The translations under genes were made by a program, and so were the position numbers. 64,000 bases of DNA from positions 100,086 through 164,085 of the forward strand of contig JBFLXJ010000011.1 in assembly GCA_040757085.1 (NCBI GenBank), written 5' to 3'. This DNA is from Bacillota bacterium. Lineage in GTDB: Bacteria > Bacillota > Sulfobacillia > JACIYH01. Of this stretch, positions 1 through 64,000 are shown piece after piece (positions within the stretch are counted from its first letter, which is position 1; each line of letters begins with the position of its first letter). The notes under the pieces were generated by a model, which saw only the letters and a program-made list of their open reading frames with translations, did not search any database and was not told the origin of the DNA.

Positions 1-431
1 GCGCCCGCCACGCTCTCGAGGACGGTGCAGAAGGGCTCCAGCCTGCTCAGGTCCAGGCGGAAGCTGGGCGGGAACTGCCAGAGTACCGCTCCTAGCTTCT
101 CCTTGAGTTCGCCCGCGTGGGCGAAGAACCGCCTGGTATCCTCCTCCACATCGGCCAGCCTCTTGAGGTGCGTGATAAGCCGGCTGCCCTTGATGGCGAA
201 GGTGAAGTCCGGCGGCGTCTGTTCGTACCACCCGGCGAAGGTGCTGCGGCGGGGCAGGCGGTAAAAGGTGACGTTCAGTTCCACGGTCGGGAACGTCCGG
301 GCGTAGTAGGACAGCCACTGGCGAGCGGGAAGCTCCTCGGGATAGAAACGCCCCCGCCAGTGCCCGTAGTTGTACCCGCTGGTGCCGATCAACAGCCCCG
401 CTTGTCTGCCGGCCACGGCTGACTCAGTCAT
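1..431 (-). CDS. DUF72 (YecE-like) protein, C-terminus cut by window edge
   Basis: Read on the minus strand from an ATG at 431 with the ribosome site AGGTGGGGA just upstream; 143 codons lie inside the window before the left edge. The protein shows the DUF72 opening: a GTSGYNY..WRG..FYPE..LP block near residues 16-35, then a TVE.N.TFYRLP block and a later KLG..LWQFPPSF segment. DUF72 proteins have a TIM-barrel-like fold of unestablished biochemical role. It is separate from the next minus-strand gene by 136 bases. The family call is secure from the motifs; the function is unknown. Confidence 0.85.
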   Translation of the reverse strand, partial: MTESAVAGRQAGLLIGTSGYNYGHWRGRFYPEELPARQWLSYYARTFPTVELNVTFYRLPRRSTFAGWYEQTPPDFTFAIKGSRLITHLKRLADVEEDTRRFFAHAGELKEKLGAVLWQFPPSFRLDLSRLEPFCTVLESVAG

Positions 432-567
432 TCCCATCCCCACCTGCGCTGCTATCCCGGGTTTTGTTCGATGAAACGGGCTGTCATTCCTCGCCCCACC
501 AGGTGCCGGGCGGCACCCGTGCTGTAACATCGGGTATGTTGGGGCCAGCGTGCTTGGCGGTCGGCTG

Positions 568-1503
568 CTAGGGTTTCTCTATTGTCGCCTGCTCGAACAG
601 GGCGAGCACGCGTTTGGCGTCCGAGACTAGGAGGTCAGGGTAGGCGTGCCATCCCCTCTCGCTGATGAGGCGGGCGACCATGCTGGCGCCCACGTAGTAG
701 CCGTAGCGGGAGGGCGTGCCATCGGGCAGAAAGGCTGATTGGCCGACGAACATGTCGGTCTCGGGCCACGGCCGGTCCCAGGCGGCCAGGGCCCGCTCCC
801 ACATCTCGCCCTGACGCTCCTGGGCCGCGGCCATCTGCTCCGGGCTCCAGAAGAGCAGTTCTCTGAGCAGTTCCGGGGTGATGGGAGCACCGGCGATGTA
901 GGCCGGGCAGAGGGTGGCCAGTCCTTCGTTTACCAGCATCTCCCTTGCGGGCACTCGCTGCATGAGCCGGGTCAGTTCGACCGGGTCGTTGAGGTCCACG
1001 TGGGGCGGCATGAGGTCCCGGATCGTCTCGGGGTGGGCTATGCGCACGAGGTGGGCGTATTCGTGCTGCACCAGGTGCGCGAGGTTCCGGTTGACCGCGA
1101 CCAGTTCCAGACCCAGGATGAGCACCGGGTGGCCGCGGGCAAAGGTAAGACCCCCGTCCACCATTCCGAAGCCCCAAATTAGGTTAACCTCCGGAGGAAA
1201 GGACGCTAGGGGGGGTAGTGCTTTTTCTGCCGCCTGCAGGGCGAGGGCGATCTCTCGGGAACCATCTCTTTTCTGCCATGCCTGCACGCGGTCTGCGTAC
1301 CAGCCGAGGTCCATCCGCTCAACCAGCTCCCTCATGCTGAGACCCAGCCAGAACAGATGGGTGGCGAGCATCCCTTGCAGGACGGCGCCGTGGGTTGATA
1401 GGTACGCTTCCTCGTACTGCCCCCACCGGTCGCCAGGGGTTGCTCGTGCGGCGTCGAGGAAGCGCAAGAAGTCCGGGGTGCTGTCGATCAGGGCCGTTCG
1501 CAT
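568..1503 (-). CDS. putative zinc metalloprotease, DUF2268-like
   Basis: A 311-residue protein with a clear HExxH zinc-protease signature (HEYAH, residues 147-151) followed about 42 residues later by NEGLA (192-196), whose Glu is a plausible third zinc ligand. This spacing and the overall size resemble DUF2268, predicted Zn-dependent proteases of Bacillota. No signal peptide or membrane segment is evident, so a cytosolic location is inferred. It lies 59 bases downstream of the S24-like regulator gene on the same strand and may be co-transcribed with it. Substrate unknown. Confidence 0.7.
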   Translation of the reverse strand: MRTALIDSTPDFLRFLDAARATPGDRWGQYEEAYLSTHGAVLQGMLATHLFWLGLSMRELVERMDLGWYADRVQAWQKRDGSREIALALQAAEKALPPLASFPPEVNLIWGFGMVDGGLTFARGHPVLILGLELVAVNRNLAHLVQHEYAHLVRIAHPETIRDLMPPHVDLNDPVELTRLMQRVPAREMLVNEGLATLCPAYIAGAPITPELLRELLFWSPEQMAAAQERQGEMWERALAAWDRPWPETDMFVGQSAFLPDGTPSRYGYYVGASMVARLISERGWHAYPDLLVSDAKRVLALFEQATIEKP

Positions 1504-1562
1504 CGCAGCTCAAAACGTCCCTTCAGTACTGGAAGTAGATGAAGGCGTTGGGCCGGGGCCGG

Positions 1563-2156
1563 CTAGAGGATGCGGTAGACGGCCATGACACGGCCCACCA
1601 GAGTAGGGGGTGAGGAAGAGTCCAGCGGCTGTCCTGTAATCGGATGGGTGTAGAGGGGGTTGCCCTCAGGGCCGTAGTAGCGCAGCAGCACGGGAAGCTC
1701 TCCCGCTATGCCCAGTACGATGTCGCCGGGAGACAGGGGCGCCTCGGGATCGACGGCCAGGTGGTCACCGGCCATGAAGAACGGGAAGTACTCTCCCGAC
1801 AGCCAGTCTACGGCAAATGCCTTCTCACTCAGGTTGCGCCGGGGAAGCGGGCTCACCCCCGCCCACACTGGCCCCCCGTCCGGCCCCAGCCCGCGGGCCA
1901 GGGGGAGCAGATCCGTGGTGTAAGGGGTCTTTCGTTCTCTCACCCGGGGTGCGATCGGCGAAGGGCGCCGCATGCGTTCCGGATACACTCCGGTGAGGAC
2001 CGCCTTCTTGAATTCTTTGAACCCGCGGAAGCGGGCCTTGTGTAACCAGTAGTAGATGGACTTCTGCTCTGCGTATCCCAGCGCCTGCGCGAGTTCGTGG
2101 ACGGTTATGGCCGGATTTTGCCGGACCATCTCAGCCATCTGCTCCAGCACATCCAA
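1563..2156 (-). CDS. HTH protein with S24/LexA-like C-terminal domain, catalytic pair apparently lost
   Basis: 197 residues. Residues about 17-40 read as a helix-turn-helix (TVHELAQALGYAEQKS..YW). Residues about 113-197 follow the LexA/S24 peptidase fold: an AGDHLAVDPEAPLSPGDIV stretch, a GELPVLLRYY strand, a G.PLY turn and a closing VGRVMAVYRIL strand. Where self-cleaving members have G-D-S-M there is S-G-E-Y (about 120-123), and the catalytic Lys of the later strand appears to be Arg159. This suggests a non-cleaving sensor or regulator; alignment is by eye. An inverted repeat 61 bases upstream of the start may be its own operator. The metalloprotease gene follows in probable operon. Confidence 0.6.
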   Translation of the reverse strand: MDVLEQMAEMVRQNPAITVHELAQALGYAEQKSIYYWLHKARFRGFKEFKKAVLTGVYPERMRRPSPIAPRVRERKTPYTTDLLPLARGLGPDGGPVWAGVSPLPRRNLSEKAFAVDWLSGEYFPFFMAGDHLAVDPEAPLSPGDIVLGIAGELPVLLRYYGPEGNPLYTHPITGQPLDSSSPPTLVGRVMAVYRIL

Positions 2157-2216
2157 GGGTGCCCATCCCTTTACGGCCAGGCTGGATAGTGATTACACCT
2201 CGGGGAGGGCATACCT

Positions 2217-2233
2217 TTACCCGTGTTGGGTAA
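2217..2233. promoter_or_regulatory. inverted repeat TTACCC-N5-GGGTAA, candidate operator
   Basis: A perfect 6+5+6 inverted repeat in the 115-base gap between the 3' end of galU and the start of the S24-like regulator gene (both minus strand). Position and symmetry fit an autoregulatory operator for that gene; no clear -35/-10 pair could be assigned around it. Function is inference. Confidence 0.4.
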
Positions 2234-2271
2234 CACCCTTCCAGGTTTCGTGTATCCTTAAAACGCTGTCT

Positions 2272-3162
2272 TCAGACAGTCCTCGTCGGGTGTTGCGGAG
2301 GTCGACGGACGACGTCCTCCAGGAATGCCCGGAAAGGCGGCCCCAGATCGGCCCGCGCCAGAGCGAATTCGACGGTGGCCATTAGGAATCCCAGTTTGTC
2401 CCCCACGTCGTACCGGGTGGCGCGAGGACGGTATGCGTACAGGGGTTTGCGTAGGGCCAGTTCGCGCAGGGCGTCAGTGAGTTGGATTTCGCCCCCGAAC
2501 CCGGGTGGTTGCCGTTCCAAAATGGCGAATACTTCGGGATCGAGTACATAGCGCCCCACGATGGCCAGGTTGGAAGGCGCCTGCTCGACCGGAGGCTTTT
2601 CCACCAGGTCGTGCACCCGGTACAGCCCGGGGGAAATCTCCACGGTGCTTACCACGCCGTAGCGCGATACCTCTTGGGGAGGCACCGGCACCACGGCTAT
2701 GACGCTGGCCTGAAGGCGGGTGGCCACGTCCACCAGTTCGGCCAGGCAGGGTCGATCTCCCACGAATATTTCGTCCCCCAGGAGCACGGCGAATGGCTCC
2801 TGGCCCACGTGATGGCGCGCCATGAGCACCGCATGCCCCAGCCCGCGCGGCTCTGGCTGCCGTACGTAATGGACGAACGCCTCGTTCTCCTGCTGGATGA
2901 GATCCAGCAGGTGACCTTTGCTGCTTTGCTTGAGGTGGCTCTCCAGTTCAGCGGCCCGGTCAAAGTGATCCTCTATGGCCCGCTTGTTCTTACCCGTCAC
3001 CAGCAGGATATCCTGGATACCGGCGGCCAGTGCCTCCTCGACCACGTACTGGATGATGGGTGTATCCACCAAAGGCAGCATTTCCTTGGGCTGCGCTTTG
3101 GTAGCCGGCAGAAACCGCGTCCCCAGTCCGGCTGCCGGGATCACGGCCTTCTTTACCCGCAT
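2272..3162 (-). CDS. galU: UTP--glucose-1-phosphate uridylyltransferase
   Basis: Makes UDP-glucose from glucose-1-phosphate and UTP for cell-surface glycans. The protein has the nucleotidyltransferase signature GLGTRFLPATKAQPKEMLP near residues 12-30, then the GalU blocks P..QYVVEEA, VTGKNKRAIEDHFD, QPEPRGLGHAV, LLGDEI and a C-terminal YDVGDKLGF, over 296 residues, the usual family length. The ATG at 3162 is chosen because it directly precedes the conserved MRVKKAVIPAAG start and has AAGGGGAT upstream; an in-frame ATG at 3204 would add 14 unconserved residues. It is divergent from glyQ. The call is firm. Confidence 0.95.
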   Translation of the reverse strand: MRVKKAVIPAAGLGTRFLPATKAQPKEMLPLVDTPIIQYVVEEALAAGIQDILLVTGKNKRAIEDHFDRAAELESHLKQSSKGHLLDLIQQENEAFVHYVRQPEPRGLGHAVLMARHHVGQEPFAVLLGDEIFVGDRPCLAELVDVATRLQASVIAVVPVPPQEVSRYGVVSTVEISPGLYRVHDLVEKPPVEQAPSNLAIVGRYVLDPEVFAILERQPPGFGGEIQLTDALRELALRKPLYAYRPRATRYDVGDKLGFLMATVEFALARADLGPPFRAFLEDVVRRPPQHPTRTV

Positions 3163-3186
3163 GGTCCATCCCCTTCTCGCTTGCGC

Positions 3187-3203
3187 TGGGCCATCACGGC
3201 CCA
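3187..3203. promoter_or_regulatory. inverted repeat TGGGCC-N5-GGCCCA upstream of galU
   Basis: A perfect 6+5+6 inverted repeat in the galU leader, 25 bases upstream of the chosen ATG. It could be an operator or a small leader hairpin; nothing in the sequence decides between these. Confidence 0.3.
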
Positions 3204-3234
3204 TATGTGCGGGTCTTCTTGCGGCGCAGCTATG

Positions 3235-3278
3235 GGTAACCTAGCCACCGGGTTGCACGTGGTAACTTAGCCACCGGG
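3235..3278. repeat. two 18-base direct repeats between galU and glyQ
   Basis: GGTAACCTAGCCACCGGG at 3235-3252 and GGTAACTTAGCCACCGGG at 3261-3278 differ at one base and are offset by 26 bases. They sit in the divergent galU/glyQ intergenic region, upstream of the predicted glyQ promoter. The spacing is about 2.5 helical turns. Tandem operator sites are possible but unproven. Confidence 0.6.
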
Positions 3279-3371
3279 CCCTGGCATTCCTGCCCGGCGG
3301 CCTGGCGATGGGGCCGGGTGGCCACCGGCAGCGAGCGGCGGCCAGACAGCGGGCGGCCGGAGGGAGGAGGG

Positions 3372-3400
3372 TTGACCCCCGGGGCGGGCATTGCTACACT
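3372..3400 (+). promoter_or_regulatory. sigma-A promoter for glyQS operon
   Basis: TTGACC (3372-3377) and TACACT (3395-3400) separated by 17 bases, close to the housekeeping consensus. A start site near 3407 would leave only about 23 bases before the TTG of glyQ, too short for a T-box leader. Confidence 0.65.
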
Positions 3401-3429
3401 GGGCGCAGTGAACGCGAGGGGGTGCGCCC

Positions 3430-4311
3430 TTGGCTTATCTACAGGAGCTCATCCATACCCTGGACCGCTTCTGGGCCGGGCAGGGGTGCCTGATCTGGCT
3501 GCCGTACGACGTGGAGAAGGGAGCGGGTACCATGAACCCCGCTACCTTCCTGCGGGTGCTGGGCCCCGAACCCTGGCGGGTGGCCTATGTGGAGCCTTCC
3601 CGCCGGCCTGCCGACGGCAGGTACGGCGAGAACCCCAACCGGCTCTACCAGCACCTTCAGTACCAGGTGATCATGAAGCCCTCGCCCGACAACATTCAAG
3701 AGATTTATTTGGAGAGCCTGGAGGCTATCGGCCTCGACCGGCGCCAGCACGACGTGCGCTTCGTGGAGGACAACTGGGAATCGCCCACCCTGGGCGCCTC
3801 CGGCCAGGGCTGGGAGGTCTGGGTGGATGGAATGGAGATCACCCAGTTCACCTATTTCCAGACCGTGGGGGGCCGGGAATGCCGCCCGGTGGCAGTGGAG
3901 ATCACATACGGACTGGAGAGGCTGGCCGCCTACATTCAGGGGGTCGAAGACGTGTACCAGGTGGCCTGGTCCCCCCATCTCACCTATGATGACCTGTTCC
4001 GGGAGAATGAAAGGGAGCAGTCCCGTTACAGCTTCGAAGTGGCCGATGTAGCCCTTATGCGCCAGTTGTTCGACGCCTACGAGGCAGAGGCAGTCCGCTG
4101 CCTGGAGGCGCGGTTGCTCCTGCCGGCTTACGACTATGTGCTCAAGTGCTCTCACACCTTCAACATCCTGGATGCCAGGGGTGCCGTGAGTCTCGGGGAA
4201 CGTACCTCTTACCTGGCCCGGTGTCGTCACCTGGCCCGGCGGTGCGCCGACCTGTACCTGGAGCAAAGGGAGCAGGCCGGCTACCCGTGGCAGGAACGCT
4301 GGGGTTCCTAG
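3430..4311 (+). CDS. glyQ: glycine--tRNA ligase alpha subunit
   Basis: Catalytic alpha chain of the bacterial alpha2-beta2 glycyl-tRNA synthetase. The 293-residue protein carries the family's conserved stretches: FWAGQGC near the start, [51 protein letters not shown] and [14 protein letters not shown]. The start is TTG at 3430 with GAGGGGGTG a few bases upstream, giving the expected M-A-Y-L-Q-E-L-I start. The beta subunit gene follows after 95 bases. Transcription probably starts from the promoter at 3372-3400. Confidence 0.97.
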
Positions 4312-4406
4312 CGACACCGCCACGTCTGCTGACCCGGCCAACCCGCACAAACGTGGGGATACGGTAGGCGTCCCAGGGCAGGATGCTCTTCGGGAGGGAG
4401 AGATGG

Positions 4407-6500
4407 GTGGACTTCGTACTGGAACTGGGGATGGAGGAGGCGCCGGCCCGCTTTCTGCCCCCGGCGCTGGATCAACTGGAGGAACGTACGCGCCAGGCCC
4501 TTGAGGAGGCGCGCCTGGGGTGGAGCTCCCTCTCCACCATGGGGACGCCCCGCCGTCTGGTGTTGTTGGTGGAAGGGTTGCCGGAGCGGCAGGAGCCGCG
4601 GGTGGTCAAGGTCAGGGGCCCCGCCCGGCGGGTGGCCTTTGACGATCAGGGAAACCCGACCCGGGCGGCACTGGGGTTTGCGGCCAGCCAGGGAGTGAGG
4701 GTGGAGGATCTGGTGGTCGAAGACACGCCGGGCGGTGACTACGTGTTTGCCCTCCGGGTGGAAGAAGGACGTCCCACCGGCCAGGTGCTGGCTGCCCTCG
4801 TCCCTCAGGTGCTGGGGCAGCTTGAGTTCCCCCGCATGATGCGGTGGGGGCGAGGTGAGCACCGTTTCGTGCGACCCGTGCGCTGGATCCTGGCCCTGCT
4901 CGACAACCAGGTGGTACCGTTCACCTTTGCGGGGGTAGAGAGCGGCCGGGCGACACGGGGGCATCGATCCCTGCACCCCGCCGCAGTGGGGGTTGACCAC
5001 GCCCGTGCTTACCTTCAGGTGGTGGCGGGGGCGGGGGTGGTTCCCGACCCGGTCCTCCGCCGTCGGCAGATCAAGGAGCAGGTGGAACAGGCGGCAGCAT
5101 GGGTGGGCGGACAGGCCCTCTGGGACGAGGAACTGGCAGAGGAAGTTACGTTCCTGGTCGAGCACCCCGTGGCGGTGTGGGGCCGCTTCCACCCCGACTA
5201 CCTCGCCCTGCCCCGCGATGTGATCATCACTGTGCTCCGGCACCACCAGCGGTTTTTCGCCGTCCGCGACCCGGGCGAACCGGCCCGGTTGCTTCCCGCC
5301 TTCGTGGCGGTGCGGGATGGGGGGCAGGAGGGACTGGATACCGTTCGGGAGGGTTACGAGCGGGTGGTGCAGGCCAGGCTGGCCGATGCCCGTTTCTTTT
5401 ACGCGGAGGATCTCAAGGTGCCCCTGGAGCGCTGGGGGGAGTCTCTGGCCGGGGTCGGGTTCCTGGAGGACATGGGGACTCTGCAGGACAAGGTGGCCCG
5501 GATGGAGATCCTGGTGGGCTTCCTGGCTTACGCTTTCGGCCTGGACGGGCGCCTGGCCACGGTTTGCCGAAGGGCTGCCCGCCTTTCCAAAGCCGACCGG
5601 GCTACGCACATGGTGAGAGAGTTGCCCGAACTGGAGGGCATCATGGGCAAGGAGTATGCCCTGCACTCGGGAGAGGATCCCGCCGTGGCTGAGGCCATTC
5701 GCGAGCACTACCTCCCCCGTTATGCCCAGGACGAACTGCCCTCTTCCATGGCCGGGATGGTGGTGAGCCTGGCCGACCGCCTGGACACCCTGGTGGGCGC
5801 TTTTGCCGCCGGCCTGGAGCCAACGGGGTCCCAGGACCCCTACGGGCTGAGGCGCGCCGCCTACGGGCTGGTGCGCATCCTGTGGGCCGCGGGCTTGCGC
5901 CTTTCCCTGGGCTGGGCGATCGAAGAAGCGCAGGCCGCCTACCGGCAGGTGCTGGGGCGGGCGGAGCTGGTGGGGGGAGAGGCGGCGGAGCGGGTGAAAA
6001 CCTCTCTGCTGGAATTCTTGCGTCACCGGATCCGTAACCTTTTCGGGGAGCAGGGTATCCGGCCCGACTTCGTCGAGGCCGTGGTCGCCAGGACGGACGA
6101 CGTGAGCGACGCCTGGAACCGGGCCCGGACGCTGCAGGAGGTCAAGGACTACCCCGAGTTCACCGATGCCCTGGCCGCCTTCCGGCGGGTGGTGACCCTG
6201 GCCGAGAAGGCGGAAGACGATGCCGTAGAGCCTGGACTCCTGCGGGAGCCTCCCGAACGCCAGTTGTGGGAAGCATACCTTGCTTGCAGCCCCACTGCCC
6301 GTGCCTATGCGGAGGCGGGTGACTGGCGGCGCTTTCTGGCGGCGGTGGCCACCCTGCGGCCTTCCGTGGACAGCTTCCTGGATAACGTGCTGGTGATGGC
6401 ACCGGAGGAGCCCCTGCGCCGCAACCGGCTGGCCCTTCTACGGCGCTTGGCCGACCTCTTAGGGCTCCTGGGTGACCTCTCGCGCGTGGTCGTACTGTAG
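4407..6500 (+). CDS. glyS: glycine--tRNA ligase beta subunit
   Basis: Tetrameric partner of GlyQ involved in tRNA recognition. The N-terminus reads as the conserved L.ELG.EE.PARFL block; later blocks FPRMMRWG, FVRPVRWILALLD, GHRSLHP, EVTFLVEHPVAVWG and FLEDMGTLQDKV.R are GlyS hallmarks, and the C-terminal half carries the family's HD-like and anticodon-binding regions. Length is about 697 residues, normal for the family. GTG at 4407 is preferred for its GGGAGGGAG ribosome site; an in-frame ATG at 4383 is an alternative that adds 8 residues. Confidence 0.95.
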   Translation: MDFVLELGMEEAPARFLPPALDQLEERTRQALEEARLGWSSLSTMGTPRRLVLLVEGLPERQEPRVVKVRGPARRVAFDDQGNPTRAALGFAASQGVRVEDLVVEDTPGGDYVFALRVEEGRPTGQVLAALVPQVLGQLEFPRMMRWGRGEHRFVRPVRWILALLDNQVVPFTFAGVESGRATRGHRSLHPAAVGVDHARAYLQVVAGAGVVPDPVLRRRQIKEQVEQAAAWVGGQALWDEELAEEVTFLVEHPVAVWGRFHPDYLALPRDVIITVLRHHQRFFAVRDPGEPARLLPAFVAVRDGGQEGLDTVREGYERVVQARLADARFFYAEDLKVPLERWGESLAGVGFLEDMGTLQDKVARMEILVGFLAYAFGLDGRLATVCRRAARLSKADRATHMVRELPELEGIMGKEYALHSGEDPAVAEAIREHYLPRYAQDELPSSMAGMVVSLADRLDTLVGAFAAGLEPTGSQDPYGLRRAAYGLVRILWAAGLRLSLGWAIEEAQAAYRQVLGRAELVGGEAAERVKTSLLEFLRHRIRNLFGEQGIRPDFVEAVVARTDDVSDAWNRARTLQEVKDYPEFTDALAAFRRVVTLAEKAEDDAVEPGLLREPPERQLWEAYLACSPTARAYAEAGDWRRFLAAVATLRPSVDSFLDNVLVMAPEEPLRRNRLALLRRLADLLGLLGDLSRVVVL

Positions 6501-6599
6501 GCCGCGCCGGTCCCTGTATTTGGAACAAAGTGGGGGCAAAGAGGATGAGAGGGGGGCCGGCGGCGAAATAGGGTAAGCACGTGCCGGGGTGGTGATCAC

Positions 6600-7439
6600 G
6601 TGGACGACGGCGACGGGACCCGGACCCTCGTCTTTGTGGTTTCCGACTCATTGGGTGAAACCGCCGAACTGGTGGCGCGGGCGGCTGCCATCCAGTTCGA
6701 TTCCCATCGCATGGAGTTTGTGCGCGTCCCGTACGTGGAGGACGCCCGCATGCTCATGGGTGTTTTTGAACACGCACGTACCAGGCCCAGCCTGGTGGTG
6801 TACACCCTGGTGCGTCCTGACTTGAGGAAGCTCGTGCAGGAGTATTCCGCACGCCTGGGAATCCCGGCGGTGGATGTGCTGGGTCCCCTTCTGGAGGCCA
6901 TGCAGAAGGTGGCCGGTTTTCCACCCCGGCTCCAACCAGGGTTGATCCGCCAGCTCGACGAGGCCTACTTTCGCCGCATTGAAGCAGTGGAATTCGCCGT
7001 CAAGTATGACGACGGGCGGGACTTGAGGGGGCTGGCTCGCGCCGACCTGGTTCTGGTGGGGGTTTCCCGGACGTCCAAGACCCCGGTAAGTCTGTACCTG
7101 GCGCAGCGCGGCTACAAGGTGGCTAACGTTCCCCTGGTACCGGAGATACCGTTGCCGGCTGAGTTGCTGGCCCTTCCCCGGGGCAAGGTGGTGGGGCTCA
7201 CCATCCAGCCCGAGTCCCTGTGCGCCATCCGCAGCGAGCGGGTCAAGGCCATGGGCCTTAACGGTCCTGCTCGCTACGCCGACCCCGACCGGGTGCGGGA
7301 AGAGCTGGCCTATGCCCGCGAGGTATTTCGCCAGTTGGGGTGTCCGGTGGTGGACGTTACCTACCGGGCGGTGGAGGAGACCGCCAACCGGGTACTGGAA
7401 GCGATGAGGCGTCTCAGGGAGGGGGAAACCGTTGAGTAG
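6600..7439 (+). CDS. pyruvate, phosphate dikinase regulatory protein (DUF299/PDRP family)
   Basis: Bifunctional ADP-dependent kinase and phosphate-dependent phosphorylase that switches PPDK or PEP synthase off and on by threonine phosphorylation. The sequence has the family's VSDSLGETAE opening near residue 15, FRRIEAVEFAVKYDDG, and the nucleotide-binding GVSRTSKTP loop at about 154-162, followed by YKVANVPLVPE. 279 residues is typical. The start is GTG at 6600. Its 3' end overlaps the PPDK start by 8 bases, so the regulator and its target are probably translationally coupled. Confidence 0.93.
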   Translation: MDDGDGTRTLVFVVSDSLGETAELVARAAAIQFDSHRMEFVRVPYVEDARMLMGVFEHARTRPSLVVYTLVRPDLRKLVQEYSARLGIPAVDVLGPLLEAMQKVAGFPPRLQPGLIRQLDEAYFRRIEAVEFAVKYDDGRDLRGLARADLVLVGVSRTSKTPVSLYLAQRGYKVANVPLVPEIPLPAELLALPRGKVVGLTIQPESLCAIRSERVKAMGLNGPARYADPDRVREELAYAREVFRQLGCPVVDVTYRAVEETANRVLEAMRRLREGETVE

Positions 7440-10113
7440 TCAAACTGCCGACCCATACGTGTACATGTTCGAGGAAGGTCAGGGTTCCTGGCGCCACCTG
7501 CTGGGAGGCAAGGGTGCGGGTTTGGCGGAGATGACCCGCATCGGTCTGCCCGTCCCACCGGGATTCACCATCACGACTCGGGCCTGCGCGGCGTACTACC
7601 GCCTGGGAAAGCGCCTGCCGCCCGGCTTGTGGGACGAGACCAGGGCAGCCATGGGGCGCCTGGAAGAAAAAACGGGCAGGCGGTTCGGCGACCCCACGCA
7701 CCCGCTGCTGGTTTCGGTGCGCTCGGGCGCTCCGGTTTCCATGCCCGGGATGATGGACACTATCCTGAACCTGGGCCTGAACCACAGCACGGTGGCTGGC
7801 CTGGCCGCCGAAACCGACACCGGCTTTGCTTACGATTGCTACCGCCGTTTCATCCAGATGTTCGCAAACGTGGTCCTCAAGTTGGAACACCGGCGATTTG
7901 AGGAACTGCTGGAGGCAAAGAAGCGATCGGTGGGCGTCGAGGCGGATCAGTTCATGCCGGCCGAGGCCTGGCAGGAACTGGTTGAGGAGTACCTGGCCCT
8001 GGTGGAGAGGGTGACAGGACAACCCTTCCCTCAGGATCCCTGGCAGCAACTGGAGAGAGCCATCGGGGCGGTGTTCGAGTCCTGGGACAACCCGCGCGCC
8101 CAGGTGTACCGGCGGGTGAACCGCATCCCCGACGACCTGGGTACGGCCGTGAATGTGCAGGCCATGGTGTTCGGTAACCTGGGGGAGCACTCGGCCACCG
8201 GCGTGATGTTCACCCGCAATCCTTCTACCGGGGAAAAGCAGGTGTACGGCGAGTATCTGGTCCGGGCTCAGGGGGAGGATGTGGTGGCCGGGCTGCGCAC
8301 TCCCCAGCCCCTGGTGAAGATGCGGGAGGAGATGCCCGCCACCTATGAGCAGGTGCTTGAAGTTGCCCGCCTGCTCGAAGAGCACTACCGCGATGTGCAG
8401 GACATCGAGTTCACCGTGCAGGAGGGCAAGTTGTTCGTCCTGCAGACCAGGTCGGCCAAGCGGACAGCCCGGGCTGCCATCCGCACGGCGGTGGATATGG
8501 TCAGGGAGGGTCTGATCAGCCGGGAGGAGGCCCTGACCCGGGTGGATCCGGCCCAGGTGGTGCAGATACTTCACCGGGGGGTTGAGCCCGACGTCAAGAT
8601 CCCGCCCCTGGCGCAGGGGCTTCCCGCTTCCCCGGGGGCTGCCACCGGAAAGGTGGTCTTCGATGCCGACCTGGCGGAGGCGCTGGGTGCTCAGGGAGAG
8701 GCGGTCATCCTGGTGAGGCCGGAGACCACCCCCGATGACATGCACGGCATCGTCCAGAGCCGGGGCATCCTCACCAGCCGCGGAGGGATGACCTGTCACG
8801 CTGCCATCGTGGCCCGCCACATGGGCAAGCCCTGCGTGGTGGGATGCGAAGCCATCCGCATCGATCTGGAGAAGCGCGAATTCTGGGTGGGGGACAAGTT
8901 ACTGAGGGAAGGGGATGTGATTTCCATCGACGGGGCCACCGGGCGCGTGTTCGCGGGGGAAGTCCCCCTGGTGGATCCCGAGTTGAGCCCGGAGTTCCTG
9001 GAGCTCCTCGCGTGGGCCGATGAGGTGCGGCAACTGGGGGTGCGGGCCAACGCCGACACCCCCCAGGATGCCAGGCGGGCCCGCGAGTTCGGGGCGGCGG
9101 GGATAGGATTGTGCCGGACGGAGCACATGTTCATGGCGCAGGATCGCCTGCCCGTGGTCCAGGAGATGATCATGGCGGAGACCGAAGAGGAGAGGCGGGC
9201 AGCCCTGGACCGGCTCCTTCCCATGCAGGAAGACGACTTCTACCACATCCTGCGCACCATGGAAGGCCTGCCGGTTACCATCCGTCTCCTTGACCCACCC
9301 CTGCACGAGTTCTTGCCCCGTACTGAAGAACTGGTCGAGCGCGTGCGCGAACTCCGCGCCGGGCTGACGGATGCCGTTGGCCAGATGGCGGAGGAACTGG
9401 CGCGGGCGGAGAGGCTCTTGCGGCGGGCCCGTGCCCTGCAGGAGGCCAACCCTATGCTGGGGTTCCGGGGCTGCCGTCTGGGGATTCTCTACCCCGAAAT
9501 ATACGAGATGCAGGCCCGTGCCATTTTCCAGGCTGCTGCCCGCCTGCGCAAAGAAGGGGTGGATGCCCGGCCCGAGGTGATGATCCCCGTGGTGGGTATC
9601 GCCCGCGAACTGGAAATCTTGCGGGAACTGGTACTGCGGGTGGGCCGGGAGGTCATGGCGGCGGCCGGGGTTAGTTTCCCCCTGGTGGTGGGGACCATGA
9701 TCGAGGTCCCCCGGGCCTGCCTTACCGCAGGAGAGATCGCCCGCCATGCCGACTTTTTCTCGTTCGGGACCAACGACCTCACCCAGACCACCTTTGGCTT
9801 CTCCCGCGACGACGCCGAGGCCAAGTTCCTGCCCCAGTATGTGGAGCGCAAGCTGGTACCCGAGAATCCCTTCATGACACTGGATGAACAGGGCGTGGGC
9901 CGCCTCATGGCCATAGCCGTCCAGGAAGGGAGGGCTACCCGGCCCGACCTCAAGGTGGGCATTTGCGGTGAGCACGGCGGTGACCCCGCGTCCATAGATC
10001 TCTGTCACCGGTTGGGCCTGGATTACGTGAGTTGCTCTCCTTTTCGCGTCCCCATAGCCCGGCTGGCAGCGGCCCGGGCGGCCATCCGGGCCCGGAACCG
10101 GTCGGGGAGGTGA
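7432..10113 (+). CDS. ppdK: pyruvate, phosphate dikinase
   Basis: Interconverts pyruvate, ATP and phosphate with PEP, AMP and pyrophosphate, a central step in many anaerobes. The 893-residue protein has the N-terminal ATP-grasp part (GGKGAGLAEM, VSVRSGAPVSMPGMMDT), the swivelling phosphohistidine domain with GGMTCHAAIVARHMGKPC (catalytic His about 456), and the C-terminal PEP-binding barrel (ANADTPQDAR, GIGLCRTEHMF, FSFGTNDLTQTTFG, GICGEHGGDP). The start is TTG at 7432 after GGAGGGGG, overlapping the regulatory gene. Length and motifs are complete. Confidence 0.97.
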   Translation: MSSQTADPYVYMFEEGQGSWRHLLGGKGAGLAEMTRIGLPVPPGFTITTRACAAYYRLGKRLPPGLWDETRAAMGRLEEKTGRRFGDPTHPLLVSVRSGAPVSMPGMMDTILNLGLNHSTVAGLAAETDTGFAYDCYRRFIQMFANVVLKLEHRRFEELLEAKKRSVGVEADQFMPAEAWQELVEEYLALVERVTGQPFPQDPWQQLERAIGAVFESWDNPRAQVYRRVNRIPDDLGTAVNVQAMVFGNLGEHSATGVMFTRNPSTGEKQVYGEYLVRAQGEDVVAGLRTPQPLVKMREEMPATYEQVLEVARLLEEHYRDVQDIEFTVQEGKLFVLQTRSAKRTARAAIRTAVDMVREGLISREEALTRVDPAQVVQILHRGVEPDVKIPPLAQGLPASPGAATGKVVFDADLAEALGAQGEAVILVRPETTPDDMHGIVQSRGILTSRGGMTCHAAIVARHMGKPCVVGCEAIRIDLEKREFWVGDKLLREGDVISIDGATGRVFAGEVPLVDPELSPEFLELLAWADEVRQLGVRANADTPQDARRAREFGAAGIGLCRTEHMFMAQDRLPVVQEMIMAETEEERRAALDRLLPMQEDDFYHILRTMEGLPVTIRLLDPPLHEFLPRTEELVERVRELRAGLTDAVGQMAEELARAERLLRRARALQEANPMLGFRGCRLGILYPEIYEMQARAIFQAAARLRKEGVDARPEVMIPVVGIARELEILRELVLRVGREVMAAAGVSFPLVVGTMIEVPRACLTAGEIARHADFFSFGTNDLTQTTFGFSRDDAEAKFLPQYVERKLVPENPFMTLDEQGVGRLMAIAVQEGRATRPDLKVGICGEHGGDPASIDLCHRLGLDYVSCSPFRVPIARLAAARAAIRARNRSGR

Positions 10114-10123
10114 AAGGGCAGCC

Positions 10124-11143
10124 GTGTCCGGGTGGCCCCGGGTCCGGGAAGCGACCGAAGAGCTGGAGGAGCGCATCCTTTCCCCACGGGCGACCCTCAG
10201 CAGCCGCAGCCGGGGCCGTCTGCGCCCGGAGGAGCCATGCCCCGTGCGCACCGCCTTTCAGCGGGATCGGGACCGCATCATCCACAGCAAGGCCTTCCGC
10301 CGCCTGAAACACAAGACGCAGGTGTTCATCGCTCCGGAGGGCGATCATTACCGCACCCGCCTGACCCACACCCTGGAGGTGGCCCAGATCGCCCGCACCA
10401 TCGCCCGCGGGCTGCGCCTGAACGAAGATCTGACTGAGGCCATCGCCCTCGGGCACGACCTGGGCCACACCCCCTTCGGCCACGCCGGGGAGGACGTCCT
10501 GCAGGCAGTGCACCCGGGTGGCTTTCGCCACAATGAACAGGGGTTGCGAGTGGTGGACGTGCTGGAGAACGGGGGCCGGGGGCTCAACCTTACCTGGGAG
10601 GTGCGGGACGGTATCCTGTGCCACGTGCCCGACCGGGAGCCGTCCACCCCCGAAGGCCAGGTGGTACAGCTGGCGGACCGCATCGCCTTCCTGAACCATG
10701 ACATCGATGACGCCATCCGGGGCGGGGTACTGGCGCCCGGCGACCTGCCCCGTTCATGTCTGGAAGTACTGGGCCGGACTCACTCGGAGCGCATCGCCAC
10801 CATGGTGCGGGACGTGATCCACACCTCCTGGGACTCCGACCGGGTGGGCATGAGTGCGTCCATCGCCGAGGCGACCGAGGAACTCCACCGCTTCATGTTC
10901 GCGCGGGTGTACACCGACCAGGCACGCGCCAAGCGGGAGGAGGCGAGAGCCCGCCGCATGCTGGAGATGCTGTACCGCCACTACCTGGAGCATCCCGAGG
11001 AGATGTACGAGGGCGCGGGCCCTCCCCCCGGTGAAGATGTGGCCAGGGCCGTGTGCGACTACGTGGCCGGCATGACCGACCGCTTCGCCATCACCCAGTA
11101 TTGCCGTACATTCCTGCCCGCCCCCTGGGGACGTCCCGTATGA
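10124..11143 (+). CDS. dgt: deoxyguanosinetriphosphate triphosphohydrolase-like HD protein
   Basis: HD-domain dNTPase of the Dgt type, expected to release triphosphate from dGTP or other dNTPs. The metal ligands are visible: H82 in THTLEVAQIARTIARGL, H111-D112 in GHDLGHTPFGHAGE, then the HNEQ..RVVD stretch of the family. 339 residues matches the shorter Bacillota form. The start is GTG at 10124 with AAAGGG upstream. The stop overlaps the dnaG ATG (ATGA), so dgt and dnaG are probably coupled, an arrangement common in clostridia. Confidence 0.92.
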   Translation: MSGWPRVREATEELEERILSPRATLSSRSRGRLRPEEPCPVRTAFQRDRDRIIHSKAFRRLKHKTQVFIAPEGDHYRTRLTHTLEVAQIARTIARGLRLNEDLTEAIALGHDLGHTPFGHAGEDVLQAVHPGGFRHNEQGLRVVDVLENGGRGLNLTWEVRDGILCHVPDREPSTPEGQVVQLADRIAFLNHDIDDAIRGGVLAPGDLPRSCLEVLGRTHSERIATMVRDVIHTSWDSDRVGMSASIAEATEELHRFMFARVYTDQARAKREEARARRMLEMLYRHYLEHPEEMYEGAGPPPGEDVARAVCDYVAGMTDRFAITQYCRTFLPAPWGRPV

Positions 11144-12945
11144 GAGAAGGCCTGGATTCCCGATTCCTGGAGCAGGTGCGGTCCCGGTCCGACATAGTGG
11201 AAGTACTGGGGCAGTACCTGGATCTGAAGAAGGCAGGCAAAAACTACGTGGGCCTGTGCCCCTTCCATCCCGACCGCCGGCCTTCGCTGAGCGTGTCCCC
11301 GGAACGGCAGATGTTCTATTGCTTCGCCTGCGGGGCGGGCGGCGACGTGTTCACCTTCGTCATGAAGCGAGAAGGCGTGTCCTTTGCAGAGGCGGTGCGG
11401 TTCCTGGCCCGGCGGGCCGGCATTCCCTGGCCGGGACGTCACCTCACGCCCCCGGAGGAAGCCCGCAGCCGGCACCGGCGCCGCCTTCTGGATGCCCTTG
11501 CCCTGGCGGCCGAGTTTTTCAATGAGCGGCTGATGGGGGGCAACGAGGGGGAAGGGGCACGGGCTTACCTCGTCCAGCGGGGGATCAGCGAAGAAACGGC
11601 GCGCCGGTTCGAGCTGGGGTACGCTCCCGCGAGCTGGGACGCCCTGGCGAAGTTCCTGGTCCGGCAGGGCTTCACGGAGCAGGAACTCGCTGACGCGGGC
11701 CTGGTGGTGCCGCGCGAGAGCGGCGGGGTGTACGACCGCTTCCGTCACCGCCTCATTTTCCCCATCTGGGACGTGCACGGGCAGGTAATAGCCTTCGGCG
11801 GGCGGGCTCTGGACGATACCCAGCCCAAGTACCTCAACTCCCCGGAGAGCCCGGTGTTTCAGAAGGGCAGCAGCTGGTACGCCCTTCACCTGGCACGGGA
11901 CGCCATCCGGCGGGACCGGAAGGCGGTGGTGGTGGAGGGCTACATGGACGTGATCTCTGCCCACCAGGCCGGTTTCCGGTCCGTGGTGGCTTCCATGGGC
12001 ACCGCATTCACCCGGGAGCAGGCCCGGGTGCTGCAGGGGTATTGTTCCGGCGTGGTCATATGTTACGACGCCGATGCTGCCGGGCAGAGTGCCACCTGGC
12101 GGAGTCTGGAGATCCTGCGCGATCTGGGGCTGCGGGTGTATGTGGCTTCCCTGCCGGCGGGGGATGATCCCGACTCGCTGCTGCGCCGAGAGGGGCGGGA
12201 AGCCCTGGCGCGCGTGCTGGAGGGGGCCCTGCCCCTCGTGGAGTTTCGCCTGGAAGTGGCTGCCCGCCAGGCCACCACGGTAGAAGGAAAATTGCAAGCG
12301 GTAGCGAACATCATTCCGGTGCTGGCCGATCTCTCCAGTCCCGTGGAACGGGAAACGTACGTCCGGGAGGCGGCCCGGCGTCTGGCGGTCTCCGAGGGGG
12401 CGTTGTGGCAGGAGTTGAGGGCCTACGGACGCCGGGGCCGCGGGCATAAGAGGCCGCCCGTCAGGGAAAGAATAGCAGAAATGAACGAGGCTGGAAGGCG
12501 CCCGGCCCTGGTGAAGGCGGAGGAGATGCTGGTACGGCTCATGGTGGACGATTCCCGACGGGTGGAGAGGGTACGGGCCCGGATAGGTGCGGATGACTTC
12601 CACCATCCCGTCTGGCGGGAACTGGCGACGGCGGTTATGGAGATGGCCGCGGGGACGGCGGGCGAGATGGACACCGCGAGTCTGGCGGCTGGGCTGGAGA
12701 GCGAACAAGCCCTCAGTGCGCTCGCTCGCCTTCAGGTGGAGGAGTTCGCCTGCCCTGACCCCGAAAGGGCGCTGGAGGACTGCCTGGCCCTGCTGGAAGG
12801 GGAGCGCAAGCGCCAGCGTTTGCGCGAACTGGGGGACGTGATCAGCGAGTACGATAGGAGAAAGGAGCCGGTCCCCGCGCATATCCTGGAAGAATACCAG
12901 GAACTCGTGAAGACGGTGCAGGGTCGGAAGCGCCGGCCGGGGTGA
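11140..12945 (+). CDS. dnaG: DNA primase
   Basis: Synthesises RNA primers at the replication fork. Domains in order: CHC2 zinc finger (C40, H43, C61, C64 in CPFHPDRRPSLSVSPERQ and YCFACGAGG), the catalytic core with GGRALDD, and TOPRIM with VVVEGYMDVI (E266) and YDADAAGQSA, followed by a helicase-binding C-terminal region. The ATG at 11140 is chosen because it overlaps the dgt stop and begins just ahead of the conserved F.EQVR...DIVEV block; 601 residues is the normal length. Confidence 0.96.
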   Translation: MREGLDSRFLEQVRSRSDIVEVLGQYLDLKKAGKNYVGLCPFHPDRRPSLSVSPERQMFYCFACGAGGDVFTFVMKREGVSFAEAVRFLARRAGIPWPGRHLTPPEEARSRHRRRLLDALALAAEFFNERLMGGNEGEGARAYLVQRGISEETARRFELGYAPASWDALAKFLVRQGFTEQELADAGLVVPRESGGVYDRFRHRLIFPIWDVHGQVIAFGGRALDDTQPKYLNSPESPVFQKGSSWYALHLARDAIRRDRKAVVVEGYMDVISAHQAGFRSVVASMGTAFTREQARVLQGYCSGVVICYDADAAGQSATWRSLEILRDLGLRVYVASLPAGDDPDSLLRREGREALARVLEGALPLVEFRLEVAARQATTVEGKLQAVANIIPVLADLSSPVERETYVREAARRLAVSEGALWQELRAYGRRGRGHKRPPVRERIAEMNEAGRRPALVKAEEMLVRLMVDDSRRVERVRARIGADDFHHPVWRELATAVMEMAAGTAGEMDTASLAAGLESEQALSALARLQVEEFACPDPERALEDCLALLEGERKRQRLRELGDVISEYDRRKEPVPAHILEEYQELVKTVQGRKRRPG

Positions 12946-13044
12946 AGAGGGAGTTAATAAGAAGGTCGAACGCCGGGCCGGGGAGAGGGAGACGGGGAAC
13001 CCTTGCGGGCTCGAGCGGCCGGGCCAGGAAGGAGGGATGACGAG

Positions 13045-14130
13045 GTGAGCGAGAACCTGGACGTGAACGCTCTCATCGAAAGCCTGGTGGAAAAGGGGAA
13101 GAATACCGGTTCCCTCACCTACGGGGAGATCATGGACACCCTGGCCCGGGCCGACTTGACTCCCGACCAGATCGAAGAGCTATACGACCGTCTGGCGCGG
13201 GAGCGCATCCAGGTGGTGGACGAGCAGCGGCCCGAGCAGGGCCAGGACGGGAAGGCCCCGGCGCGGGCGCCAGAAGAGGATCTGGAACTGCCCGAAGGCA
13301 TCGCCCTCGACGACCCCGTGCGCATGTACCTCAAGGAAATCGGCCGCGTACCCCTTCTCACCGCAGAAGAAGAGGTGGAGCTGGCCAAGCGCATCGAGCA
13401 GGGTGACGAAGAGGCCAAGCGGCGCCTGGCCGAGGCCAACCTGCGCCTGGTGGTGAGTATTGCCAAGAAGTACGTGGGCCGGGGGATGCTATTCCTGGAC
13501 CTCATCCAGGAAGGGAACCTGGGACTCATCAAGGCGGTGGAGAAGTTCGACTACCGCAAGGGGTACAAGTTCTCCACCTATGCCACCTGGTGGATCCGGC
13601 AGGCCATCACCCGGGCCATCGCCGACCAGGCCCGTACCATCCGTATCCCCGTGCACATGGTGGAGACCATCAACAAGCTTATCCGGGTCTCCCGGCAACT
13701 CCTGCAGGAACTGGGCCGGGAACCCTTGCCCGAGGAACTGGCGGCGGAAATGGACATCCCCGTGGAGCGGGTGCGGGAGATCATGAAGATTGCCCAGGAG
13801 CCGGTTTCCCTGGAGACCCCCATCGGGGAAGAGGAAGACAGCCACCTGGGGGATTTCATCGAGGACGAAGAAGCACCGGCTCCGGCCGACGCCGCCTCGT
13901 ACCTGCTGCTGCGGGAACAACTCGACGAGGTTCTCGACACCCTGACCCCGCGGGAGCGGGACGTCCTGCGCCTGCGCTTTGGCCTGGATGACGGTCGCCC
14001 CCGCACCCTGGAGGAAGTGGGTCAGATATTCAAGGTGACCAGGGAGCGCATCCGCCAGATCGAGGCCAAGGCCCTGCGCAAGCTGCGTCACCCCAGCCGC
14101 AGCAAGAAACTCAAGGACTTCCTGGAGTAG
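13045..14130 (+). CDS. rpoD: primary RNA polymerase sigma factor (sigma-70/SigA)
   Basis: Housekeeping sigma factor. Region 1.1-like N-terminus ([19 protein letters not shown]), region 1.2 ([17 protein letters not shown]), regions 2.1-2.4 ([23 protein letters not shown], then [15 protein letters not shown]), region 3, and region 4 with [10 protein letters not shown] and [19 protein letters not shown] are all intact. GTG at 13045 has AAGGAGGG 9 bases upstream; an in-frame TTG at 13003 lacks a good ribosome site. It ends the glyQ-rpoD block, and the dnaG-sigA order is typical of Bacillota. Confidence 0.97.
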
Positions 14131-14169
14131 CACGACTGAAGAAACTCGCGGACGCCCCCGAGCAGCAAG

Positions 14170-14712
14170 CTAATCGTTTTCTTGCCTGAGCGTGAATTCC
14201 CAGGCGCACCAGAACTCGGGGGGGTGGGGATCCGGTGGGCATGCCACGCATCGGGTCTGGATGCGGGGGTCGATGATGCGGGCGAATTCGGAGTATTCCA
14301 GGATGCCCACTGACTTGCACGGGAAGTCGGGCAGCCCCTGCCGCTGCCGGGCCGCCTGCACCCGGCAGGTGCGCATGCGGAACACCACCCGGTTTTCGCT
14401 CTGTTCGATCACATCCTGCTCGTTTATGTAGGCGTACAGTCTCTCGCCCAGGGCCCGCACCAGGGCGGGAATGCCACCGCCCGGTTCCATGCCCAGGCGC
14501 CGCATGATGCGCTGGGCCTCCAGCACGGTGAAGCGGGCCATGGCCCTCTCGTCCAGCTTGATGGCCGCCTCGAGGCCGAATTCTTCCTCCACCGCGCGGA
14601 ACCAGAGGCCGTCGTGGGCCAGCCACAGCTTGGCCGCATCCACCAGCTTCTCCCTCCACTCCTGCTGGCCCAATCCGGGGTCCGTCTTCTGCCGTACGGT
14701 TGTTTCTGACAT
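14170..14712 (-). CDS. DUF6125-like cytosolic protein
   Basis: 180 residues from an ATG at 14712 preceded by GGGGGAGG. The protein resembles the family annotated as DUF6125: LAHDGLWFRAVEEEFG, a central ALGERLYAYINEQ, CRVQAARQRQGLPDFPCKSVG, YSEFARIIDPRI and a closing C..CPPDPHP..F.CAWEF. Four conserved-looking cysteines in the last half suggest a metal or redox site, which is inference. It is convergent with rpoD, and the DUF134 gene lies 87 bases upstream on the same strand. Biochemical role unknown. Confidence 0.6.
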   Translation of the reverse strand: MSETTVRQKTDPGLGQQEWREKLVDAAKLWLAHDGLWFRAVEEEFGLEAAIKLDERAMARFTVLEAQRIMRRLGMEPGGGIPALVRALGERLYAYINEQDVIEQSENRVVFRMRTCRVQAARQRQGLPDFPCKSVGILEYSEFARIIDPRIQTRCVACPPDPHPPEFWCAWEFTLRQEND

Positions 14713-14799
14713 CAGCCTCCCCCTCTCCCCGAGCAATTCTGCGCGCCATCGACGGTCCCCGGTGGTGTGGGTAGGACCGTGGGGCATGCGGACTGGCGG

Positions 14800-15132
14800 T
14801 TAACGCTGCCAGGGGCGGCCGTGCCGATGCCGTCCCGGATGTGCCGGGGTGAAGGCGCCGCCCTGGATGCGGATGGCTTTTCCCTGCACCAGAGCCTCCG
14901 CCACCTTGGCACGTCCCGATACCAGGACCCGCCGGAAGGTGGTGCGTGCTATCCCCATGCGCGCGGCGGCTTCTTCCTGCTCGAGACCTTCCATGTCCTT
15001 TAAGCGGATGGCTTCCAGTTCGTCCACGGTCAGTTCCACTTCTTCAAGCTGGCGCAGCGGTATCCCGGCCGGCTTGAAGTAGGTCACTTCGGGGATGTGC
15101 TCGACGAACCTGGGGATGGGAGGTCTGGGCAT
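14800..15132 (-). CDS. DUF134/UPF0251 family DNA-binding protein
   Basis: 110-residue protein starting MPRPP..RFVEHIPEVTYFKPAGIPL, the usual opening of UPF0251 proteins, followed by L.VDELEAIRLKD.EGL.QEEAA..MGIARTTF, a sigma-region-4-like helix-turn-helix, near residues 40-75. The family is predicted to be transcriptional regulators. ATG 15132 is preferred over an in-frame ATG at 15150 because it gives the conserved start. Two inverted repeats lie upstream between it and the divergent ECF gene. Confidence 0.85.
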   Translation of the reverse strand: MPRPPIPRFVEHIPEVTYFKPAGIPLRQLEEVELTVDELEAIRLKDMEGLEQEEAAARMGIARTTFRRVLVSGRAKVAEALVQGKAIRIQGGAFTPAHPGRHRHGRPWQR

Positions 15133-15160
15133 AACAGGTATCCCCCGCATGATCTGGCGA

Positions 15161-15184
15161 GTGATCGACTGGTGAGCCGATCAC
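15161..15184. promoter_or_regulatory. inverted repeat GTGATCG-N10-CGATCAC, candidate operator
   Basis: A perfect 7+10+7 inverted repeat about 30 bases upstream of the DUF134 start, in the divergent gap facing the ECF S gene. The symmetry suits a dimeric regulator such as the DUF134 protein itself. Function inferred. Confidence 0.45.
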
Positions 15185-15200
15185 GTCTACTGTATCATTT

Positions 15201-15225
15201 TGCGGCCGGGTGTGGAAAGGCCGCA
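15201..15225. promoter_or_regulatory. inverted repeat TGCGGCC-N11-GGCCGCA
   Basis: A second perfect 7-base-arm inverted repeat in the DUF134/ECF gap. It could form a small hairpin in a transcript toward the ECF S gene, or be a second operator. A -10-like TAGAAT (15245-15250) lies downstream without a recognisable -35. Confidence 0.35.
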
Positions 15226-15296
15226 GGAGATGGGAGACCGGGCGTAGAATAGACGTAGCACGCAAATCAGCATCGTGTTACGGCGGGGGTGGGACG

Positions 15297-15843
15297 GTGA
15301 ACGCGAGAAACCTGACCCGGGGGGCGCTGTTCGTCGCGATAGGTATCCTGTTGCCCATCATGTTTCACGCCGTGGGGTTGGGGTAAGGTCTTCCTGCCCA
15401 TGCACATCCCGGTCTTGCTGGCGGGATTCTTCTGCGGTCCTTTCGTGAGCATGCTGGTGGGCATGATTACCCCGCTCCTCAGCGCGGTCCTCACCGGGAT
15501 GCCGCCGCTCGTGCCCCCGGTCGCGCAGATGATGGTATTCGAACTGGGGATATATGGCCTGCTGACGGGGCTCCTGTACGAGCGGTTGCGCCTGGGGGTG
15601 TACCCTTCCCTGGTGGCGGCCATGGTGGCGGGCAGGTTGGTTTACGGCTTCCTGGGATACCTGGTCCTGCCCCTCTTCGGCCTGAACCGGGTTCCCCTGC
15701 TTGCTCCCCTTGCCCTCGCCGTGGGGCAATCGTTGCCGGGGGTGGTGCTCCAACTGCTGCTCGTTCCCCTGGTGGTGGCTCTGGTGGAGCGTAACGCGGC
15801 CATTCTCCTCGTGGGCAAGCGGGCGGTGCCGTCGCGCCCGTGA
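15297..15843 (+). pseudogene. ECF transporter S component, interrupted by a frameshift
   Basis: Substrate-binding membrane subunit of an energy-coupling-factor transporter. GTG 15297 opens a frame reading LTRGALF.AIGILLPIMFHAVGLG and stops at TAA 15384-15386. The natural continuation GKVFLPMHIPVLLAGFFCG starts at once in the +1 frame and runs to 15843 with four or five hydrophobic segments. The join is at a GGGGTTGGGGTAAGG stretch; two extra G would restore a G-G-K sequence. It is therefore a real inactivating frameshift, a recoding site or an assembly error in a G run. A translation start at ATG 15400 would miss the first helix. Its stop overlaps the methyltransferase start. Confidence 0.7.
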
Positions 15844-16442
15844 CCGAGGAAGCGTACGCCGCCCTGAGGGCATTCTTCGATCAGGCGGCGGCGTCCTGGG
15901 ATGAGACCGTACAGGTGGACGCCGACCTGATCAGGTGGGTCCTCGCCCACGCCTGCCTGAGGCCGGGCGATACGGTGCTGGACGTAGGTTGTGGAACGGG
16001 AGTACTGCTGCCCTACCTGCTGGATCTGGTGGGGCCAGGGGGCCGGGTTTACGCGCTGGATATTTCCCCCGCCATGCTGGAGAAGGCCCGCGCCAAGTAC
16101 CCGAGTGTGACCTACTTGTGTGCGCCGGCGGAAGAGATCCCCCTGCCCGAGCGCTCCTGCAGGGCTGTGGTGTGCTACTCGGCTTTTCCCCACTTTCCCG
16201 ATCAGGGGCGGGCCGTGGCAGAGATGGCGCGGGTACTGTCTCCCGGGGGGCGGTTGGTCATCGCTCACGCCAGGAGCCGGGAGGCCATAAACCGCCTGCA
16301 CCGTGAACTGGGAGGCCCGGTGGCCCATCACCTTCTGCCGGACGACGGCACGATGAGGTCCCTGCTTGGGCGTTCCGGCCTGTGCGAGATCACGTTGGCC
16401 GACGGGGAAGGGGGATACCTCCTGGTAGCCTGCCGCCCGTGA
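15840..16442 (+). CDS. class I SAM-dependent methyltransferase
   Basis: 200 residues with a clear SAM-binding motif I, VLDVGCGTG at about 46-54, motif II-like VYALDISPAMLEKA, and the post-motif stretches ALRAVV.Y and EM.RVLSPGGRLVI typical of the UbiE/Methyltransf_11 group. GTG 15840 overlaps the stop of the ECF S component, so the two are probably one operon; linked ECF/methyltransferase pairs occur in clostridia. The methyl acceptor cannot be told from the sequence. Confidence 0.85.
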   Translation: MTEEAYAALRAFFDQAAASWDETVQVDADLIRWVLAHACLRPGDTVLDVGCGTGVLLPYLLDLVGPGGRVYALDISPAMLEKARAKYPSVTYLCAPAEEIPLPERSCRAVVCYSAFPHFPDQGRAVAEMARVLSPGGRLVIAHARSREAINRLHRELGGPVAHHLLPDDGTMRSLLGRSGLCEITLADGEGGYLLVACRP

Positions 16443-16457
16443 CGCCGCGCTGCGGCG
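16443..16457 (+). terminator. short GC hairpin after the methyltransferase gene
   Basis: CGCCGC-GCT-GCGGCG, a perfect 6-base stem with a 3-base loop immediately after the stop. There is no long T run, so termination would be weak. Confidence 0.35.
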
Positions 16458-16460
16458 AGT

Positions 16461-16466
16461 TATAAT
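16461..16466 (+). promoter_or_regulatory. -10 element TATAAT ahead of acylphosphatase
   Basis: An exact TATAAT 34 bases before the acylphosphatase start. No good -35 hexamer is present at the right spacing, so only the -10 is supported. Confidence 0.4.
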
Positions 16467-16500
16467 GTATGCGGGATAGGGCAGCAGAGGGGTGTATCCT

Positions 16501-16785
16501 GTGGGACGGGAAAACGAGGCTGTCCGCGCCCACGTGTACATATCGGGGCGGGTGCAGGGTGTTTTCTTCCGGGCCACGACTCGCGAGCAGGCCGAGCGTC
16601 TTGGGGTGGCGGGCTGGGTGCGGAACCTGCCGGACGGGCGGGTGGAGGCCTTGTTTGAAGGCCCCCGGCCCGCCGTTGAGGCCTGCCTGGAATGGTGCCA
16701 TCACGGACCCCCGGGTGCTCGTGTCACCGGGGTCGAGGTGGAATGGCAGCAGCCCCGAGGCGAGCGGGGATTTAGCATCCGCTGA
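16501..16785 (+). CDS. acyP: acylphosphatase
   Basis: Hydrolyses acyl phosphates such as acetyl or carbamoyl phosphate. The 94-residue protein has the full signature: [12 protein letters not shown] with catalytic Arg24, and [17 protein letters not shown] with catalytic Asn42. GTG 16501 follows AGAGGGG at a good distance; an in-frame GTG at 16492 overlaps that ribosome site. Carbamoyl phosphate is a possible substrate given the carbamoyl genes further downstream, but they are 17 kb away. Confidence 0.93.
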
Positions 16786-16858
16786 GAATCGCTTCTGGTG
16801 CCGTCCGCCGCGGGCTGAGGGCTGAGCGGGCACCCATGTGGACGCGTCTCCGACCCGG

Positions 16859-16887
16859 TTGACACCCGGGGCGCCCTGGGTTACCAT
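16859..16887 (+). promoter_or_regulatory. sigma-A promoter TTGACA-17-TACCAT
   Basis: TTGACA (16859-16864) is exact and TACCAT (16882-16887) matches four of six -10 bases with a 17-base spacer. Transcription would begin near 16894, inside the adjacent inverted repeat, upstream of the gene starting at 16936. Confidence 0.65.
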
Positions 16888-16890
16888 TGT

Positions 16891-16910
16891 TGTGCACGGA
16901 TGTGTGCACA
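16891..16910. promoter_or_regulatory. inverted repeat TGTGCAC-N6-GTGCACA over the transcription start
   Basis: A perfect 7+6+7 inverted repeat immediately downstream of the -10, covering the expected start site. This is the usual place for a repressor operator. It also contains the ATG at 16900, which argues against that codon being the true start of the downstream gene. Confidence 0.55.
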
Positions 16911-16935
16911 CAACCACGGACCGGGGGCGAAAGAG

Positions 16936-17856
16936 TTGGGAGAGGCGAACGGCATTTTGCATGTGGTGTCGGTCTCGCTGGGTTCGAGCAGCCGGGACCA
17001 CGTGGCCCGCGCCGAATTCCTGGGACGGCAGGTGCTCATCGAGCGGCGGGGTACCGACGGGGACATCGGCAAGGCCATCCGGCTGGTGCAGGAGCTGGAT
17101 GGACGGGTGGATGCCTTCGGTATGGGCGGCATAGACCTCTACCTGCAGGCGGGGAGGCGCAGGTACCGCATCCGCGATGCCGTGCCCATAGCCCGGGCAG
17201 CCCGGCGCACGCCCATGGTCGACGGTTCCGGACTCAAGGACACCCTGGAGCGTCGCGTCGTCAGGTACCTGGCGACCGAATACGGTCTTCCCCTGCGAGG
17301 CAAGACCGTGCTCATGGTGTCGGCCATGGACCGGTTCGGGATGGCCGAGGCCCTGGTGGAGGCCGGATGCCGGCTCATACTGGGCGACCTCATGTTTGGC
17401 CTGGGCGTCCCCGTCCCGCTGTACAGCCTGCGTTCGCTGGAACTGCTGGCGCGGGTGCTGGCGCCCGTCATCGTGCAGTTACCGTTCCGCTTGCTCTATC
17501 CCACCGGGGAAAGGCAGAAGGAAACCCACCCCAGGTTCGCTGCTTACTACCAGCGGGCTGACATCATCGCGGGTGACTACCACTTCATCGCCCACCACAT
17601 GCCGGACCGCCTGGAGGGAAAGGTCATCATCACCAATACCGTCACCCCTGCCGACGTTCAAGCCCTGCGTGCCCGCGGGGTGAGTTTGCTCGTCACCACC
17701 ACGCCCGAGTTCGACGGGCGATCCTTCGGGACCAACGTGATGGAGGCGGTGATGGTCGCCCTGTGCGGTCGTGCGGCCGGAGAACTGACCGCAGCGGACT
17801 ACGAGGAACTGCTTGACCGCATAGCATTCCGCCCTCGCATCGAGGAACTCAACTGA
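16936..17856 (+). CDS. conserved protein often annotated quinate 5-dehydrogenase
   Basis: About 306 residues. The sequence opens with VVSVSLGSSSRDH..RAEFLG and continues IERRGTDGDIGKAIRLVQELDG, AFGMGGIDLYL.AG.RRY.IRDA, VDGSGLKDTLERRVV and VMEAVMVAL. I recognise it as a conserved Bacillota family that databases call quinate 5-dehydrogenase; no NAD-binding signature supports that name, so the activity is doubtful. TTG 16936 is preferred (GGGGG 8 bases upstream); TTG 16957 and ATG 16900 are alternatives, the last lying inside the candidate operator. It has its own promoter. Confidence 0.65.
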   Translation: MGEANGILHVVSVSLGSSSRDHVARAEFLGRQVLIERRGTDGDIGKAIRLVQELDGRVDAFGMGGIDLYLQAGRRRYRIRDAVPIARAARRTPMVDGSGLKDTLERRVVRYLATEYGLPLRGKTVLMVSAMDRFGMAEALVEAGCRLILGDLMFGLGVPVPLYSLRSLELLARVLAPVIVQLPFRLLYPTGERQKETHPRFAAYYQRADIIAGDYHFIAHHMPDRLEGKVIITNTVTPADVQALRARGVSLLVTTTPEFDGRSFGTNVMEAVMVALCGRAAGELTAADYEELLDRIAFRPRIEELN

Positions 17857-17916
17857 AGACCGGGCCGGGGAACTCAAGCACAGCCCGGACTCAAGCCAAG
17901 CCTGCTCGCCGGGAAA

Positions 17917-18393
17917 TCAACTGCTGCCGGCACGGCGGGCGGCGGCCAGGGCTCTTTCCACGGCGTCTTCGGGACCGGTGGCCAGCATCAATCCGGCGGG
18001 TGTGCCGTTCCTGGCGATGGACCAGGTGCCCAGGCCCACCACGGGCCGCCCGAACTTGAGGGCAAACGCGATCTCTGAGAGGGTGCCGTATCCCCCGGAA
18101 ATGGCGATGGCCGCGTGGCAGGTGCGGGCGATGATTACGTTGCGGGCATCACCCATGCCGGTAACTATGGGGATGTCCACATAGGGGTTGGCCTGTTCCC
18201 GGGATTCTCCCGGCAGGATGCCCACCGTCAGTCCTCCCGCCTCTTTGGCCCCCAGGCAGGCGGCTTCCATGACGCCCGTGGTCCCCCCGCATACGAGGAC
18301 GGCTCCGGCGCGGGCGATAGCCTGCCCCACCCGGCGGGCCGCCTGGTAAACTTCCTCCGAGCACTGGTGAGCACCAAAAACGGCCACGATCAC
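17917..18393 (-). CDS. TIGR00725 / LOG-like protein
   Basis: 158 residues with a Rossmann-like start (VIVAVFGAHQCSEE), GAVLVCGGTTGVMEAACLGAKEAGG, GILPG and the signature SGGYGTLSEIAFAL, a variant of the PGGxGTxxE motif shared by LOG lysine-decarboxylase-like proteins and the TIGR00725 family. GTG 18393 is chosen for its ribosome site GGAGGT 7 bases upstream; the open frame runs further upstream but there it overlaps the aminotransferase gene. Members bind nucleotides or Moco in some cases; role here unknown. Confidence 0.8.
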   Translation of the reverse strand: MIVAVFGAHQCSEEVYQAARRVGQAIARAGAVLVCGGTTGVMEAACLGAKEAGGLTVGILPGESREQANPYVDIPIVTGMGDARNVIIARTCHAAIAISGGYGTLSEIAFALKFGRPVVGLGTWSIARNGTPAGLMLATGPEDAVERALAAARRAGSS

Positions 18394-18440
18394 GGTCTTG
18401 ACCTCCAGCACGCGCGTGGTTGTAACTGGGGGCGCCGACC

Positions 18441-19637
18441 TCAGCCCCGGCCTGCCCGGGGGCGGTGTTCCAGGTAGGCGGCCAGGCGGCGCATGCCTTC
18501 CTCGATGTTCTCCAGGGAGTTGGCGTAGGAGAACCTGAGGTACCCCTCTGCGTTGTTCCCGAAGTCGATGCCGGGTGCCACCGCCACCCGGGCCCGTTCC
18601 AGGAGTTCGCTGGCAAAGGCGTAGGAGTCCGGGCTGAACTTTTTGGCGTTGGCCAGCACGTAAAAGGCACCCGTGGGCTCTACCGCTACTCCGAACCCGA
18701 TCTCGCGCAGGCGCGCCACCAGGTGCCGGCGCCGGGCGTCGTAAGTCCTGACCATCTCCCTGACGTAAGGGTCGCACTCGCGGAAAGCGGCCAGGGCGGC
18801 ATACTGGGCCAGGGAGGATGCGCATATGAGCAGGTTCTGCTGCAGCTTCTGGATGGGCCGCACCAGTTCGCGGGGGACGATGGCGTAGCCCAGCCGCCAC
18901 CCCGTCATGGCGTACAGCTTGGAAAAGCCGTTGATCACCACGCACCGGTCCGTGTATTCCAGCATGGAGTGGGCCCGCCCGTTGTACACCAGGCCGTGGT
19001 ATATCTCGTCGGAGACCACCAGGGTGTCCAGGTTGGCCAGTTCGGCAAGCTGCTCGGGAGAAAGCACGATTCCCGTGGGATTGGCCGGGGAGTTGATCAG
19101 GATGGCCTTCGTGCGGGGGCCGATGGAGGCCCGGATGGCCTCCGGGTGGTAGCGAAAACCTTCCTCCTCGCGGAGGGCCACGTAGACACAGGACCCGCCC
19201 ACGAAGCCGATGGTGTTCGGGTAGCAGGCGTAGTGGGGGTCGGGCAGGATGACCTGGTCGCCTGGATCCAGGATGGCCGCGAATACGAGCAGCATGGCGG
19301 GTGAGGTTCCGGAGGTGACGATGATGCGGTCGGGGGTGATGTCCACCCCGTATTCCCGCTTGTAATACGCACATATCTCTTCCCGCAGTTCGAGGAGCCC
19401 CAGGCTGTGGGTGTAGTGGGTGTGGCCGTCGGCCAGGGCGCGGGCCGCTGCTTCCTTGATGGGCGGGGGGGTGTCGAAGTCGGGTTCGCCCACCTCCAGG
19501 TGGATGATGGGAACCCCGTCTTTCTCCAGGGCCTGAGCCTTTTCCATCACGTCCATCACGATGAACGGCGGGATGGCCGCCGCCATCTGCGAGGTAAGGC
19601 GGGTACCCGGAGCGCTCGTGCTGGTTGGCCGGCTCAT
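18441..19637 (-). CDS. pyridoxal-phosphate-dependent aminotransferase (class I/II)
   Basis: 398 residues with the fold-type I aminotransferase marks: HLEVGEPDFDTP, IIVTSGTSPAM, SPANPTG, VSDEIYHGLVY and the PLP-lysine motif NGFSKLYAMTGWRLGY (Lys240), then a C-terminal YLRFSYA with the substrate-carboxylate Arg. It resembles aspartate or aromatic aminotransferases of Bacillota; the exact amino donor cannot be told. The ATG at 19637 has GGGGGAACGAG upstream. The pyroglutamyl peptidase gene lies 47 bases upstream on the same strand, suggesting a peptide and amino-acid use operon. Confidence 0.9.
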   Translation of the reverse strand: MSRPTSTSAPGTRLTSQMAAAIPPFIVMDVMEKAQALEKDGVPIIHLEVGEPDFDTPPPIKEAAARALADGHTHYTHSLGLLELREEICAYYKREYGVDITPDRIIVTSGTSPAMLLVFAAILDPGDQVILPDPHYACYPNTIGFVGGSCVYVALREEEGFRYHPEAIRASIGPRTKAILINSPANPTGIVLSPEQLAELANLDTLVVSDEIYHGLVYNGRAHSMLEYTDRCVVINGFSKLYAMTGWRLGYAIVPRELVRPIQKLQQNLLICASSLAQYAALAAFRECDPYVREMVRTYDARRRHLVARLREIGFGVAVEPTGAFYVLANAKKFSPDSYAFASELLERARVAVAPGIDFGNNAEGYLRFSYANSLENIEEGMRRLAAYLEHRPRAGRG

Positions 19638-19684
19638 CTCGTTCCCCCCATCCGGGCTGAGTGCTTGCTGCTTGCGCGAGCCCG

Positions 19685-20338
19685 TTATCCTCCTGTTGTT
19701 CTCCCGGTGACCTTTTTTTCCTGCATGGCGGCTACGCATTCCTCTACGACGACTTTCAGTGCCTCGACCACTGTGGCCAGGGCCATGCTGGGGCGGGGCG
19801 GGCTGGAGGTGGCTGCCTGCACGGGCAAAAGGGGGATGTGGACGAAACCGTTCCTGGCGGCCAGGCCGCGCGCGGCGATGTAGTCGGACACAGCATAGAA
19901 AACCTCGTTGCAACAGAAGGTGCCCGCCGAATAAGACACCGACGCAGGTATCCCGGCGTCGTTTAATCGCCGGACTATGCTCCTGGCCGGAATGGTGGCG
20001 AAATAGGCAACCGGCCCGCCCGGACGGATGGGCTCATCCTGGGGTTTCTGGCCGGCGTTATCGGGGATGCGGTAATCGCGCAGGTTTATGGCGACGCGTT
20101 CCACGCTGATGTCGGGACGACCGCCGGCCTGGCCCACGTTGATGACCACTTCCGGTTGCCATTTCTCGATCAAGCTGATGGCCCGCTCGCCGCAAACTCT
20201 CGCTACCGTAGGCAGTTCTCCTGTCACCACCTGGTATCCCTCTACGGTGAAACCGTCCAGTTGCTGCGCTGCCAGGCTGGAAGGATTGATGCTGTCTCCT
20301 CCGAAGGGTTCAAAACCGGTGACCAGGACGTACTTCAT
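19685..20338 (-). CDS. pcp: pyroglutamyl-peptidase I
   Basis: Cysteine peptidase (C15) that removes N-terminal pyroglutamate from peptides. The triad is in the right places: Glu80 in DISVERVAINLRDYRIPD, Cys143 in SYSAGTFCCNEVFY and His167 in GFVHIPLLP. The start MKYVLVTGFEPFGGDSINPS is the family start, so ATG 20338 is used although the nearest GGAGG is about 14 bases away. 217 residues is typical. Confidence 0.95.
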   Translation of the reverse strand: MKYVLVTGFEPFGGDSINPSSLAAQQLDGFTVEGYQVVTGELPTVARVCGERAISLIEKWQPEVVINVGQAGGRPDISVERVAINLRDYRIPDNAGQKPQDEPIRPGGPVAYFATIPARSIVRRLNDAGIPASVSYSAGTFCCNEVFYAVSDYIAARGLAARNGFVHIPLLPVQAATSSPPRPSMALATVVEALKVVVEECVAAMQEKKVTGRTTGG

Positions 20339-20455
20339 GGTCTGATGGCTCGCCTCCTTGTGACACGGTGGTGGTGGAAACGGTGTTCGCCGGCTCCTCA
20401 TTGATTCCCTTTTCAGCGTAGCAGGAATTGGGCAAGCGGGTGGCGAATAGCCAAT

Positions 20456-20484
20456 TTGGGTCTATAAAGAGACAGGTGATAAAT
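20456..20484 (+). promoter_or_regulatory. possible promoter of the regulator operon
   Basis: TTGGGT and ATAAAT separated by 17 bases, 20 bases ahead of the start of the GGDEF-HTH regulator. Both hexamers are weak matches, so this is tentative. Confidence 0.3.
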
Positions 20485-20504
20485 TCGGCGGGAGGAGGAC
20501 GGGA

Positions 20505-21809
20505 ATGCCCGGGCCGGTGCGAGTGGCCGTGATCGGACCTGCCGACATGGTGGATCAGGCCACTGCAGTCGCGGGTGGCATCCCCGGAGTGAGGGTCCTG
20601 CCCCTGGCCTACGAGCACGAGGGTCGGGCGCCGGAACTGTACCGCCAGGCCGCCGGACAGGCCGAGGTGGTGCTGTTCACCGGTCCCCTTGCCTACCAGA
20701 GAACGGTGGCGGAGGTCCGTGCCAGCGTCCCAGCCCTGTATATCCCGTATTCGGCCATGTGGCTTTACGCCTCTCTTTTCCGCGTGGGCGACAGGGGTTC
20801 CCTGTCCCGGGTGAGTGTGGACACCATGGACCGGCGCGTGGTGGAAGAAACTTATCGGGAGCTCGGCATTCCTCTCCTCGACCTGTACGTGCACGAGTAC
20901 AGTGGCATCCCCGACCCGGAAATCCTGGTGCAATTTCACCTCGACCTTTACCGCGACGGTAAGACTTCCCATGCTCTGACCTGCCTGCGCCGGGTACACG
21001 GGCGCCTGCGTGACCTGGGTGTTCCCTGCGCCTGGCTGGTACCTTCCCGGGTGGCCATGGCCGAGGCGCTGGAAAAGGCCATGCTGGTGGGGGAGGGGAT
21101 ACGTGCCCGCGGCATGCAGATGGTGGTGGGACTGGTAAAGATCCACCCGGACGGGACCACTCTGACGCCCCTGCAGCAGCAACGGGGAAGGCTGCGGGTG
21201 TACGACATCCTGCTGGGATTCGTGGAAGAGATCGATGGCCACATGTGGTACGACGGCGGGGATGAGTACCAGTTCTTCACCACCCGCATGCTCTTTGAAA
21301 AGTCCACCAACTTCTACACGAGCTGGAACCTGGTGGAGAGGCTCAACCGCGCAGGTGTGCGGGTGAGCGTGGGAGTAGGTTTCGGAGAGACGGCCAACCG
21401 GGCGGGAGCGAACGCCCGCTCTGCCCTCGAGGAAGCCATCAAGACGGGGGGCAACAAGTGCTACGTGATGACGGAGCGTAAGCGCCTGATTGGTCCCCTG
21501 GGTGCGGGCTCGGTCGCCTACGAGGTGCGCAGTACTGATCCCGGTCTGCTGGACCGGGCGCGCGAGCTGGGCATGGCTCCGGCATCCCTTAGCCGGGTGC
21601 TGGCGGTTCTGGAAGGGCTGGGAGAGGAGTTCACGGCCCGGGAGGTTGCGGCGGGGCTGCACGTTTCTCCCCGCAGCGCTAACCGAATCCTGGGGCGGCT
21701 GCAGGCGGGCGGTTTGGTGGAGCAGGCTGGTCAGGAAGCCCCCGGCCGGCGGGGGCGACCGCGGTTGGTGTACCGCCTGACGGGGGACGCGGGCTCCCCG
21801 TCAGGATAG
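20505..21809 (+). CDS. transcriptional regulator with GGDEF-like domain and C-terminal winged HTH
   Basis: 434 residues in three parts. Residues 1-200 form an alpha/beta ligand-binding-like region I do not recognise (VRVAVIGPADMVDQA..., ELGIPLLDLYV). Residues about 205-322 look like a nucleotide-cyclase/GGDEF fold: VVGLVKIHPDG, then WYDGGDEYQFF with GGDEY at 251-255, then VRVSVGVGFGETANRAGANARSALEEAIKTGGN, matching the closing blocks of GGDEF domains. The metal-binding Asp of the first strand appears to be Lys, so catalysis is doubtful. Residues 364-425 are a winged helix (EFTAREVAAGLHVSPRSANRILGRLQAGGLV...GRPRLVY). The ATG follows GGAGGAGGA. It precedes a sensorless sigma-54 activator by 58 bases. 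GTP cyclohydrolase III-like is another reading of the middle domain. Confidence 0.6.
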   Translation: MPGPVRVAVIGPADMVDQATAVAGGIPGVRVLPLAYEHEGRAPELYRQAAGQAEVVLFTGPLAYQRTVAEVRASVPALYIPYSAMWLYASLFRVGDRGSLSRVSVDTMDRRVVEETYRELGIPLLDLYVHEYSGIPDPEILVQFHLDLYRDGKTSHALTCLRRVHGRLRDLGVPCAWLVPSRVAMAEALEKAMLVGEGIRARGMQMVVGLVKIHPDGTTLTPLQQQRGRLRVYDILLGFVEEIDGHMWYDGGDEYQFFTTRMLFEKSTNFYTSWNLVERLNRAGVRVSVGVGFGETANRAGANARSALEEAIKTGGNKCYVMTERKRLIGPLGAGSVAYEVRSTDPGLLDRARELGMAPASLSRVLAVLEGLGEEFTAREVAAGLHVSPRSANRILGRLQAGGLVEQAGQEAPGRRGRPRLVYRLTGDAGSPSG

Positions 21810-21867
21810 GGATTACCTGACGGGCACACCGGGTGCTGATACGGTGGGCACCGGCGGAGGTGCGGGT

Positions 21868-22866
21868 ATGGGGCAGGAGGGCTGGGGCGACGGCCGGGTG
21901 AGTTTCGCGGCCATAGTGGGGCAGAGCCCGGCCATGCAGCAGGTGTGTGAGATTGCCCGGCGGGTGGCGGTGGGGGATTCCACTGTGCTCATCCAGGGCG
22001 AGAGTGGCACCGGTAAGGAGCTATTCGCCCGCGCCATTCATCAGGCCAGCCGCCGGGCAGGAAGGCCATTCGTCCCGCTGAACTGCGGAGCCATTCCCGA
22101 AGGCCTGCTGGAGAGCGAATTGTTCGGTTACGACCGGGGTGCCTTCACGGGAGCCGATCCCCGGGGCAAGCCCGGGAAATTCGAACTGGCAGACGGGGGC
22201 ACCCTCTTCCTGGACGAGGTAGCGGACCTCGCCCTCCCCCTGCAGGTGAAGCTCCTGCGCGCCCTGCAAGAAAGGGAAATAGAGCGGCTGGGGGGCAGAG
22301 GTTCCATACGGGTGGACGTGCGGGTGATCGCGGCCAGCAACCGTCCCCTCGATCACCTGGTGGAGGAGGGGAAGTTCCGGCGGGATCTGTATTACCGCCT
22401 GAACGTGATCCCGCTTCACATTCCGCCCCTCCGTGAGCGTCGTGAAGATATCCCCCTGCTGGCCCACCATTTCCTGGCCCGCCTGGCGCACACCGTCCCT
22501 TGTTGCCCCCGGGGTTTTACTCCCGCCGCCATGCGCGCGCTGGTGTCTTACTCCTGGCCGGGTAACGTACGGGAACTCCAAAACGCCGTGGAGTTTGCGG
22601 CCAACATGTGCCAGGGCGACCTCATCGGGCCCGAGGACCTGCCCCCTTACGTGCGCGGGATTTCACCCCCGGCCGCCGATGGCGGCCGGAGCCTGGACCT
22701 GCGCACCCTGGAAAAGAGAGCCATCCTGGAGGCTCTTGAGCGTTACGGGACCAGCTTACAGGGCAAGAAGCTGGCGGCGCGGGCTCTGGGGATCAGTGTG
22801 GCCACGCTCTACCGCAAGGTGGAGCGCTACTCCCTGGAGGGGTCCCATATGCGCCATGTGCGCTAG
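21868..22866 (+). CDS. sigma-54-dependent transcriptional activator without sensor domain
   Basis: 332 residues, nearly all AAA+ plus DNA-binding. Walker A GESGTGKE (44-51), the sigma-54 contact loop GAFTGA (91-96), Walker B FLDEV (about 114-118), SNRPL and RRDLYYRLNV.P..IPPLRERREDI (sensor and arginine-finger regions), YSWPGNVRELQN, and a Fis-type HTH near 285-320 (GKKLAARALGISVATLYRKVERY). Only about 15 residues precede the AAA+ domain, so no signal-receiving domain exists here; the GGDEF-HTH protein encoded just upstream may supply it. ATG 21868 has GGAGGTGCGGGT upstream; a GTG at 21844 is less likely. A likely target promoter lies at 33308. Confidence 0.92.
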   Translation: MGQEGWGDGRVSFAAIVGQSPAMQQVCEIARRVAVGDSTVLIQGESGTGKELFARAIHQASRRAGRPFVPLNCGAIPEGLLESELFGYDRGAFTGADPRGKPGKFELADGGTLFLDEVADLALPLQVKLLRALQEREIERLGGRGSIRVDVRVIAASNRPLDHLVEEGKFRRDLYYRLNVIPLHIPPLRERREDIPLLAHHFLARLAHTVPCCPRGFTPAAMRALVSYSWPGNVRELQNAVEFAANMCQGDLIGPEDLPPYVRGISPPAADGGRSLDLRTLEKRAILEALERYGTSLQGKKLAARALGISVATLYRKVERYSLEGSHMRHVR

Positions 22867-22985
22867 CAGGGTCCTCCGGCGCACACGCAGATTTCCCTGT
22901 GGAGCCCAACGGGGAGGTGGTGCGAGAGGGTAACAAACGGTGATTCTATGGGCGGAGCAGGGACCGGGAAAGGAGGTAGCGCAGG

Positions 22986-24305
22986 ATGGAGAAGACCGGT
23001 TGGCTGGAGCGGAAATTCGCCCTCTTGGCGAACCGGACCACGGTGCGGACGGAAGTCCTGGCCGGGCTGACCACCTTCATGACTATGGCCTACATCATCT
23101 TCGTTAACCCGTCCATCCTCAAGGACGCCGGCATGGACTTCGGGGCAGTGATGGTGGCCACCTGTCTTTCCTCGGCGGCGGCCTGCTTGATCATGGGGCT
23201 GTATGCGAACTATCCCATCGCGTTGGCTCCCGGTATGGGGATCAACGCATTCTTCGCGTATACCGTGGTGAGGGGCATGGGCTACCCCTGGGAAGCAGCC
23301 CTGGCGGCGGTGTTCGTCGATGGCGTCCTGACTCTGCTGCTCTTGACCATGACCGGGGCGCGGGAAGCGATCATCAATTCAGTGCCCATGTCGCTCAAGC
23401 TTTCCATCTCCGCGGGTATCGGCCTTTTCCTTGCTCTCATCGGTTTACAAAACGCGGGTATCGTCCAGCCCAATCCCGTCACCCTGGTGCAACTGGGTGA
23501 TTTCTCGAAGCCCAATGTCCTTCTGGCCGCCATCGGTCTGGTGATCACGGGGGGGCTGGTGGTGTTGCGGGTGCGGGGGGCCTTGCTCCTGGGCATCATC
23601 GCCACCACGCTGCTCGGTATCCCCATGGGGGTGACCAACACCCAGGGGTTCCGGCTGGTCAGTCTTCCCCCCAGCCTGGCTCCCACCTTCGGGGCCTTTG
23701 CTTATGGGCTGCGGGACGTGCTGACCGTGGGCATGATCCCCATCGTGTTCACCTTCATCTTCGTCGACCTCTTCGACACGGTGGGGACCATCATCGGGGT
23801 GACCAGCAAGGCGGGCATGCTGGACGAAAGGGGCAGGCTTCCCCGGGCCAACCGGGCCCTGTATTCGGACACCCTGGGCACCGTGATCGGTTCCATCCTG
23901 GGGACAAGTTGCGTGACATCCTACATCGAAAGTGCCTCGGGTATGGCCGAAGGCGGGCGCACCGGCCTTACGGCGGTGGTGGTGGCGGTCCTGTTCGTCC
24001 TGGCCACCTTCTTCGCCCCTGTGGTGGGCATCGTACCGGCGGCCGCCACCGCCCCCGTGCTGGTCATCGTGGGCGTATTCATGATCGAGCCCATCATGAA
24101 AGTGGACTTCGGCGACTACCTGGAAGCCATCCCGGCCTTCCTGGCTCTGGCCATGATGCCGTTTACCTACAGCATCGCCGAGGGTATCATCTGGGGCGTG
24201 CTCTCCTACGTGGTCCTGCACGCCATCGCCCGCAGGTTCGAAAAGATCAGCCTCACCATGTGGATCCTGGCGGCGGTGTGTTTGTTGCGCTTCTTCGTAC
24301 ACTGA
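22986..24305 (+). CDS. NCS2-type purine permease (AzgA/PbuG-like)
   Basis: 439-residue polytopic membrane protein, about 12-14 hydrophobic segments. The family blocks are present: RTEVLAGLTTFMTMAYIIFVNP, the APGMGINAFFAY stretch, TFIFVDLFDTVGTI.GV, and SCVTSYIESASGMAEGGRTGLTA. These match the adenine/guanine/hypoxanthine:proton symporters rather than xanthine/uracil carriers. AAAGGAGGTAGC precedes the ATG. It sits between the sigma-54 activator and adenine deaminase, consistent with import of a purine base that is then deaminated. Confidence 0.92.
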   Translation: MEKTGWLERKFALLANRTTVRTEVLAGLTTFMTMAYIIFVNPSILKDAGMDFGAVMVATCLSSAAACLIMGLYANYPIALAPGMGINAFFAYTVVRGMGYPWEAALAAVFVDGVLTLLLLTMTGAREAIINSVPMSLKLSISAGIGLFLALIGLQNAGIVQPNPVTLVQLGDFSKPNVLLAAIGLVITGGLVVLRVRGALLLGIIATTLLGIPMGVTNTQGFRLVSLPPSLAPTFGAFAYGLRDVLTVGMIPIVFTFIFVDLFDTVGTIIGVTSKAGMLDERGRLPRANRALYSDTLGTVIGSILGTSCVTSYIESASGMAEGGRTGLTAVVVAVLFVLATFFAPVVGIVPAAATAPVLVIVGVFMIEPIMKVDFGDYLEAIPAFLALAMMPFTYSIAEGIIWGVLSYVVLHAIARRFEKISLTMWILAAVCLLRFFVH

Positions 24306-24317
24306 TAGCTGGGTGGC

Positions 24318-24345
24318 GGGGGGCCAGCCCCGGGGCTGGCCCCCC
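24318..24345 (+). terminator. 28-base perfect palindrome after the purine permease
   Basis: GGGGGGCCAGCCCC joined to its exact complement, giving a very stable hairpin 12 bases after the permease stop and about 40 before the adenine deaminase start. There is no T run, so it may be an attenuator or mRNA-stabilising element rather than a full terminator. Confidence 0.6.
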
Positions 24346-24386
24346 GGATCAAAATGGGTCTGCGGAGGAGAGTGCGGAGGTGGGAT

Positions 24387-26171
24387 GTGGTGACAGGGGG
24401 GGCGGGACTTGCCAACCTGACCCGGGACCTGGTGAAGGTGGCCACGGGGGCCGTCCCGGCGGAGACGGTCATCCGGGAGGGCCAGGTGGTGAACGTATTC
24501 ACGGGTGAGATCCTGAGGGCGGACGTGGCGGTTGCCTGCGGCCGCGTGGCCTTTGTGGGGGAGGCCTCTCACACCATCGGGCCGCATACCCGGCTGATCG
24601 ATGCCAGCGGGTACTACCTGGTTCCCGGATTTATCGACGGTCACGTGCACACCGAGAGCAGTATGCTGTCCCTCACCCAGTTTTGCCGGGCCGTACTCCC
24701 GCGGGGCACCACCGCCATCTTCATGGATCCCCACGAGATCGCCAACGTCCTCGGCCTGGAAGGTGTCCACCTGCTCCTGGAGGAAGGGGAGGGCCTGCCC
24801 CTCAAGGTGTTCGCCACCGTGCCATCCTGCGTGCCGGCGGCACCCCCGTTCGAGGACTCCGGGGCAACCCTCGACCCGGGCCAGATAGCCGCTGCCTTGG
24901 CCCGGCCCCGGGTGGCCGGGCTGGGCGAGGTTATGGACTTCGCCGGGGTCCTCAACGGGGATGTGCGCATGCACGACGAGATTCGCGCTGCCCTGCGGGT
25001 GGGCAAGCCCGCCACGGGGCATTACGCCCATCCCGACGTGGGGCGCGGGCTGGTGGCGTACGCGGCCAGCGGGGTTTCCTCCGACCACGAATCAACCACC
25101 GCAGCCGACGTGCTGGCTCGGCTGCGGTTGGGGATGTGGACCATGCTGCGCGAAGGGTCCGCGTGGCGGGACGTGAAGGAGACGGTCAAGGCCATCACCC
25201 AGGCGGGGGTGGATGCCCGCCGGGCGGTGCTGGTGACGGACGACTGTCACCCTCACACCCTGCTCACCGTGGGTCACATGGACCACGTGGTGAGGAGGGC
25301 CATTTCGGAAGGGCTCCGTCCCGTGACCGCCATCCAGATGGCCACCTTGAACCCGGCCGAATACTTCGGGGTGGACGGGGAAATCGGGAGCATTGCCCCC
25401 GGACGGCGGGCAGATATCCTGTTTGTGACCGACCTGGCTGCCGTGGACGTGCGGCAGGTGATGGTGGACGGGGAGCTGGTGGCTAGGGAGGGGAGGCTCC
25501 TCTCGCCGCCGGGCGACCGCGTCTACCCCGATTTCGTGCGTCACTCCGTGAGGTTACCCCGACCGCTGTGCGCAGCGGATTTCGCCCTCTCCGTGGACGC
25601 TACCGGCCCGGTGCGGGCGCGGGTGATAGGGGTGGTGGAGGCCAAGGTGCTCACCCGCCACCTGACCATGTCCGTGCCTGCCCGTGAGGGTAGACTATGG
25701 GCGGACCCCGGGCAGGACATCGCCAAGGCGGCGGTGGTGGAGCGGCACGGCCGCGGCGGCGGCATCGGGTTGGGCTTTGTGCACGGGTTCGGATTGCGGC
25801 GGGGTGCGGTGGCGTCTACCGTGGCCCATGACAGCCACAACCTCCTCATTGTGGGGGTGGACGATGCCGACATGGCCGCCGCCGGAAATGCGCTGGCCGA
25901 GTGCGGGGGAGGGATGGTGGCGGTGGCGGGCGGGAAGGTGCTGGCCCGGGTGGAGCTGCCCATTGCCGGGCTCATGTCCGACCGGCCCGCTCACGAGGTG
26001 GCAGCCGCCGTGGCGGAGCTGGAGCGGGCATGGCGCGACCTGGGTTGCCAGCTGGCCTCTCCCTTCATGACCATGTCCCTCCTGGCGCTGCCCGTTCTGC
26101 CCGAGTTGCGCCTGACGAACCGCGGCCTGGTGGACACGGTGGCCTTCCGCTTCGTGGACCTGCTGTGCTGA
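24387..26171 (+). CDS. ade: adenine deaminase
   Basis: Converts adenine to hypoxanthine and ammonia. The amidohydrolase barrel shows the first metal pair H86-x-H88 in FIDGHVHTESSM, PHEIANV, SGVSSDHE, VLVTDDC and NPAEYFGVDGEIGSIAPGRRADI; the C-terminal adenine deaminase domain follows (GLGFVHGFGLRRGAVASTVAHDSHNL). Length about 594 residues fits the Ade family. GTG 24387 follows GGAGG by 6 bases; an in-frame ATG at 24354 is possible. Its neighbours, a purine permease and nucleoside salvage enzymes, support the assignment. Confidence 0.95.
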   Translation: MVTGGAGLANLTRDLVKVATGAVPAETVIREGQVVNVFTGEILRADVAVACGRVAFVGEASHTIGPHTRLIDASGYYLVPGFIDGHVHTESSMLSLTQFCRAVLPRGTTAIFMDPHEIANVLGLEGVHLLLEEGEGLPLKVFATVPSCVPAAPPFEDSGATLDPGQIAAALARPRVAGLGEVMDFAGVLNGDVRMHDEIRAALRVGKPATGHYAHPDVGRGLVAYAASGVSSDHESTTAADVLARLRLGMWTMLREGSAWRDVKETVKAITQAGVDARRAVLVTDDCHPHTLLTVGHMDHVVRRAISEGLRPVTAIQMATLNPAEYFGVDGEIGSIAPGRRADILFVTDLAAVDVRQVMVDGELVAREGRLLSPPGDRVYPDFVRHSVRLPRPLCAADFALSVDATGPVRARVIGVVEAKVLTRHLTMSVPAREGRLWADPGQDIAKAAVVERHGRGGGIGLGFVHGFGLRRGAVASTVAHDSHNLLIVGVDDADMAAAGNALAECGGGMVAVAGGKVLARVELPIAGLMSDRPAHEVAAAVAELERAWRDLGCQLASPFMTMSLLALPVLPELRLTNRGLVDTVAFRFVDLLC

Positions 26172-26278
26172 GCGGTGTCGACCGAGGGGCCGTACCCAAC
26201 GTGCCGCCCGGGGCAGGACGTGCGCTCTTCCCGCACGAACTATGATGGGGTGGACAGAGAGCGAGAGGTGACCGTATA

Positions 26279-27994
26279 GTGGGGCAAGCGTTGGTGATGG
26301 ATGGGGTCAGGTTTCGATACAAGGATCAGTCTTCGCCGGCGCTCGACGGTGTCGATCTCGGGATTGGCGAGGGTGAGTTCCTGGTCGTAATGGGTCCCAG
26401 CGGGGCGGGCAAATCCACCCTTTGCTGTACCACGAACGGCCTCATCCCCCACTTCCTGAGGGGGAAATTCGAGGGCCGGGTGACGGTGCTGGGTAAAGAT
26501 ACACGGCAGGCAAGGGTCAGCCAGCTGGCACGTGATGTGGGCCTGGTTTTCCAGGATTTCGAGACCCAGCTCTTCTCCACCAACGTGGAACTGGAAGTGG
26601 CCTTCGGACCGGAGAACTTCGGGCTCCCCCGGCGGGAGATTGCGTCCCGGGTGCAAGAGGCCCTGGCAACCGTACGCCTGGCGGGGATGGAGAGACGGCC
26701 GCCCATGACGCTTTCCGGCGGCCAGAAACAGCGCCTGGCCATCGCTTCCGTGCTGTCCCTGGCTCCCCGCATCGTATGCATGGACGAGCCCACCACTGAC
26801 CTTGACCCCATCGGAAAGCACGAGGTATTCGATGCGGCAGCTCGGCTGCGGTCAGCTCGGGACATCACCATGGTCATCGTGGAGCACGAAACCGAGGAAG
26901 CCCTGGCGGCCGACCGGCTCATCATCATGGAAAGAGGCCGCGTCAGCAGGGACGGACCCCCGCGGCGGGTCCTGGCTGATGTGGATGCCCTGGAGGCAGC
27001 GGGAATTCAACCCCTCCCCGTGGTCAGGCTGTTCCGCGATCTGGGGGAGCAGGATATTCCCTTTACGGTGGAGGAAGCCCTGGACTTCATGCGCACCCGG
27101 GGATGGCACCTGGACGGGGGCGCTTATGCCCGCCTGATGGCGGAGAAATCCCCTCCGGCGGCGGGTGATCCCATCATCGAGGTGAAGGGCCTGCATCATC
27201 GCTATCCCAACGGGTTGCTGGCCCTGGCGGGCATCGACCTTACGGTGCGCGAGGGCGAGTTCCTGGCCATCGTGGGCCAGAACGGTAGCGGTAAAACGAC
27301 CCTGGTGAAGCACTTAAACGGGTTGCTGCTCCCCACTTCTGGTCAGGTGCTGGTGGGAGGCAGGGATACCAGCCGAACCGGGGTGTTCGAACTCAGCAAG
27401 CTGGTGGGCTACGTCTTCCAGAATCCCGACCACCAGATTTTCGCTGACACCGTGTTCGATGAGGTGGCTTTCGGACCCCGCAACTTCGGGGTTCCCGCCG
27501 GCGAGATAAAGGCGCGGGTCGAGGAGGCCCTGGCCGCGGTGGGGTTGACTGGTTACGAACAGGCCGACCCCTTTGCCCTCACCAAGGGGGAAAGGCAGCG
27601 GGTGGCGGTGGCGTCGGTGCTGGCCACGAAGCCCCGCGTAATCATCCTGGACGAGCCCACTACCGGTTTGGATTACCGGGAGCAGCAGGGCATGATGCAG
27701 CTCATCAGGAAGCTGAACGCCAGCGGCCACACCATCATCGTGGTCACCCATACCATGTGGGTGGTGGCCGAGTATGCCCACCGGGTGGTGGTGATGAAGG
27801 AGGGGGAGGTAATGTTCGACGGCCCCACCCGCGAAGTGTTTTCCCACGAAGCGGAATTGACCGAGGCGTTCCTGCGTCCTCCCCAGATCGTCAGGCTGGG
27901 TAATCGGCTGGGACACACCCTGCTAACCGTGGACGAGGCCAGGGCCTGCCTGGTGAAGGGAGGCGAAGGCGGTGGACGTGTATCTCTACCTTGA
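26279..27994 (+). CDS. ECF transporter ATPase, two fused ATP-binding domains
   Basis: 571-residue tandem ABC ATPase energising an ECF importer. First half: Walker A GPSGAGKST near 39-47, Q-loop LVFQDFETQLF, signature LSGGQKQR, Walker B IVCMDEPTTDLD. Second half: Walker A GQNGSGKTT near 333, YVFQNPDHQIFADTV typical of EcfA, a divergent signature LTKGERQR, Walker B VIILDEPTTGLD. The second signature loses the canonical S-G-G-Q, so the two sites may be unequal. The start is GTG after GAGAGG, with a -10-like TATGAT at 26241. The 3' end overlaps ecfT by 23 bases. Confidence 0.93.
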   Translation: MGQALVMDGVRFRYKDQSSPALDGVDLGIGEGEFLVVMGPSGAGKSTLCCTTNGLIPHFLRGKFEGRVTVLGKDTRQARVSQLARDVGLVFQDFETQLFSTNVELEVAFGPENFGLPRREIASRVQEALATVRLAGMERRPPMTLSGGQKQRLAIASVLSLAPRIVCMDEPTTDLDPIGKHEVFDAAARLRSARDITMVIVEHETEEALAADRLIIMERGRVSRDGPPRRVLADVDALEAAGIQPLPVVRLFRDLGEQDIPFTVEEALDFMRTRGWHLDGGAYARLMAEKSPPAAGDPIIEVKGLHHRYPNGLLALAGIDLTVREGEFLAIVGQNGSGKTTLVKHLNGLLLPTSGQVLVGGRDTSRTGVFELSKLVGYVFQNPDHQIFADTVFDEVAFGPRNFGVPAGEIKARVEEALAAVGLTGYEQADPFALTKGERQRVAVASVLATKPRVIILDEPTTGLDYREQQGMMQLIRKLNASGHTIIVVTHTMWVVAEYAHRVVVMKEGEVMFDGPTREVFSHEAELTEAFLRPPQIVRLGNRLGHTLLTVDEARACLVKGGEGGGRVSLP

Positions 27995-28751
27995 CCGCAA
28001 TAGCGCCATCCACCGCATGGATCCGCGGTCGAAGCTATTCATCCTGCTGATTGTGTTTGCCATGGCCGTGCTCTTCAACCATCCCCTGCCGCTGCTGGGA
28101 TTGCTGTTCCTGGTGCTGGCCGTAGGTCAGGCCGCACGCGTGCTGGTGAACCTCAGGCGCATCTGGGTGATGCTGGCCACCATAGGCTTCCTGTCCACCC
28201 TTATCTGGTCTTTCTGGGCAGGCGGGCGGACGCCGCTGCTGGGTCCGGTAGAACTGGAGGCATTCCTGTACGGGCTGGCCACCGGTCTCAAGCTGGACAC
28301 CATGGTGATCGCGGGAATGGTTTTCCTTTCTACCACCCGCAACGAGGAGATAACCACCGGACTGATCAGGCTGGGCACTCCCTTTCCGGTCAGTTTTGCT
28401 TTCTCTACCGCCCTGAGGTTGGTGCCCACTTTCATCGGGGCCAGCGTAACCGTTATCCAGGCCCAGCGATCGCGGGGTCTGGACATTGGCTCGGGCGGGT
28501 TCATCTCGCGGGTAAAGAAGCAGCTTCCCATGCTCATTCCCGTGTTCGTGACCGCCATCCGGGGTACCAACCAGCTGGCCATGGCCCTGGAGTCCAAGGG
28601 ATTCGGCGCCCAGAAGGAGAGGACGTATTATCTGGAGATAGGTTTTCGGCCCCTCGATTACGCGGCCGTGGCCTGTTCGGTTGTACTGCTGGCGGCCACG
28701 GTTTTCTTAAAGCTGCGCGGGCTACTGGAAATCCCTGGGCTAGTCAGGTAG
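27972..28751 (+). CDS. ecfT: ECF transporter T component
   Basis: Membrane coupling subunit linking the ECF ATPase to S components. 259 residues with five or six hydrophobic segments, an opening DRNSAIHRMDPRSKL typical of EcfT/CbiQ, and the two coupling-helix motifs AQRSRGLDIG (SRG 167-169) and ALESKGFGAQ (SKG 208-210). GTG 27972 has GGGAGGCGAA upstream and lies inside the end of the ATPase gene, so translation is probably coupled. The S component is two genes downstream, after ahcY. Confidence 0.92.
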   Translation: MDVYLYLDRNSAIHRMDPRSKLFILLIVFAMAVLFNHPLPLLGLLFLVLAVGQAARVLVNLRRIWVMLATIGFLSTLIWSFWAGGRTPLLGPVELEAFLYGLATGLKLDTMVIAGMVFLSTTRNEEITTGLIRLGTPFPVSFAFSTALRLVPTFIGASVTVIQAQRSRGLDIGSGGFISRVKKQLPMLIPVFVTAIRGTNQLAMALESKGFGAQKERTYYLEIGFRPLDYAAVACSVVLLAATVFLKLRGLLEIPGLVR

Positions 28752-28789
28752 ATAATAGTGACACACCAGCTTGAGGAGGGAGATTGATC

Positions 28790-30040
28790 GTGGCAAGCAG
28801 CATGGTGAGGAATCCGTCCCTGGCTCCCGGGGGGAGATTGAAGATCGAGTGGGTCAGCCAGCACATGCCTGTGCTGGCCGAGGTCAGGCGCCAGTTCGAG
28901 AGAGAACTTCCCTTCTCGGGGCTGACCGTGGGGGTGTGCCTGCACCTGGAGGCCAAGACTGCCTACCTGGCGCAGGTGATCCGGGCGGGCGGGGCCCGGG
29001 TGGCGGTCGCGGGGAGCAATCCCCTGTCCACCCAGGACGATGTGGCTGCTGCCTTGGCCGAGTCGGGGGTCCTGGTATACTCCTGGCACGACGCCACCCC
29101 GGAGGAGTATCACGGGTTCTTGCACCGGGTGCTGGACTCCGAACCAGACCTGATCATCGACGACGGCGCCGATCTGGTCACCCTCATCCACACCGAGCGG
29201 CAGGAACTGCTCGGGAGGGTCAGGGGGGCCTGTGAAGAGACCACCACCGGGATCCACCGCTTGCGTGCCATGGAGGCGCAGGGTGTCCTGGGCTTCCCCG
29301 TGGTGGCCGTCAACGATGCTTACTGCAAGCATCTGTTTGACAACCGGTACGGTACCGGCCAGGCTACGTGGGACGGCATCATGCGCGCCACGAATCTGGT
29401 GGTGGCGGGGAAGACGGCAGTGGTGGTGGGATACGGTTGGTGCGGCAAAGGGGTGGCCATGCGCGCCCGGGGCCTGGGAGCCCGCGTGATCGTGTGTGAG
29501 GTCGATCCCGTATATGCCATCGAGGCTATTATGGACGGCTTTCAGGTGATGCCTCTCCGGGAGGCCGCGCCCATGGGAGACTTTTTCGTCACGGTGACCG
29601 GAAACAGGGATGTCATCCGCCGGGAGCACTTCCAGCTGATGAAAGACGGTGCTATCCTGGCCAATGCGGGCCACTTCGACGTGGAGATCTCCAAGCCCGA
29701 CCTGACCGACCTGGCCGTCTCCCGCCGGGTGGTGCGTCCGGGGGTGGAGGAGTACCGCCTGGCGGACGGGCGCCGGTTGCACCTTCTGGCCGAAGGCAGG
29801 CTGGTTAACTTGGCTGCGGCAGATGGTCATCCTGCGGAAATCATGGACCTTTCCTTCGGGTTGCAGGCTCTGGCCCTGCGCTACGTGTGCGAACACGGCC
29901 GGGACCTTGAGAACCGCGTCATCAGGGTCCCCCGCGAGATCGATGAGAGGGTGGCCCGGCTCTGGCTGAGGGGATGGGGGGTGAGCATCGACAGCCTGAC
30001 TGTGGAACAGGAAGAGTACCTGCGTTCGTGGAGACTGTGA
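28790..30040 (+). CDS. ahcY: adenosylhomocysteinase
   Basis: NAD-dependent hydrolysis of S-adenosylhomocysteine to adenosine and homocysteine. The protein shows [10 protein letters not shown] near the start, [45 protein letters not shown], and the NAD loop [10 protein letters not shown] (about 212-221), then GHFDVEI and [18 protein letters not shown]. 416 residues, the shorter form also seen in archaea and clostridia. GTG 28790 is 9 bases after GAGGAGGG; TTG 28784 is too close. Its place between ecfT and an S-component gene suggests that the transporter carries a related metabolite. Confidence 0.93.
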
Positions 30041-30092
30041 CGACCGCGAGCCCCCCGCGGAAGTGGGTGGGGGGCGCAAGGAGGGTGCTGGG

Positions 30093-30902
30093 ATGAAAGA
30101 ACTCATCACCATGTGGCGGAACACCAAGATGGTGGTTCTGGTGGCTCTCACCGCGGCGGTGTACGCAGCTATCCTCATCCCGTTCAAGGGTATTCCGTTG
30201 ATACCCGGGATCACCGAGGTGCGTCCGGCCAACGTGGTGCCGGTCGTGTTTTCATTGCTGTTCGGTCCGGCTGCCGCCTGGGGATCCGCCATCGGCAACC
30301 TCATCGGGGACCTGTTCGGGACCCTGGGACCGGGCAGCTTTTTCGGCTTCATCGGCAACTTCTTCTTCGGGCTGGTCCCCTATGCCATCTGGGGGCGCAT
30401 GGGTGCGCTGTCTGCCGGTACCGAGCCGGACATGAGGTCGCGCCGGGGCCGGCAGGTGCTGGAGTTTGTGCTGGTTGCTTTCCTGGCCAGCACCATATGC
30501 GCGGTGATCATAGCCTGGGGGCTCGAGGTGCTCAGGATGTTGCCCTTTGCGGTGCTGGGTAATATCATCACCGTCAACAACTTCGTGGCCGCCATCATCC
30601 TGGGGCCCATCCTGCTGTACATCCTCTACCCGCGGGTCAAGCGCTGGGGCCTCTTGTGGACAGACATCATGCCCGAAGAGGATGTGGGGCGCAGGGCTCC
30701 CCGGGCCCGCACTGCCCTCTTGTGGCTGGGTGGAGTGGCGGCGCTGATCCTGGGCAACTACCTTTCCATCGGGGTATACCGGGCATCCGCCTTTGCGGCC
30801 GGTTTCGCCCAGTTCGGCAACCTGGCCGTGGTGGGGAAGTTGGGGATCGTGGGCGGGCTGGCCCCGCTTGTGTTCCTGATCCTCCTGGCCATGTTCCTGT
30901 GA
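30093..30902 (+). CDS. putative ECF transporter S component
   Basis: 269-residue membrane protein with about seven hydrophobic segments. The N-terminal part VVLVALTAAVYAAILIPF, followed by GITEVRPANVVPVVFSLLFGPAAAW and GNLIGDLFG, is typical of ECF substrate-binding subunits. The ATG at 30093 has AGGAGGGTGCTGGG upstream. No close specificity class is recognisable by eye. Linkage to EcfA, EcfT, AhcY and downstream MTA/SAH enzymes makes a nucleoside, S-adenosyl compound or methionine-cycle metabolite a reasonable but unproven substrate. Confidence 0.7.
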   Translation: MKELITMWRNTKMVVLVALTAAVYAAILIPFKGIPLIPGITEVRPANVVPVVFSLLFGPAAAWGSAIGNLIGDLFGTLGPGSFFGFIGNFFFGLVPYAIWGRMGALSAGTEPDMRSRRGRQVLEFVLVAFLASTICAVIIAWGLEVLRMLPFAVLGNIITVNNFVAAIILGPILLYILYPRVKRWGLLWTDIMPEEDVGRRAPRARTALLWLGGVAALILGNYLSIGVYRASAFAAGFAQFGNLAVVGKLGIVGGLAPLVFLILLAMFL

Positions 30903-30950
30903 CGCGGGTGAGCAACGTCGTGCGGCCTCGACTGCCGCCGGGGACCAACG

Positions 30951-30981
30951 GGGAAGGCCCGGGCCCAGCCCGGGCCTTCCC
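30951..30981 (+). terminator. strong hairpin after the ECF S component
   Basis: A perfect 14-base stem, GGGAAGGCCCGGGC paired with GCCCGGGCCTTCCC around the loop CCA, 49 bases after the S-component stop. No T tract follows. It probably ends or attenuates the ECF-ahcY transcript before the MTA phosphorylase gene. Confidence 0.65.
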
Positions 30982-31041
30982 TGCAGAAACGAAGGGTCGA
31001 GCGGGAACGAGCTCGGCTGCCTAATGGAGGAGGCGTTAAGC

Positions 31042-31830
31042 TTGCGGATCGCCATCATCGGAGGTACGGGTGTATACGACCCGGGCCTGTTAGGGGAGCG
31101 GGAGGAAAAGGTGGTACGAACCCCGTACGGGGAAGCTCACATCACCCTCGGGGTGTACAGGGGCGTAGAGGTCGCATTCCTGACCAGGCATGGCCCCCAT
31201 CATTCGGTTCCCCCCCACCGGATCAATTACCGCGCCAACGTCTGGGCGTTGCGTCACCTGGGTGTTGAGCGCGTGCTGGCCACCGCGGCGGTGGGATCTC
31301 TCAACCTCGAGATGAAACCCGGAGATTTCGTGCTGGTGGACCAGTTCATCGACTTCACCCGCCGGCGGGAGTCCACGTTTTTTGAAGGAGGGGAAGCCGG
31401 CGTGGTGCACGTGGATTTTACCGAGCCCTACTGCCCCCAGTTGAGGGCCGTGTTGGCTCAGGCCGCCCGAGAGCTGGGGATAAGCGTACACGACGGGGGG
31501 GTCTACGTTTGTACCGAGGGACCCAGGTTCGAGACTCCCGCTGAAATCAGGGCCTTCCGGCGGCTGGGAGGAGACCTGGTGGGGATGACCAATGTCCCCG
31601 AGGTGGTGCTGGCCCGGGAAGCTAACCTGTGCTACGCGCTGGTGGCCATGGTGACCAACTTCGCAGCGGGCATTTCCCCGACCCCGCTCACCCATGAGGA
31701 AGTTCTCGAGGTCATGGCCGCCAATGCCCACCGCATCAGGTCGCTGCTCTGGCGGGCCGTGGAAGTGATTCCCGCTGAACGCAGTTGCCCGTGCGGCCAG
31801 GCGGCGGGTCCGGTTGCACCCGGCGGTTGA
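31042..31830 (+). CDS. mtnP: S-methyl-5'-thioadenosine phosphorylase
   Basis: Phosphorolysis of methylthioadenosine to adenine and methylthioribose-1-phosphate. Family II phosphorylase blocks: IAIIGGTGVYDP, FLTRHGPHHSVPPHRINYRAN, ATAAVGSLN, YVCTEGPRFETPAEIR and VGMTNVPEVVLARE; the M-T-N-V-P variant leans to MTA over inosine or guanosine. 262 residues. TTG 31042 is used because GGAGGAGG lies 8 bases upstream and the protein then starts MRIAIIGG; an ATG at 31024 is in frame but precedes that ribosome site. Adenine released here could feed the adenine deaminase upstream. Confidence 0.9.
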   Translation: MRIAIIGGTGVYDPGLLGEREEKVVRTPYGEAHITLGVYRGVEVAFLTRHGPHHSVPPHRINYRANVWALRHLGVERVLATAAVGSLNLEMKPGDFVLVDQFIDFTRRRESTFFEGGEAGVVHVDFTEPYCPQLRAVLAQAARELGISVHDGGVYVCTEGPRFETPAEIRAFRRLGGDLVGMTNVPEVVLAREANLCYALVAMVTNFAAGISPTPLTHEEVLEVMAANAHRIRSLLWRAVEVIPAERSCPCGQAAGPVAPGG

Positions 31831-31883
31831 GATGCTCCCGCCGCCACGGACGCCTGACGGCCCGCTTCAGGGAGGTAAGGAGG

Positions 31884-33239
31884 GTGACAAAAGCGGGTGC
31901 CGGCGAGCGGTTGGTCATAACGGGGGCCACGGCGGTGACCATGACGGGGCCGTCGGGGATTATCCCGGACAGCGAGGTGGTGGTGGAAGGATCGTTCATT
32001 GTATCCGTGGGGCCCCGGGGGCAGGGTGCGGCCGCCCGGGAGCCGGGGACCCGGGTCATCGACGCCACCGGGAAAGTGCTCATCCCCGGGCTGGTAAATG
32101 CGCACACCCATGCCGCCATGTCCCTGCTACGGGGGTACGCCGAGGACCTTCCCCTGCAGGAGTGGCTACGGGAGAAGATCTGGCCCGCCGAGCAGCAGCT
32201 CACTCCCGAGGACGTGTACTGGGGGACCCTGCTCGCCATCGCCGAGATGATCCTTTCGGGCACCACCGCCTTCGCCGACATGTACTTTCACATGGACGAG
32301 GTGGCGTCGGCGGTGCGGCAGTCGGGCGCACGGGCTGCCCTGGCGCCGGGTATGGTGTCCGGAGGGGGCGGGGACGATGAACTGCTGGGGGCCGCGCGGC
32401 GGTTTGCGGCCCGCTGGCACGGCGCAGGGGATGGACGCATCACAGTGATGTTCGGGCCGCACGCCCCGTACACCTGTACGCCCGCTCTCCTGGGGCGGGT
32501 AAGCCAGCTTGCCCGGGAGATGGGGCTCCCCGTGCACATCCACCTGGCCGAAACCGAGGGAGAGGTGGCGGAGTGTCTGGTGAGGTACGGCAAGACTCCG
32601 CTCGGGGTGGTTCGCGAAGCGGGGTTGCTGGACGGCATACTGCTGGCTGCCCACTGCGTCCACCTGGAAGACGATGAGGTGGCGGCTCTGGCTTCCCTGC
32701 GTGGGGCCTGTGTCCACTGCCCGGTGAGCAATCTGAAGCTGGGGGCGGGGATAGCGCCGCTCCTGCGCCTGCTGGACGCGGGGGTACCGGTAGCTCTCGG
32801 CACAGACGGCGCCGCCAGTGCCGGGGCGCTGGACATGTTCACCGCCATGCGGGCCGCGGCGCTGCTTCCCCGGGGGATCCACGGCGACCCCACCCGGCCC
32901 ACGGCCTATCAGGTACTGGAAATGGCTACCGTAGGAGGAGCCCGTGCCATCGGCCAGGGACATCATTTGGGCAAGCTGCAGCCCGGCATGAAAGCGGACC
33001 TGGTGATACTGGATATGCGCAGGCCCGGCACCTGGCCTGTCCACGACCTCTATGCCGGCATCGTGTACAGTGCAGGCCCGGCCAACGTGGAGACGGTGAT
33101 TGTGGACGGCCGGCCGGTGTTCTTCGAGCGCCGGCTCCTCAACATCGACCTGTCTTCCGTGATGGCCGAGTGTGAGGCACGGGCTCGCCGGCTGGTTGCG
33201 GCGGGGCGCAGACGCAGAAGATGTTCTCACTTCGCATAA
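31884..33239 (+). CDS. mtaD: 5-methylthioadenosine/S-adenosylhomocysteine deaminase
   Basis: Amidohydrolase deaminating MTA or SAH to the inosine analogues. Metal ligands H74 and H76 in LVNAHTHAAMSLLRGYAEDLPLQEWL, then SGTTAFADMYFHMDEVA, FGPHAPYTC, HIHLAETEGEV, LAAHCVH, HCPVSNLKLGAG and GTDGAASAGALDMFT, the set typical of MtaD/SsnA-like deaminases. About 451 residues. GTG 31884 follows GGGAGGTAAGG; an earlier ATG at 31785 would overlap mtnP. With AhcY and MtnP it gives three routes to clear SAM-derived nucleosides. Other nucleoside or guanine deaminase activity cannot be excluded. Confidence 0.88.
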   Translation: MTKAGAGERLVITGATAVTMTGPSGIIPDSEVVVEGSFIVSVGPRGQGAAAREPGTRVIDATGKVLIPGLVNAHTHAAMSLLRGYAEDLPLQEWLREKIWPAEQQLTPEDVYWGTLLAIAEMILSGTTAFADMYFHMDEVASAVRQSGARAALAPGMVSGGGGDDELLGAARRFAARWHGAGDGRITVMFGPHAPYTCTPALLGRVSQLAREMGLPVHIHLAETEGEVAECLVRYGKTPLGVVREAGLLDGILLAAHCVHLEDDEVAALASLRGACVHCPVSNLKLGAGIAPLLRLLDAGVPVALGTDGAASAGALDMFTAMRAAALLPRGIHGDPTRPTAYQVLEMATVGGARAIGQGHHLGKLQPGMKADLVILDMRRPGTWPVHDLYAGIVYSAGPANVETVIVDGRPVFFERRLLNIDLSSVMAECEARARRLVAAGRRRRRCSHFA

Positions 33240-33245
33240 TGAGAA
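33224..33245. promoter_or_regulatory. inverted repeat TTCTCA-N10-TGAGAA, candidate activator site
   Basis: A 6+10+6 inverted repeat across the mtaD stop codon, centred about 75 bases upstream of the -24 element at 33308. This is a common distance for a sigma-54 enhancer site, so it may bind the activator encoded at 21868-22866. A weak mtaD terminator hairpin is the alternative. Confidence 0.4.
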
Positions 33246-33307
33246 GAGTGGAGACACGTCCTGAGTCGCGGGGAACAAGAGGGAGGCCGTTTTTGGGCAG
33301 GCACAGG

Positions 33308-33323
33308 TGGCATGGATTTTGCA
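33308..33323 (+). promoter_or_regulatory. sigma-54 (-24/-12) promoter
   Basis: TGGCATGGATTTTGCA matches the sigma-54 consensus TGGCACGNNNNTTGCW at all but one defined position, with the invariant GG and GC exactly 10 bases apart. It lies about 70 bases before the first carbamoyltransferase and is the only such site I found in an intergenic region of the window. The activator at 21868 is the natural partner. Confidence 0.8.
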
Positions 33324-33395
33324 AATGATGGATAGGCAGACGGGCTGGGGGCCGTGCCCCTGATCACCATGAGACACAGGAGGGAGAGAGACGAC

Positions 33396-34439
33396 GTGAA
33401 GACGGACGTGTTCAAGGGGAGGGACTTCATCTCCGAACTGGAGTACACCCGTGAGGAGATTGAGACCATCCTGGAGGTGGCGTTCCGGCTCAAGGAGGAC
33501 TACGCCATGCGCCGGCCCCACCGGTTGCTGGAAGGTAAGAACATGTTCTTGATCTTCTACAACCGGTCCCTGCGCACCCGCAACAGCTTCGAGGCTGGGT
33601 TTGCCCAGTTGGGCGGGCACGCCAACTACCTGGATGCGGACAAGGTGTACACCCCCGCCATCAAGGGGATGGAGAAGGCATACACCACCGAGCGGGTGGC
33701 GGACGTGGCACGGGTGCTTTCCCGGTACGGTGACGCCATCGCCATCCGCATTTACGGCAAGCCCACCGGATGGGTGTACGGCCGGGGCAACGAGTACATT
33801 CGGGAATTTGCCCGCTGGGCCGACGTCCCCGTGATCAACATGGAAGACGACATGTACCATCCCTGTCAGGCGCTGGCCGACATCATGACCATGAAGGAGA
33901 AGCTGGGTGACCTGAAGGGCAAGAAGATCGTGGTGAGCTGGGCTTACTCCCCGAGTGTGGAGAAGCCGGTGGCGGTACCCCAGAGCGCCATGGCCATTTC
34001 CAGCTTCTTCGGCATGGACATCGTGCTGGCTCACCCCGAAGGGTTTGAGCTGGATCCCATGGTGATCGAGAAGGTGAAGGAGAACCAGCGCAGGTTCGGG
34101 GGCACCTTCGAGATCGTGCACGACATGAAGAAGGCCTTCCGCGATGCCGACGTGGTGTATCCCAAGTGCTGGGGGGTGCTCAAGCACATCCCGCCGCAGG
34201 CCAAAGAGGCGGACTGGGACGCCATCCAGAAGCTGTTTGACGCCAACAAGCACTGGATCTGCGACGAGGAGACCCTGAAGCTCGCCAAGCCTGACGTGCT
34301 GTACATGCACTGCCTCCCGGCAGACCGCGGGTTCGAGGTCACGGACGAGGTAATCGACGGGCCCAACTCCGTGGTGTTTGACGAGGCCGAAAACAGGCTG
34401 CACGCCCAGAAGGCGGTCATGGCGCTCATCATGCAGTAG
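33396..34439 (+). CDS. knotted carbamoyltransferase, YgeW/AOTCase-like
   Basis: 347 residues of the ornithine/aspartate carbamoyltransferase superfamily. Carbamoyl-phosphate site: SLRTR (58-62) and HPCQ (155-158); substrate-side motif HCLP (305-308). The stretch GKKIVVSWAYSPS...VPQ, LAHPEGFELDP and DADVVYPKCW closely resembles E. coli YgeW of the purine-degradation cluster, while the SLRTR variant and C-terminal EVTDEVIDGPNS resemble acetylornithine-type enzymes. The acceptor is therefore uncertain. GTG 33396 gives the conserved M-K-T-D start. It heads the operon behind the sigma-54 promoter, with carbamate kinase next. It may run in the phosphorolytic direction to make carbamoyl phosphate. 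Confidence 0.8.
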   Translation: MKTDVFKGRDFISELEYTREEIETILEVAFRLKEDYAMRRPHRLLEGKNMFLIFYNRSLRTRNSFEAGFAQLGGHANYLDADKVYTPAIKGMEKAYTTERVADVARVLSRYGDAIAIRIYGKPTGWVYGRGNEYIREFARWADVPVINMEDDMYHPCQALADIMTMKEKLGDLKGKKIVVSWAYSPSVEKPVAVPQSAMAISSFFGMDIVLAHPEGFELDPMVIEKVKENQRRFGGTFEIVHDMKKAFRDADVVYPKCWGVLKHIPPQAKEADWDAIQKLFDANKHWICDEETLKLAKPDVLYMHCLPADRGFEVTDEVIDGPNSVVFDEAENRLHAQKAVMALIMQ

Positions 34440-34448
34440 CCCTTGCCG

Positions 34449-34503
34449 GCGGCATCCGGCTGCCGGTAGGGCGGCAACGCACGCCGGCAGCCGGGGATGC
34501 CGC
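34449..34503 (+). terminator. long hairpin between carbamoyltransferase 1 and carbamate kinase
   Basis: GCGGCATCCGGCTGCCGG (34449-34466) pairs with CCGGCAGCCGGGGATGCCGC (34484-34503), an 18-base stem with a 2-base bulge and a 17-base loop. A third partial copy, GCGGGATGCGGCTGCCGG, follows near 34532. With no T run this looks more like an attenuator or mRNA-processing element within the operon than a full stop. Confidence 0.5.
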
Positions 34504-34618
34504 GGGTGGACTCGGGACCGATACGGGTTGCGGCGGGATGCGGCTGCCGGCGAGTGCGGCCCGCAGAGCCACCGGGCGGGGAACAATAGGGCCGACTGGA
34601 GAGCGGGAGGAGCCGGAA

Positions 34619-35563
34619 ATGGATAAGGAGTTGGTGGTTATCGCCCTGGGAGGCAATGCCATCTTGCAGCCCGGGCAGCGAGGTACGGCAGAGGAACAAT
34701 TTGAGAACGTGCGGGCCACCTGCCGGCAGATCGTGACGCTGCTGGCAGAGGGGTACCGGGTCGTGCTGACACACGGTAACGGTCCGCAGGTGGGGAACAT
34801 CATCATCCAGAACCAGGCAACGGATGCGGTACCGGCCATGCCCATGGACGTCTGCGGAGCGAAGAGCCAGGGCATGATTGGCTACATGATTCAGCAGAGC
34901 CTGCATAACGAGCTGGTGCGGCGGGGGATGAACGGCTGGCCGGTGGCCAGCATCGTGACCCAGGTGGTGGTATCGGCGAACGATCCGGCGTTCCAGAAAC
35001 CGACCAAGCCGGTGGGGCCGTTCTACGACGAGGAATATGCCAGGAAGAGGATAGGGGCGGGAGAGAGCTGGATCGAGGACGCCGGGCGGGGCTGGCGCAA
35101 GGTGGTGCCTTCGCCGGACCCGGTGGAGATTGTGGAGCTGGACGCGGTCCGGCAACTGGCGCGCGATCACGCCATCGTGATATGCACAGGTGGCGGTGGC
35201 ATCCCGGTGGTCCGGGAACCGGATGGTACCCTGCGCGGGGTAGAGGCGGTTATCGACAAGGATCTGGGTGGGCAGCGCCTGGCTACGGGACTGGGCGCGG
35301 ACGTGTTTATGATCCTGACGGACGTGGCCGCGGTTGCGGTGGACTGGGGCAAGCCCACACAGCGGTATCTTGCACGCCTCACGGTTGCGGAGGCGAGGGC
35401 GTTGCAGAAAGAAGGGCATTTCAAGCCCGGGAGCATGGGGCCAAAAGTGGAAGCCTGTTGCCGGTTCGTCGAGGCCGGTGGCCGGTGCGCCATCATCGCG
35501 TCGTTGAACCAGGCCCTGGAGGCCCTGGCCGGCAGCGCCGGTACGTGGGTGGTGCCCGCCTGA
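34619..35563 (+). CDS. arcC: carbamate kinase
   Basis: Makes ATP from carbamoyl phosphate and ADP, the energy-yielding end of arginine, agmatine or purine fermentation. Family marks: VVIALGGNAIL at the start, LTHGNGPQVGN, MDVCGAKSQGMIGYM, ICTGGGGIPVV, AVIDKDL and PGSMGPKVEA. 314 residues is standard. ATG 34619 follows GGGAGGAG. It is flanked by two different carbamoyltransferases and no arginine deiminase is present, so the carbamoyl phosphate more likely comes from a purine-derived or other ureido compound; that is inference. Confidence 0.96.
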   Translation: MDKELVVIALGGNAILQPGQRGTAEEQFENVRATCRQIVTLLAEGYRVVLTHGNGPQVGNIIIQNQATDAVPAMPMDVCGAKSQGMIGYMIQQSLHNELVRRGMNGWPVASIVTQVVVSANDPAFQKPTKPVGPFYDEEYARKRIGAGESWIEDAGRGWRKVVPSPDPVEIVELDAVRQLARDHAIVICTGGGGIPVVREPDGTLRGVEAVIDKDLGGQRLATGLGADVFMILTDVAAVAVDWGKPTQRYLARLTVAEARALQKEGHFKPGSMGPKVEACCRFVEAGGRCAIIASLNQALEALAGSAGTWVVPA

Positions 35564-35639
35564 GGTCCCTCCGGGTATTGGAGGCGGCGGGTTCAATTGC
35601 CAATGGCAGTTGGCAGGAGCATTGAGGGGGGAACGAGAA

Positions 35640-36656
35640 ATGTTTGAATTTGAAGGCAAAGACCTTCTGCGTACGCCCGACTGGCCGCGGGAGGCACTCG
35701 ATCGGGTGATCGAGCTGGCCAAGGAGATGAAAGCAAACAGGTTCCATCCCCGTTACCTGGACCTTCTCAAGGGGAAGACCATGCTCATGCTGTTCTACTC
35801 TGAGTCCAGCCGCACCCGGCAATCCTTCGAGGCGGCGATGACCGAGCTGGGTGGTCACGCCCAGTTTCTTGAACCCCAGAAGATGCGCATCCAGACCAAG
35901 ACTTACCGGGGCGAGGTGGTGAAGGATACCGCCCTGGTGATGTCCCGTTACGGCCAGGCGATCGGGATCAGGATTGCGGAGGACAAGCTGAGCTACTACG
36001 GGGAAGGGTACGCCCTTATCAAGGAGTACGCCGACCACGCCACCATCCCGGTGATCAACATGTGCGATGACACCTACCATCCCTGCCAGGCCCTGGCAGA
36101 CCTCATGGCCCTGCAGGAGGCATTCGGGCAAAGAGAATTCCGGGGTAAGAAGTTCCTCCACGTGTGGGGTTACTCGCCCAGCAAGGCCCGGAGCTGGTGC
36201 TCGGTGCAGGAGAGCCTGCTCTTGCAGGCCCGCTATGGTTGGGACATCACCCTAGCCTACCCGCCCGGGTTCGACCTGGATCCCAAGATCATCGAGCAGG
36301 CGAAGTCTTACGCCGCCGAAGCGGGGGGCAAATTCGAGATTACCCACGACCTCGAGGAAGCTTACCGCGGCGCCCATGTGGTATACTCGCGCAACTGGAT
36401 GAGCCCGCGGCGCTATGAGATCGGGATGGAGGAAGAACTGAAGAGCTACCAGCCATACCGGCACTGGTGCACCACGTCGGAACTGATGGCAAAGACTAAC
36501 AACGCTTACTTCGTCCACCCCATGCCGATCGAGCGCGGGTTTGAGGTGACGGACGAAGTGGCCGATTCGGACCGCTCCTTGATCTACGAACAGGCGGAAA
36601 ACCGCCTGCACGTGCAGAAAGCGATACTGGCCCTGGTCCTGGGAGCCCTCAAGTAG
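35640..36656 (+). CDS. second carbamoyltransferase with ATCase-like HPxP motif
   Basis: 338 residues, paralogous to the enzyme at 33396 but clearly different. Carbamoyl-phosphate motifs SSRTR (56-60) and HPCQ (147-150) are intact; the substrate-side motif is HPMP (293-296), as in aspartate carbamoyltransferases, rather than HCLP. The C-terminus ERGFEVTDEVADSDRS..YEQAENRLHVQKA matches its paralogue. The ATG follows GAGGGGGGAACGAG. The changed motif implies a different carbamoyl acceptor. No pyrimidine genes are nearby, so a biosynthetic ATCase role is unlikely. Confidence 0.8.
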   Translation: MFEFEGKDLLRTPDWPREALDRVIELAKEMKANRFHPRYLDLLKGKTMLMLFYSESSRTRQSFEAAMTELGGHAQFLEPQKMRIQTKTYRGEVVKDTALVMSRYGQAIGIRIAEDKLSYYGEGYALIKEYADHATIPVINMCDDTYHPCQALADLMALQEAFGQREFRGKKFLHVWGYSPSKARSWCSVQESLLLQARYGWDITLAYPPGFDLDPKIIEQAKSYAAEAGGKFEITHDLEEAYRGAHVVYSRNWMSPRRYEIGMEEELKSYQPYRHWCTTSELMAKTNNAYFVHPMPIERGFEVTDEVADSDRSLIYEQAENRLHVQKAILALVLGALK

Positions 36657-36675
36657 CAGGCAGGGAGGTATGCGC

Positions 36676-37092
36676 GTGGGGGGAGAGCACGGGGTTCTCG
36701 AGCACTATGAGGTTGATCCCAGGGAGTGCACGGGGTGCCGTTACTGCGAGGCGGCCTGCAGCCTGGAGCACTTCGGCAAAGTGGCTCCTTCCCTGGCCCG
36801 CGTGCGGGTGAGAAGGTACGACGACGGGCGGGACGAGGTGGTGATGTGCCGCAACTGTGCGGACCACCCCTGCGTGGGTTCCTGCCCCACGGGCGCGCTG
36901 GTGTTGCGGGACGGTCACGTCCACCTGGAGCGAGACCTGTGCGTCTCCTGCCGGGCCTGCCAGGAAGCGTGTCCCCACGGAGCGGTGTTCCTCCACCCAC
37001 AGGAAGATTATCCCCTCATCTGCATCCAGTGCGGCACCTGTGCCACCTTTTGCCCGCCGGGGGTGATGCGGCTTGTACGGGTATGCGGGTAG
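36676..37092 (+). CDS. polyferredoxin, four [4Fe-4S] motifs (AOR-linked)
   Basis: 138 residues with four cysteine sets: CTGCRYCEAAC, CRNCADHPCVGSC, CVSCRACQEAC and CIQCGTCATFC, sixteen Cys in all, enough for four [4Fe-4S] clusters. This is the HycB/DMSO-reductase-type electron-transfer subunit often paired with aldehyde ferredoxin oxidoreductases. GTG 36676 is 7 bases after GGGAGG; ATG 36670 is too close to it. The 3' end overlaps AOR 1 by 20 bases, so the two are probably a complex. Cytosolic, no signal peptide. Confidence 0.88.
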   Translation: MGGEHGVLEHYEVDPRECTGCRYCEAACSLEHFGKVAPSLARVRVRRYDDGRDEVVMCRNCADHPCVGSCPTGALVLRDGHVHLERDLCVSCRACQEACPHGAVFLHPQEDYPLICIQCGTCATFCPPGVMRLVRVCG

Positions 37093-38938
37093 AATCCTGC
37101 GGGTTGACCTGACCCGGGGGCAGGTGAAGAAGGAACCCCTGGACGAGAACCTCGTGCGCCGTTTCCTGGGGGGAACAGGATACGCTTCCTGGCTGCTTTA
37201 CCAAGAGGTGGGGCCGGGGATTGATCCCCTGGGCCCGGAGAACAAGCTGTACTTCTTTACGGGGCCGTTCACAGGTACCCTTTGGCCCCAGGGGAACCGC
37301 TATGTGGTCACCACCCGGTCCCCCCTGACCGGCATATGGGGACAAGCTCATGCCGCCGGCCACTGGGCTCCCGCCCTCAAGTTTGCCGGGTACGACGGCC
37401 TGGTCGTGGAAGGGATGGCACCGCGGCCCGTTTATCTGTTCATTGAAGATGAGCGGGTGGACATACGGGATGCCGGTCATCTGTGGGGCAGGAACGTGCA
37501 CGAGACGGAGGACATGCTGCTGGACGCTCACGGGGATGATTGCCGGGTGGCCAGCATCGGGCCCGCAGGTGAAAGGCAGGTGCTCGTGGCCGCCATCGTG
37601 AACGACCGCGACCGGGTGGCGGCGCGGTGCGGCGTGGGTGCCGTGATGGGGGCCAAGCGCCTGAAGGCCATCTGCGTGCGGGGTACGGGCGGGGTGGAGG
37701 TGGCCGACCCTGGCCGCTATCCCGAGTTCTGCCGGCGCATGGTGCAGAAGCTGCTCGACGACCCCATCGCAGGCACCCGGGTGGTCTACGGCACCGCCGG
37801 CCTCATGGAGATCATGTCCGACATCGGGCGGGTGCCCACCTGGAACCTGCGCTCGGGCGTGTTTCCCGCCGCGCGCCGCATCGGAGGCAGGCGCTTGCGG
37901 GACGAGTACCTGCTCAAGCCCCGGGCCGACTTCGCCTGTGCCCAGAGGTGCGGTCGTTACGTGGAGGTGCGGGAAGGCCGCTGGCGCTGCCGCACCGGCG
38001 GGCCCGAATTCGAGACGCTGGCCGCCCTGGGATCCCGGTGCGGGGTGGACGACCTGGAGGCGGTCATTTACGCCGGTTACCTGTGTAACGTGCTGGGGAT
38101 GGACACCATCGGCGCCGGTGCCGTGATATCCTGGGCCATGGAAGCGTGGGAGCTGGGGTTGCTCCCCCGGGAGCTGGTGGGCGATCTGGACCTCAGTTGG
38201 GGCAACGCCCAGACCATGGTGGAGTTGACCCGGCGCCTGGCTTACCGGGAGGGGCTGGGGGACTTCCTGGCAGGCGGGTCGCTGCGGGCCGCGCGAGAAC
38301 TGGGTGCCGAGGCGGAGAAGCTGGTGATGCACGTAAAGGGCATGGAAATCGCGGGCCAGGACCCCCGGGGGCAGAAGTCCATGGGACTGGCCATGGCGAC
38401 TTCCGCCCGCGGTGCCGACCATCTCTACGCATTCCCCGTGCTGGACGAAGGAGGATTCGACGAGGAGATCCGCCGCGTTTACGGCCCGCAGTACATGCCG
38501 GAGATGGCCGACCGCCTGTCGCCCGTGCACAAGGGGCACATGGTGTATGTGAACGAGAACTGGGCGGCGGTGGTGGAGTCGGTGGGGGCATGTAAATACG
38601 GCACCATGGTGCCCCCCACCCTGGGATACGAGGAGGTGGCCGAAGGGTTGGCCCTCACCTGCGGCCTGGAGTACTCGGTTTCTGACCTGGAGAGGCTGGG
38701 CGAACGGGTGGTCAACCTGCAGCGCATGTACAACGTCAGGCTGGGCGTGCGGCGGGCCCAGGATACCCTCCCGGAGCGCCTGCTCAAGGAACCCGCTCCG
38801 GACGGGCCAGCCCGCGGCCAGGTCGTGGAACTGGACTACATGCTGGACGAGTACTACCGGGAGCGCGGGTGGGACCCCGATGGGGTCCCCACCCGGGACC
38901 GCCTGCTGCAACTGGGTTTGCCGGAGCTGGTAACGTGA
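37073..38938 (+). CDS. aldehyde ferredoxin oxidoreductase family protein 1 (cluster Cys replaced by Asp)
   Basis: Tungsten-bispterin enzyme family oxidising aldehydes with ferredoxin. 621 residues with GGTGYASWLLYQEV, GP.TGTLWPQGNRY, GHWAPALKFAGYDGLVVEG, CGVGAVMGAKRLKAI and GMEIAGQDPRGQ. The usual cluster set C-x2-C-x3-C ... C reads D286-x2-C289-x3-C293 ... C507, so the first ligand is Asp. Asp can ligate iron in some [4Fe-4S] proteins, so the enzyme may still be active. TTG 37073 overlaps the ferredoxin gene; the stop overlaps the MoaD-ferredoxin gene. Aldehyde substrate unknown. Confidence 0.9.
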   Translation: MYGYAGRILRVDLTRGQVKKEPLDENLVRRFLGGTGYASWLLYQEVGPGIDPLGPENKLYFFTGPFTGTLWPQGNRYVVTTRSPLTGIWGQAHAAGHWAPALKFAGYDGLVVEGMAPRPVYLFIEDERVDIRDAGHLWGRNVHETEDMLLDAHGDDCRVASIGPAGERQVLVAAIVNDRDRVAARCGVGAVMGAKRLKAICVRGTGGVEVADPGRYPEFCRRMVQKLLDDPIAGTRVVYGTAGLMEIMSDIGRVPTWNLRSGVFPAARRIGGRRLRDEYLLKPRADFACAQRCGRYVEVREGRWRCRTGGPEFETLAALGSRCGVDDLEAVIYAGYLCNVLGMDTIGAGAVISWAMEAWELGLLPRELVGDLDLSWGNAQTMVELTRRLAYREGLGDFLAGGSLRAARELGAEAEKLVMHVKGMEIAGQDPRGQKSMGLAMATSARGADHLYAFPVLDEGGFDEEIRRVYGPQYMPEMADRLSPVHKGHMVYVNENWAAVVESVGACKYGTMVPPTLGYEEVAEGLALTCGLEYSVSDLERLGERVVNLQRMYNVRLGVRRAQDTLPERLLKEPAPDGPARGQVVELDYMLDEYYRERGWDPDGVPTRDRLLQLGLPELVT

Positions 38939-39726
38939 AGGTCAGGGTTAAGGTGGCGGGGCCCCTGCAACAGTTTTACCCGCCGGGCGAGGGGGAGGTG
39001 GAACTCGCCGGGGCTGCGAGCGTGGCGCGGCTCATCGACACTCTGGGGCTGCCCCGCTTCCCTCCCATCGTGGTGGTGGTGAACGGCAGGTACGCGACAG
39101 AAGATACCCTTCTGGCTGACGGAGACCGCGTCTTTCTCCTGTGGCCGGTAGGTGGGGGGCAGGGTGGGGCGTGCCGCAGGACGGGTGCCGGCCGGGGTCC
39201 AGAAGAAGGATTGGTCCAACCGTTAGGGGGGAAGAACGTGCAGAAAGTGCTGCTGGTGTGGCCGGAGAAGTGCACGGGCTGCCGGGTCTGCGAACTCGCC
39301 TGCTCGTGGGAACATGAGAAGGTCTTCAGTCCCGCCCTTTCCCGCATCCAGGTGGTGTCCTGGAAGCGGGAGGGGGTCGATGTGCCCATGGTGTGCCAGC
39401 AGTGCCAGACCGCCCTGTGCATGGAAGCGTGCACGGCCCGGGCCATCAGCCGGGACCCCGACACGGGGGCGGTACTGGTAGACCAGCGGCGGTGCATCGG
39501 GTGTCACATGTGCGTGCTGGCCTGTCCCTTCGGGGGCCCGGCCATCCACCCCGAGACGGGGAAGATCATGAAGTGTGACCTGTGCGGGGGGAACCCCCGC
39601 TGTGCCCAAATGTGCCCCGTGGGGGCCATCGAGTACGTGCGGGCCGACCGGGTGGGGCTGGCGCGGAAGCGGGCCAGCCTGGGCTATCTCACCCGCTACC
39701 TCGAGCTGGCGGTTAAGGAGGGGTGA
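38935..39726 (+). CDS. MoaD-like sulfur carrier fused to a four-cluster ferredoxin
   Basis: One uninterrupted frame of 263 residues. Residues 1-75 are MoaD/ThiS-like (VKVRVKVAGPLQQFYPPGEG, IVVVVNGR, L.DGDRVFLLWPVGGG), ending in the Gly-Gly that normally is the C-terminus. A 26-residue Gly/Arg-rich linker leads into a ferredoxin with CTGCRVCELAC, CQQCQTALCMEAC, CIGCHMCVLAC and CDLCGGNPRCAQMC. A ribosome site (GGGGGGAAGAAC) precedes GTG 39238, so the ferredoxin may also be made alone. Either a true fusion or two overlapping products from one frame. It sits between AOR 1 and AOR 2, whose pterin cofactor needs MoaD chemistry. Confidence 0.75.
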   Translation: MKVRVKVAGPLQQFYPPGEGEVELAGAASVARLIDTLGLPRFPPIVVVVNGRYATEDTLLADGDRVFLLWPVGGGQGGACRRTGAGRGPEEGLVQPLGGKNVQKVLLVWPEKCTGCRVCELACSWEHEKVFSPALSRIQVVSWKREGVDVPMVCQQCQTALCMEACTARAISRDPDTGAVLVDQRRCIGCHMCVLACPFGGPAIHPETGKIMKCDLCGGNPRCAQMCPVGAIEYVRADRVGLARKRASLGYLTRYLELAVKEG

Positions 39727-39728
39727 GC

Positions 39729-41663
39729 GTGGCGTACGGCGGTTACCAGGGGTGCTTTTTGGACGTGGATCTTTCCGCGGGCAGGGTGGAAGCTCACCCC
39801 GTCCCGGAAGAGATGCAGCGCATGTACCTGGGCGGAGACGGGGTGGCGGCCCGCATCCTGTGGGACCAGGTGCGACCGGGGGTCGATCCCCTGGGACCGG
39901 AAAACGTGCTGGTCATAGCCACGGGTCCCCTCACCGGCACCCTGTTTCCTCCCTCGGGACGCTGGATGGCTGCCTCCCTTTCACCCCTCACCTTCCACTG
40001 GGGGGAGGCCCATGCCGGGGGCTTCTTCGGGGCGGAGTTGAAGTACGCCGGTTACGACTACCTGGTGATCCGGGGTAAGGCATCCGAACCGGTCTGGCTT
40101 TGCATCCATGACGGGCGTGCCGAGCTGCGATCTGCTGCCACCCTGTGGGGCAGAACCGTGCCGGAGACCACTGCGGCAATTACCGGTGAACTGGGTGACC
40201 CCGACGTCAAGGTGGCGTGCATTGGTCCGGCCGGGGAGAAGCTGGTGCGGTATGCGGCCATTATGTCCGATTACTGGCGCGCAGCCGGACGCACGGGCAT
40301 GGGAGCGGTGATGGGCTCCAAGAACCTGAAGGCCATTGCCGTGCGGGGGTTTCTGCCCGTGCGGGTGGCAGACCCGGATGGGTTCTGGGCTGCCTGCCAG
40401 GAGGCCCACCGGGCCCACCGCGAGGGAGAGTGGGCCGAGTACGTCCGCCGCACCTCCCGTCGGTACGGCACCACGGGGCTGACGGATGCCATGAACGCCA
40501 TCGGCCGCCTTCCCGTGAAGAACCACCAGGACGGGTACATCCCGGACGTGGAGCGGGTGGGGTGCGAGGCCATCAGGCAAAAGTACCGGGTGGCCCACAA
40601 GTCCTGCTACGGGTGCGCCCTGCAGTGCAAGTACGTCTCCCACGTGCCTTCGGGGCCGTACCAGGGCACCCGTTCTGAGGGTCCCGAGTACGAGACCGTG
40701 GACGCCTGGGGCCCCAACATCCTGGTGTACGACCTGGATGTGGTCATGCGGGCCAACTACCTCTGTAACATTTACGGCCTGGACACCATCTCGGCGGGGG
40801 CGGCCGTTGCCTTCGCCATGGAGCTTTACGAGCGGGGACTGATCGGTAAAGAAGAGACGGGCGGAACGGAGATCCGCTGGGGCGACGGACAGGTGGCGTT
40901 GGATCTCCTGGAGCAGATTGCCCGCCGAGAGGGGTTCGGGCGGCTGCTGGGCGAGGGGTGCGAACTGGCAGCCCGGCAACTGGGTGGCGAGGCCTGGCGC
41001 TATTCCATCTCGGTGAACGGGCTGGAGGCATCGGGCCAGGATCCCCGCTCCCACAAGTCGGTGGGTTGCACGTACGCTACCAACGTGCGGGGCGCCGACC
41101 ACTTGCGCAGTCTTTCCGTCATCGACGAGCTGGGGTTCCGGTCCAAGGCCATCGAGCGTTTCCCGCACCTGGATCCCGGCATCTGTGGTGACCTGCTGGA
41201 CGAGACGTACAAGGGTTACATGGTGGCGGACCAGGAAGAGTGCTTTGCGGTGTGCGATTCCATGATCCTGTGCAAATACGGGGTGATGTGGCCGCCCATC
41301 TACTATTTCCCGGAGTTTGCCCGCGCCATTTCCACCGCCACGGGCATGAGGGAGTATGGGGATCCCGAGGCGGTGCGTCTGCTCGGGCGCCGCATCTGCC
41401 ACCTGCGGCGGGCATTCAACGTGCGACTGGGTTGGGACCGCTCCCGCGATACTCTGCATCCCCGTTTCACGCAGGAGCCCATGCCCAGCGGGCCGGCCAG
41501 GGGCCAGGTCTGCAACCTGGAGCCCATGCTGAGGGAGTACTACGAAGTATTCGGCTACGATCAGGCCACCGGGCTCCCCTACCGGGAAACCCTTGAGCAG
41601 GTGGGGCTTTCGGACGTGGCAGACGAACTGGCCCGTGCGGGCCGGCTGGCGCAGAGGGGGTGA
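39729..41663 (+). CDS. aldehyde ferredoxin oxidoreductase family protein 2
   Basis: 644 residues with all AOR features: LGGDGVAARILWDQV, GP.TGTLFPPSGRW, AHAGGFFGAELKYAGYDYLVIRG, GAVMGSKNLKAIAVRG, canonical cluster cysteines C293-x2-C-x3-C (SCYGCALQC) with the fourth in ILCKYG, then GLDTISAGAAVAFAMELYERG and GADHLR. GTG 39729 is 8 bases after AAGGAGG; GTG 39723 is too close. It follows the MoaD-ferredoxin gene after 2 bases. Its divergence from the other two AORs suggests a different substrate. Confidence 0.93.
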   Translation: MAYGGYQGCFLDVDLSAGRVEAHPVPEEMQRMYLGGDGVAARILWDQVRPGVDPLGPENVLVIATGPLTGTLFPPSGRWMAASLSPLTFHWGEAHAGGFFGAELKYAGYDYLVIRGKASEPVWLCIHDGRAELRSAATLWGRTVPETTAAITGELGDPDVKVACIGPAGEKLVRYAAIMSDYWRAAGRTGMGAVMGSKNLKAIAVRGFLPVRVADPDGFWAACQEAHRAHREGEWAEYVRRTSRRYGTTGLTDAMNAIGRLPVKNHQDGYIPDVERVGCEAIRQKYRVAHKSCYGCALQCKYVSHVPSGPYQGTRSEGPEYETVDAWGPNILVYDLDVVMRANYLCNIYGLDTISAGAAVAFAMELYERGLIGKEETGGTEIRWGDGQVALDLLEQIARREGFGRLLGEGCELAARQLGGEAWRYSISVNGLEASGQDPRSHKSVGCTYATNVRGADHLRSLSVIDELGFRSKAIERFPHLDPGICGDLLDETYKGYMVADQEECFAVCDSMILCKYGVMWPPIYYFPEFARAISTATGMREYGDPEAVRLLGRRICHLRRAFNVRLGWDRSRDTLHPRFTQEPMPSGPARGQVCNLEPMLREYYEVFGYDQATGLPYRETLEQVGLSDVADELARAGRLAQRG

Positions 41664-41667
41664 GGGG

Positions 41668-42846
41668 TTGGCCGATCTGCGGGTGAGGATAGCGGGGATT
41701 GAGTTCCCCAACCCGGTGTTCACGGCTGCCGGGCCCCCCTCCCAGGATGGCGCCGCCCTGCTGCGGGCGGCGGCAGGGGGTGCCGGGGGCCTGGTGTGCA
41801 AGACGGTATCCCTGAAGCCGGCGCCTGTGCCCCATCCGAACATGATGGTTCCCGGGCGCGGGCGCACCATGCACCTCATCTCCGTGGGTGCGGGCGGGGG
41901 GCTGGCCAAAGTGGTACGGGCCGAGTTGCAACTGGGCCAGGCCCTGCTCAACACGGAACTGTGGTCCGACCTGCCCCTGGAGCGGTGGCTGCAGGTGGAG
42001 TATCCCCGCGCCCGCCAGGCCGGGCTGCCCGTGATCGCCAGTATCGGTTACACCGCTGACGAGGTGCGCGAGGTGGGTCCCCGGGTCGAGGCAGCGGGGG
42101 TGGACGCCATCGAGTTTTCCGTCCACTACCTGGGGGGCGCCATCGACCCCGTGCTGGAGACCGCCCGTGCTCTGCGCGATGCCGTCAGCGTGCCCATCTT
42201 CGCCAAGCTTTCCCCCAACGTGCCCGACCTGGTGGCGGTGGCGCGGGCCATTGATCCTTACGTGGACGGGTTCGTGGCTATCAATTCCCTGGGACCGTGC
42301 CTGGACTTCGATCCCGAGAACCCGGCACCTTACCTGGGCAGCAAGCTGGGGTACGGGTGGATATCCGGGGCGCCGCTGAAGCCCCTGGCCCTGCGTTGTG
42401 TGTTCGAGCTGGCGCGGGCTACTCCCAAACCCGTGATCGGGGTGGGCGGGGTGATGAGCGGGCGGGACGCCGTGCAGTTCCTCATGGCCGGGGCGTGGGC
42501 GGTGCAGATCTGTACGGGGGCCATCCTGCAGGGACCGGGGGTGTACGGGCGCGTGGCCGGAGAACTTGCTGCCTGGCTGGACGGCCACGGCTACCGGTTC
42601 CCGGAGGAGATCCGCGGCAAGTACATCCGGGCGGTGGGCGAAGGGCAGGCCGTCAAGTTGGAGGTTACGCCAGCCCGGGTGGATGAGGACCGCTGCACGG
42701 GGTGCGGGCTGTGCGTGCCCAGTTGCCCGGCCCAGGCTATATCTCAGGAGGGCATGCGGCCGGTAAGCGTGGACGAACTCAAGTGCCAGGGTTGCGGGCT
42801 GTGCGGGAGCATCTGCCCGCAGGGTGCCATGAGCCGCCCCTACTGA
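41668..42846 (+). CDS. dihydroorotate-dehydrogenase-like flavoprotein with C-terminal 2[4Fe-4S] ferredoxin
   Basis: 392 residues: an FMN-type barrel (AGIEFPNPVFTAAGP, LPVIASIGYT, GVDAIEFSVHYLGG, PIFAKLSPNVPD, GVGGVMSGRDAVQFLMAGAWAVQICTG) followed by two ferredoxin motifs, CTGCGLCVPSC and CQGCGLCGSIC. The order is that of dihydropyrimidine dehydrogenase PreA. The catalytic N-x-S-C-P-N segment of DHOD and PreA is replaced by F-S-V-H-Y, so normal dihydropyrimidine chemistry is doubtful. The start is TTG 41668 after GGGTGAGGGG. Lying between AOR genes, it may pass electrons between ferredoxin and an organic acceptor. Confidence 0.75.
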   Translation: MADLRVRIAGIEFPNPVFTAAGPPSQDGAALLRAAAGGAGGLVCKTVSLKPAPVPHPNMMVPGRGRTMHLISVGAGGGLAKVVRAELQLGQALLNTELWSDLPLERWLQVEYPRARQAGLPVIASIGYTADEVREVGPRVEAAGVDAIEFSVHYLGGAIDPVLETARALRDAVSVPIFAKLSPNVPDLVAVARAIDPYVDGFVAINSLGPCLDFDPENPAPYLGSKLGYGWISGAPLKPLALRCVFELARATPKPVIGVGGVMSGRDAVQFLMAGAWAVQICTGAILQGPGVYGRVAGELAAWLDGHGYRFPEEIRGKYIRAVGEGQAVKLEVTPARVDEDRCTGCGLCVPSCPAQAISQEGMRPVSVDELKCQGCGLCGSICPQGAMSRPY

Positions 42847-42937
42847 TCCACCCCTACTTACCCGGACCGCCGCCGTCGCCCGTTCATGCTCGCATCGCCG
42901 TGTCATTTGCCGACTACGGAGAGGAGGAGAAGGACCG

Positions 42938-44818
42938 GTGGCAGGGGTTTCGTACCAGGGTACCATCCTGTGGGTGGACCTCAGCCGGGGTACCGTGGAG
43001 GGCAGGACATTTTCCGAATCACTTCAGCGTGCTTACCTGGGGGGCAGGGCACTGGCCGCCCGGCTCCTCTACGACCTGGTGCCACCCCAAGCCGATCCCC
43101 TGGGGCCGGAAAACGTGGTCGTGGTGGCGACCGGACCCATCACCGGCACCCTGGCTCCTGCCTCCGGCCGCTTCACGGTGGCGGCGGTCTCGCCCAAGAC
43201 CGGCCTGATAGGCTACGCCAACTCAGGCGGTCACTTCGGGCCGGAGATGAAGCTGGCGGGATTTGACGCCCTGGTCATCACGGGTTCCAGCCCCGAACCC
43301 GTGTACCTGTACCTGAGCGATGGCAGGGCCGCACTGCTCCCCGCCCGCGAGATGTGGGGACAGGGGTTGTTCCGGACGTGGGCAATGCTGGAGGAAAGGC
43401 ACGGTCCCGGCGTGCACTACCTGGGTATCGGTCCGGCAGGCGAGAACCAGGTGCTGGTATCCGCAGTGATGAACGACGGCTGGGATGCGCAGGCACGTCC
43501 TGCCCTGGGGGCGGTGTGGGGGGCCAAGAAGCTGAAGTGCATTGCGGCCCATGGCACCGGGAAGGTGAAGGTGGCTGACCCGGAGGGTTTTCTGGATGCG
43601 GTGCGGGACGCCTACCGCAAAATCATGGCCGACAAGACGTACCCCGATTTTTCCAAGTACGGGACCTCTATCCTGGTAGACATCGCCCAGGCCAGCGGCG
43701 GGCTTTCTACCCGCAACGCCCAGGAGGGCGTGTTCGAGCACTACGACCGCATATCCTCGCGTCGGATGCACGCTGACCACACGGTGGGGAAAAAGGCTTG
43801 CTGGGGGTGTCCCCTCCACTGCAAGAACTACGTGGAGGTGAGGAGCGGCCCCTACCGGATGCGGGGTGGGGGACCGGAGTACGAGACCCTGGTGTGCCTG
43901 GGGTCGCGAGTGGGGCTGGGCGACCTGGGAGCCATCCTGTACGCCAACCACATCTGCAACGACCTGGGGCTGGACACCATCTCGGCCGGTACGGCCATTT
44001 CCTTCCTGATGGAAGCGTCCCAGCGTGAGCTCATCCCGGAGAGGCTCCCCTGGGGGGATGCCCAACTGGTCATCGACCTCCTGAAGAAGATGGCGTACCG
44101 GGAGGGGTTGGGGGAACTGGCCGGGCAGGGGGTGGCCCGCCTGCGCCAGGCCATCGCCGGTTCGGACGAGTTCGCCCTCGAGGTGAAGGGTCTGGAACTT
44201 CCCGCCTTTGACGTGCGCACGGGAAAGGGCTTCGGGTTGTCTGAGGCAACTGCCAACCGGGGAGGGGACCACCTCACCGCGCTACCCAATTTTGAACTGC
44301 TGGGGATGAGCGAGCAGGAAGGAGAGCACTGGTTCGGGAATCCTTATTGCGTTGATCCGTATACGGAGCGGGGCAAGGTTCCCATGGTCCTCTGGCACGA
44401 ATACTTTGCCATGCTGTGCGACTCCGCAGAAATATGCAAGTACACCACCTTTGCCACGTACGCCCTGTTGCCCCGGGATTTGGCCCGTTTCATCACCCTG
44501 GCGACGGGTGAAGAACGGACGGAAGCAGAGTTGATGTATCTCGCCGAGCGGGCCTACAACCTGGAGCGGCTGTTCAACATCCGCAGGGGGATGGTCCCGG
44601 CCCGGGACGATCGCCTGCCCCGTCGATACACTCGCGACCCGCTTCCGCACGGGCCGGCGCGGGGTCAGGTGGTCCATCTGGAAACCATGCTCCCCGAATA
44701 CTACCGGGCCCATGGCTGGGACCAGCGGGGAGTACCTTTGCCCGAAACCCTGCGCCGTCTGGGTCTGGATAAAGAGGCTGCCCAGGCGCTGGGGGGTGGC
44801 ACCGGGCAGTGCGGGTGA
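42938..44818 (+). CDS. aldehyde ferredoxin oxidoreductase family protein 3
   Basis: 626 residues. LGGRALAARLLYDLV, GPITGTLAPASGRF, SGGHFGPEMKLAGFDALVITG, canonical cluster cysteines from C288 (ACWGCPLHC) with the fourth in EICKY, GLDTISAGTAISFLMEA and NRGGDHL. The start is GTG 42938 with GAGGAGGAGAAGG upstream, after a 91-base gap with no clear promoter. The end overlaps the second MoaD-like gene by 10 bases. The sequence between motifs differs widely from AOR 1 and 2, so substrate is again probably distinct. Confidence 0.93.
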   Translation: MAGVSYQGTILWVDLSRGTVEGRTFSESLQRAYLGGRALAARLLYDLVPPQADPLGPENVVVVATGPITGTLAPASGRFTVAAVSPKTGLIGYANSGGHFGPEMKLAGFDALVITGSSPEPVYLYLSDGRAALLPAREMWGQGLFRTWAMLEERHGPGVHYLGIGPAGENQVLVSAVMNDGWDAQARPALGAVWGAKKLKCIAAHGTGKVKVADPEGFLDAVRDAYRKIMADKTYPDFSKYGTSILVDIAQASGGLSTRNAQEGVFEHYDRISSRRMHADHTVGKKACWGCPLHCKNYVEVRSGPYRMRGGGPEYETLVCLGSRVGLGDLGAILYANHICNDLGLDTISAGTAISFLMEASQRELIPERLPWGDAQLVIDLLKKMAYREGLGELAGQGVARLRQAIAGSDEFALEVKGLELPAFDVRTGKGFGLSEATANRGGDHLTALPNFELLGMSEQEGEHWFGNPYCVDPYTERGKVPMVLWHEYFAMLCDSAEICKYTTFATYALLPRDLARFITLATGEERTEAELMYLAERAYNLERLFNIRRGMVPARDDRLPRRYTRDPLPHGPARGQVVHLETMLPEYYRAHGWDQRGVPLPETLRRLGLDKEAAQALGGGTGQCG

Positions 44819-45186
44819 AGCTGCGCAATTACGGGTACTACGCCGACCTGCTGGGAGGGCCGCTGGTGGAACTGGAGATCCCGGGCAGCACCCTGGGGGA
44901 TCTCTTTACGGCCATCAGGTCCCGGTTCGGGGTCGACCTCGGGGCGCGGCCTAACCTGCGGCTGATCGTGGGAGAGAAGGTTTTACACTCTTTTCCCGCG
45001 GGGTTCAGGCTGGAAGAGGGTGCGGAGGTGGCCATCGTTCCGGTGGTGGCAGGAGGAGATTGGGTTGTGCGGGAGGAGGTGAGTATGGGACGGCGTTCGG
45101 TGGTGTCTCGGCATCGGGGAACGGCCATTCGTTCTGCAAGAGGGGAGGAGAGGGAATGCACCGGAGGATACTCGTCACCGGGCTGA
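44809..45186 (+). CDS. MoaD/ThiS-like protein with an extended tail
   Basis: 125 residues. Residues 1-83 form a ubiquitin-like carrier (VKLRNYGYYADLLGGPLVELEI, LGDLFTAIRSRFGVDL, LIVGEKVL, GAEVAIVPVVAGG), ending in Gly82-Gly83, normally the C-terminus that becomes thiocarboxylate. Here another 42 residues follow before a stop, the last ones overlapping the next gene's start by 31 bases. The tail is low in recognisable structure. GTG 44809 overlaps AOR 3; GTG 44815 is an alternative. Probably serves tungsten- or molybdopterin synthesis for the AORs, if the tail is removed or tolerated. Confidence 0.7.
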   Translation: MRVKLRNYGYYADLLGGPLVELEIPGSTLGDLFTAIRSRFGVDLGARPNLRLIVGEKVLHSFPAGFRLEEGAEVAIVPVVAGGDWVVREEVSMGRRSVVSRHRGTAIRSARGEERECTGGYSSPG

Positions 45187-46271
45187 TACTCCTTTTGCTG
45201 GTAGCGTTTGTGACGGCGTGCACGAGCAAGCCAGCCGAGCCGCAGCAGCCCGCCAAGCCAGCGGAGGAGCCCAAGGAGATCAACGTGGGATTCATTTACG
45301 TGGGCCCGGTGGGGGACGCCGGATGGACCTGGGCCCATGACCAGGGGCGCCAGTACCTGGAGAAGAACCTGCCCGGCGTGAAGACGCACTTCATCGAATC
45401 GGTACCGGAGGGAGCCGACTGCGAGCGGGAGATCCGGCGGCTGGTGGAGGAGAAGAACTGCAAGGTGGTTTTCACCACCAGTTTCGGGTTCATGGACGGC
45501 ACGCTCAACGTGGCCAAGGAGTACCCCGATCGCGTGTTCATGCACTGCTCGGGGTACAAGATGTCGGACAACATGGGGAACTACTTCGGCCGCATGTACC
45601 AGCCCCGGTACCTGGCGGGGATCGTGGCCGGCAAGATGACAAAGTCCAACAAGATCGGCTACGTGGCTGCGTTCTCCATCCCCGAGGTGGTGCGCGGGAT
45701 CAACGCCTTCACCCTGGGAGTGCGTTCGGTTAACCCCAAGGCTACGGTGAAAGTGGTCTGGACCAACACCTGGTACGACCCGGCCAAGGAGAAGGAAGCC
45801 GCCAAGAGCCTGCTGGCGGTGGGCTGCGACGTCATCGCCCAGCACCAGGATACACCAGGTCCGGTGCAGGCGGCCGAAGAGGCGGGCAAGTACGGCATCG
45901 GGTACAACTCCGACATGTCCAAGTTTGCCCCCAAGGCCCACCTCACCGCGCCCGTATGGAACTGGGGTCCTTACTACGTGCGGGTGGTCAAGTCCGTCAT
46001 GGACAAGACCTGGAAGCCCGAGGCGTACTGGGGTCCCATGTCTGATGGCATCGTGGGTCTGGCACCCTTGGGTCCCATGGTCCCCGAAGACGTCAAGAAG
46101 CTGGTGGAGGAGAAAAAGCAGGAGATCCTGTCCGGGAAGTGGGACGTGTTCACGGGGCCCATCAAGGACCAGTCGGGCAAGGTTCGGGTGGCCGAGGGTC
46201 AGAAGATGACGGACCAGGAGATGCTCAGCTTCGACTGGTTCGTCGAGGGCGTGGAAGGTACCATCAAGTAA
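45156..46271 (+). CDS. BMP-family nucleoside-binding lipoprotein of an ABC transporter
   Basis: 371 residues. A lipoprotein signal peptide (Arg-Arg, hydrophobic core, lipobox V-T-A-C with Cys22) leads into a PnrA/BMP-type binding domain: INVGFIYVGPVGDAGWTWAHDQG, FTTSFGFMD, YPDRVFMHCSGYK, NYFGRMYQPRYLAGIVAG and SDGIVGLAPLGP. The family binds purine nucleosides outside the cell. The ATG follows GGGGAGGAGAGGG. The ATPase and both permeases follow, so the transporter is complete. Confidence 0.92.
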   Translation: MHRRILVTGLILLLLVAFVTACTSKPAEPQQPAKPAEEPKEINVGFIYVGPVGDAGWTWAHDQGRQYLEKNLPGVKTHFIESVPEGADCEREIRRLVEEKNCKVVFTTSFGFMDGTLNVAKEYPDRVFMHCSGYKMSDNMGNYFGRMYQPRYLAGIVAGKMTKSNKIGYVAAFSIPEVVRGINAFTLGVRSVNPKATVKVVWTNTWYDPAKEKEAAKSLLAVGCDVIAQHQDTPGPVQAAEEAGKYGIGYNSDMSKFAPKAHLTAPVWNWGPYYVRVVKSVMDKTWKPEAYWGPMSDGIVGLAPLGPMVPEDVKKLVEEKKQEILSGKWDVFTGPIKDQSGKVRVAEGQKMTDQEMLSFDWFVEGVEGTIK

Positions 46272-46283
46272 TCGGTAGTGTGG

Positions 46284-46319
46284 AGGTAGCCCCGGCGCCG
46301 TTCCGCGCCGGGGCTGCCT
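46284..46319 (+). terminator. intra-operon hairpin after the binding-protein gene
   Basis: AGGTAGCCCCGGCGC and GCGCCGGGGCTGCCT form a 15-base stem (one G-U pair) with a 6-base loop between binding protein and ATPase. Such hairpins in ABC operons usually stabilise the upstream message so that binding protein is made in excess. Confidence 0.65.
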
Positions 46320-46334
46320 GATAAACGGGCGGGG

Positions 46335-47906
46335 GTGAGCCGTTTGGCCGGGGAAATCCTGGTCGAGATGCGGGGCATCACCAAGCGCTTTCCGGGAGTG
46401 CTGGCTAACGACGGGGTGAACCTGTCGGTGCAGGCGGGGGAGGTGCACGCCCTCCTGGGCGAGAACGGGGCGGGCAAGACCACCCTGATGAGCGTCCTCT
46501 CCGGCCTGTATCAGCCTGATGCGGGGGAAATCCTGGTGGAGGGCAGGCCCGTAGTCTTTCGATCACCGCGGGACGCCATCCGGGCGGGCATCGGGATGGT
46601 GCACCAGCACTTCCGCCTGGTGGAGCCGTTCACGGTGGCAGAGAACGTCACCCTGGGGCTCGACCGGCCCCGATTCGCACTGGACCTGGGCAGGGTGGAA
46701 GCGGAAGTGGCCAGGCTGGGGGACCGGCACGGCCTGAAAGTTGACCCCCGTGCGCGCATCTGGCAGCTTTCCGTGGGGGAGCAGCAGCGGGTGGAGATCC
46801 TCAAGATGCTTTACCGGGGTGCCCGGGTGCTGATCCTGGACGAACCCACCGCGGTGCTCACCCCTCAGGAGGCGCGAGAGCTTTTCGCCGTGCTGCGCCA
46901 GATGGCCGCCTCCGGGCGGGCCATCGTGTTCATAAGCCACAAGCTGCAGGAAGTGATGGAGGTAGCCGACCGCATTACCGTGTTGCGGGGTGGCCGCAAC
47001 GTGGCTACCCTGGCCAAGGCCGCCACCACCCCGCGGGAACTGGCCCACCTCATGGTGGGGAGGGAAGTCTCGGTTTCTTATGACCGTGCGGACCGCCCCC
47101 CGGGGGAGGTGCTGCTTTCCCTGGAGGGCGTGGAAGCCATGAGCGACCGCGGCTTCCTGGCCCTGCGGGGTCTCTCCCTCAAGGTGCACGCCGGAGAAAT
47201 CGTGGGCATCGCGGGAGTGTCGGGGAACGGGCAGCGAGAACTGGCCGAGGTGATCAGCGGGCTGCGCCCGGTGGTGGGGGGCACCGTCAGGGTGGGGGGC
47301 AGGGAGCTCACCGGCTGCCACCCGGCCCGCATCATCGAGTGTGGCCTGAGCCTGATCCCTGAGGACAGGCTGGGCACGGGCCTGGTGCCCACCCTGCCCG
47401 TGTGCGATAACGTGATCCTCAAGGGGTATCGCCGTCCCCCCATTTGCCGGGGTGCCTTTTTGCAGTGGGCGGAGATCAGGCGGCAGGCCCGCAGTCTGGT
47501 GGAGGAATTCGCGGTCAAGGTGCCCAGCCTGGATGCGCCGGTGCGCAAGCTTTCCGGCGGCAACCTCCAGCGCCTCTTGCTGGCCCGCGAGATATCGGCC
47601 AGGCCCCGCGTGATGGTGGCCGTGCATCCCACCCGGGGGCTGGACGTAGGCGCCACGGCAGGGGTGCATGGCCTCCTGCTGCAACAGAGAGATGCGGGAG
47701 CGGCTATCCTCCTCATTTCCGAGGATCTCGATGAGATCATGGCCCTGTCCGACCGCATTGCCGTTATGTATGAGGGACAGATCGTGGGAGAAGTGATGGC
47801 CCGAGAGGCACGTTTGGAGGAGATAGGTTTGATGATGGCGGGCGTACGTCCCCGCTCGACAGGTCCCGATGAGGCGGAGGCTGGCCAGGGAGGTGCGACG
47901 GGATGA
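46335..47906 (+). CDS. nucleoside ABC transporter ATP-binding protein (two domains)
   Basis: 523 residues, tandem ATPase of the sugar/nucleoside import type. Domain 1: Walker A GENGAGKTT, Q-loop MVHQHFRLV, signature LSVGEQQR, Walker B VLILDEPTAVL. Domain 2 has a degenerate Walker A (GVSGNGQRE), signature LSGGNLQR and a Walker B in which the catalytic Glu region reads VAVHPTRGLD, the usual asymmetry of this family. GTG 46335 (TTG 46344 alternative). Works with the permeases downstream and the lipoprotein upstream. Confidence 0.93.
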   Translation: MSRLAGEILVEMRGITKRFPGVLANDGVNLSVQAGEVHALLGENGAGKTTLMSVLSGLYQPDAGEILVEGRPVVFRSPRDAIRAGIGMVHQHFRLVEPFTVAENVTLGLDRPRFALDLGRVEAEVARLGDRHGLKVDPRARIWQLSVGEQQRVEILKMLYRGARVLILDEPTAVLTPQEARELFAVLRQMAASGRAIVFISHKLQEVMEVADRITVLRGGRNVATLAKAATTPRELAHLMVGREVSVSYDRADRPPGEVLLSLEGVEAMSDRGFLALRGLSLKVHAGEIVGIAGVSGNGQRELAEVISGLRPVVGGTVRVGGRELTGCHPARIIECGLSLIPEDRLGTGLVPTLPVCDNVILKGYRRPPICRGAFLQWAEIRRQARSLVEEFAVKVPSLDAPVRKLSGGNLQRLLLAREISARPRVMVAVHPTRGLDVGATAGVHGLLLQQRDAGAAILLISEDLDEIMALSDRIAVMYEGQIVGEVMAREARLEEIGLMMAGVRPRSTGPDEAEAGQGGATG

Positions 47907-47940
47907 GGTTGCCAGAGGATGGCGGCGGGGGTGCGAGGGC

Positions 47941-49113
47941 ATGAGGTTGCGCCTGGAACGGCGGCTTGACGTTCCCCGCCCCCTGATCTGGTTGATGCCT
48001 GTGGTGTCGGTGGCGCTTGCCCTCCTGGCCGGTGCCCTGTTTTTGCACCTCACCGGGAGCGACCCCGGGGAAGTGTACGGCATGATGTTGCGGGGTGCCT
48101 TCGGGTCTCGCTACGGCACTACCGAGACCTTCGTGAAGGCGATCCCCCTCATGCTGTGCGGGCTGGGGGTGGGGATTGCCTTCCGCATGCTGCTATGGAA
48201 CATCGGGGCAGAAGGACAGCTGTACATGGGGGCGTTTGCCGCCACCTGGGTGTGCCTCTCGTTCCCGGAGGGGCCCGCGTACCTGCTCGTGCCCGCTATG
48301 ATGCTGGCGGGATTGCTCGCCGGCGGTGTGTGGGCCCTGCTGCCCGCCATACCACGGGCTTACCTGAAGACCAACGAGGTCATCACCACCCTGATGCTCA
48401 ACTACGTGGCCATCCTGTGGGTGAGTTACCTGGTGCACGGCCCCTGGCGGGACCCGGCCGGGCTCAACTTCCCGCTGACCCCGCCCTTCCCCCGCTCGGC
48501 ATGGCTGCCCACCTTTCCCGGGACCCGCGTCCACGTGGGCCTCGTAATCGCCGTGGTGGCGGCGGCGCTGCTCAGCGTGGTGCTGTGGCGAACCCGCTGG
48601 GGGTACGAGGTGAGGGTGATTGGAGAGAGTGCCCAGGCCGCGCGCTACGCGGGCATGAACGTGGAGCGCAACATCCTGCTCGTCATGTTCCTGAGCGGGG
48701 CCCTGGCCGGACTGGCGGGCATGTGCGAGGTCTCCGGGGTTATCCACCGCCTGCAGCACCAGGTGTCCCCCGGATACGGGTATTCCGCCATCATCGTGGC
48801 CTGGCTGGCTCGCCTCAACCCCTGGGCTATCCTGGTGGTATCCATTCTTTTCGGCGGGTTGCTGGTAGGAGGGTATGCCGTACAACTGGCCGGCATTCCG
48901 GCAGCGGTGGCTTACATGCTCCAGGGAGCCATCCTGTTTTTCGTGCTGGGAGGCGAGTTTTTGACGCGCTACCGCATCCGCCTGGTAGTTTCGCCGGGCC
49001 CGGGTCCGGTGGTGGCGGCCGGAGCAGGGGGGGACGGCTCTCCGGCCGGCACGGCCGCGCCGCGTTCGGCGGGTCGGGGAAGCAAGGGCGGCACCCGGGA
49101 AGGGGGGGTATAG
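47941..49113 (+). CDS. nucleoside ABC transporter permease 1
   Basis: 390 residues, about nine or ten hydrophobic segments, BPD_transp_2 family. Typical blocks are IPLMLCGLGVGIAFRMLLWNIGAEGQ, LKTNEVITTLMLNYVA, and VRVIGESAQAARYAGMNVER. ATG 47941 is used because it follows GGGGGTGCGAGGGC and starts ahead of the first membrane helix; the frame stays open for 24 codons further upstream within the ATPase gene end. A Gly/Ala/Arg-rich tail of about 40 residues closes the protein. Confidence 0.9.
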   Translation: MRLRLERRLDVPRPLIWLMPVVSVALALLAGALFLHLTGSDPGEVYGMMLRGAFGSRYGTTETFVKAIPLMLCGLGVGIAFRMLLWNIGAEGQLYMGAFAATWVCLSFPEGPAYLLVPAMMLAGLLAGGVWALLPAIPRAYLKTNEVITTLMLNYVAILWVSYLVHGPWRDPAGLNFPLTPPFPRSAWLPTFPGTRVHVGLVIAVVAAALLSVVLWRTRWGYEVRVIGESAQAARYAGMNVERNILLVMFLSGALAGLAGMCEVSGVIHRLQHQVSPGYGYSAIIVAWLARLNPWAILVVSILFGGLLVGGYAVQLAGIPAAVAYMLQGAILFFVLGGEFLTRYRIRLVVSPGPGPVVAAGAGGDGSPAGTAAPRSAGRGSKGGTREGGV

Positions 49114-50040
49114 ATGGACTGGCTGCTGGCGGTTTCCATCTGCCAGGCCGCCATCACGGCGGGAACCCCCATCCTGTTCGCAGCCCTGGGGGAAATCCTG
49201 GCCGAGCGGGTGGGCGTGCTCAACCTGGGCGTGGAAGGCATGATGCTGGTGGGGGCGGTCTCGGGGTTCCTGGTAACGGTCCGGACGGGAAGCCCCTGGC
49301 TGGGCCTGCTGGCCTCTTTGGTGGCGGGAGGGCTCATGGCCCTCATCCACGCCGTGCTTTCGGTGGGGCTGCGGGCTAACCAGGTGGTGAGCGGCCTGGC
49401 TCTCACCCTGTTCGGCACAGGGTTGAGTGGCTACCTGGGTAAGCCCCTGATCGGGGTTCCTGCTCCGCTCACGTTCCGCCCGGTGAAGGTCCCCGGGCTG
49501 GGGGACATGCCCTTCCTGGGACCGGTAGTGTTCGGGCACGACTACCTGGTGTACATCAGTTACCTGCTGGTACCGCTGCTGTGGTTCTTCCTGTACCGCA
49601 CGCGACCGGGCCTGCACATGCGGTCCGTGGGGGAAAACCCCGCTGCCGCCGATGCCATGGGCATCAACGTGGTCTGGACGCGCTACATTTACACCGTGGC
49701 TGGGGGCATGCTCGCTGGAGCTGGCGGTGCGTACCTGTCCCTCGCCTACGCCCCTACCTGGCTGGAAAACATGACTGCGGGACGGGGCTGGATTGCGGTG
49801 GCCCTGGTGATATTTGCCGGCTGGAATCCCCTTGTGGCCCTGGCAGGATCCTACCTGTTCGGGGGCGTGGATGCTCTGGGCCTGCGCATCCAGGCTGTGG
49901 GTACCGTGGTGCCTTCGTTCTTCCTGAGCATGCTCCCTTATGTCTTCACCATCCTGGTGCTTCTGGTTAGCGCCCGCGGCAAGCGCCGTCTGGCGGCTCC
50001 CGGTGCCCTGGGGCTGGCCTACGACCGCGAGGGCCACTAG
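49114..50040 (+). CDS. nucleoside ABC transporter permease 2
   Basis: 308-residue membrane protein of the same permease family: ITAGTPILFAALGEILAERVGVLNLGVEGMML, GLRANQVVSGLALTLFGTGLS, RSVGENPAAADAMGINV and GRGWIAVALVIFAGWNP, all typical of the smaller partner. The ATG comes directly after the permease 1 stop. It completes the importer and ends the long plus-strand series; the next gene is convergent. Confidence 0.92.
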   Translation: MDWLLAVSICQAAITAGTPILFAALGEILAERVGVLNLGVEGMMLVGAVSGFLVTVRTGSPWLGLLASLVAGGLMALIHAVLSVGLRANQVVSGLALTLFGTGLSGYLGKPLIGVPAPLTFRPVKVPGLGDMPFLGPVVFGHDYLVYISYLLVPLLWFFLYRTRPGLHMRSVGENPAAADAMGINVVWTRYIYTVAGGMLAGAGGAYLSLAYAPTWLENMTAGRGWIAVALVIFAGWNPLVALAGSYLFGGVDALGLRIQAVGTVVPSFFLSMLPYVFTILVLLVSARGKRRLAAPGALGLAYDREGH

Positions 50041-50106
50041 CCCCCCGGCACAAACGGCTGGGCGCAAGCGATCCGGGTTCCGGGGTGCATGACGGCGCGT
50101 GATGGC

Positions 50107-51345
50107 CTAGCCGGTGTGGCGCAGGGAGTAGAGGTGGGTTCTCTGCTCCAGGCTGATGGCGCGGGTATGGGGGGTACGGTACCAGCCGCGGTGGCGGAAA
50201 GTGAGCAGTCCCGCCACCGCAATGGGTATCCAGGTAAACGAGAACACGGTGTAGGCGGGTAAATAGAGATAGGCTTTCAGGGGTGCCTTTTCCAGATACA
50301 TAGCGATCACGGGCATGAGGTAGGGGACGAGGGCCAGGGCCAGCAGCAGGGGGTTTTGGTCGCGGGCGGCGGCGACGGCTACCGCCGTCCGGGGGTGCAG
50401 GGCAGCAGAGAGGGCACAGAGGGGTCCGGCGAGGAGCAGTACCGGTTGCAGCAGGCACAGGAGGGCGTCCGCCCTCGTCCAGCTGCGCAGGGTCAGGGCC
50501 TCCCGGAACAAGCGGGGTCCGTAGGTGAAGAGGACCTGCCATTTCCCTTGCAGCCAGCGCAGCCTCTGCCGGCAGGACGGCCCCAGCCGGGCAGGTTTTT
50601 CGTCGAACACCACCGCTTCGTGGGCCCAGGTCACTCTTATGCCCCGCGAGATCAGGATCACCGTGTACTCCAGATCTTCGGTGAGAGAGGTGGCGGGCCA
50701 GCCCGTGCTGGCCAGAACGTCCCTGCGGAAGCACATGCCGGTACCGCAGAGCAAGCCCGATAGCCCCGCCCGGGCGCGGCCCAGTTGCCACAGCCGATTG
50801 GCCAGCCAGAAGTTGATGGCGTACGAGGCGCTCACCCAGGAATCCAGGGGGTTCTTGGTTTCCACCCGGGCCTGGACCACGCTGGCTCCCGCCACCAGGC
50901 GCGCGTTCACCCGGGCCAGGAACGAGGAGTCAAGGAGGTTGTCAGCGTCCATGATGCAAATGGCGTCACAGCGCGAGCGGTTCAGTATCTGGCACAGCCC
51001 GAACTGCAGGGCGTACCCCTTCCCCCGGAGGTGGCTTACCCGCTCCAGCACGGTTGCCCCTGCCCGCGCTGCCACGTGAGCGGTCCCGTCAGTGCAGTTG
51101 TCTGCTACCACGTAAACCTCCACCAGGTGTGCCGGGTAATCCTGGCGGGCAATGCTGTCCAGCAAATGGGGCAGTACTGTCTCCTCGTTGTGGGCGGGTA
51201 TGAGCAGGGCAAAGCGGGTCACCGGCTCCGCCGGAGGCGGGCAGCGCGGGTGCCCCAATCCCAGGTACGCGAGAATGTAGTAATAGAGGAGTGCCAACAG
51301 AAACAACCATTGTAACGCGCTCAATATGTACTCTGGCGCCGCCAT
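50107..51345 (-). CDS. membrane glycosyltransferase, family 2
   Basis: 412 residues. An N-terminal membrane segment leads to a GT-A domain with LIPAHNEET, VVADNCTDGTA, CIMDADNLLD, TEDLEYT and the processivity motif QRLRWLQGK, then three or four C-terminal membrane segments. This is the arrangement of chitin/hyaluronan/cellulose synthase-like enzymes (BcsA/HasA group), so a secreted polysaccharide is likely. The ATG has GGGGGG upstream and a TATAAT lies 30 bases before it. No other exopolysaccharide gene is adjacent. Confidence 0.88.
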   Translation of the reverse strand: MAAPEYILSALQWLFLLALLYYYILAYLGLGHPRCPPPAEPVTRFALLIPAHNEETVLPHLLDSIARQDYPAHLVEVYVVADNCTDGTAHVAARAGATVLERVSHLRGKGYALQFGLCQILNRSRCDAICIMDADNLLDSSFLARVNARLVAGASVVQARVETKNPLDSWVSASYAINFWLANRLWQLGRARAGLSGLLCGTGMCFRRDVLASTGWPATSLTEDLEYTVILISRGIRVTWAHEAVVFDEKPARLGPSCRQRLRWLQGKWQVLFTYGPRLFREALTLRSWTRADALLCLLQPVLLLAGPLCALSAALHPRTAVAVAAARDQNPLLLALALVPYLMPVIAMYLEKAPLKAYLYLPAYTVFSFTWIPIAVAGLLTFRHRGWYRTPHTRAISLEQRTHLYSLRHTG

Positions 51346-51374
51346 GGCGACCCCCCTCCGATTGCTCCCCTGCG

Positions 51375-51380
51375 ATTATA
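51375..51380 (-). promoter_or_regulatory. -10 element TATAAT of the glycosyltransferase gene
   Basis: Exact TATAAT on the minus strand, 29 bases upstream of the ATG; the -35 region is a poor match. Supports independent transcription of the glycosyltransferase. Confidence 0.4.
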
Positions 51381-51411
51381 CGTTGGGGAACAAGGAGGCT
51401 TCACGGACGGC

Positions 51412-51438
51412 GCCCGGCCCTGCAAGTGGGGCCGGGGC
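51412..51438 (-). terminator. hairpin downstream of the M20 peptidase gene
   Basis: GCCCGGCCC (51412-51420) pairs with GGGGCCGGGGC (51428-51438) with a one-base bulge and a 7-base loop. It lies about 70 bases beyond the peptidase stop on the minus strand, without a T run; probable terminator. Confidence 0.4.
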
Positions 51439-51505
51439 GAGAACGGCGCGACTACGCTTCAAAATCGCACTCGCTCTCCCTCACCCGGCCCCGTACGCCC
51501 GCGGG

Positions 51506-52840
51506 CTAGGTCGTACAGAAGGAAGTGAGGGCGTCCCACATCACCTGCAGGGCGAAGCGGAAGCTGTCCTCGGGAAGTCGCTCATCGGTACCGTGGGCCA
51601 GGTGAACCGGCACGTGGGGCAGGTAGGGCCAGAACCCATACACGGGGATGCCCAGCCGGCGCAGGAAACGGCTGTCGGTCATCCCGGTGGACATGAAGGG
51701 AGCGAGGGTGCTTCCCGGGACGTGCCGGGAAAGGGCCTGGCGCAGGCACTCCACCAGGGAGGTGGGGAAAGGTGACTCACTAGGCTGGTCGCTCATGAGG
51801 ACCTCCACCGTGATGCCTGCCCCGTCGTCTCCCAGGGCCTGGCGGACTTCGGCCAGGAAGGTTTCGGGCGTGAATCCCGGCACCATGCGACCATCCACCT
51901 CGGCCGTGGCCTGGGCGGGGATCACGTTGGTTTTGCTCCCCGCCGCCAGTACGGTGGGACTAACCGTGTTGCGCAGGGTGGCCGCCAGCCCGGCTGCCTT
52001 TTCCGGTGGCAGGAGCCGCTCCAGGTCTTCCCGCCTGCCGCCGGTGGCGATTGCCTGCCGGATGGCCCTGCCCACTTCCGGTCCCCCGGCCTCCACGAAA
52101 GCGGCCAGCATGGCCTCGACGGTGGGGGTGAGATGCAGGGGTAGTTCGCGCGTGCCGAGGCGGGCCACGGCGCGGGCCAGCTTCACCACCGCATTGTCGG
52201 CGACGGGCACGGAGCCGTGGCCCGCCCGGCCCCGGGCAGTGAACCGCAGCCAGCATACGCCTTTTTCCGCCGTCTGGCAGGTGAATACTTGGGCTCCCCC
52301 CAGGGAGAAGGAGGCACCGCCGCCCTCATTGAGGGCTGCTTCCGCCTGCAGTAGTTCGGGGTGCTCGCGGGCGAGCCAGGCCATGCCCCAGGTGCCGCCT
52401 GCTTCCTCGTCGGCGGTGGCGGCCAGGATCACGTCCCGGTCCGTTTTGACCCCCAGGCGCTTCATCCAGAGGAGGATGGTCACCCAGCCGGCGATCATAT
52501 CCTTGCAGTCCAGGGATCCCCGTCCCCAGATGGCGCCGTCCGCCACCGTCCCCGAAAAGGGCGGGTACTGCCAGTCCTCTGCCCGGGCGGGTACCACGTC
52601 CAGGTGACCCGCGAGCAGGAGGGGTTTTCGCCTCCCATCCCCCGGCCAGCGGGCTACGATGCTGCCCCGCCCCGGGGCGGGCTCGAATACCTGGCAGGAG
52701 ATCCCCTCCCGGCGCAACAATCCTTCCAGGTAGCGTGCTGCCTGGACCTCGTTACCCGGTGGATTGGTGGTGTCGATTTGCAGTAGAGAAATCAACAGTT
52801 CTTTGGCCTCTGCGTACATCTCATCTCCCGGGAATTCCAT
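51506..52840 (-). CDS. M20 family metallopeptidase
   Basis: 444 residues, two-zinc amidohydrolase/peptidase group (ArgE/DapE/CPG2 relatives). Metal ligands and base are visible: GHLDVVPA (H79, D81), GRGSLDCKDM (D111), ATADEEAGG (E145, E146), and MSTGMTDSRF toward the end, with a lid domain around AGHGSVP. The ATG has AAAGGAGGAACG upstream. It could cleave dipeptides, N-acyl or N-carbamoyl amino acids; the sequence alone does not say which. Divergent from phoU. Confidence 0.88.
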   Translation of the reverse strand: MEFPGDEMYAEAKELLISLLQIDTTNPPGNEVQAARYLEGLLRREGISCQVFEPAPGRGSIVARWPGDGRRKPLLLAGHLDVVPARAEDWQYPPFSGTVADGAIWGRGSLDCKDMIAGWVTILLWMKRLGVKTDRDVILAATADEEAGGTWGMAWLAREHPELLQAEAALNEGGGASFSLGGAQVFTCQTAEKGVCWLRFTARGRAGHGSVPVADNAVVKLARAVARLGTRELPLHLTPTVEAMLAAFVEAGGPEVGRAIRQAIATGGRREDLERLLPPEKAAGLAATLRNTVSPTVLAAGSKTNVIPAQATAEVDGRMVPGFTPETFLAEVRQALGDDGAGITVEVLMSDQPSESPFPTSLVECLRQALSRHVPGSTLAPFMSTGMTDSRFLRRLGIPVYGFWPYLPHVPVHLAHGTDERLPEDSFRFALQVMWDALTSFCTT

Positions 52841-52912
52841 CGGTTCGTTCCTCCTTTCCTCTCTTGGACGCCTGTTCCGCCCCGGGTGCCAAGCCTCCGC
52901 GTCCGGGAAGCA

Positions 52913-52926
52913 TTCTGCGGGCAGAA
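52913..52926. promoter_or_regulatory. inverted repeat TTCTGC-GG-GCAGAA in the peptidase/phoU gap
   Basis: A 14-base near-palindrome midway in the 183-base divergent region between the M20 peptidase and phoU genes. A shared operator is possible. I could not identify a Pho box or a convincing sigma-A promoter here. Confidence 0.3.
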
Positions 52927-53023
52927 AGCAGCTTCCTGCTCCCGCCAGAGCGCGGGGCGGAAGGGAAAGCGGGGATCCGGGGAGAAAATGAAGTAGGAAT
53001 TGGGTGGTGAGGGAGGCTGAACG

Positions 53024-53677
53024 GTGCGCAGGTCATTTGAAGAAGGGCTGGCCAACCTGCGGGAGGACTTGCTGCGCCTGGGCCACATGGCCGCGGAAGC
53101 AGTGGCCCTCTCGGTTGACGCTTTGAAGCGTCAGGATGTGGAGCTGGCCCAGAAGGTCATAGCGGGTGACGAGCCCATCGACCGCCTGCACCTGGAGATC
53201 CAGAACCGGTGCATGGAACTGATTGCCACCCAGCAGCCCATGGCGGGCGATCTGCGCGTGATCGGTGCTGCCATGGTGATAAGCATTGACCTGGAGCGGG
53301 TGGCCGACCATGCCGAGGGAGTGGCGTCGGCGGCGGTGCGGATGGCCCGGCAACCGTTGCTTAAGCCCCTCATCGATGTGCCGCGGATGGCGGAAGTGGT
53401 GCAGGGGATGCTGAAGAAGGCGCTGGACGCCTTTGTGGAGCGGGACGCACAGAAGGCAGCCCAGGTGGCCCAGGACGATGACGTGGTGGACGGCCTCCGT
53501 TCCCAGGTGTTTCGCGAACTCCTCACCTACATGATGGAGGATCCCCGCAACATCTCCCGGGCCCTGGAATTGATCCTGGTAACCCAGCACATCGAGCGGA
53601 TGGGAGATCATGCCACCAACATCGCGGAAAGAGTCATCTACATGGTCACTGGCGACCTCCGCGACCTCAACGTCTGA
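53024..53677 (+). CDS. phoU: phosphate transport regulator PhoU
   Basis: Cytosolic helical-bundle regulator of phosphate uptake. 217 residues with two PhoU repeats: DL..LG.MAAEAV..SV.AL, GDEPID.L, DLR.I.AAMVISIDLERVADHAEGVA in the first and RNISRALELILVTQHIERMGDHATNIAERV in the second, each holding the metal-binding E-R-..-D-H-A motif. The start is GTG after GAGGGAGG. It heads the pst operon, an order seen in several Bacillota. Confidence 0.95.
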   Translation: MRRSFEEGLANLREDLLRLGHMAAEAVALSVDALKRQDVELAQKVIAGDEPIDRLHLEIQNRCMELIATQQPMAGDLRVIGAAMVISIDLERVADHAEGVASAAVRMARQPLLKPLIDVPRMAEVVQGMLKKALDAFVERDAQKAAQVAQDDDVVDGLRSQVFRELLTYMMEDPRNISRALELILVTQHIERMGDHATNIAERVIYMVTGDLRDLNV

Positions 53678-53783
53678 CCACGAGGAGGGACCCTCTACCC
53701 GGCCCCGGGCGGGCACCCCCGCCATATCCGGGGGAGGAATCCCCGCCCGGGGAGGCCGGCGCAGGACGTCCGCCGGGCACGGC

Positions 53784-54623
53784 TTGGGCGATGGCAGGGC
53801 GCGCATCAGGGCCCTCGTAATGGTGGGCGTCATGCTCCTCGGCTTGCCCGTCCTGGCCGGGTGCCGGCGGGAAGCCCGGGCCCACTCCCTTACCCTGGCG
53901 GGATCTACCTCCGTGCAGCCATTTGCCGAATTGCTCGCGGAGGTGTTCATGTCCCGGCACCCGGACATATCGGTCAACGTGCAGGGCGGTGGCTCCAGTG
54001 CCGGCATTGAGGCCGCTCTCAGCGGTGCTGCCGACATAGGGATGTCTTCCCGCCATCTGGAGCCCGGGGAGGAAGCGCGCCTGCGGCCGGTATTGATAGC
54101 CCAGGATGCCCTGGTGGTGGTGGTCCATCCCTCCAACCCGGTCACTGGCCTGAGCCGTATCCAGGTGCGGGAGATATTTGCGGGGCGGATAAGGGACTGG
54201 AGCCAGGTGGGAGGGCCCCCGCGTCCCATCCACGTCATATCCCGGGAGGAAGGCTCGGGGACGAGGGCTTCCTTCGAAGAAATGATCATGGAGGGGCAGG
54301 AGGTAGACCTGCGCGCTCTGGTTCAGGACTCAAACGGAGCCGTGCGCGAGACGGTGGCTCAGGACCCCGGAGCCATCGGTTACATCAGCATGGGCCTCGT
54401 CGACGAGAGGGTCAAGCCCGTTTCCATCGATGGGATGAGTCCCTCGGTGCAGGCGGTACTGGAAGGAAAATACCGGCTGGTGCGCCCGTTTCTGTTCGTG
54501 CTGAGGGGAGAGCCGCAGGGGCCCGCGCGGCAATTCCTGGATTTTGTCCTGGGCCCGGGGCAGGCTATCCTGCAGGAAGAGGGACTTATCCCCGCCCGCA
54601 CTGAGGGGGGAGGGGGTTCTTGA
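53784..54623 (+). CDS. pstS: phosphate-binding lipoprotein PstS
   Basis: 279 residues. A signal peptide with Arg residues and lipobox L-A-G-C (Cys27) leads into LTLAGSTSVQPFAELLAEVF, VNVQGGGSSAGI, ADIGMSSR, SREEGSGTRASFE and GAIGYISMGLV, the phosphate-binding signature set. The start is uncertain: TTG 53784 is used because it supplies the positively charged n-region; ATG 53820 would remove it, and the frame is open further upstream inside phoU. It overlaps pstC. Confidence 0.9.
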   Translation: MGDGRARIRALVMVGVMLLGLPVLAGCRREARAHSLTLAGSTSVQPFAELLAEVFMSRHPDISVNVQGGGSSAGIEAALSGAADIGMSSRHLEPGEEARLRPVLIAQDALVVVVHPSNPVTGLSRIQVREIFAGRIRDWSQVGGPPRPIHVISREEGSGTRASFEEMIMEGQEVDLRALVQDSNGAVRETVAQDPGAIGYISMGLVDERVKPVSIDGMSPSVQAVLEGKYRLVRPFLFVLRGEPQGPARQFLDFVLGPGQAILQEEGLIPARTEGGGGS

Positions 54624-55471
54624 AAGGTCGGGAATTGATCATCCATCGCGTCCTGCTCGTGTTGGCCTTGTCTTCCCTCAGCCTGTTGGCTCTCATCGCC
54701 CTGTTCATCTTCGTGGGCGGGGTGCCCATCATGGTGGAGGAAGGGGTGATGGAGTTCCTCCTGGGAACCAGGTGGGCTCCCACCCGCGGCCATTTTGGCA
54801 TCCTGCCCATGATCGTGGGGTCCCTGTGGGTGACGGTCGGCGCACTGGTGCTCGGGGTGCCTGTTGCCCTCGCCTGTGCCATTTACCTCTCGGAGATAGC
54901 CTCGGAAAACGTGGGTAGGGTGGTCAAGCCCGCGCTGGAACTGCTGGCGGGGATTCCCTCCGTGGTTTACGGATTCCTGGGACTCGTGCTGCTGGTCCCC
55001 TTTGTCAGGGAGTTCCTGGGGGGGCCGGGCTTCTCCGTGCTGGCGGCTGCCACCGTCCTGGCGGTGATGATCCTGCCCACGGTGACCAGCGTCTCTTACG
55101 ATGCCCTGCGGGCGGTCTCCCCCAGCTACCGGGAGGGCTCCCTGGCCCTGGGGGCTACCCGCTGGCAGACCATCCGCATGAGCGTCCTGCCGGCGGCCCG
55201 CTCCGGTATCCTGGCCAGTGTGATCCTGGGGATGGGGAGGGCGGTGGGCGAGACCATGGCCGTGATCATGGTGGCGGGGAATGCCACCCTGTTGCCCATT
55301 TCCCCCCTGGACCCGGTGCGTACGCTGACCTCGAACATTGCCCTGGAACTGGGGTACGCCGCCGGCAGGCACCGGGAGGCCCTCTTTGCCACGGGGGTGG
55401 TGTTGTTCCTGATCATCATGGCACTGAATCTGGTGGCAGGAGCTGTAGCGGGTAGGAGGAAGTCCAGGTGA
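54620..55471 (+). CDS. pstC: phosphate ABC transporter permease PstC
   Basis: 283 residues, six membrane segments, with the permease coupling loop EGSLALGATRWQTIRMSVLPAA and GMGRAVGETMAV, and FLLGTRWAPTRGHFGILP, which is typical of PstC. TTG 54620 follows GGGGGAGGGGG and overlaps the pstS stop. The family call is firm. Confidence 0.94.
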   Translation: MKGRELIIHRVLLVLALSSLSLLALIALFIFVGGVPIMVEEGVMEFLLGTRWAPTRGHFGILPMIVGSLWVTVGALVLGVPVALACAIYLSEIASENVGRVVKPALELLAGIPSVVYGFLGLVLLVPFVREFLGGPGFSVLAAATVLAVMILPTVTSVSYDALRAVSPSYREGSLALGATRWQTIRMSVLPAARSGILASVILGMGRAVGETMAVIMVAGNATLLPISPLDPVRTLTSNIALELGYAAGRHREALFATGVVLFLIIMALNLVAGAVAGRRKSR

Positions 55472-56406
55472 ACGGCCGTGTACACGGAAGTGCAGCGCCG
55501 GGCGGCGGCAGGTTGGAAAACCCCGATGGGAGGGGCAAGGTTGCCTGGCAGCGGGATGTCATCCTGCGTTCGCGGCGGCAGGACCGCTTCGTGGTGGGCC
55601 TGCTGGCTGGCAGCGCCTTGCTGGCCGTCGGGATTCTGGTGCTCATCGTGGGATACGTGCTGTGGCAGGGCCTGCCCGTTCTCACGCCCGAGTTCCTGCG
55701 GGGGGCCCCGGAAAAGATGGGGAGGGCGGGTGGCATATTCCCCACCATCGTGGGCACAGTGCTCCTCACCGCCGGAGCGGTGCTGGTGGCGGCTCCCCTG
55801 GGTGTGGGCACGGCCATATACCTTGCTGAATACGCCCAACAGAGCCGGCTGGTGGCGCTCATCCGTTTCGGCACCGAGTCCCTGGCCGGGATACCTTCCA
55901 TCATCTTCGGTGTTTTCGGGTTTCTCTTCTTCGTGATCTACCTGGGGATGGGCTGGTCCATCCTCTCCGGGGCGCTGACCCTGGCTGGTATGATCCTGCC
56001 CACCGTCATCCGCACTGCCGAGGAGGCGATGCTGGCCGTACCGCGGGAGTACCGGGAGGTGAGCTATTCATTGGGGGGATCACGCTGGCAGACCATCACC
56101 AGGGTGGTACTCCCCAATGCCCTGCCCGGCATCCTCACGGGCGTCATGCTGGGGGTTGGGCGCAGCGTGGGAGAAACGGCGGCCGTAATATTCACGGCTG
56201 GAGCCTCCCTGCGGGTTCCCCACTCGGTGCTGGATCCTGTGCGTACCATGTCGGTGCACTTTTACCTCCTGGCCCGGGAGGGGATATCCATGCGCAATGC
56301 ATACGGCACCGCAGCGGTGCTGGTGATGTCCGTGCTCGCCGTGAATTTCGTGGCCTACTATCTCATGCACCGGCGTCTGGTCCGGTTCCGGGGGGCGGGA
56401 CGGTGA
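55468..56406 (+). CDS. pstA: phosphate ABC transporter permease PstA
   Basis: 312 residues with about 30 extra hydrophilic N-terminal residues before the first membrane helix. Blocks GGIFPTIVGTVLLTAGAV, GVGTAIYLAEYA, LAGIPSIIFGVFG and the coupling loop VSYSLGGSRWQTITRVVLPNALPGILTG mark PstA. GTG 55468 overlaps the pstC stop (GTGA) and has GGAGGAAG upstream; the stop overlaps pstB1 in the same way. Confidence 0.94.
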   Translation: MNGRVHGSAAPGGGRLENPDGRGKVAWQRDVILRSRRQDRFVVGLLAGSALLAVGILVLIVGYVLWQGLPVLTPEFLRGAPEKMGRAGGIFPTIVGTVLLTAGAVLVAAPLGVGTAIYLAEYAQQSRLVALIRFGTESLAGIPSIIFGVFGFLFFVIYLGMGWSILSGALTLAGMILPTVIRTAEEAMLAVPREYREVSYSLGGSRWQTITRVVLPNALPGILTGVMLGVGRSVGETAAVIFTAGASLRVPHSVLDPVRTMSVHFYLLAREGISMRNAYGTAAVLVMSVLAVNFVAYYLMHRRLVRFRGAGR

Positions 56407-57203
56407 AGGACGCGGCTGGTACGGAGACGAGGGCCTGCGGGGAATCCGCGGAGCCGGTCAAGATCCTGGTACGGAACCTTGAGTTCTGGTACGGACCGGT
56501 GCAGGCTTTGAAAGGCGTCACCCTGCAGGTGGGGCGGGGGGAGCAACTGACCATCATGGGCCCCACCGGCAGTGGAAAGACCACTTTCCTGCGCTGCTTG
56601 AACCGGTTGAACGACCTGGTGCCCGGCACCAGGCGGGAGGGCGAAGTGCTCATCGACGGCCAGGACGTGTACCGCCCCGGCGCCGATCCCGATGCGCTGC
56701 GCAGGCGGGTGGGTATGGTGTTCGCCCTGCCTGTCCCCCTGCCCATGTCCATCTTCGACAACGTGGCGTATGGACCCCGGCTGCACGGGGTGCGGGGCAG
56801 GAAGCTGGCCGAGGTGGTGGAGCGGAGCTTGCGCGGGGCGGCCCTGTGGGACGAGGTAAAGGACCGCTTGGGAGACTCGGCATTCAGCCTGTCCGGGGGA
56901 CAGCAACAGCGCCTGTCCATTGCCCGTGTCCTGGCGGTGGAGCCGGAGGTCATCCTCATGGATGAACCCTGCTCGGGTCTGGATCCCATCTCCACCCTGC
57001 GGGTGGAGGAACTCGTGGAAGAGTTGCGCGGCCGGTACACCATAGTCTTCGTCACCCACAATCCGCAGCAGGCGGCACGCCTGGGCGGGCAGGTGGCGTT
57101 CTTTTACCTCGGTGAACTTGTGGAGTGCGCCCCGGCGGGGCAGCTTTTCACCAGGCCCCGTGACCGGCGGACGGAGGACTACATCTCCGGCCGCTTCGGA
57201 TAA
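56403..57203 (+). CDS. pstB: phosphate ABC transporter ATPase PstB 1, Q-loop Gln replaced
   Basis: 266 residues. Walker A GPTGSGKTT (53-61), intact signature LSGGQQQR (163-170), Walker B VILMDEPCSGLDP and H-loop VTHNPQQAA. In the Q-loop, where PstB normally reads VFQ-x-PNPFP, this protein has VFALPVPLP, with Ala108 in place of Gln. The downstream PstB has the opposite defect. Together they would pair into one complete and one degenerate ATP site. GTG 56403 overlaps pstA. Confidence 0.93.
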   Translation: MKDAAGTETRACGESAEPVKILVRNLEFWYGPVQALKGVTLQVGRGEQLTIMGPTGSGKTTFLRCLNRLNDLVPGTRREGEVLIDGQDVYRPGADPDALRRRVGMVFALPVPLPMSIFDNVAYGPRLHGVRGRKLAEVVERSLRGAALWDEVKDRLGDSAFSLSGGQQQRLSIARVLAVEPEVILMDEPCSGLDPISTLRVEELVEELRGRYTIVFVTHNPQQAARLGGQVAFFYLGELVECAPAGQLFTRPRDRRTEDYISGRFG

Positions 57204-57265
57204 ATCCTGGCCGGCCGGGTTCCCGAGCGGCGACGACAGCGGCCCATGGATGAGGTGAAACGCGG

Positions 57266-58027
57266 TTGGCGAAAGGCAAAGTGGTGGTGTCCGAACTGAA
57301 CCTCTCCTACCGGGGAAGACCCGCCCTCCGAGACGTTACCCTGATGTTCCCCGAGAAGGCCATCACCGCAATCATCGGTCCCTCCGGGTGCGGCAAGTCC
57401 ACGCTGCTACGCACCATAAACCGCATGAACGACCTCATCCCGGGTGTTCAGATCCGGGGAAAAGTCCTGCTCGACGGCGAGGACATCTACGGCGGAGGCA
57501 TCCTCCTTGAGGAGCTGCGTCGGCGGGTGGGGATGGTTTTCCAGCGCCCCAATCCCTTCCCGCTTTCGGTTTTCGATAACGTAGCTTACGGGCCCCGGGT
57601 CCACGGCGTCCGCGATCGCCGGGTGCTGGCTGACATCGTGGAAAAGTGCCTGCGGGCGGTGGGCCTTTGGGACGAACTGCGGGACCGTCTGCACCGCCCT
57701 GCTCTGGACTTATCCCTGGGCCAGCAGCAACAACTCTGCCTGGCCCGGGTGCTGGCCGTGGAACCCGAGGTCATCCTGCTGGACGAGCCCTGCTCTGCCC
57801 TGGATCCCATCTCCACCCTGCGCATCGAGCAGTTAATGCAGGAATTGAAGGAACGGTATACCATCATCATCGTCACCCATAACATGCAGCAGGCAGCCCG
57901 TGCCTCCGACCTCACCGCCTTCATTCTGAACGGGGAGCTGGTAGAGTGGGCGCCTACCGAACTCCTCTTCACCTCACCCCGCGACCCGCGCACGGAGGCG
58001 TACATCACCGGACGTCGCCTCCCCTGA
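57266..58027 (+). CDS. pstB: phosphate ABC transporter ATPase PstB 2, degenerate signature motif
   Basis: 253 residues. Walker [10 protein letters not shown] (38-46), normal Q-loop [10 protein letters not shown] (Gln93), Walker [15 protein letters not shown]-loop VTHNMQQAA. The signature, normally LSGGQQQRL, reads LSLGQQQQL (149-157), losing the second Gly and the Arg. The start is TTG 57266 with GAGGTGAAA upstream, 62 bases after pstB1. As a heterodimer with PstB 1, its Walker site would face the intact signature of the partner. Confidence 0.92.
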
Positions 58028-58121
58028 CCGTCCGGGTCGTTGGCCGGCAGAGCCGACGGGCGGTCGCCTGGGAAGGTGACCGTGTGCTATACTGTCTCGG
58101 AGAGAAAGGCCGAGCCAAACA

Positions 58122-58646
58122 TTGTGCGGGAGAGGGGCAGGGGAACTGGCCGGGGCGGGCAACGCGGGCGGAAACTGGATCGTCTACATCGATGGAGGGG
58201 CCCGGGGAAATCCGGGGCCGGCGGCGGCCGCCGGGGTGATCCGGGACGAATCCGGAAAGCAAATACAGTTTTGCGTGTACCTCGGGGTAACCACCAACAA
58301 CGTGGCGGAATATCTTGCTCTGTTGTGGGCCCTGGAGGAGGCACGGCGGGCCAGGGTGCCCGAGTTGATGGTTTTCACCGACAGCGAACTCCTGGTCCGG
58401 CAAATGACGGGAGAGTATAGGGTCAAGAGCCCCCGGCTCACGTCCCTCCATCGGCGTGCCCTCGAATTGGCCCGGGCCTTTCCGCGTTTCCAGATAAGCC
58501 ACGTGCGGCGGGAGGACAATCGGCTGGCCGATTTCCTGGTCAATCGCACACTGGACTGGGCCGCCAAATATCTTGAGCCCCCGGCCTGCCCTGGAGCGGG
58601 TGCGGACGAATATGCGCGTGGGCCCGGTGAGGGCAGGCAGACCTAG
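58122..58646 (+). CDS. ribonuclease H type I family protein
   Basis: 174 residues. The RNase HI catalytic acids are present: D24 in WIVYIDGGARGNPGPAAAAGV, E63 in TNNVAEYLALLWAL, D87 in VFTDSELLVRQM and D137 in EDNRLADFLVN. This is the compact Bacillota YpdQ/RnhA-like form acting on RNA in RNA-DNA hybrids. The start is probably TTG 58122, giving a 17-residue variable leader; no better start is in frame. A TATACT (58088-58093) may be its -10. Confidence 0.88.
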   Translation: MCGRGAGELAGAGNAGGNWIVYIDGGARGNPGPAAAAGVIRDESGKQIQFCVYLGVTTNNVAEYLALLWALEEARRARVPELMVFTDSELLVRQMTGEYRVKSPRLTSLHRRALELARAFPRFQISHVRREDNRLADFLVNRTLDWAAKYLEPPACPGAGADEYARGPGEGRQT

Positions 58647-58677
58647 CACGGCGGCGTCAGCGATGGGCGAGGTAGTG

Positions 58678-59718
58678 ATGGGAGCGGACAGAGCGGACGG
58701 TAGGGTGCGGAGGAAGCGTGCTTTGGTGATGGCCACCTGGGCTATCGCCGTGATGGTGGCTGCTGCCAGCCAGGCGGGAGCAGCCGCAGAATTCCCGGCT
58801 CCGGCTGGCTACGTCAATGATTTCGCCGGGGTCCTGTCCGGCGCGGACAGCCAGAGGCTGGAAGAGCTTTGCCGCTCGCTTGAGGCCAGGACGGGGGCGG
58901 AGATGGCCATTGTCACCGTGCGCACGACCGGTGAAGAGAGCATCCAGATGTACGCGGTGAAGCTGTTTCAGACCTGGGGGATCGGAAAGAAGGGCGAGGA
59001 CAATGGTCTTTTAATCCTCGCGGCAATAGATGACCGGCGTGTTTGGGTCGAGGTCGGCTACGGCCTGGAGGGTGTCCTGACGGACGGCAAGGTGGGTGCC
59101 ATCTTAGACCGTCACCTGGTGCCCGCCTTCAAGGAGGGCAGGTACGGGGACGGGATGTGGGCCTGTGCTCGGGCTCTGGCCGGAGAGATAGAGGCCGCTT
59201 ACGCCGGCAAGGGAACGCCGGCGCCGGGCCAGCCCGTACCCGCCCCGACCCCGGCGGCTGCCTCACTGCTCTTCTTCGGGCTGGGCATCGCCGTCTTCGT
59301 GGCGGGGGTGTACCTCCTGGCGCGAGCCACCTTCCCTCGATGTCCCTCGTGCCGGGCCCGCCTGCTGGTGAGGGAGAAGGTGCTGGTGCCGGCCACCCTG
59401 CTCGCGGCAGGCATGGCCCTGGTACTCTACACCTGTCCCCGGTGCGGTTACAGCCGGGAGAAGCGGCGCGTGCTGCCCCGGCTGATCCCCGTCCACACGG
59501 GCGGGACGTCGCGGCGGGGCGGGACCTTCTGGGGGCCCTTCGGGGGAAGCGGTTGGACCGGCCGATCCCGGGGCGGGTTCGGCGGTTTTGGGGGGGCCGC
59601 AGCGGCGGTGGCGGAGCCGGTCGCGGTTGGTGAAGCCGTTCTGGAAGCCGCCCGGAGTGGGCCCTCATCCTCGCAGGGTGGGGAGCCGCCGAACGGTCAA
59701 CGGGCGGCCACCGCATAG
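58678..59718 (+). CDS. TPM-domain membrane protein, C-terminus probably frameshifted
   Basis: A signal or anchor segment (ALVMATWAIAVMVAAASQAGA) precedes a TPM domain: GYVNDFAGVLS...L...LE..TGAE.AIVTV, GIGKKGEDNGLLILAA, VWVEVGYGLEGVLTD. A second membrane helix and a CPSC...CPRC zinc-ribbon-like pair follow. The frame as given runs 346 residues to 59718, but after G-G-F-G-G-F-G-G it becomes unlike the family. One more G in the 7-G run at 59590-59596 would give G-R-S-G-G-G-G-A-G-R-G-W and a stop at 59633, the usual ending. LemA follows, a common partner. Confidence 0.75.
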   Translation: MGADRADGRVRRKRALVMATWAIAVMVAAASQAGAAAEFPAPAGYVNDFAGVLSGADSQRLEELCRSLEARTGAEMAIVTVRTTGEESIQMYAVKLFQTWGIGKKGEDNGLLILAAIDDRRVWVEVGYGLEGVLTDGKVGAILDRHLVPAFKEGRYGDGMWACARALAGEIEAAYAGKGTPAPGQPVPAPTPAAASLLFFGLGIAVFVAGVYLLARATFPRCPSCRARLLVREKVLVPATLLAAGMALVLYTCPRCGYSREKRRVLPRLIPVHTGGTSRRGGTFWGPFGGSGWTGRSRGGFGGFGGAAAAVAEPVAVGEAVLEAARSGPSSSQGGEPPNGQRAATA

Positions 59719-59737
59719 TCAATGGACGGGGGGAAGG

Positions 59738-60319
59738 GTGAGCAGTTTGAGGCGGGCGATCCTTGTGGTGGTGGCTCTGCTGCTGCTGGTTATCCTCCTG
59801 GGCGGGGGAACCCTGGCCGCCACCTACAACCGACTGGTGAGTGCATCCGAGCAGGTGAACGAGCAGTGGGCGCAAATCGAGAGCCAATTGCAACGGCGCT
59901 ACGACCTTATCCCCAACCTGGTGGAAACGGTCAGGGGGTACGTGGCTCACGAGCAGGAGGTGTTCACTGCCGTGGCAGAGGCCAGGGCGAAGCTGGCGGG
60001 TGCTGCCACCACGTCGGCGCGGGTCGAGGCGGCCAACCAGCTTGAGAGCGCGCTGGCCCGGTTGCTGGTGATCGTGGAGCGTTATCCCGAATTGAGGGCA
60101 AACGAGCAGTTCAATCGCCTGATGGACGAACTGGCGGGGACGGAAAACCGGATCAACGTGGCCCGCATGCGCTACAACGAGGCGGTCAAGCAGTACAATC
60201 GCATGATCCGCAGTTTCCCCACGGTGCTCCTGGCCGGGATGTTGGGCTTTGGCGAACGGCCCTATTTCCAGGCCCAGGAGGGGGCCGAGACCGCTCCCCG
60301 CGTCGACTTCGGTAAGTAA
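59738..60319 (+). CDS. lemA: LemA family protein
   Basis: 193 residues: an N-terminal membrane anchor (about residues 5-27) and a helical LemA domain with YNRLVSASEQVNEQWAQIESQLQRRYDLIPNLVETV, YPELRANEQFNRLMDELAGTENRI and ARMRYNEAVKQYN..IRSFP. GTG 59738 comes after GGGGGGAAG; the frame is open upstream but overlaps the TPM gene. LemA and TPM proteins are often encoded together; their joint function is not established. Confidence 0.92.
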   Translation: MSSLRRAILVVVALLLLVILLGGGTLAATYNRLVSASEQVNEQWAQIESQLQRRYDLIPNLVETVRGYVAHEQEVFTAVAEARAKLAGAATTSARVEAANQLESALARLLVIVERYPELRANEQFNRLMDELAGTENRINVARMRYNEAVKQYNRMIRSFPTVLLAGMLGFGERPYFQAQEGAETAPRVDFGK

Positions 60320-60531
60320 CGGGAAGCCAATTGCCTGGGCCTGGGTCTGAAAAGCGCTGATACGCAAGAGCGGGCGGGACCTCCCAGGAAGTGGCGGTCC
60401 AGGAGTGTCGCTGGCCCCTATGTCAACATACGCCCTCCCCGCCGCCGGAGTGCCGGTCGCAGGGCAGCCTGCGTGTGGCGCCCCGACGGCCGGCATATGG
60501 ATTTGGTAGGGAGACCTCGGGGGGTGCGGGT

Positions 60532-61014
60532 ATGGAGACGAGGCGGGCGGGGCTTGAGCTGGTGGCGGAGAGCGCCGTCATCATAATTCCCGGTGTATTC
60601 CTGATCATGGACGTGGCCTTCGATCATCAGGTGCCCTTGGCATGGAGCGGCAGCGATGTCTATGAACTAAACGGTACGGTGCTCGGGGGCAGGCGGGTGG
60701 CGGCGAGCGGACGGCATCGCACCTACCGGGAGACCTCCCTGCCGCTGGGCCTGGGCACAGTGGAAGCGGCGCCGGCAGTTCCGGCGCCGCGTCCCGAGTA
60801 CGTACGGCGCACGAGGGTGAAGCTCCACAGCAACTTATTCCTCGATCCGGGCCAGCTGCTGGCGGGCCTCACCGCCCACTGGGTGGATGAGGCGGGCCAG
60901 GTGATTCTGGATATTCCCCTGCGCCGGCCGGACGTGAGCCTGGATTGGCTGGGCCGCGGCCTGTTCGTCCTGGACGTCTCCGGCCAGGTGCAAGCGCTGC
61001 TGGCCCGGCTCTAA
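60532..61014 (+). CDS. hypothetical protein, 160 residues
   Basis: I do not recognise a family. ATG 60532 has GGGGGGTGCGGGT upstream. The sequence is soluble-looking, Arg-, Gly- and Val-rich, with short strand-like stretches (AVIIIPGVFLIMDVAF, VILDIPLRRPDVSLDWLGRGLFVLDV) and no Cys or clear motif. It stands alone, 212 bases after lemA and convergent with the Gate-domain gene. Codon use looks like the neighbours, so it is probably a real gene. Confidence 0.5.
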   Translation: METRRAGLELVAESAVIIIPGVFLIMDVAFDHQVPLAWSGSDVYELNGTVLGGRRVAASGRHRTYRETSLPLGLGTVEAAPAVPAPRPEYVRRTRVKLHSNLFLDPGQLLAGLTAHWVDEAGQVILDIPLRRPDVSLDWLGRGLFVLDVSGQVQALLARL

Positions 61015-61034
61015 ATCGCTGCCTTCCTTGCCCG

Positions 61035-62117
61035 TCAGGACACGAGCGGGGTGAGGGCCACCGCCAGCAGGGCGGCGGTGAGGATGCGGATGACAGTGCC
61101 CAGTACGGCGGCCTCCATGGCCTCGCCTTCGGACAGGTCGGATACCCGTGCCCATACCGCCGGGATCTGGCCAAAGATCACCTGCAGGGGGAAGCCGGAC
61201 GCCGCCAGCACGAAGGACCCGATCACCAGGGCGGGAGCCACCTGGGCCGAGATGTCCTTTAGCGTGTTCATGGCCAGGGTGGGGGAGGCCAGCACGGACA
61301 GAATGCCGGTCTTGGGCTCGATGCTGAGGGCGGTGAGGGCGGCGGTAAGGCCGCTCTCAATGGGCTTCCAGATTCCCAGGTAGTCCAGGGCGCCGATGAT
61401 CCCGAATATCACCACCGCGGCGGGGATGATGAGCAGGAAGACAAGTTCCGCCCCTTCGCGACCGGCACCGAACACGGTGTCGAGCGCGCCCCTGGTGGGG
61501 GTGAAGCGCGGCAACTCCTTAAGCTCCACCCGTCTGGTATCCCGGTAGATGGTGCGGCTCAGCAGGAACGGCACCACCACCAGGGGGAGGAACAGGGCGA
61601 TCAGGATCACGGGGAACACGGCGATCCCGGCCCGGGTCAGGGCCAGCATGCCCAGCATGAAGGTAGAGAAGGACTGCTGGGATTGGACCATGGTGGCTAC
61701 GGCAATCTTCTGCTCTGCCTTCGTGGCGCCGGCCTGCTTGAGAGTGGGGCCGGTGATGCGGCCCGCGGCGTTGATGTCACCCAGGATGTTGTACACGGCG
61801 GGGATAATCACCGTGGGGTTTATCCTCATCCACCTGGCGATGGGCGCGAAGATGCGGATGAGAGCGTCCGTGAATCCCAGTCTCTCCAGAACACGGCCTA
61901 CGATCACGCTCAACATGATGGTGACGCCCAGGGCGCCGGTGATGTAGATCTTGACCACGATGTCGAATACTTTTTTCACCATGGCATCGAAGGTCCCCGC
62001 GATGGTTCCGGGTCCCACTAGCAATCCCAGCAGGGCCAGGAGGACCATAACCAGCCCGATCACCTCAATGCGGGTCATGGTGCGCCCGGCTGCAGCTTCC
62101 TTCTCCAGGGTCGCCAT
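61035..62117 (-). CDS. Gate (nucleoside-recognition) domain membrane protein
   Basis: 360 residues, about eight or nine hydrophobic segments. The pattern LGFTDALIRIFAPIARWMRINPTVIIPAVYNILGDINAAGRI resembles Gate domains of nucleoside transporters and SpmA/SpmB-like proteins, with a second copy-like region near LGTVIRILTAALLAV. I take it as a Gate-family transporter or channel of unknown substrate. The ATG has GAGGAGGCAACGA upstream. It follows the Nif3-like gene by 79 bases, probably one operon. Confidence 0.65.
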   Translation of the reverse strand: MATLEKEAAAGRTMTRIEVIGLVMVLLALLGLLVGPGTIAGTFDAMVKKVFDIVVKIYITGALGVTIMLSVIVGRVLERLGFTDALIRIFAPIARWMRINPTVIIPAVYNILGDINAAGRITGPTLKQAGATKAEQKIAVATMVQSQQSFSTFMLGMLALTRAGIAVFPVILIALFLPLVVVPFLLSRTIYRDTRRVELKELPRFTPTRGALDTVFGAGREGAELVFLLIIPAAVVIFGIIGALDYLGIWKPIESGLTAALTALSIEPKTGILSVLASPTLAMNTLKDISAQVAPALVIGSFVLAASGFPLQVIFGQIPAVWARVSDLSEGEAMEAAVLGTVIRILTAALLAVALTPLVS

Positions 62118-62196
62118 TTTCGTTGCCTCCTCTCTGGCAATCCTGTGTTCCCGATGAGTCCTTCCCGTGGTACGGCTTGTCTACCTGCGAGTACCA

Positions 62197-63234
62197 TCAC
62201 CTCCCCGAAGGCCGGGCGGCCACCTGCTTGGGCAGGAGGAAGCGTCCGGCCATGTCTTGCGCGTATTGCCTGACGGCGGCATGTCCTGCCCGCTCGAGAG
62301 GCAGGGCCAGCACCCGTTCCCGGAACAGCCAGACCTCCACGGCGGGAAGGAGAGCACGGAGGGCATAGGCCAGCGGCATGCCGTTTTCCAGGATCTCCAC
62401 CGCATGGGAGTTGCCCACCAGGAAGGTCAGTCCCAACTCCCTGGCCTTCTCCACCAGGGGGCTGGAAGACCGCACCCTGCTGATGCTGGCCACGATGGTG
62501 TTCACTTCGGGATGTTCGGTGAGGGCCTGACTCAGGTGGTTGTCACTGAAGCCGGTGTGGGGGAAGATGTGCAGTATCTGCCGCACCGGCGAAGAGGGGC
62601 TGCCGTTGAGGAGTTGCGGTCCGGTGGCCACCACCGTTTCCATGGCATCGGGACACTCGCGCAGGTCGCGGTCACTGTCCAGGGCGTCTCGCTCGCGGGC
62701 GAACCCCATGAAATCCTCCAGGCGGTGCAGGATGTCGCCCGCAGTGCGGATGCCATCCAGGGGTTCGCCCACGTACATGATGTTGCCGGGGACGCCCCCG
62801 TACGCGATATCCACCCGCAGGGGGCGGTGGCCGTGCAGGAAGGGGATGCCTGGATGGAGCCCGTGGAACGCCTCATGCACCTCGAACACCGCTATCCCAT
62901 ACAGCGACAGGTAGAACTTTAGGGGCACCCCTCCCGAGTTGGCTGCATCCGCCACCGGGTGATGGGCCACCACGGCGTCGATGTCCATGGCGCCCGCCAG
63001 CTCGATTTGCGACTCGGTGAGGGTCATGGTGACCGCCAGCTTCCGCACCGGCTGTTCCGGATCGCCGAATACCAGCCCGGGCGTCTCCATCACCGCCTTG
63101 CCGGGGATTCCCGAGGACTTGATGACCACAAACCGGTTGCTGGCGCGGGCGAGCTGGTCGAGCTGGGTGACCACCCGCCCCCCCGTGATGGCGTCCAAGG
63201 CCATCAGCACGTCTTTCACCCGCGGGAAATCCAT
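62197..63234 (-). CDS. Nif3-like dinuclear metal center protein
   Basis: 345 residues. The Nif3/DUF34 hallmark VVAHHPVADA (H91, H92) lies after an AMDIDA stretch, and a C-terminal GNSHAVEILE supplies the His and Glu of the second half-site; between them is an insert of about 150 residues. These proteins bind two metal ions and may act as hydrolases or metal chaperones. ATG 63234 is used (GGAGG 11 bases upstream) because it begins the conserved MDFPRVKDVLMALD; the frame is open upstream. Confidence 0.75.
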   Translation of the reverse strand: MDFPRVKDVLMALDAITGGRVVTQLDQLARASNRFVVIKSSGIPGKAVMETPGLVFGDPEQPVRKLAVTMTLTESQIELAGAMDIDAVVAHHPVADAANSGGVPLKFYLSLYGIAVFEVHEAFHGLHPGIPFLHGHRPLRVDIAYGGVPGNIMYVGEPLDGIRTAGDILHRLEDFMGFARERDALDSDRDLRECPDAMETVVATGPQLLNGSPSSPVRQILHIFPHTGFSDNHLSQALTEHPEVNTIVASISRVRSSSPLVEKARELGLTFLVGNSHAVEILENGMPLAYALRALLPAVEVWLFRERVLALPLERAGHAAVRQYAQDMAGRFLLPKQVAARPSGR

Positions 63235-63576
63235 GCTCTTTCCTGCCTCCTTTTCGACCGGGCTCTTTTCACCGGGGTGGCAGCCCAACCGATCCCTGCC
63301 GCCTCCCCCGTCTATAGCCCTCGCCGACCCCTGCCCTCCTCGGCGGGCCGTGCCTGATTGGAGGGCTGGCCCTACTCTAAGCGGAAACCGCCGGCCCGGG
63401 GAAAACACATCCCCCGGACCGGCGGTTTACAGGCTCTTCGGCCCGAAGCTCCCTACACCTGCCGGCCCTTTGCGATCCGGCGGCTCGCACCACGCAGTGC
63501 CATTCTGCCCGCTGGCCAGACCAACTCTCCGGCCGACAGGCGGCGGACACTCCCCTCTTGTCTTATGCCGGGCGAC
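63235..63576. other. 342-base non-coding region
   Basis: Between two minus-strand genes. It contains the Nif3-like ribosome site near 63250, a strong hairpin at 63385-63428, and a GC-rich stretch 63430-63570 with several short inverted repeats. A perfect palindrome GGGCGACT-C-AGTCGCCC (63570-63586) covers the stop codon of the upstream gene. I saw no tRNA, known riboswitch core, SRP or 6S RNA signature on either strand. Confidence 0.5.
63385..63428 (-). terminator. strong hairpin downstream of the DUF2294-like gene
   Basis: AAACCGCCGGCCCGGGG (63385-63401) pairs with CCCCCGGACCGGCGGTTT (63411-63428), a 17-base stem with one mismatch and a 9-base loop. The A/T ends at the stem base act like short T runs in both directions. 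Most likely ends the minus-strand transcript from 63936. Confidence 0.7.
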
Positions 63577-63936
63577 TCAGTCGCCCGTGAGGGGCTCGCC
63601 CACCACGATGATGGTTCCTGCGATCTCGGCCTCCGGGTCGTAATCCTTCAGGATGCTTACGACTTTGAGCCAGGGAAGCTGACGCTCAAGCTCCTGCCGC
63701 ATCCGTTCCTTGAAGGCGTCCAGCAAGGCCACATCGGCCATGCGGGAGGCCGCGCGGTTCACCCGATCCAGGTAGTCAAGGCCTCGGATGCGCTTGTGAT
63801 CCGCCAGTACCACGATCTTGGTGCCGACGATGTCCACCCGCAGCCGCCTGACCCCGATCTCGAACGCCTCCTGATTCACCTGGTTGTAGATGCGGGCTAT
63901 TTCCTGCTTGAGTTCCCCCAGCGCCAGCTCCGGCAC
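63577..63936 (-). CDS. DUF2294-like small protein
   Basis: 119 residues, GTG start at 63936 after GGGGGTGG. Pattern: L.QEIARIYNQV...., R.DIVGTKIVVLADHKRIRG, then a long amphipathic helix AFKERMRQELERQLPWL and KVVSILKDYDPEAEIAGTIIVV. This fits DUF2294 (MpsC-like) proteins, which have a conserved short alpha/beta core, but the match is by eye and moderate. It is transcribed toward the Nif3-like gene but separated from it by the strong hairpin, so it is likely monocistronic. Confidence 0.55.
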   Translation of the reverse strand: MPELALGELKQEIARIYNQVNQEAFEIGVRRLRVDIVGTKIVVLADHKRIRGLDYLDRVNRAASRMADVALLDAFKERMRQELERQLPWLKVVSILKDYDPEAEIAGTIIVVGEPLTGD

Positions 63937-64000
63937 CTTGTGGCAACCACCCCCCTGGCCTGTCTGCTTTGTCCCTTGTTATTCGACATCTTCCTCCAGA

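Follow-up and report, generated by a model that had tools for sequence, protein, structure and literature searches.

The AorABCDE operon of Aromatoleum aromaticum EbN1 encodes a tungsten-dependent aldehyde oxidoreductase (AOR) along with the MoaD-like proteins AorD and AorE (PMC6365974). WorX, a protein whose exact function has been described as unknown, is likewise the product of a ThiS-like gene adjoining the WorL and WorS genes (PMC13328260). In 2006, Iyer, Burroughs and Aravind listed MoaD along with AOR and a 4Fe-S ferredoxin in tungsten operons and proposed the release of ThiS/MoaD from fusions by JAB domains (PMC1779556). In Deinococcus, DRJAMM cleaves a MoaD-MoaE fusion and is required for activation of the fusion (PMC8832034).

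Here, we analyzed a 64,000-nucleotide stretch of a Bacillota genome (hereafter, the window) in which, as in AorABCDE, genes for an AOR large subunit, a four-cluster small subunit (AorA in that operon) and MoaD-like proteins are found together, but whereas the MoaD-like proteins and AorA of AorABCDE are encoded by separate genes, the window carries their counterparts in one joined frame (PMC6365974). Also unlike AorABCDE, the window cluster has genes for three large subunits of AOR; an AorC was not found among the genes examined. WorX resembles the window carrier in its genomic position, yet it is a separate gene, whereas the window carrier reads through into a WorS-like frame (PMC13328260). 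The Deinococcus MoaD-MoaE protein, which is cut by DRJAMM (DR0402), shares with the window protein the Gly-Gly followed by an in-frame partner and a JAMM gene in the same genome; in the window, however, the partner is a ferredoxin rather than the functional partner MoaE, the fusion occurs in a single genome, and its cleavage is predicted (PMC8832034). The window fusion most likely works like a JAMM-processed MoaD fusion. Among the fusions that Iyer and colleagues describe in the text consulted, the MoaD-ferredoxin combination found here does not occur (PMC1779556).

The joined frame, its constituent parts, the two flanking large-subunit genes and the second MoaD gene of the cluster all lie on the forward strand. 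An AOR/WOR large subunit with PF02730 and PF01314 domains is encoded upstream (37073..38938), with its stop overlapping the moaD start, and a second one with the same two domains (39723..41663) overlaps the ferredoxin stop. A third AOR large subunit is encoded at 42938-44818, and the second MoaD of the cluster at 44809..45186 (PF02597, 26.2 bits); in the latter, the Gly-Gly codons (45052-45057) are followed by a 42-residue tail, to which the tails of 19 and 89 residues in the orthologs from two further genomes within this genus (G001 and G002, hereafter, the congeners) are unrelated. The genes from 35610 to approximately 46270 are in the same order in both congeners. The region 33354-44818 comprises, in addition to the three AOR genes, a four-cluster ferredoxin gene (36670-37092) and a gene for a PreA-like flavoprotein with a ferredoxin domain (41593-42846). 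All of these are preceded by carbamoyltransferase-like and carbamate-kinase-like genes (both assigned by eye), an arrangement suggestive of a nitrogen-compound catabolic cluster.

The open frame 38935-39726 is uninterrupted over 263 codons and comprises a MoaD/ThiS-family sulfur carrier domain, a linker and a ferredoxin, in agreement with the first-pass annotation, which had described a MoaD-like carrier ending in Gly-Gly-Gly in frame with a four-cluster ferredoxin. The carrier domain (38935..39159, 75 codons), which has an orthologous moaD in both congeners, matches PF02597 (ThiS) over residues 5-75 with 39.4 bits against a cut-off of 22.5, covering profile positions 1-76 of 76, that is, the full length of the beta-grasp domain. 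The ferredoxin (residues 102-263) contains 16 cysteines arranged in four CxxC-type motifs, with the Fer4 families of Pfam matching residues 150-233. Its best solved relative is AorA from the A. aromaticum AOR (8c0z chain C; E 2e-44), aligned with query residues 98-247, and thus starting near the GTG codon at 39238 (residue 102). With four cysteine motifs, a relationship to AorA and AOR large subunits adjoining it (37073-38938 and 39723-41663) in the same order as in the congeners, the ferredoxin has the features of an AorA/WorS-type small subunit. In a whole-chain structure prediction made from seven sequences, the model was poor (mean pLDDT 50.8), with a strand-helix-strand pattern in residues 1-70 (block pLDDT 64-85) and a low-confidence linker (24-29).

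MoaD function requires a free C-terminal glycine. The functional C terminus of the carrier in its relatives corresponds to the GGG codons at 39151..39159 (residues 73-75), but in the window, another 188 residues follow, so that no free Gly-Gly end is encoded, although one may be produced by processing. Given that the carrier fits the ThiS/MoaD profile but, as encoded, lacks the free end, we file it as a probable JAMM-processed precursor form rather than a new protein family.

Comparison with the congeners locates the change that joined the two genes. In both, moaD ends in LLWPAGGG with TAG as the next codon, and the ferredoxin is encoded by a separate gene; the spacer of G002, the contig of which was also recovered by a contig scan (JACIYH010000021.1), is 57 nt long and contains two more stops in the moaD frame, and that of G001 is 122 nt long and out of frame. 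After the spacer, both congeners have GGGGGGAGAGAGC, followed by the ferredoxin GTG, the same start as in the window. In the nucleotide alignment, the TAG of both congeners corresponds to CAG (Gln76) at 39160..39162 of the window. Because both congeners share the GGG-TAG, a spacer, and the same ribosome site and GTG, two separate genes are most simply the ancestral state within the genus, with one stop codon lost in the window. The suspicion of a missed frameshift voiced in the first-pass annotation did not hold: in the alignment, it is the stop codon that has changed (TAG to CAG), and a shift within the G run yields no stop directly after the Gly-Gly. The ferredoxin is 94-97% identical to its counterparts in the congeners, compared with 67-70% for the MoaD part.

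The ferredoxin gene (39238..39726), a predicted four-[4Fe-4S] protein, has retained its own GTG start, in frame with moaD, along with a G-rich ribosome-binding site, AGGGGGG (39225..39231), the position of which is conserved in both congeners (GGGGGGAGAGAGC-GTG). The duplex of this site with the anti-Shine-Dalgarno sequence has a predicted energy of -9.8 kcal/mol, a value that roughly 8% of random positions attain. Initiation within the joined frame, at GTG 39238, which had been raised as one way out of the missing free glycine end, is thus backed by a start and ribosome site conserved across the genus genomes compared. The former intergenic spacer of 75 nt (39163..39237) now forms 25 linker codons, and 26 linker residues lie between the GGG and the ferredoxin start; this spacer can be aligned with those of the congeners only beside the ribosome site. 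Shuffled spacers of the same length and composition were stop-free in 60% of cases which, multiplied by the one-in-three chance of matching frames, implies that about 20% of stop losses at this position would join both genes. Hence, the join is weak evidence of function.

Across 398 genomes of the phylum, 88 encode a ferredoxin related at an E value of 1e-30 or better. Among the matches listed, only that of the window covers the MoaD domain free of stops, with the others mostly beginning near query residues 92-108, and no other case of the same fusion was found. A conserved fusion is excluded by the relatives, the genome contigs and the 398 phylum genomes, and the separate genes in both congeners leave no stable architecture in the genus. 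The MoaD-ferredoxin join is best read as a private stop loss, and the covalent-tethering role considered earlier is not supported, the fusion being private to one genome and its linker being without a relative in the two congeners.

The window genome (G000) encodes, at C2:116783-117103, a Prok-JAB protein (57.8 bits) with the complete E + HSHx7SxxD motif of JAMM proteases (GEACG and YHSHPAGPATLSPVD), although its gene is not located beside the AOR operon. Such a protein is encoded in all three genomes of the genus, and the JAMM motif is present in both of the sequences inspected. ThiF-family enzymes are encoded in the window genome as well. Furthermore, six of its nine ThiS/MoaD matches extend beyond the Gly-Gly, comprising MoaD-MoaE, MoaD-ferredoxin and MoaD-dihydrodipicolinate-synthase-like fusions and carriers with tails of 9, 12 and 42 residues; the MoaD-MoaE fusion contains the sole MoaE match of the genome. 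Another carrier ends in tails of 12, 0 and 39 residues across the window genome and the congeners. Because the tails of orthologs are unrelated in both sequence and length, they look unconstrained, which is most readily understood if they do no harm or are cut off.

Other carriers that continue into a neighboring domain were encountered. At G000:C17:257908-259119, a MoaD directly following an AOR gene has an in-frame dihydrodipicolinate-synthase-like partner, and the junction lacks a start codon; the same gene order and fusion (57% identity) occur in a second family (G030), in which the junction does contain ATG codons. In congener G001 (C9:92084-92593), two tandem MoaD domains, each ending in Gly-Gly, share one frame, with a 39-residue tail on the second, and at G020:C28:18143-18322, the carrier frame runs past the Gly-Gly into an apparent nitrilase-family hydrolase (assigned by eye).

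To relate carrier tails to the protease, we read the C-terminal ends of 220 PF02597 carriers, 150 from the class of the window organism and 70 from a second class, all of them best-scoring matches rather than a random draw; JAMM was called by PF14464 searches, with at least 44 bits taken as present and approximately 20-32 bits as absent. With the cut-off of at least 2 residues, which was set after a one-residue subfamily had been seen, tails were found in 80 of the 130 carriers from genomes with JAMM, but in only 1 of the 90 from genomes without it (Fisher 1e-23, a value that is too small given that the genomes are related). Counted by genome, 37 of 40 with JAMM and 1 of 33 without have such tails, with both JAMM states occurring within only one family of the sample. 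The lone JAMM-negative case is a MoaD-MoaE fusion from a genome that is 81% complete, in which a JAMM gene may have gone unassembled. Within the second class, there is a weak contrast (2/11 with JAMM, from two genomes only, vs. 0/59 without; p 0.023) that disappears when any tail is counted (p 0.65); most carriers from its JAMM-encoding genomes are tail-free. A single residue after the Gly-Gly seems to need no JAMM, given that another nine carriers from JAMM-negative genomes extend exactly one residue beyond it, seven of these forming one ThiS-like subfamily ending in NMGGG plus V or A. GC content was rejected as an explanation for the long tails: in the first class, the association with JAMM persists at a downstream GC of at least 0.6. 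We found no earlier report of an association between JAMM and tails in the literature, within which subscription papers were mostly beyond reach. The pattern suggests that tails are tolerated because the protease of the cell can trim behind the Gly-Gly.

The main rival to processing is that the stop loss disabled moaD, leaving a dead MoaD domain on the ferredoxin and a moaD that is turning into a pseudogene, while other carriers serve the cofactor pathway. The nine ThiS/MoaD carriers of the genome, another of them within the same cluster, speak for such a loss, and the MoaD part has seven window-only nonsynonymous codons, compared with one and three in the congeners, so that constraint may have been lost to some extent. 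Nevertheless, the frame is intact, the GGG and the domain match are kept, the window-only codons are more often synonymous than nonsynonymous (11 to 7), and the genome has a predicted trimming protease with the JAMM motif; on balance, we regard disablement as unlikely. Less likely again is that the C at 39160 is an error of sequencing, assembly or strain mixture masking a true TAG between two ordinary genes. A single base change would give the arrangement of the congeners, and the genome is assembled in 34 contigs, but no single odd base stands out because the codons around 39160 carry several other substitutions relative to the congeners, and a real stop loss would be unremarkable because tails after the Gly-Gly are frequent both in this genome and in its genus.

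The least likely reading, which we consider very improbable, holds that the fusion is functional as a covalent unit, with the carrier tied to the ferredoxin so as to dock at the oxidoreductase or to couple the supply of the cofactor with that of the electron-transfer subunit. The frame is indeed open, the two partners are components of one enzyme system, and a MoaD fused behind AOR is noted for Azoarcus by Iyer and colleagues (PMC1779556). However, the fusion is shared by no relative among the matches listed in the 398 phylum genomes, stops occur in the congeners both at the junction and beyond it, with one spacer breaking the frame, and the ferredoxin retains its own start. Similarly improbable is the idea that the uncut protein docks on the oxidoreductase through its ferredoxin, such that release by JAMM would link carrier activation to the assembly of the electron-transfer subunit.

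We favor, as reasonably probable, the explanation that moaD and the AorA/WorS-type ferredoxin gene are two genes that lost the stop between them, with the ferredoxin made from GTG 39238 and the read-through MoaD trimmed by JAMM. The two genes of the congeners, the lost stop, the conserved GTG and ribosome site, the unrelated spacer and the JAMM gene can be read directly from the genomes. Under this explanation, ribosomes initiating at GTG 39238 would produce a normal small subunit for the neighboring tungsten aldehyde oxidoreductases, whereas initiation at 38935 would yield a 263-residue MoaD-linker-ferredoxin precursor. Cut after the GGG by the JAMM metalloprotease, this precursor would give rise to a normal MoaD plus a ferredoxin extended by 26 residues at its N terminus, and the freed glycine end would then be activated by a ThiF/MoeB-type enzyme so that sulfur can be passed on to the tungsten pterin. 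Given the complete JAMM motif, the sole MoaE being part of a MoaD-MoaE fusion, the six extended carriers out of nine, and the survey, it is probable that JAMM rescues the read-through MoaD by cutting behind the glycines; cleavage at this point, as proposed in the first-pass annotation, fits the evidence. With a JAMM protease present, the position of the stop behind the Gly-Gly would be under little selection in this lineage, so that tails and read-through fusions could come and go.

In the two classes sampled, tails of at least 2 residues are almost confined to JAMM-encoding genomes, and the survey constitutes a genome-scale, quantitative test of the 2006 proposal that JAB proteins release such carriers. 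The association would allow the organisms that mature their carriers by cleavage to be predicted from sequence, and would flag which of the "odd" MoaD fusions are probably precursors rather than new enzymes.
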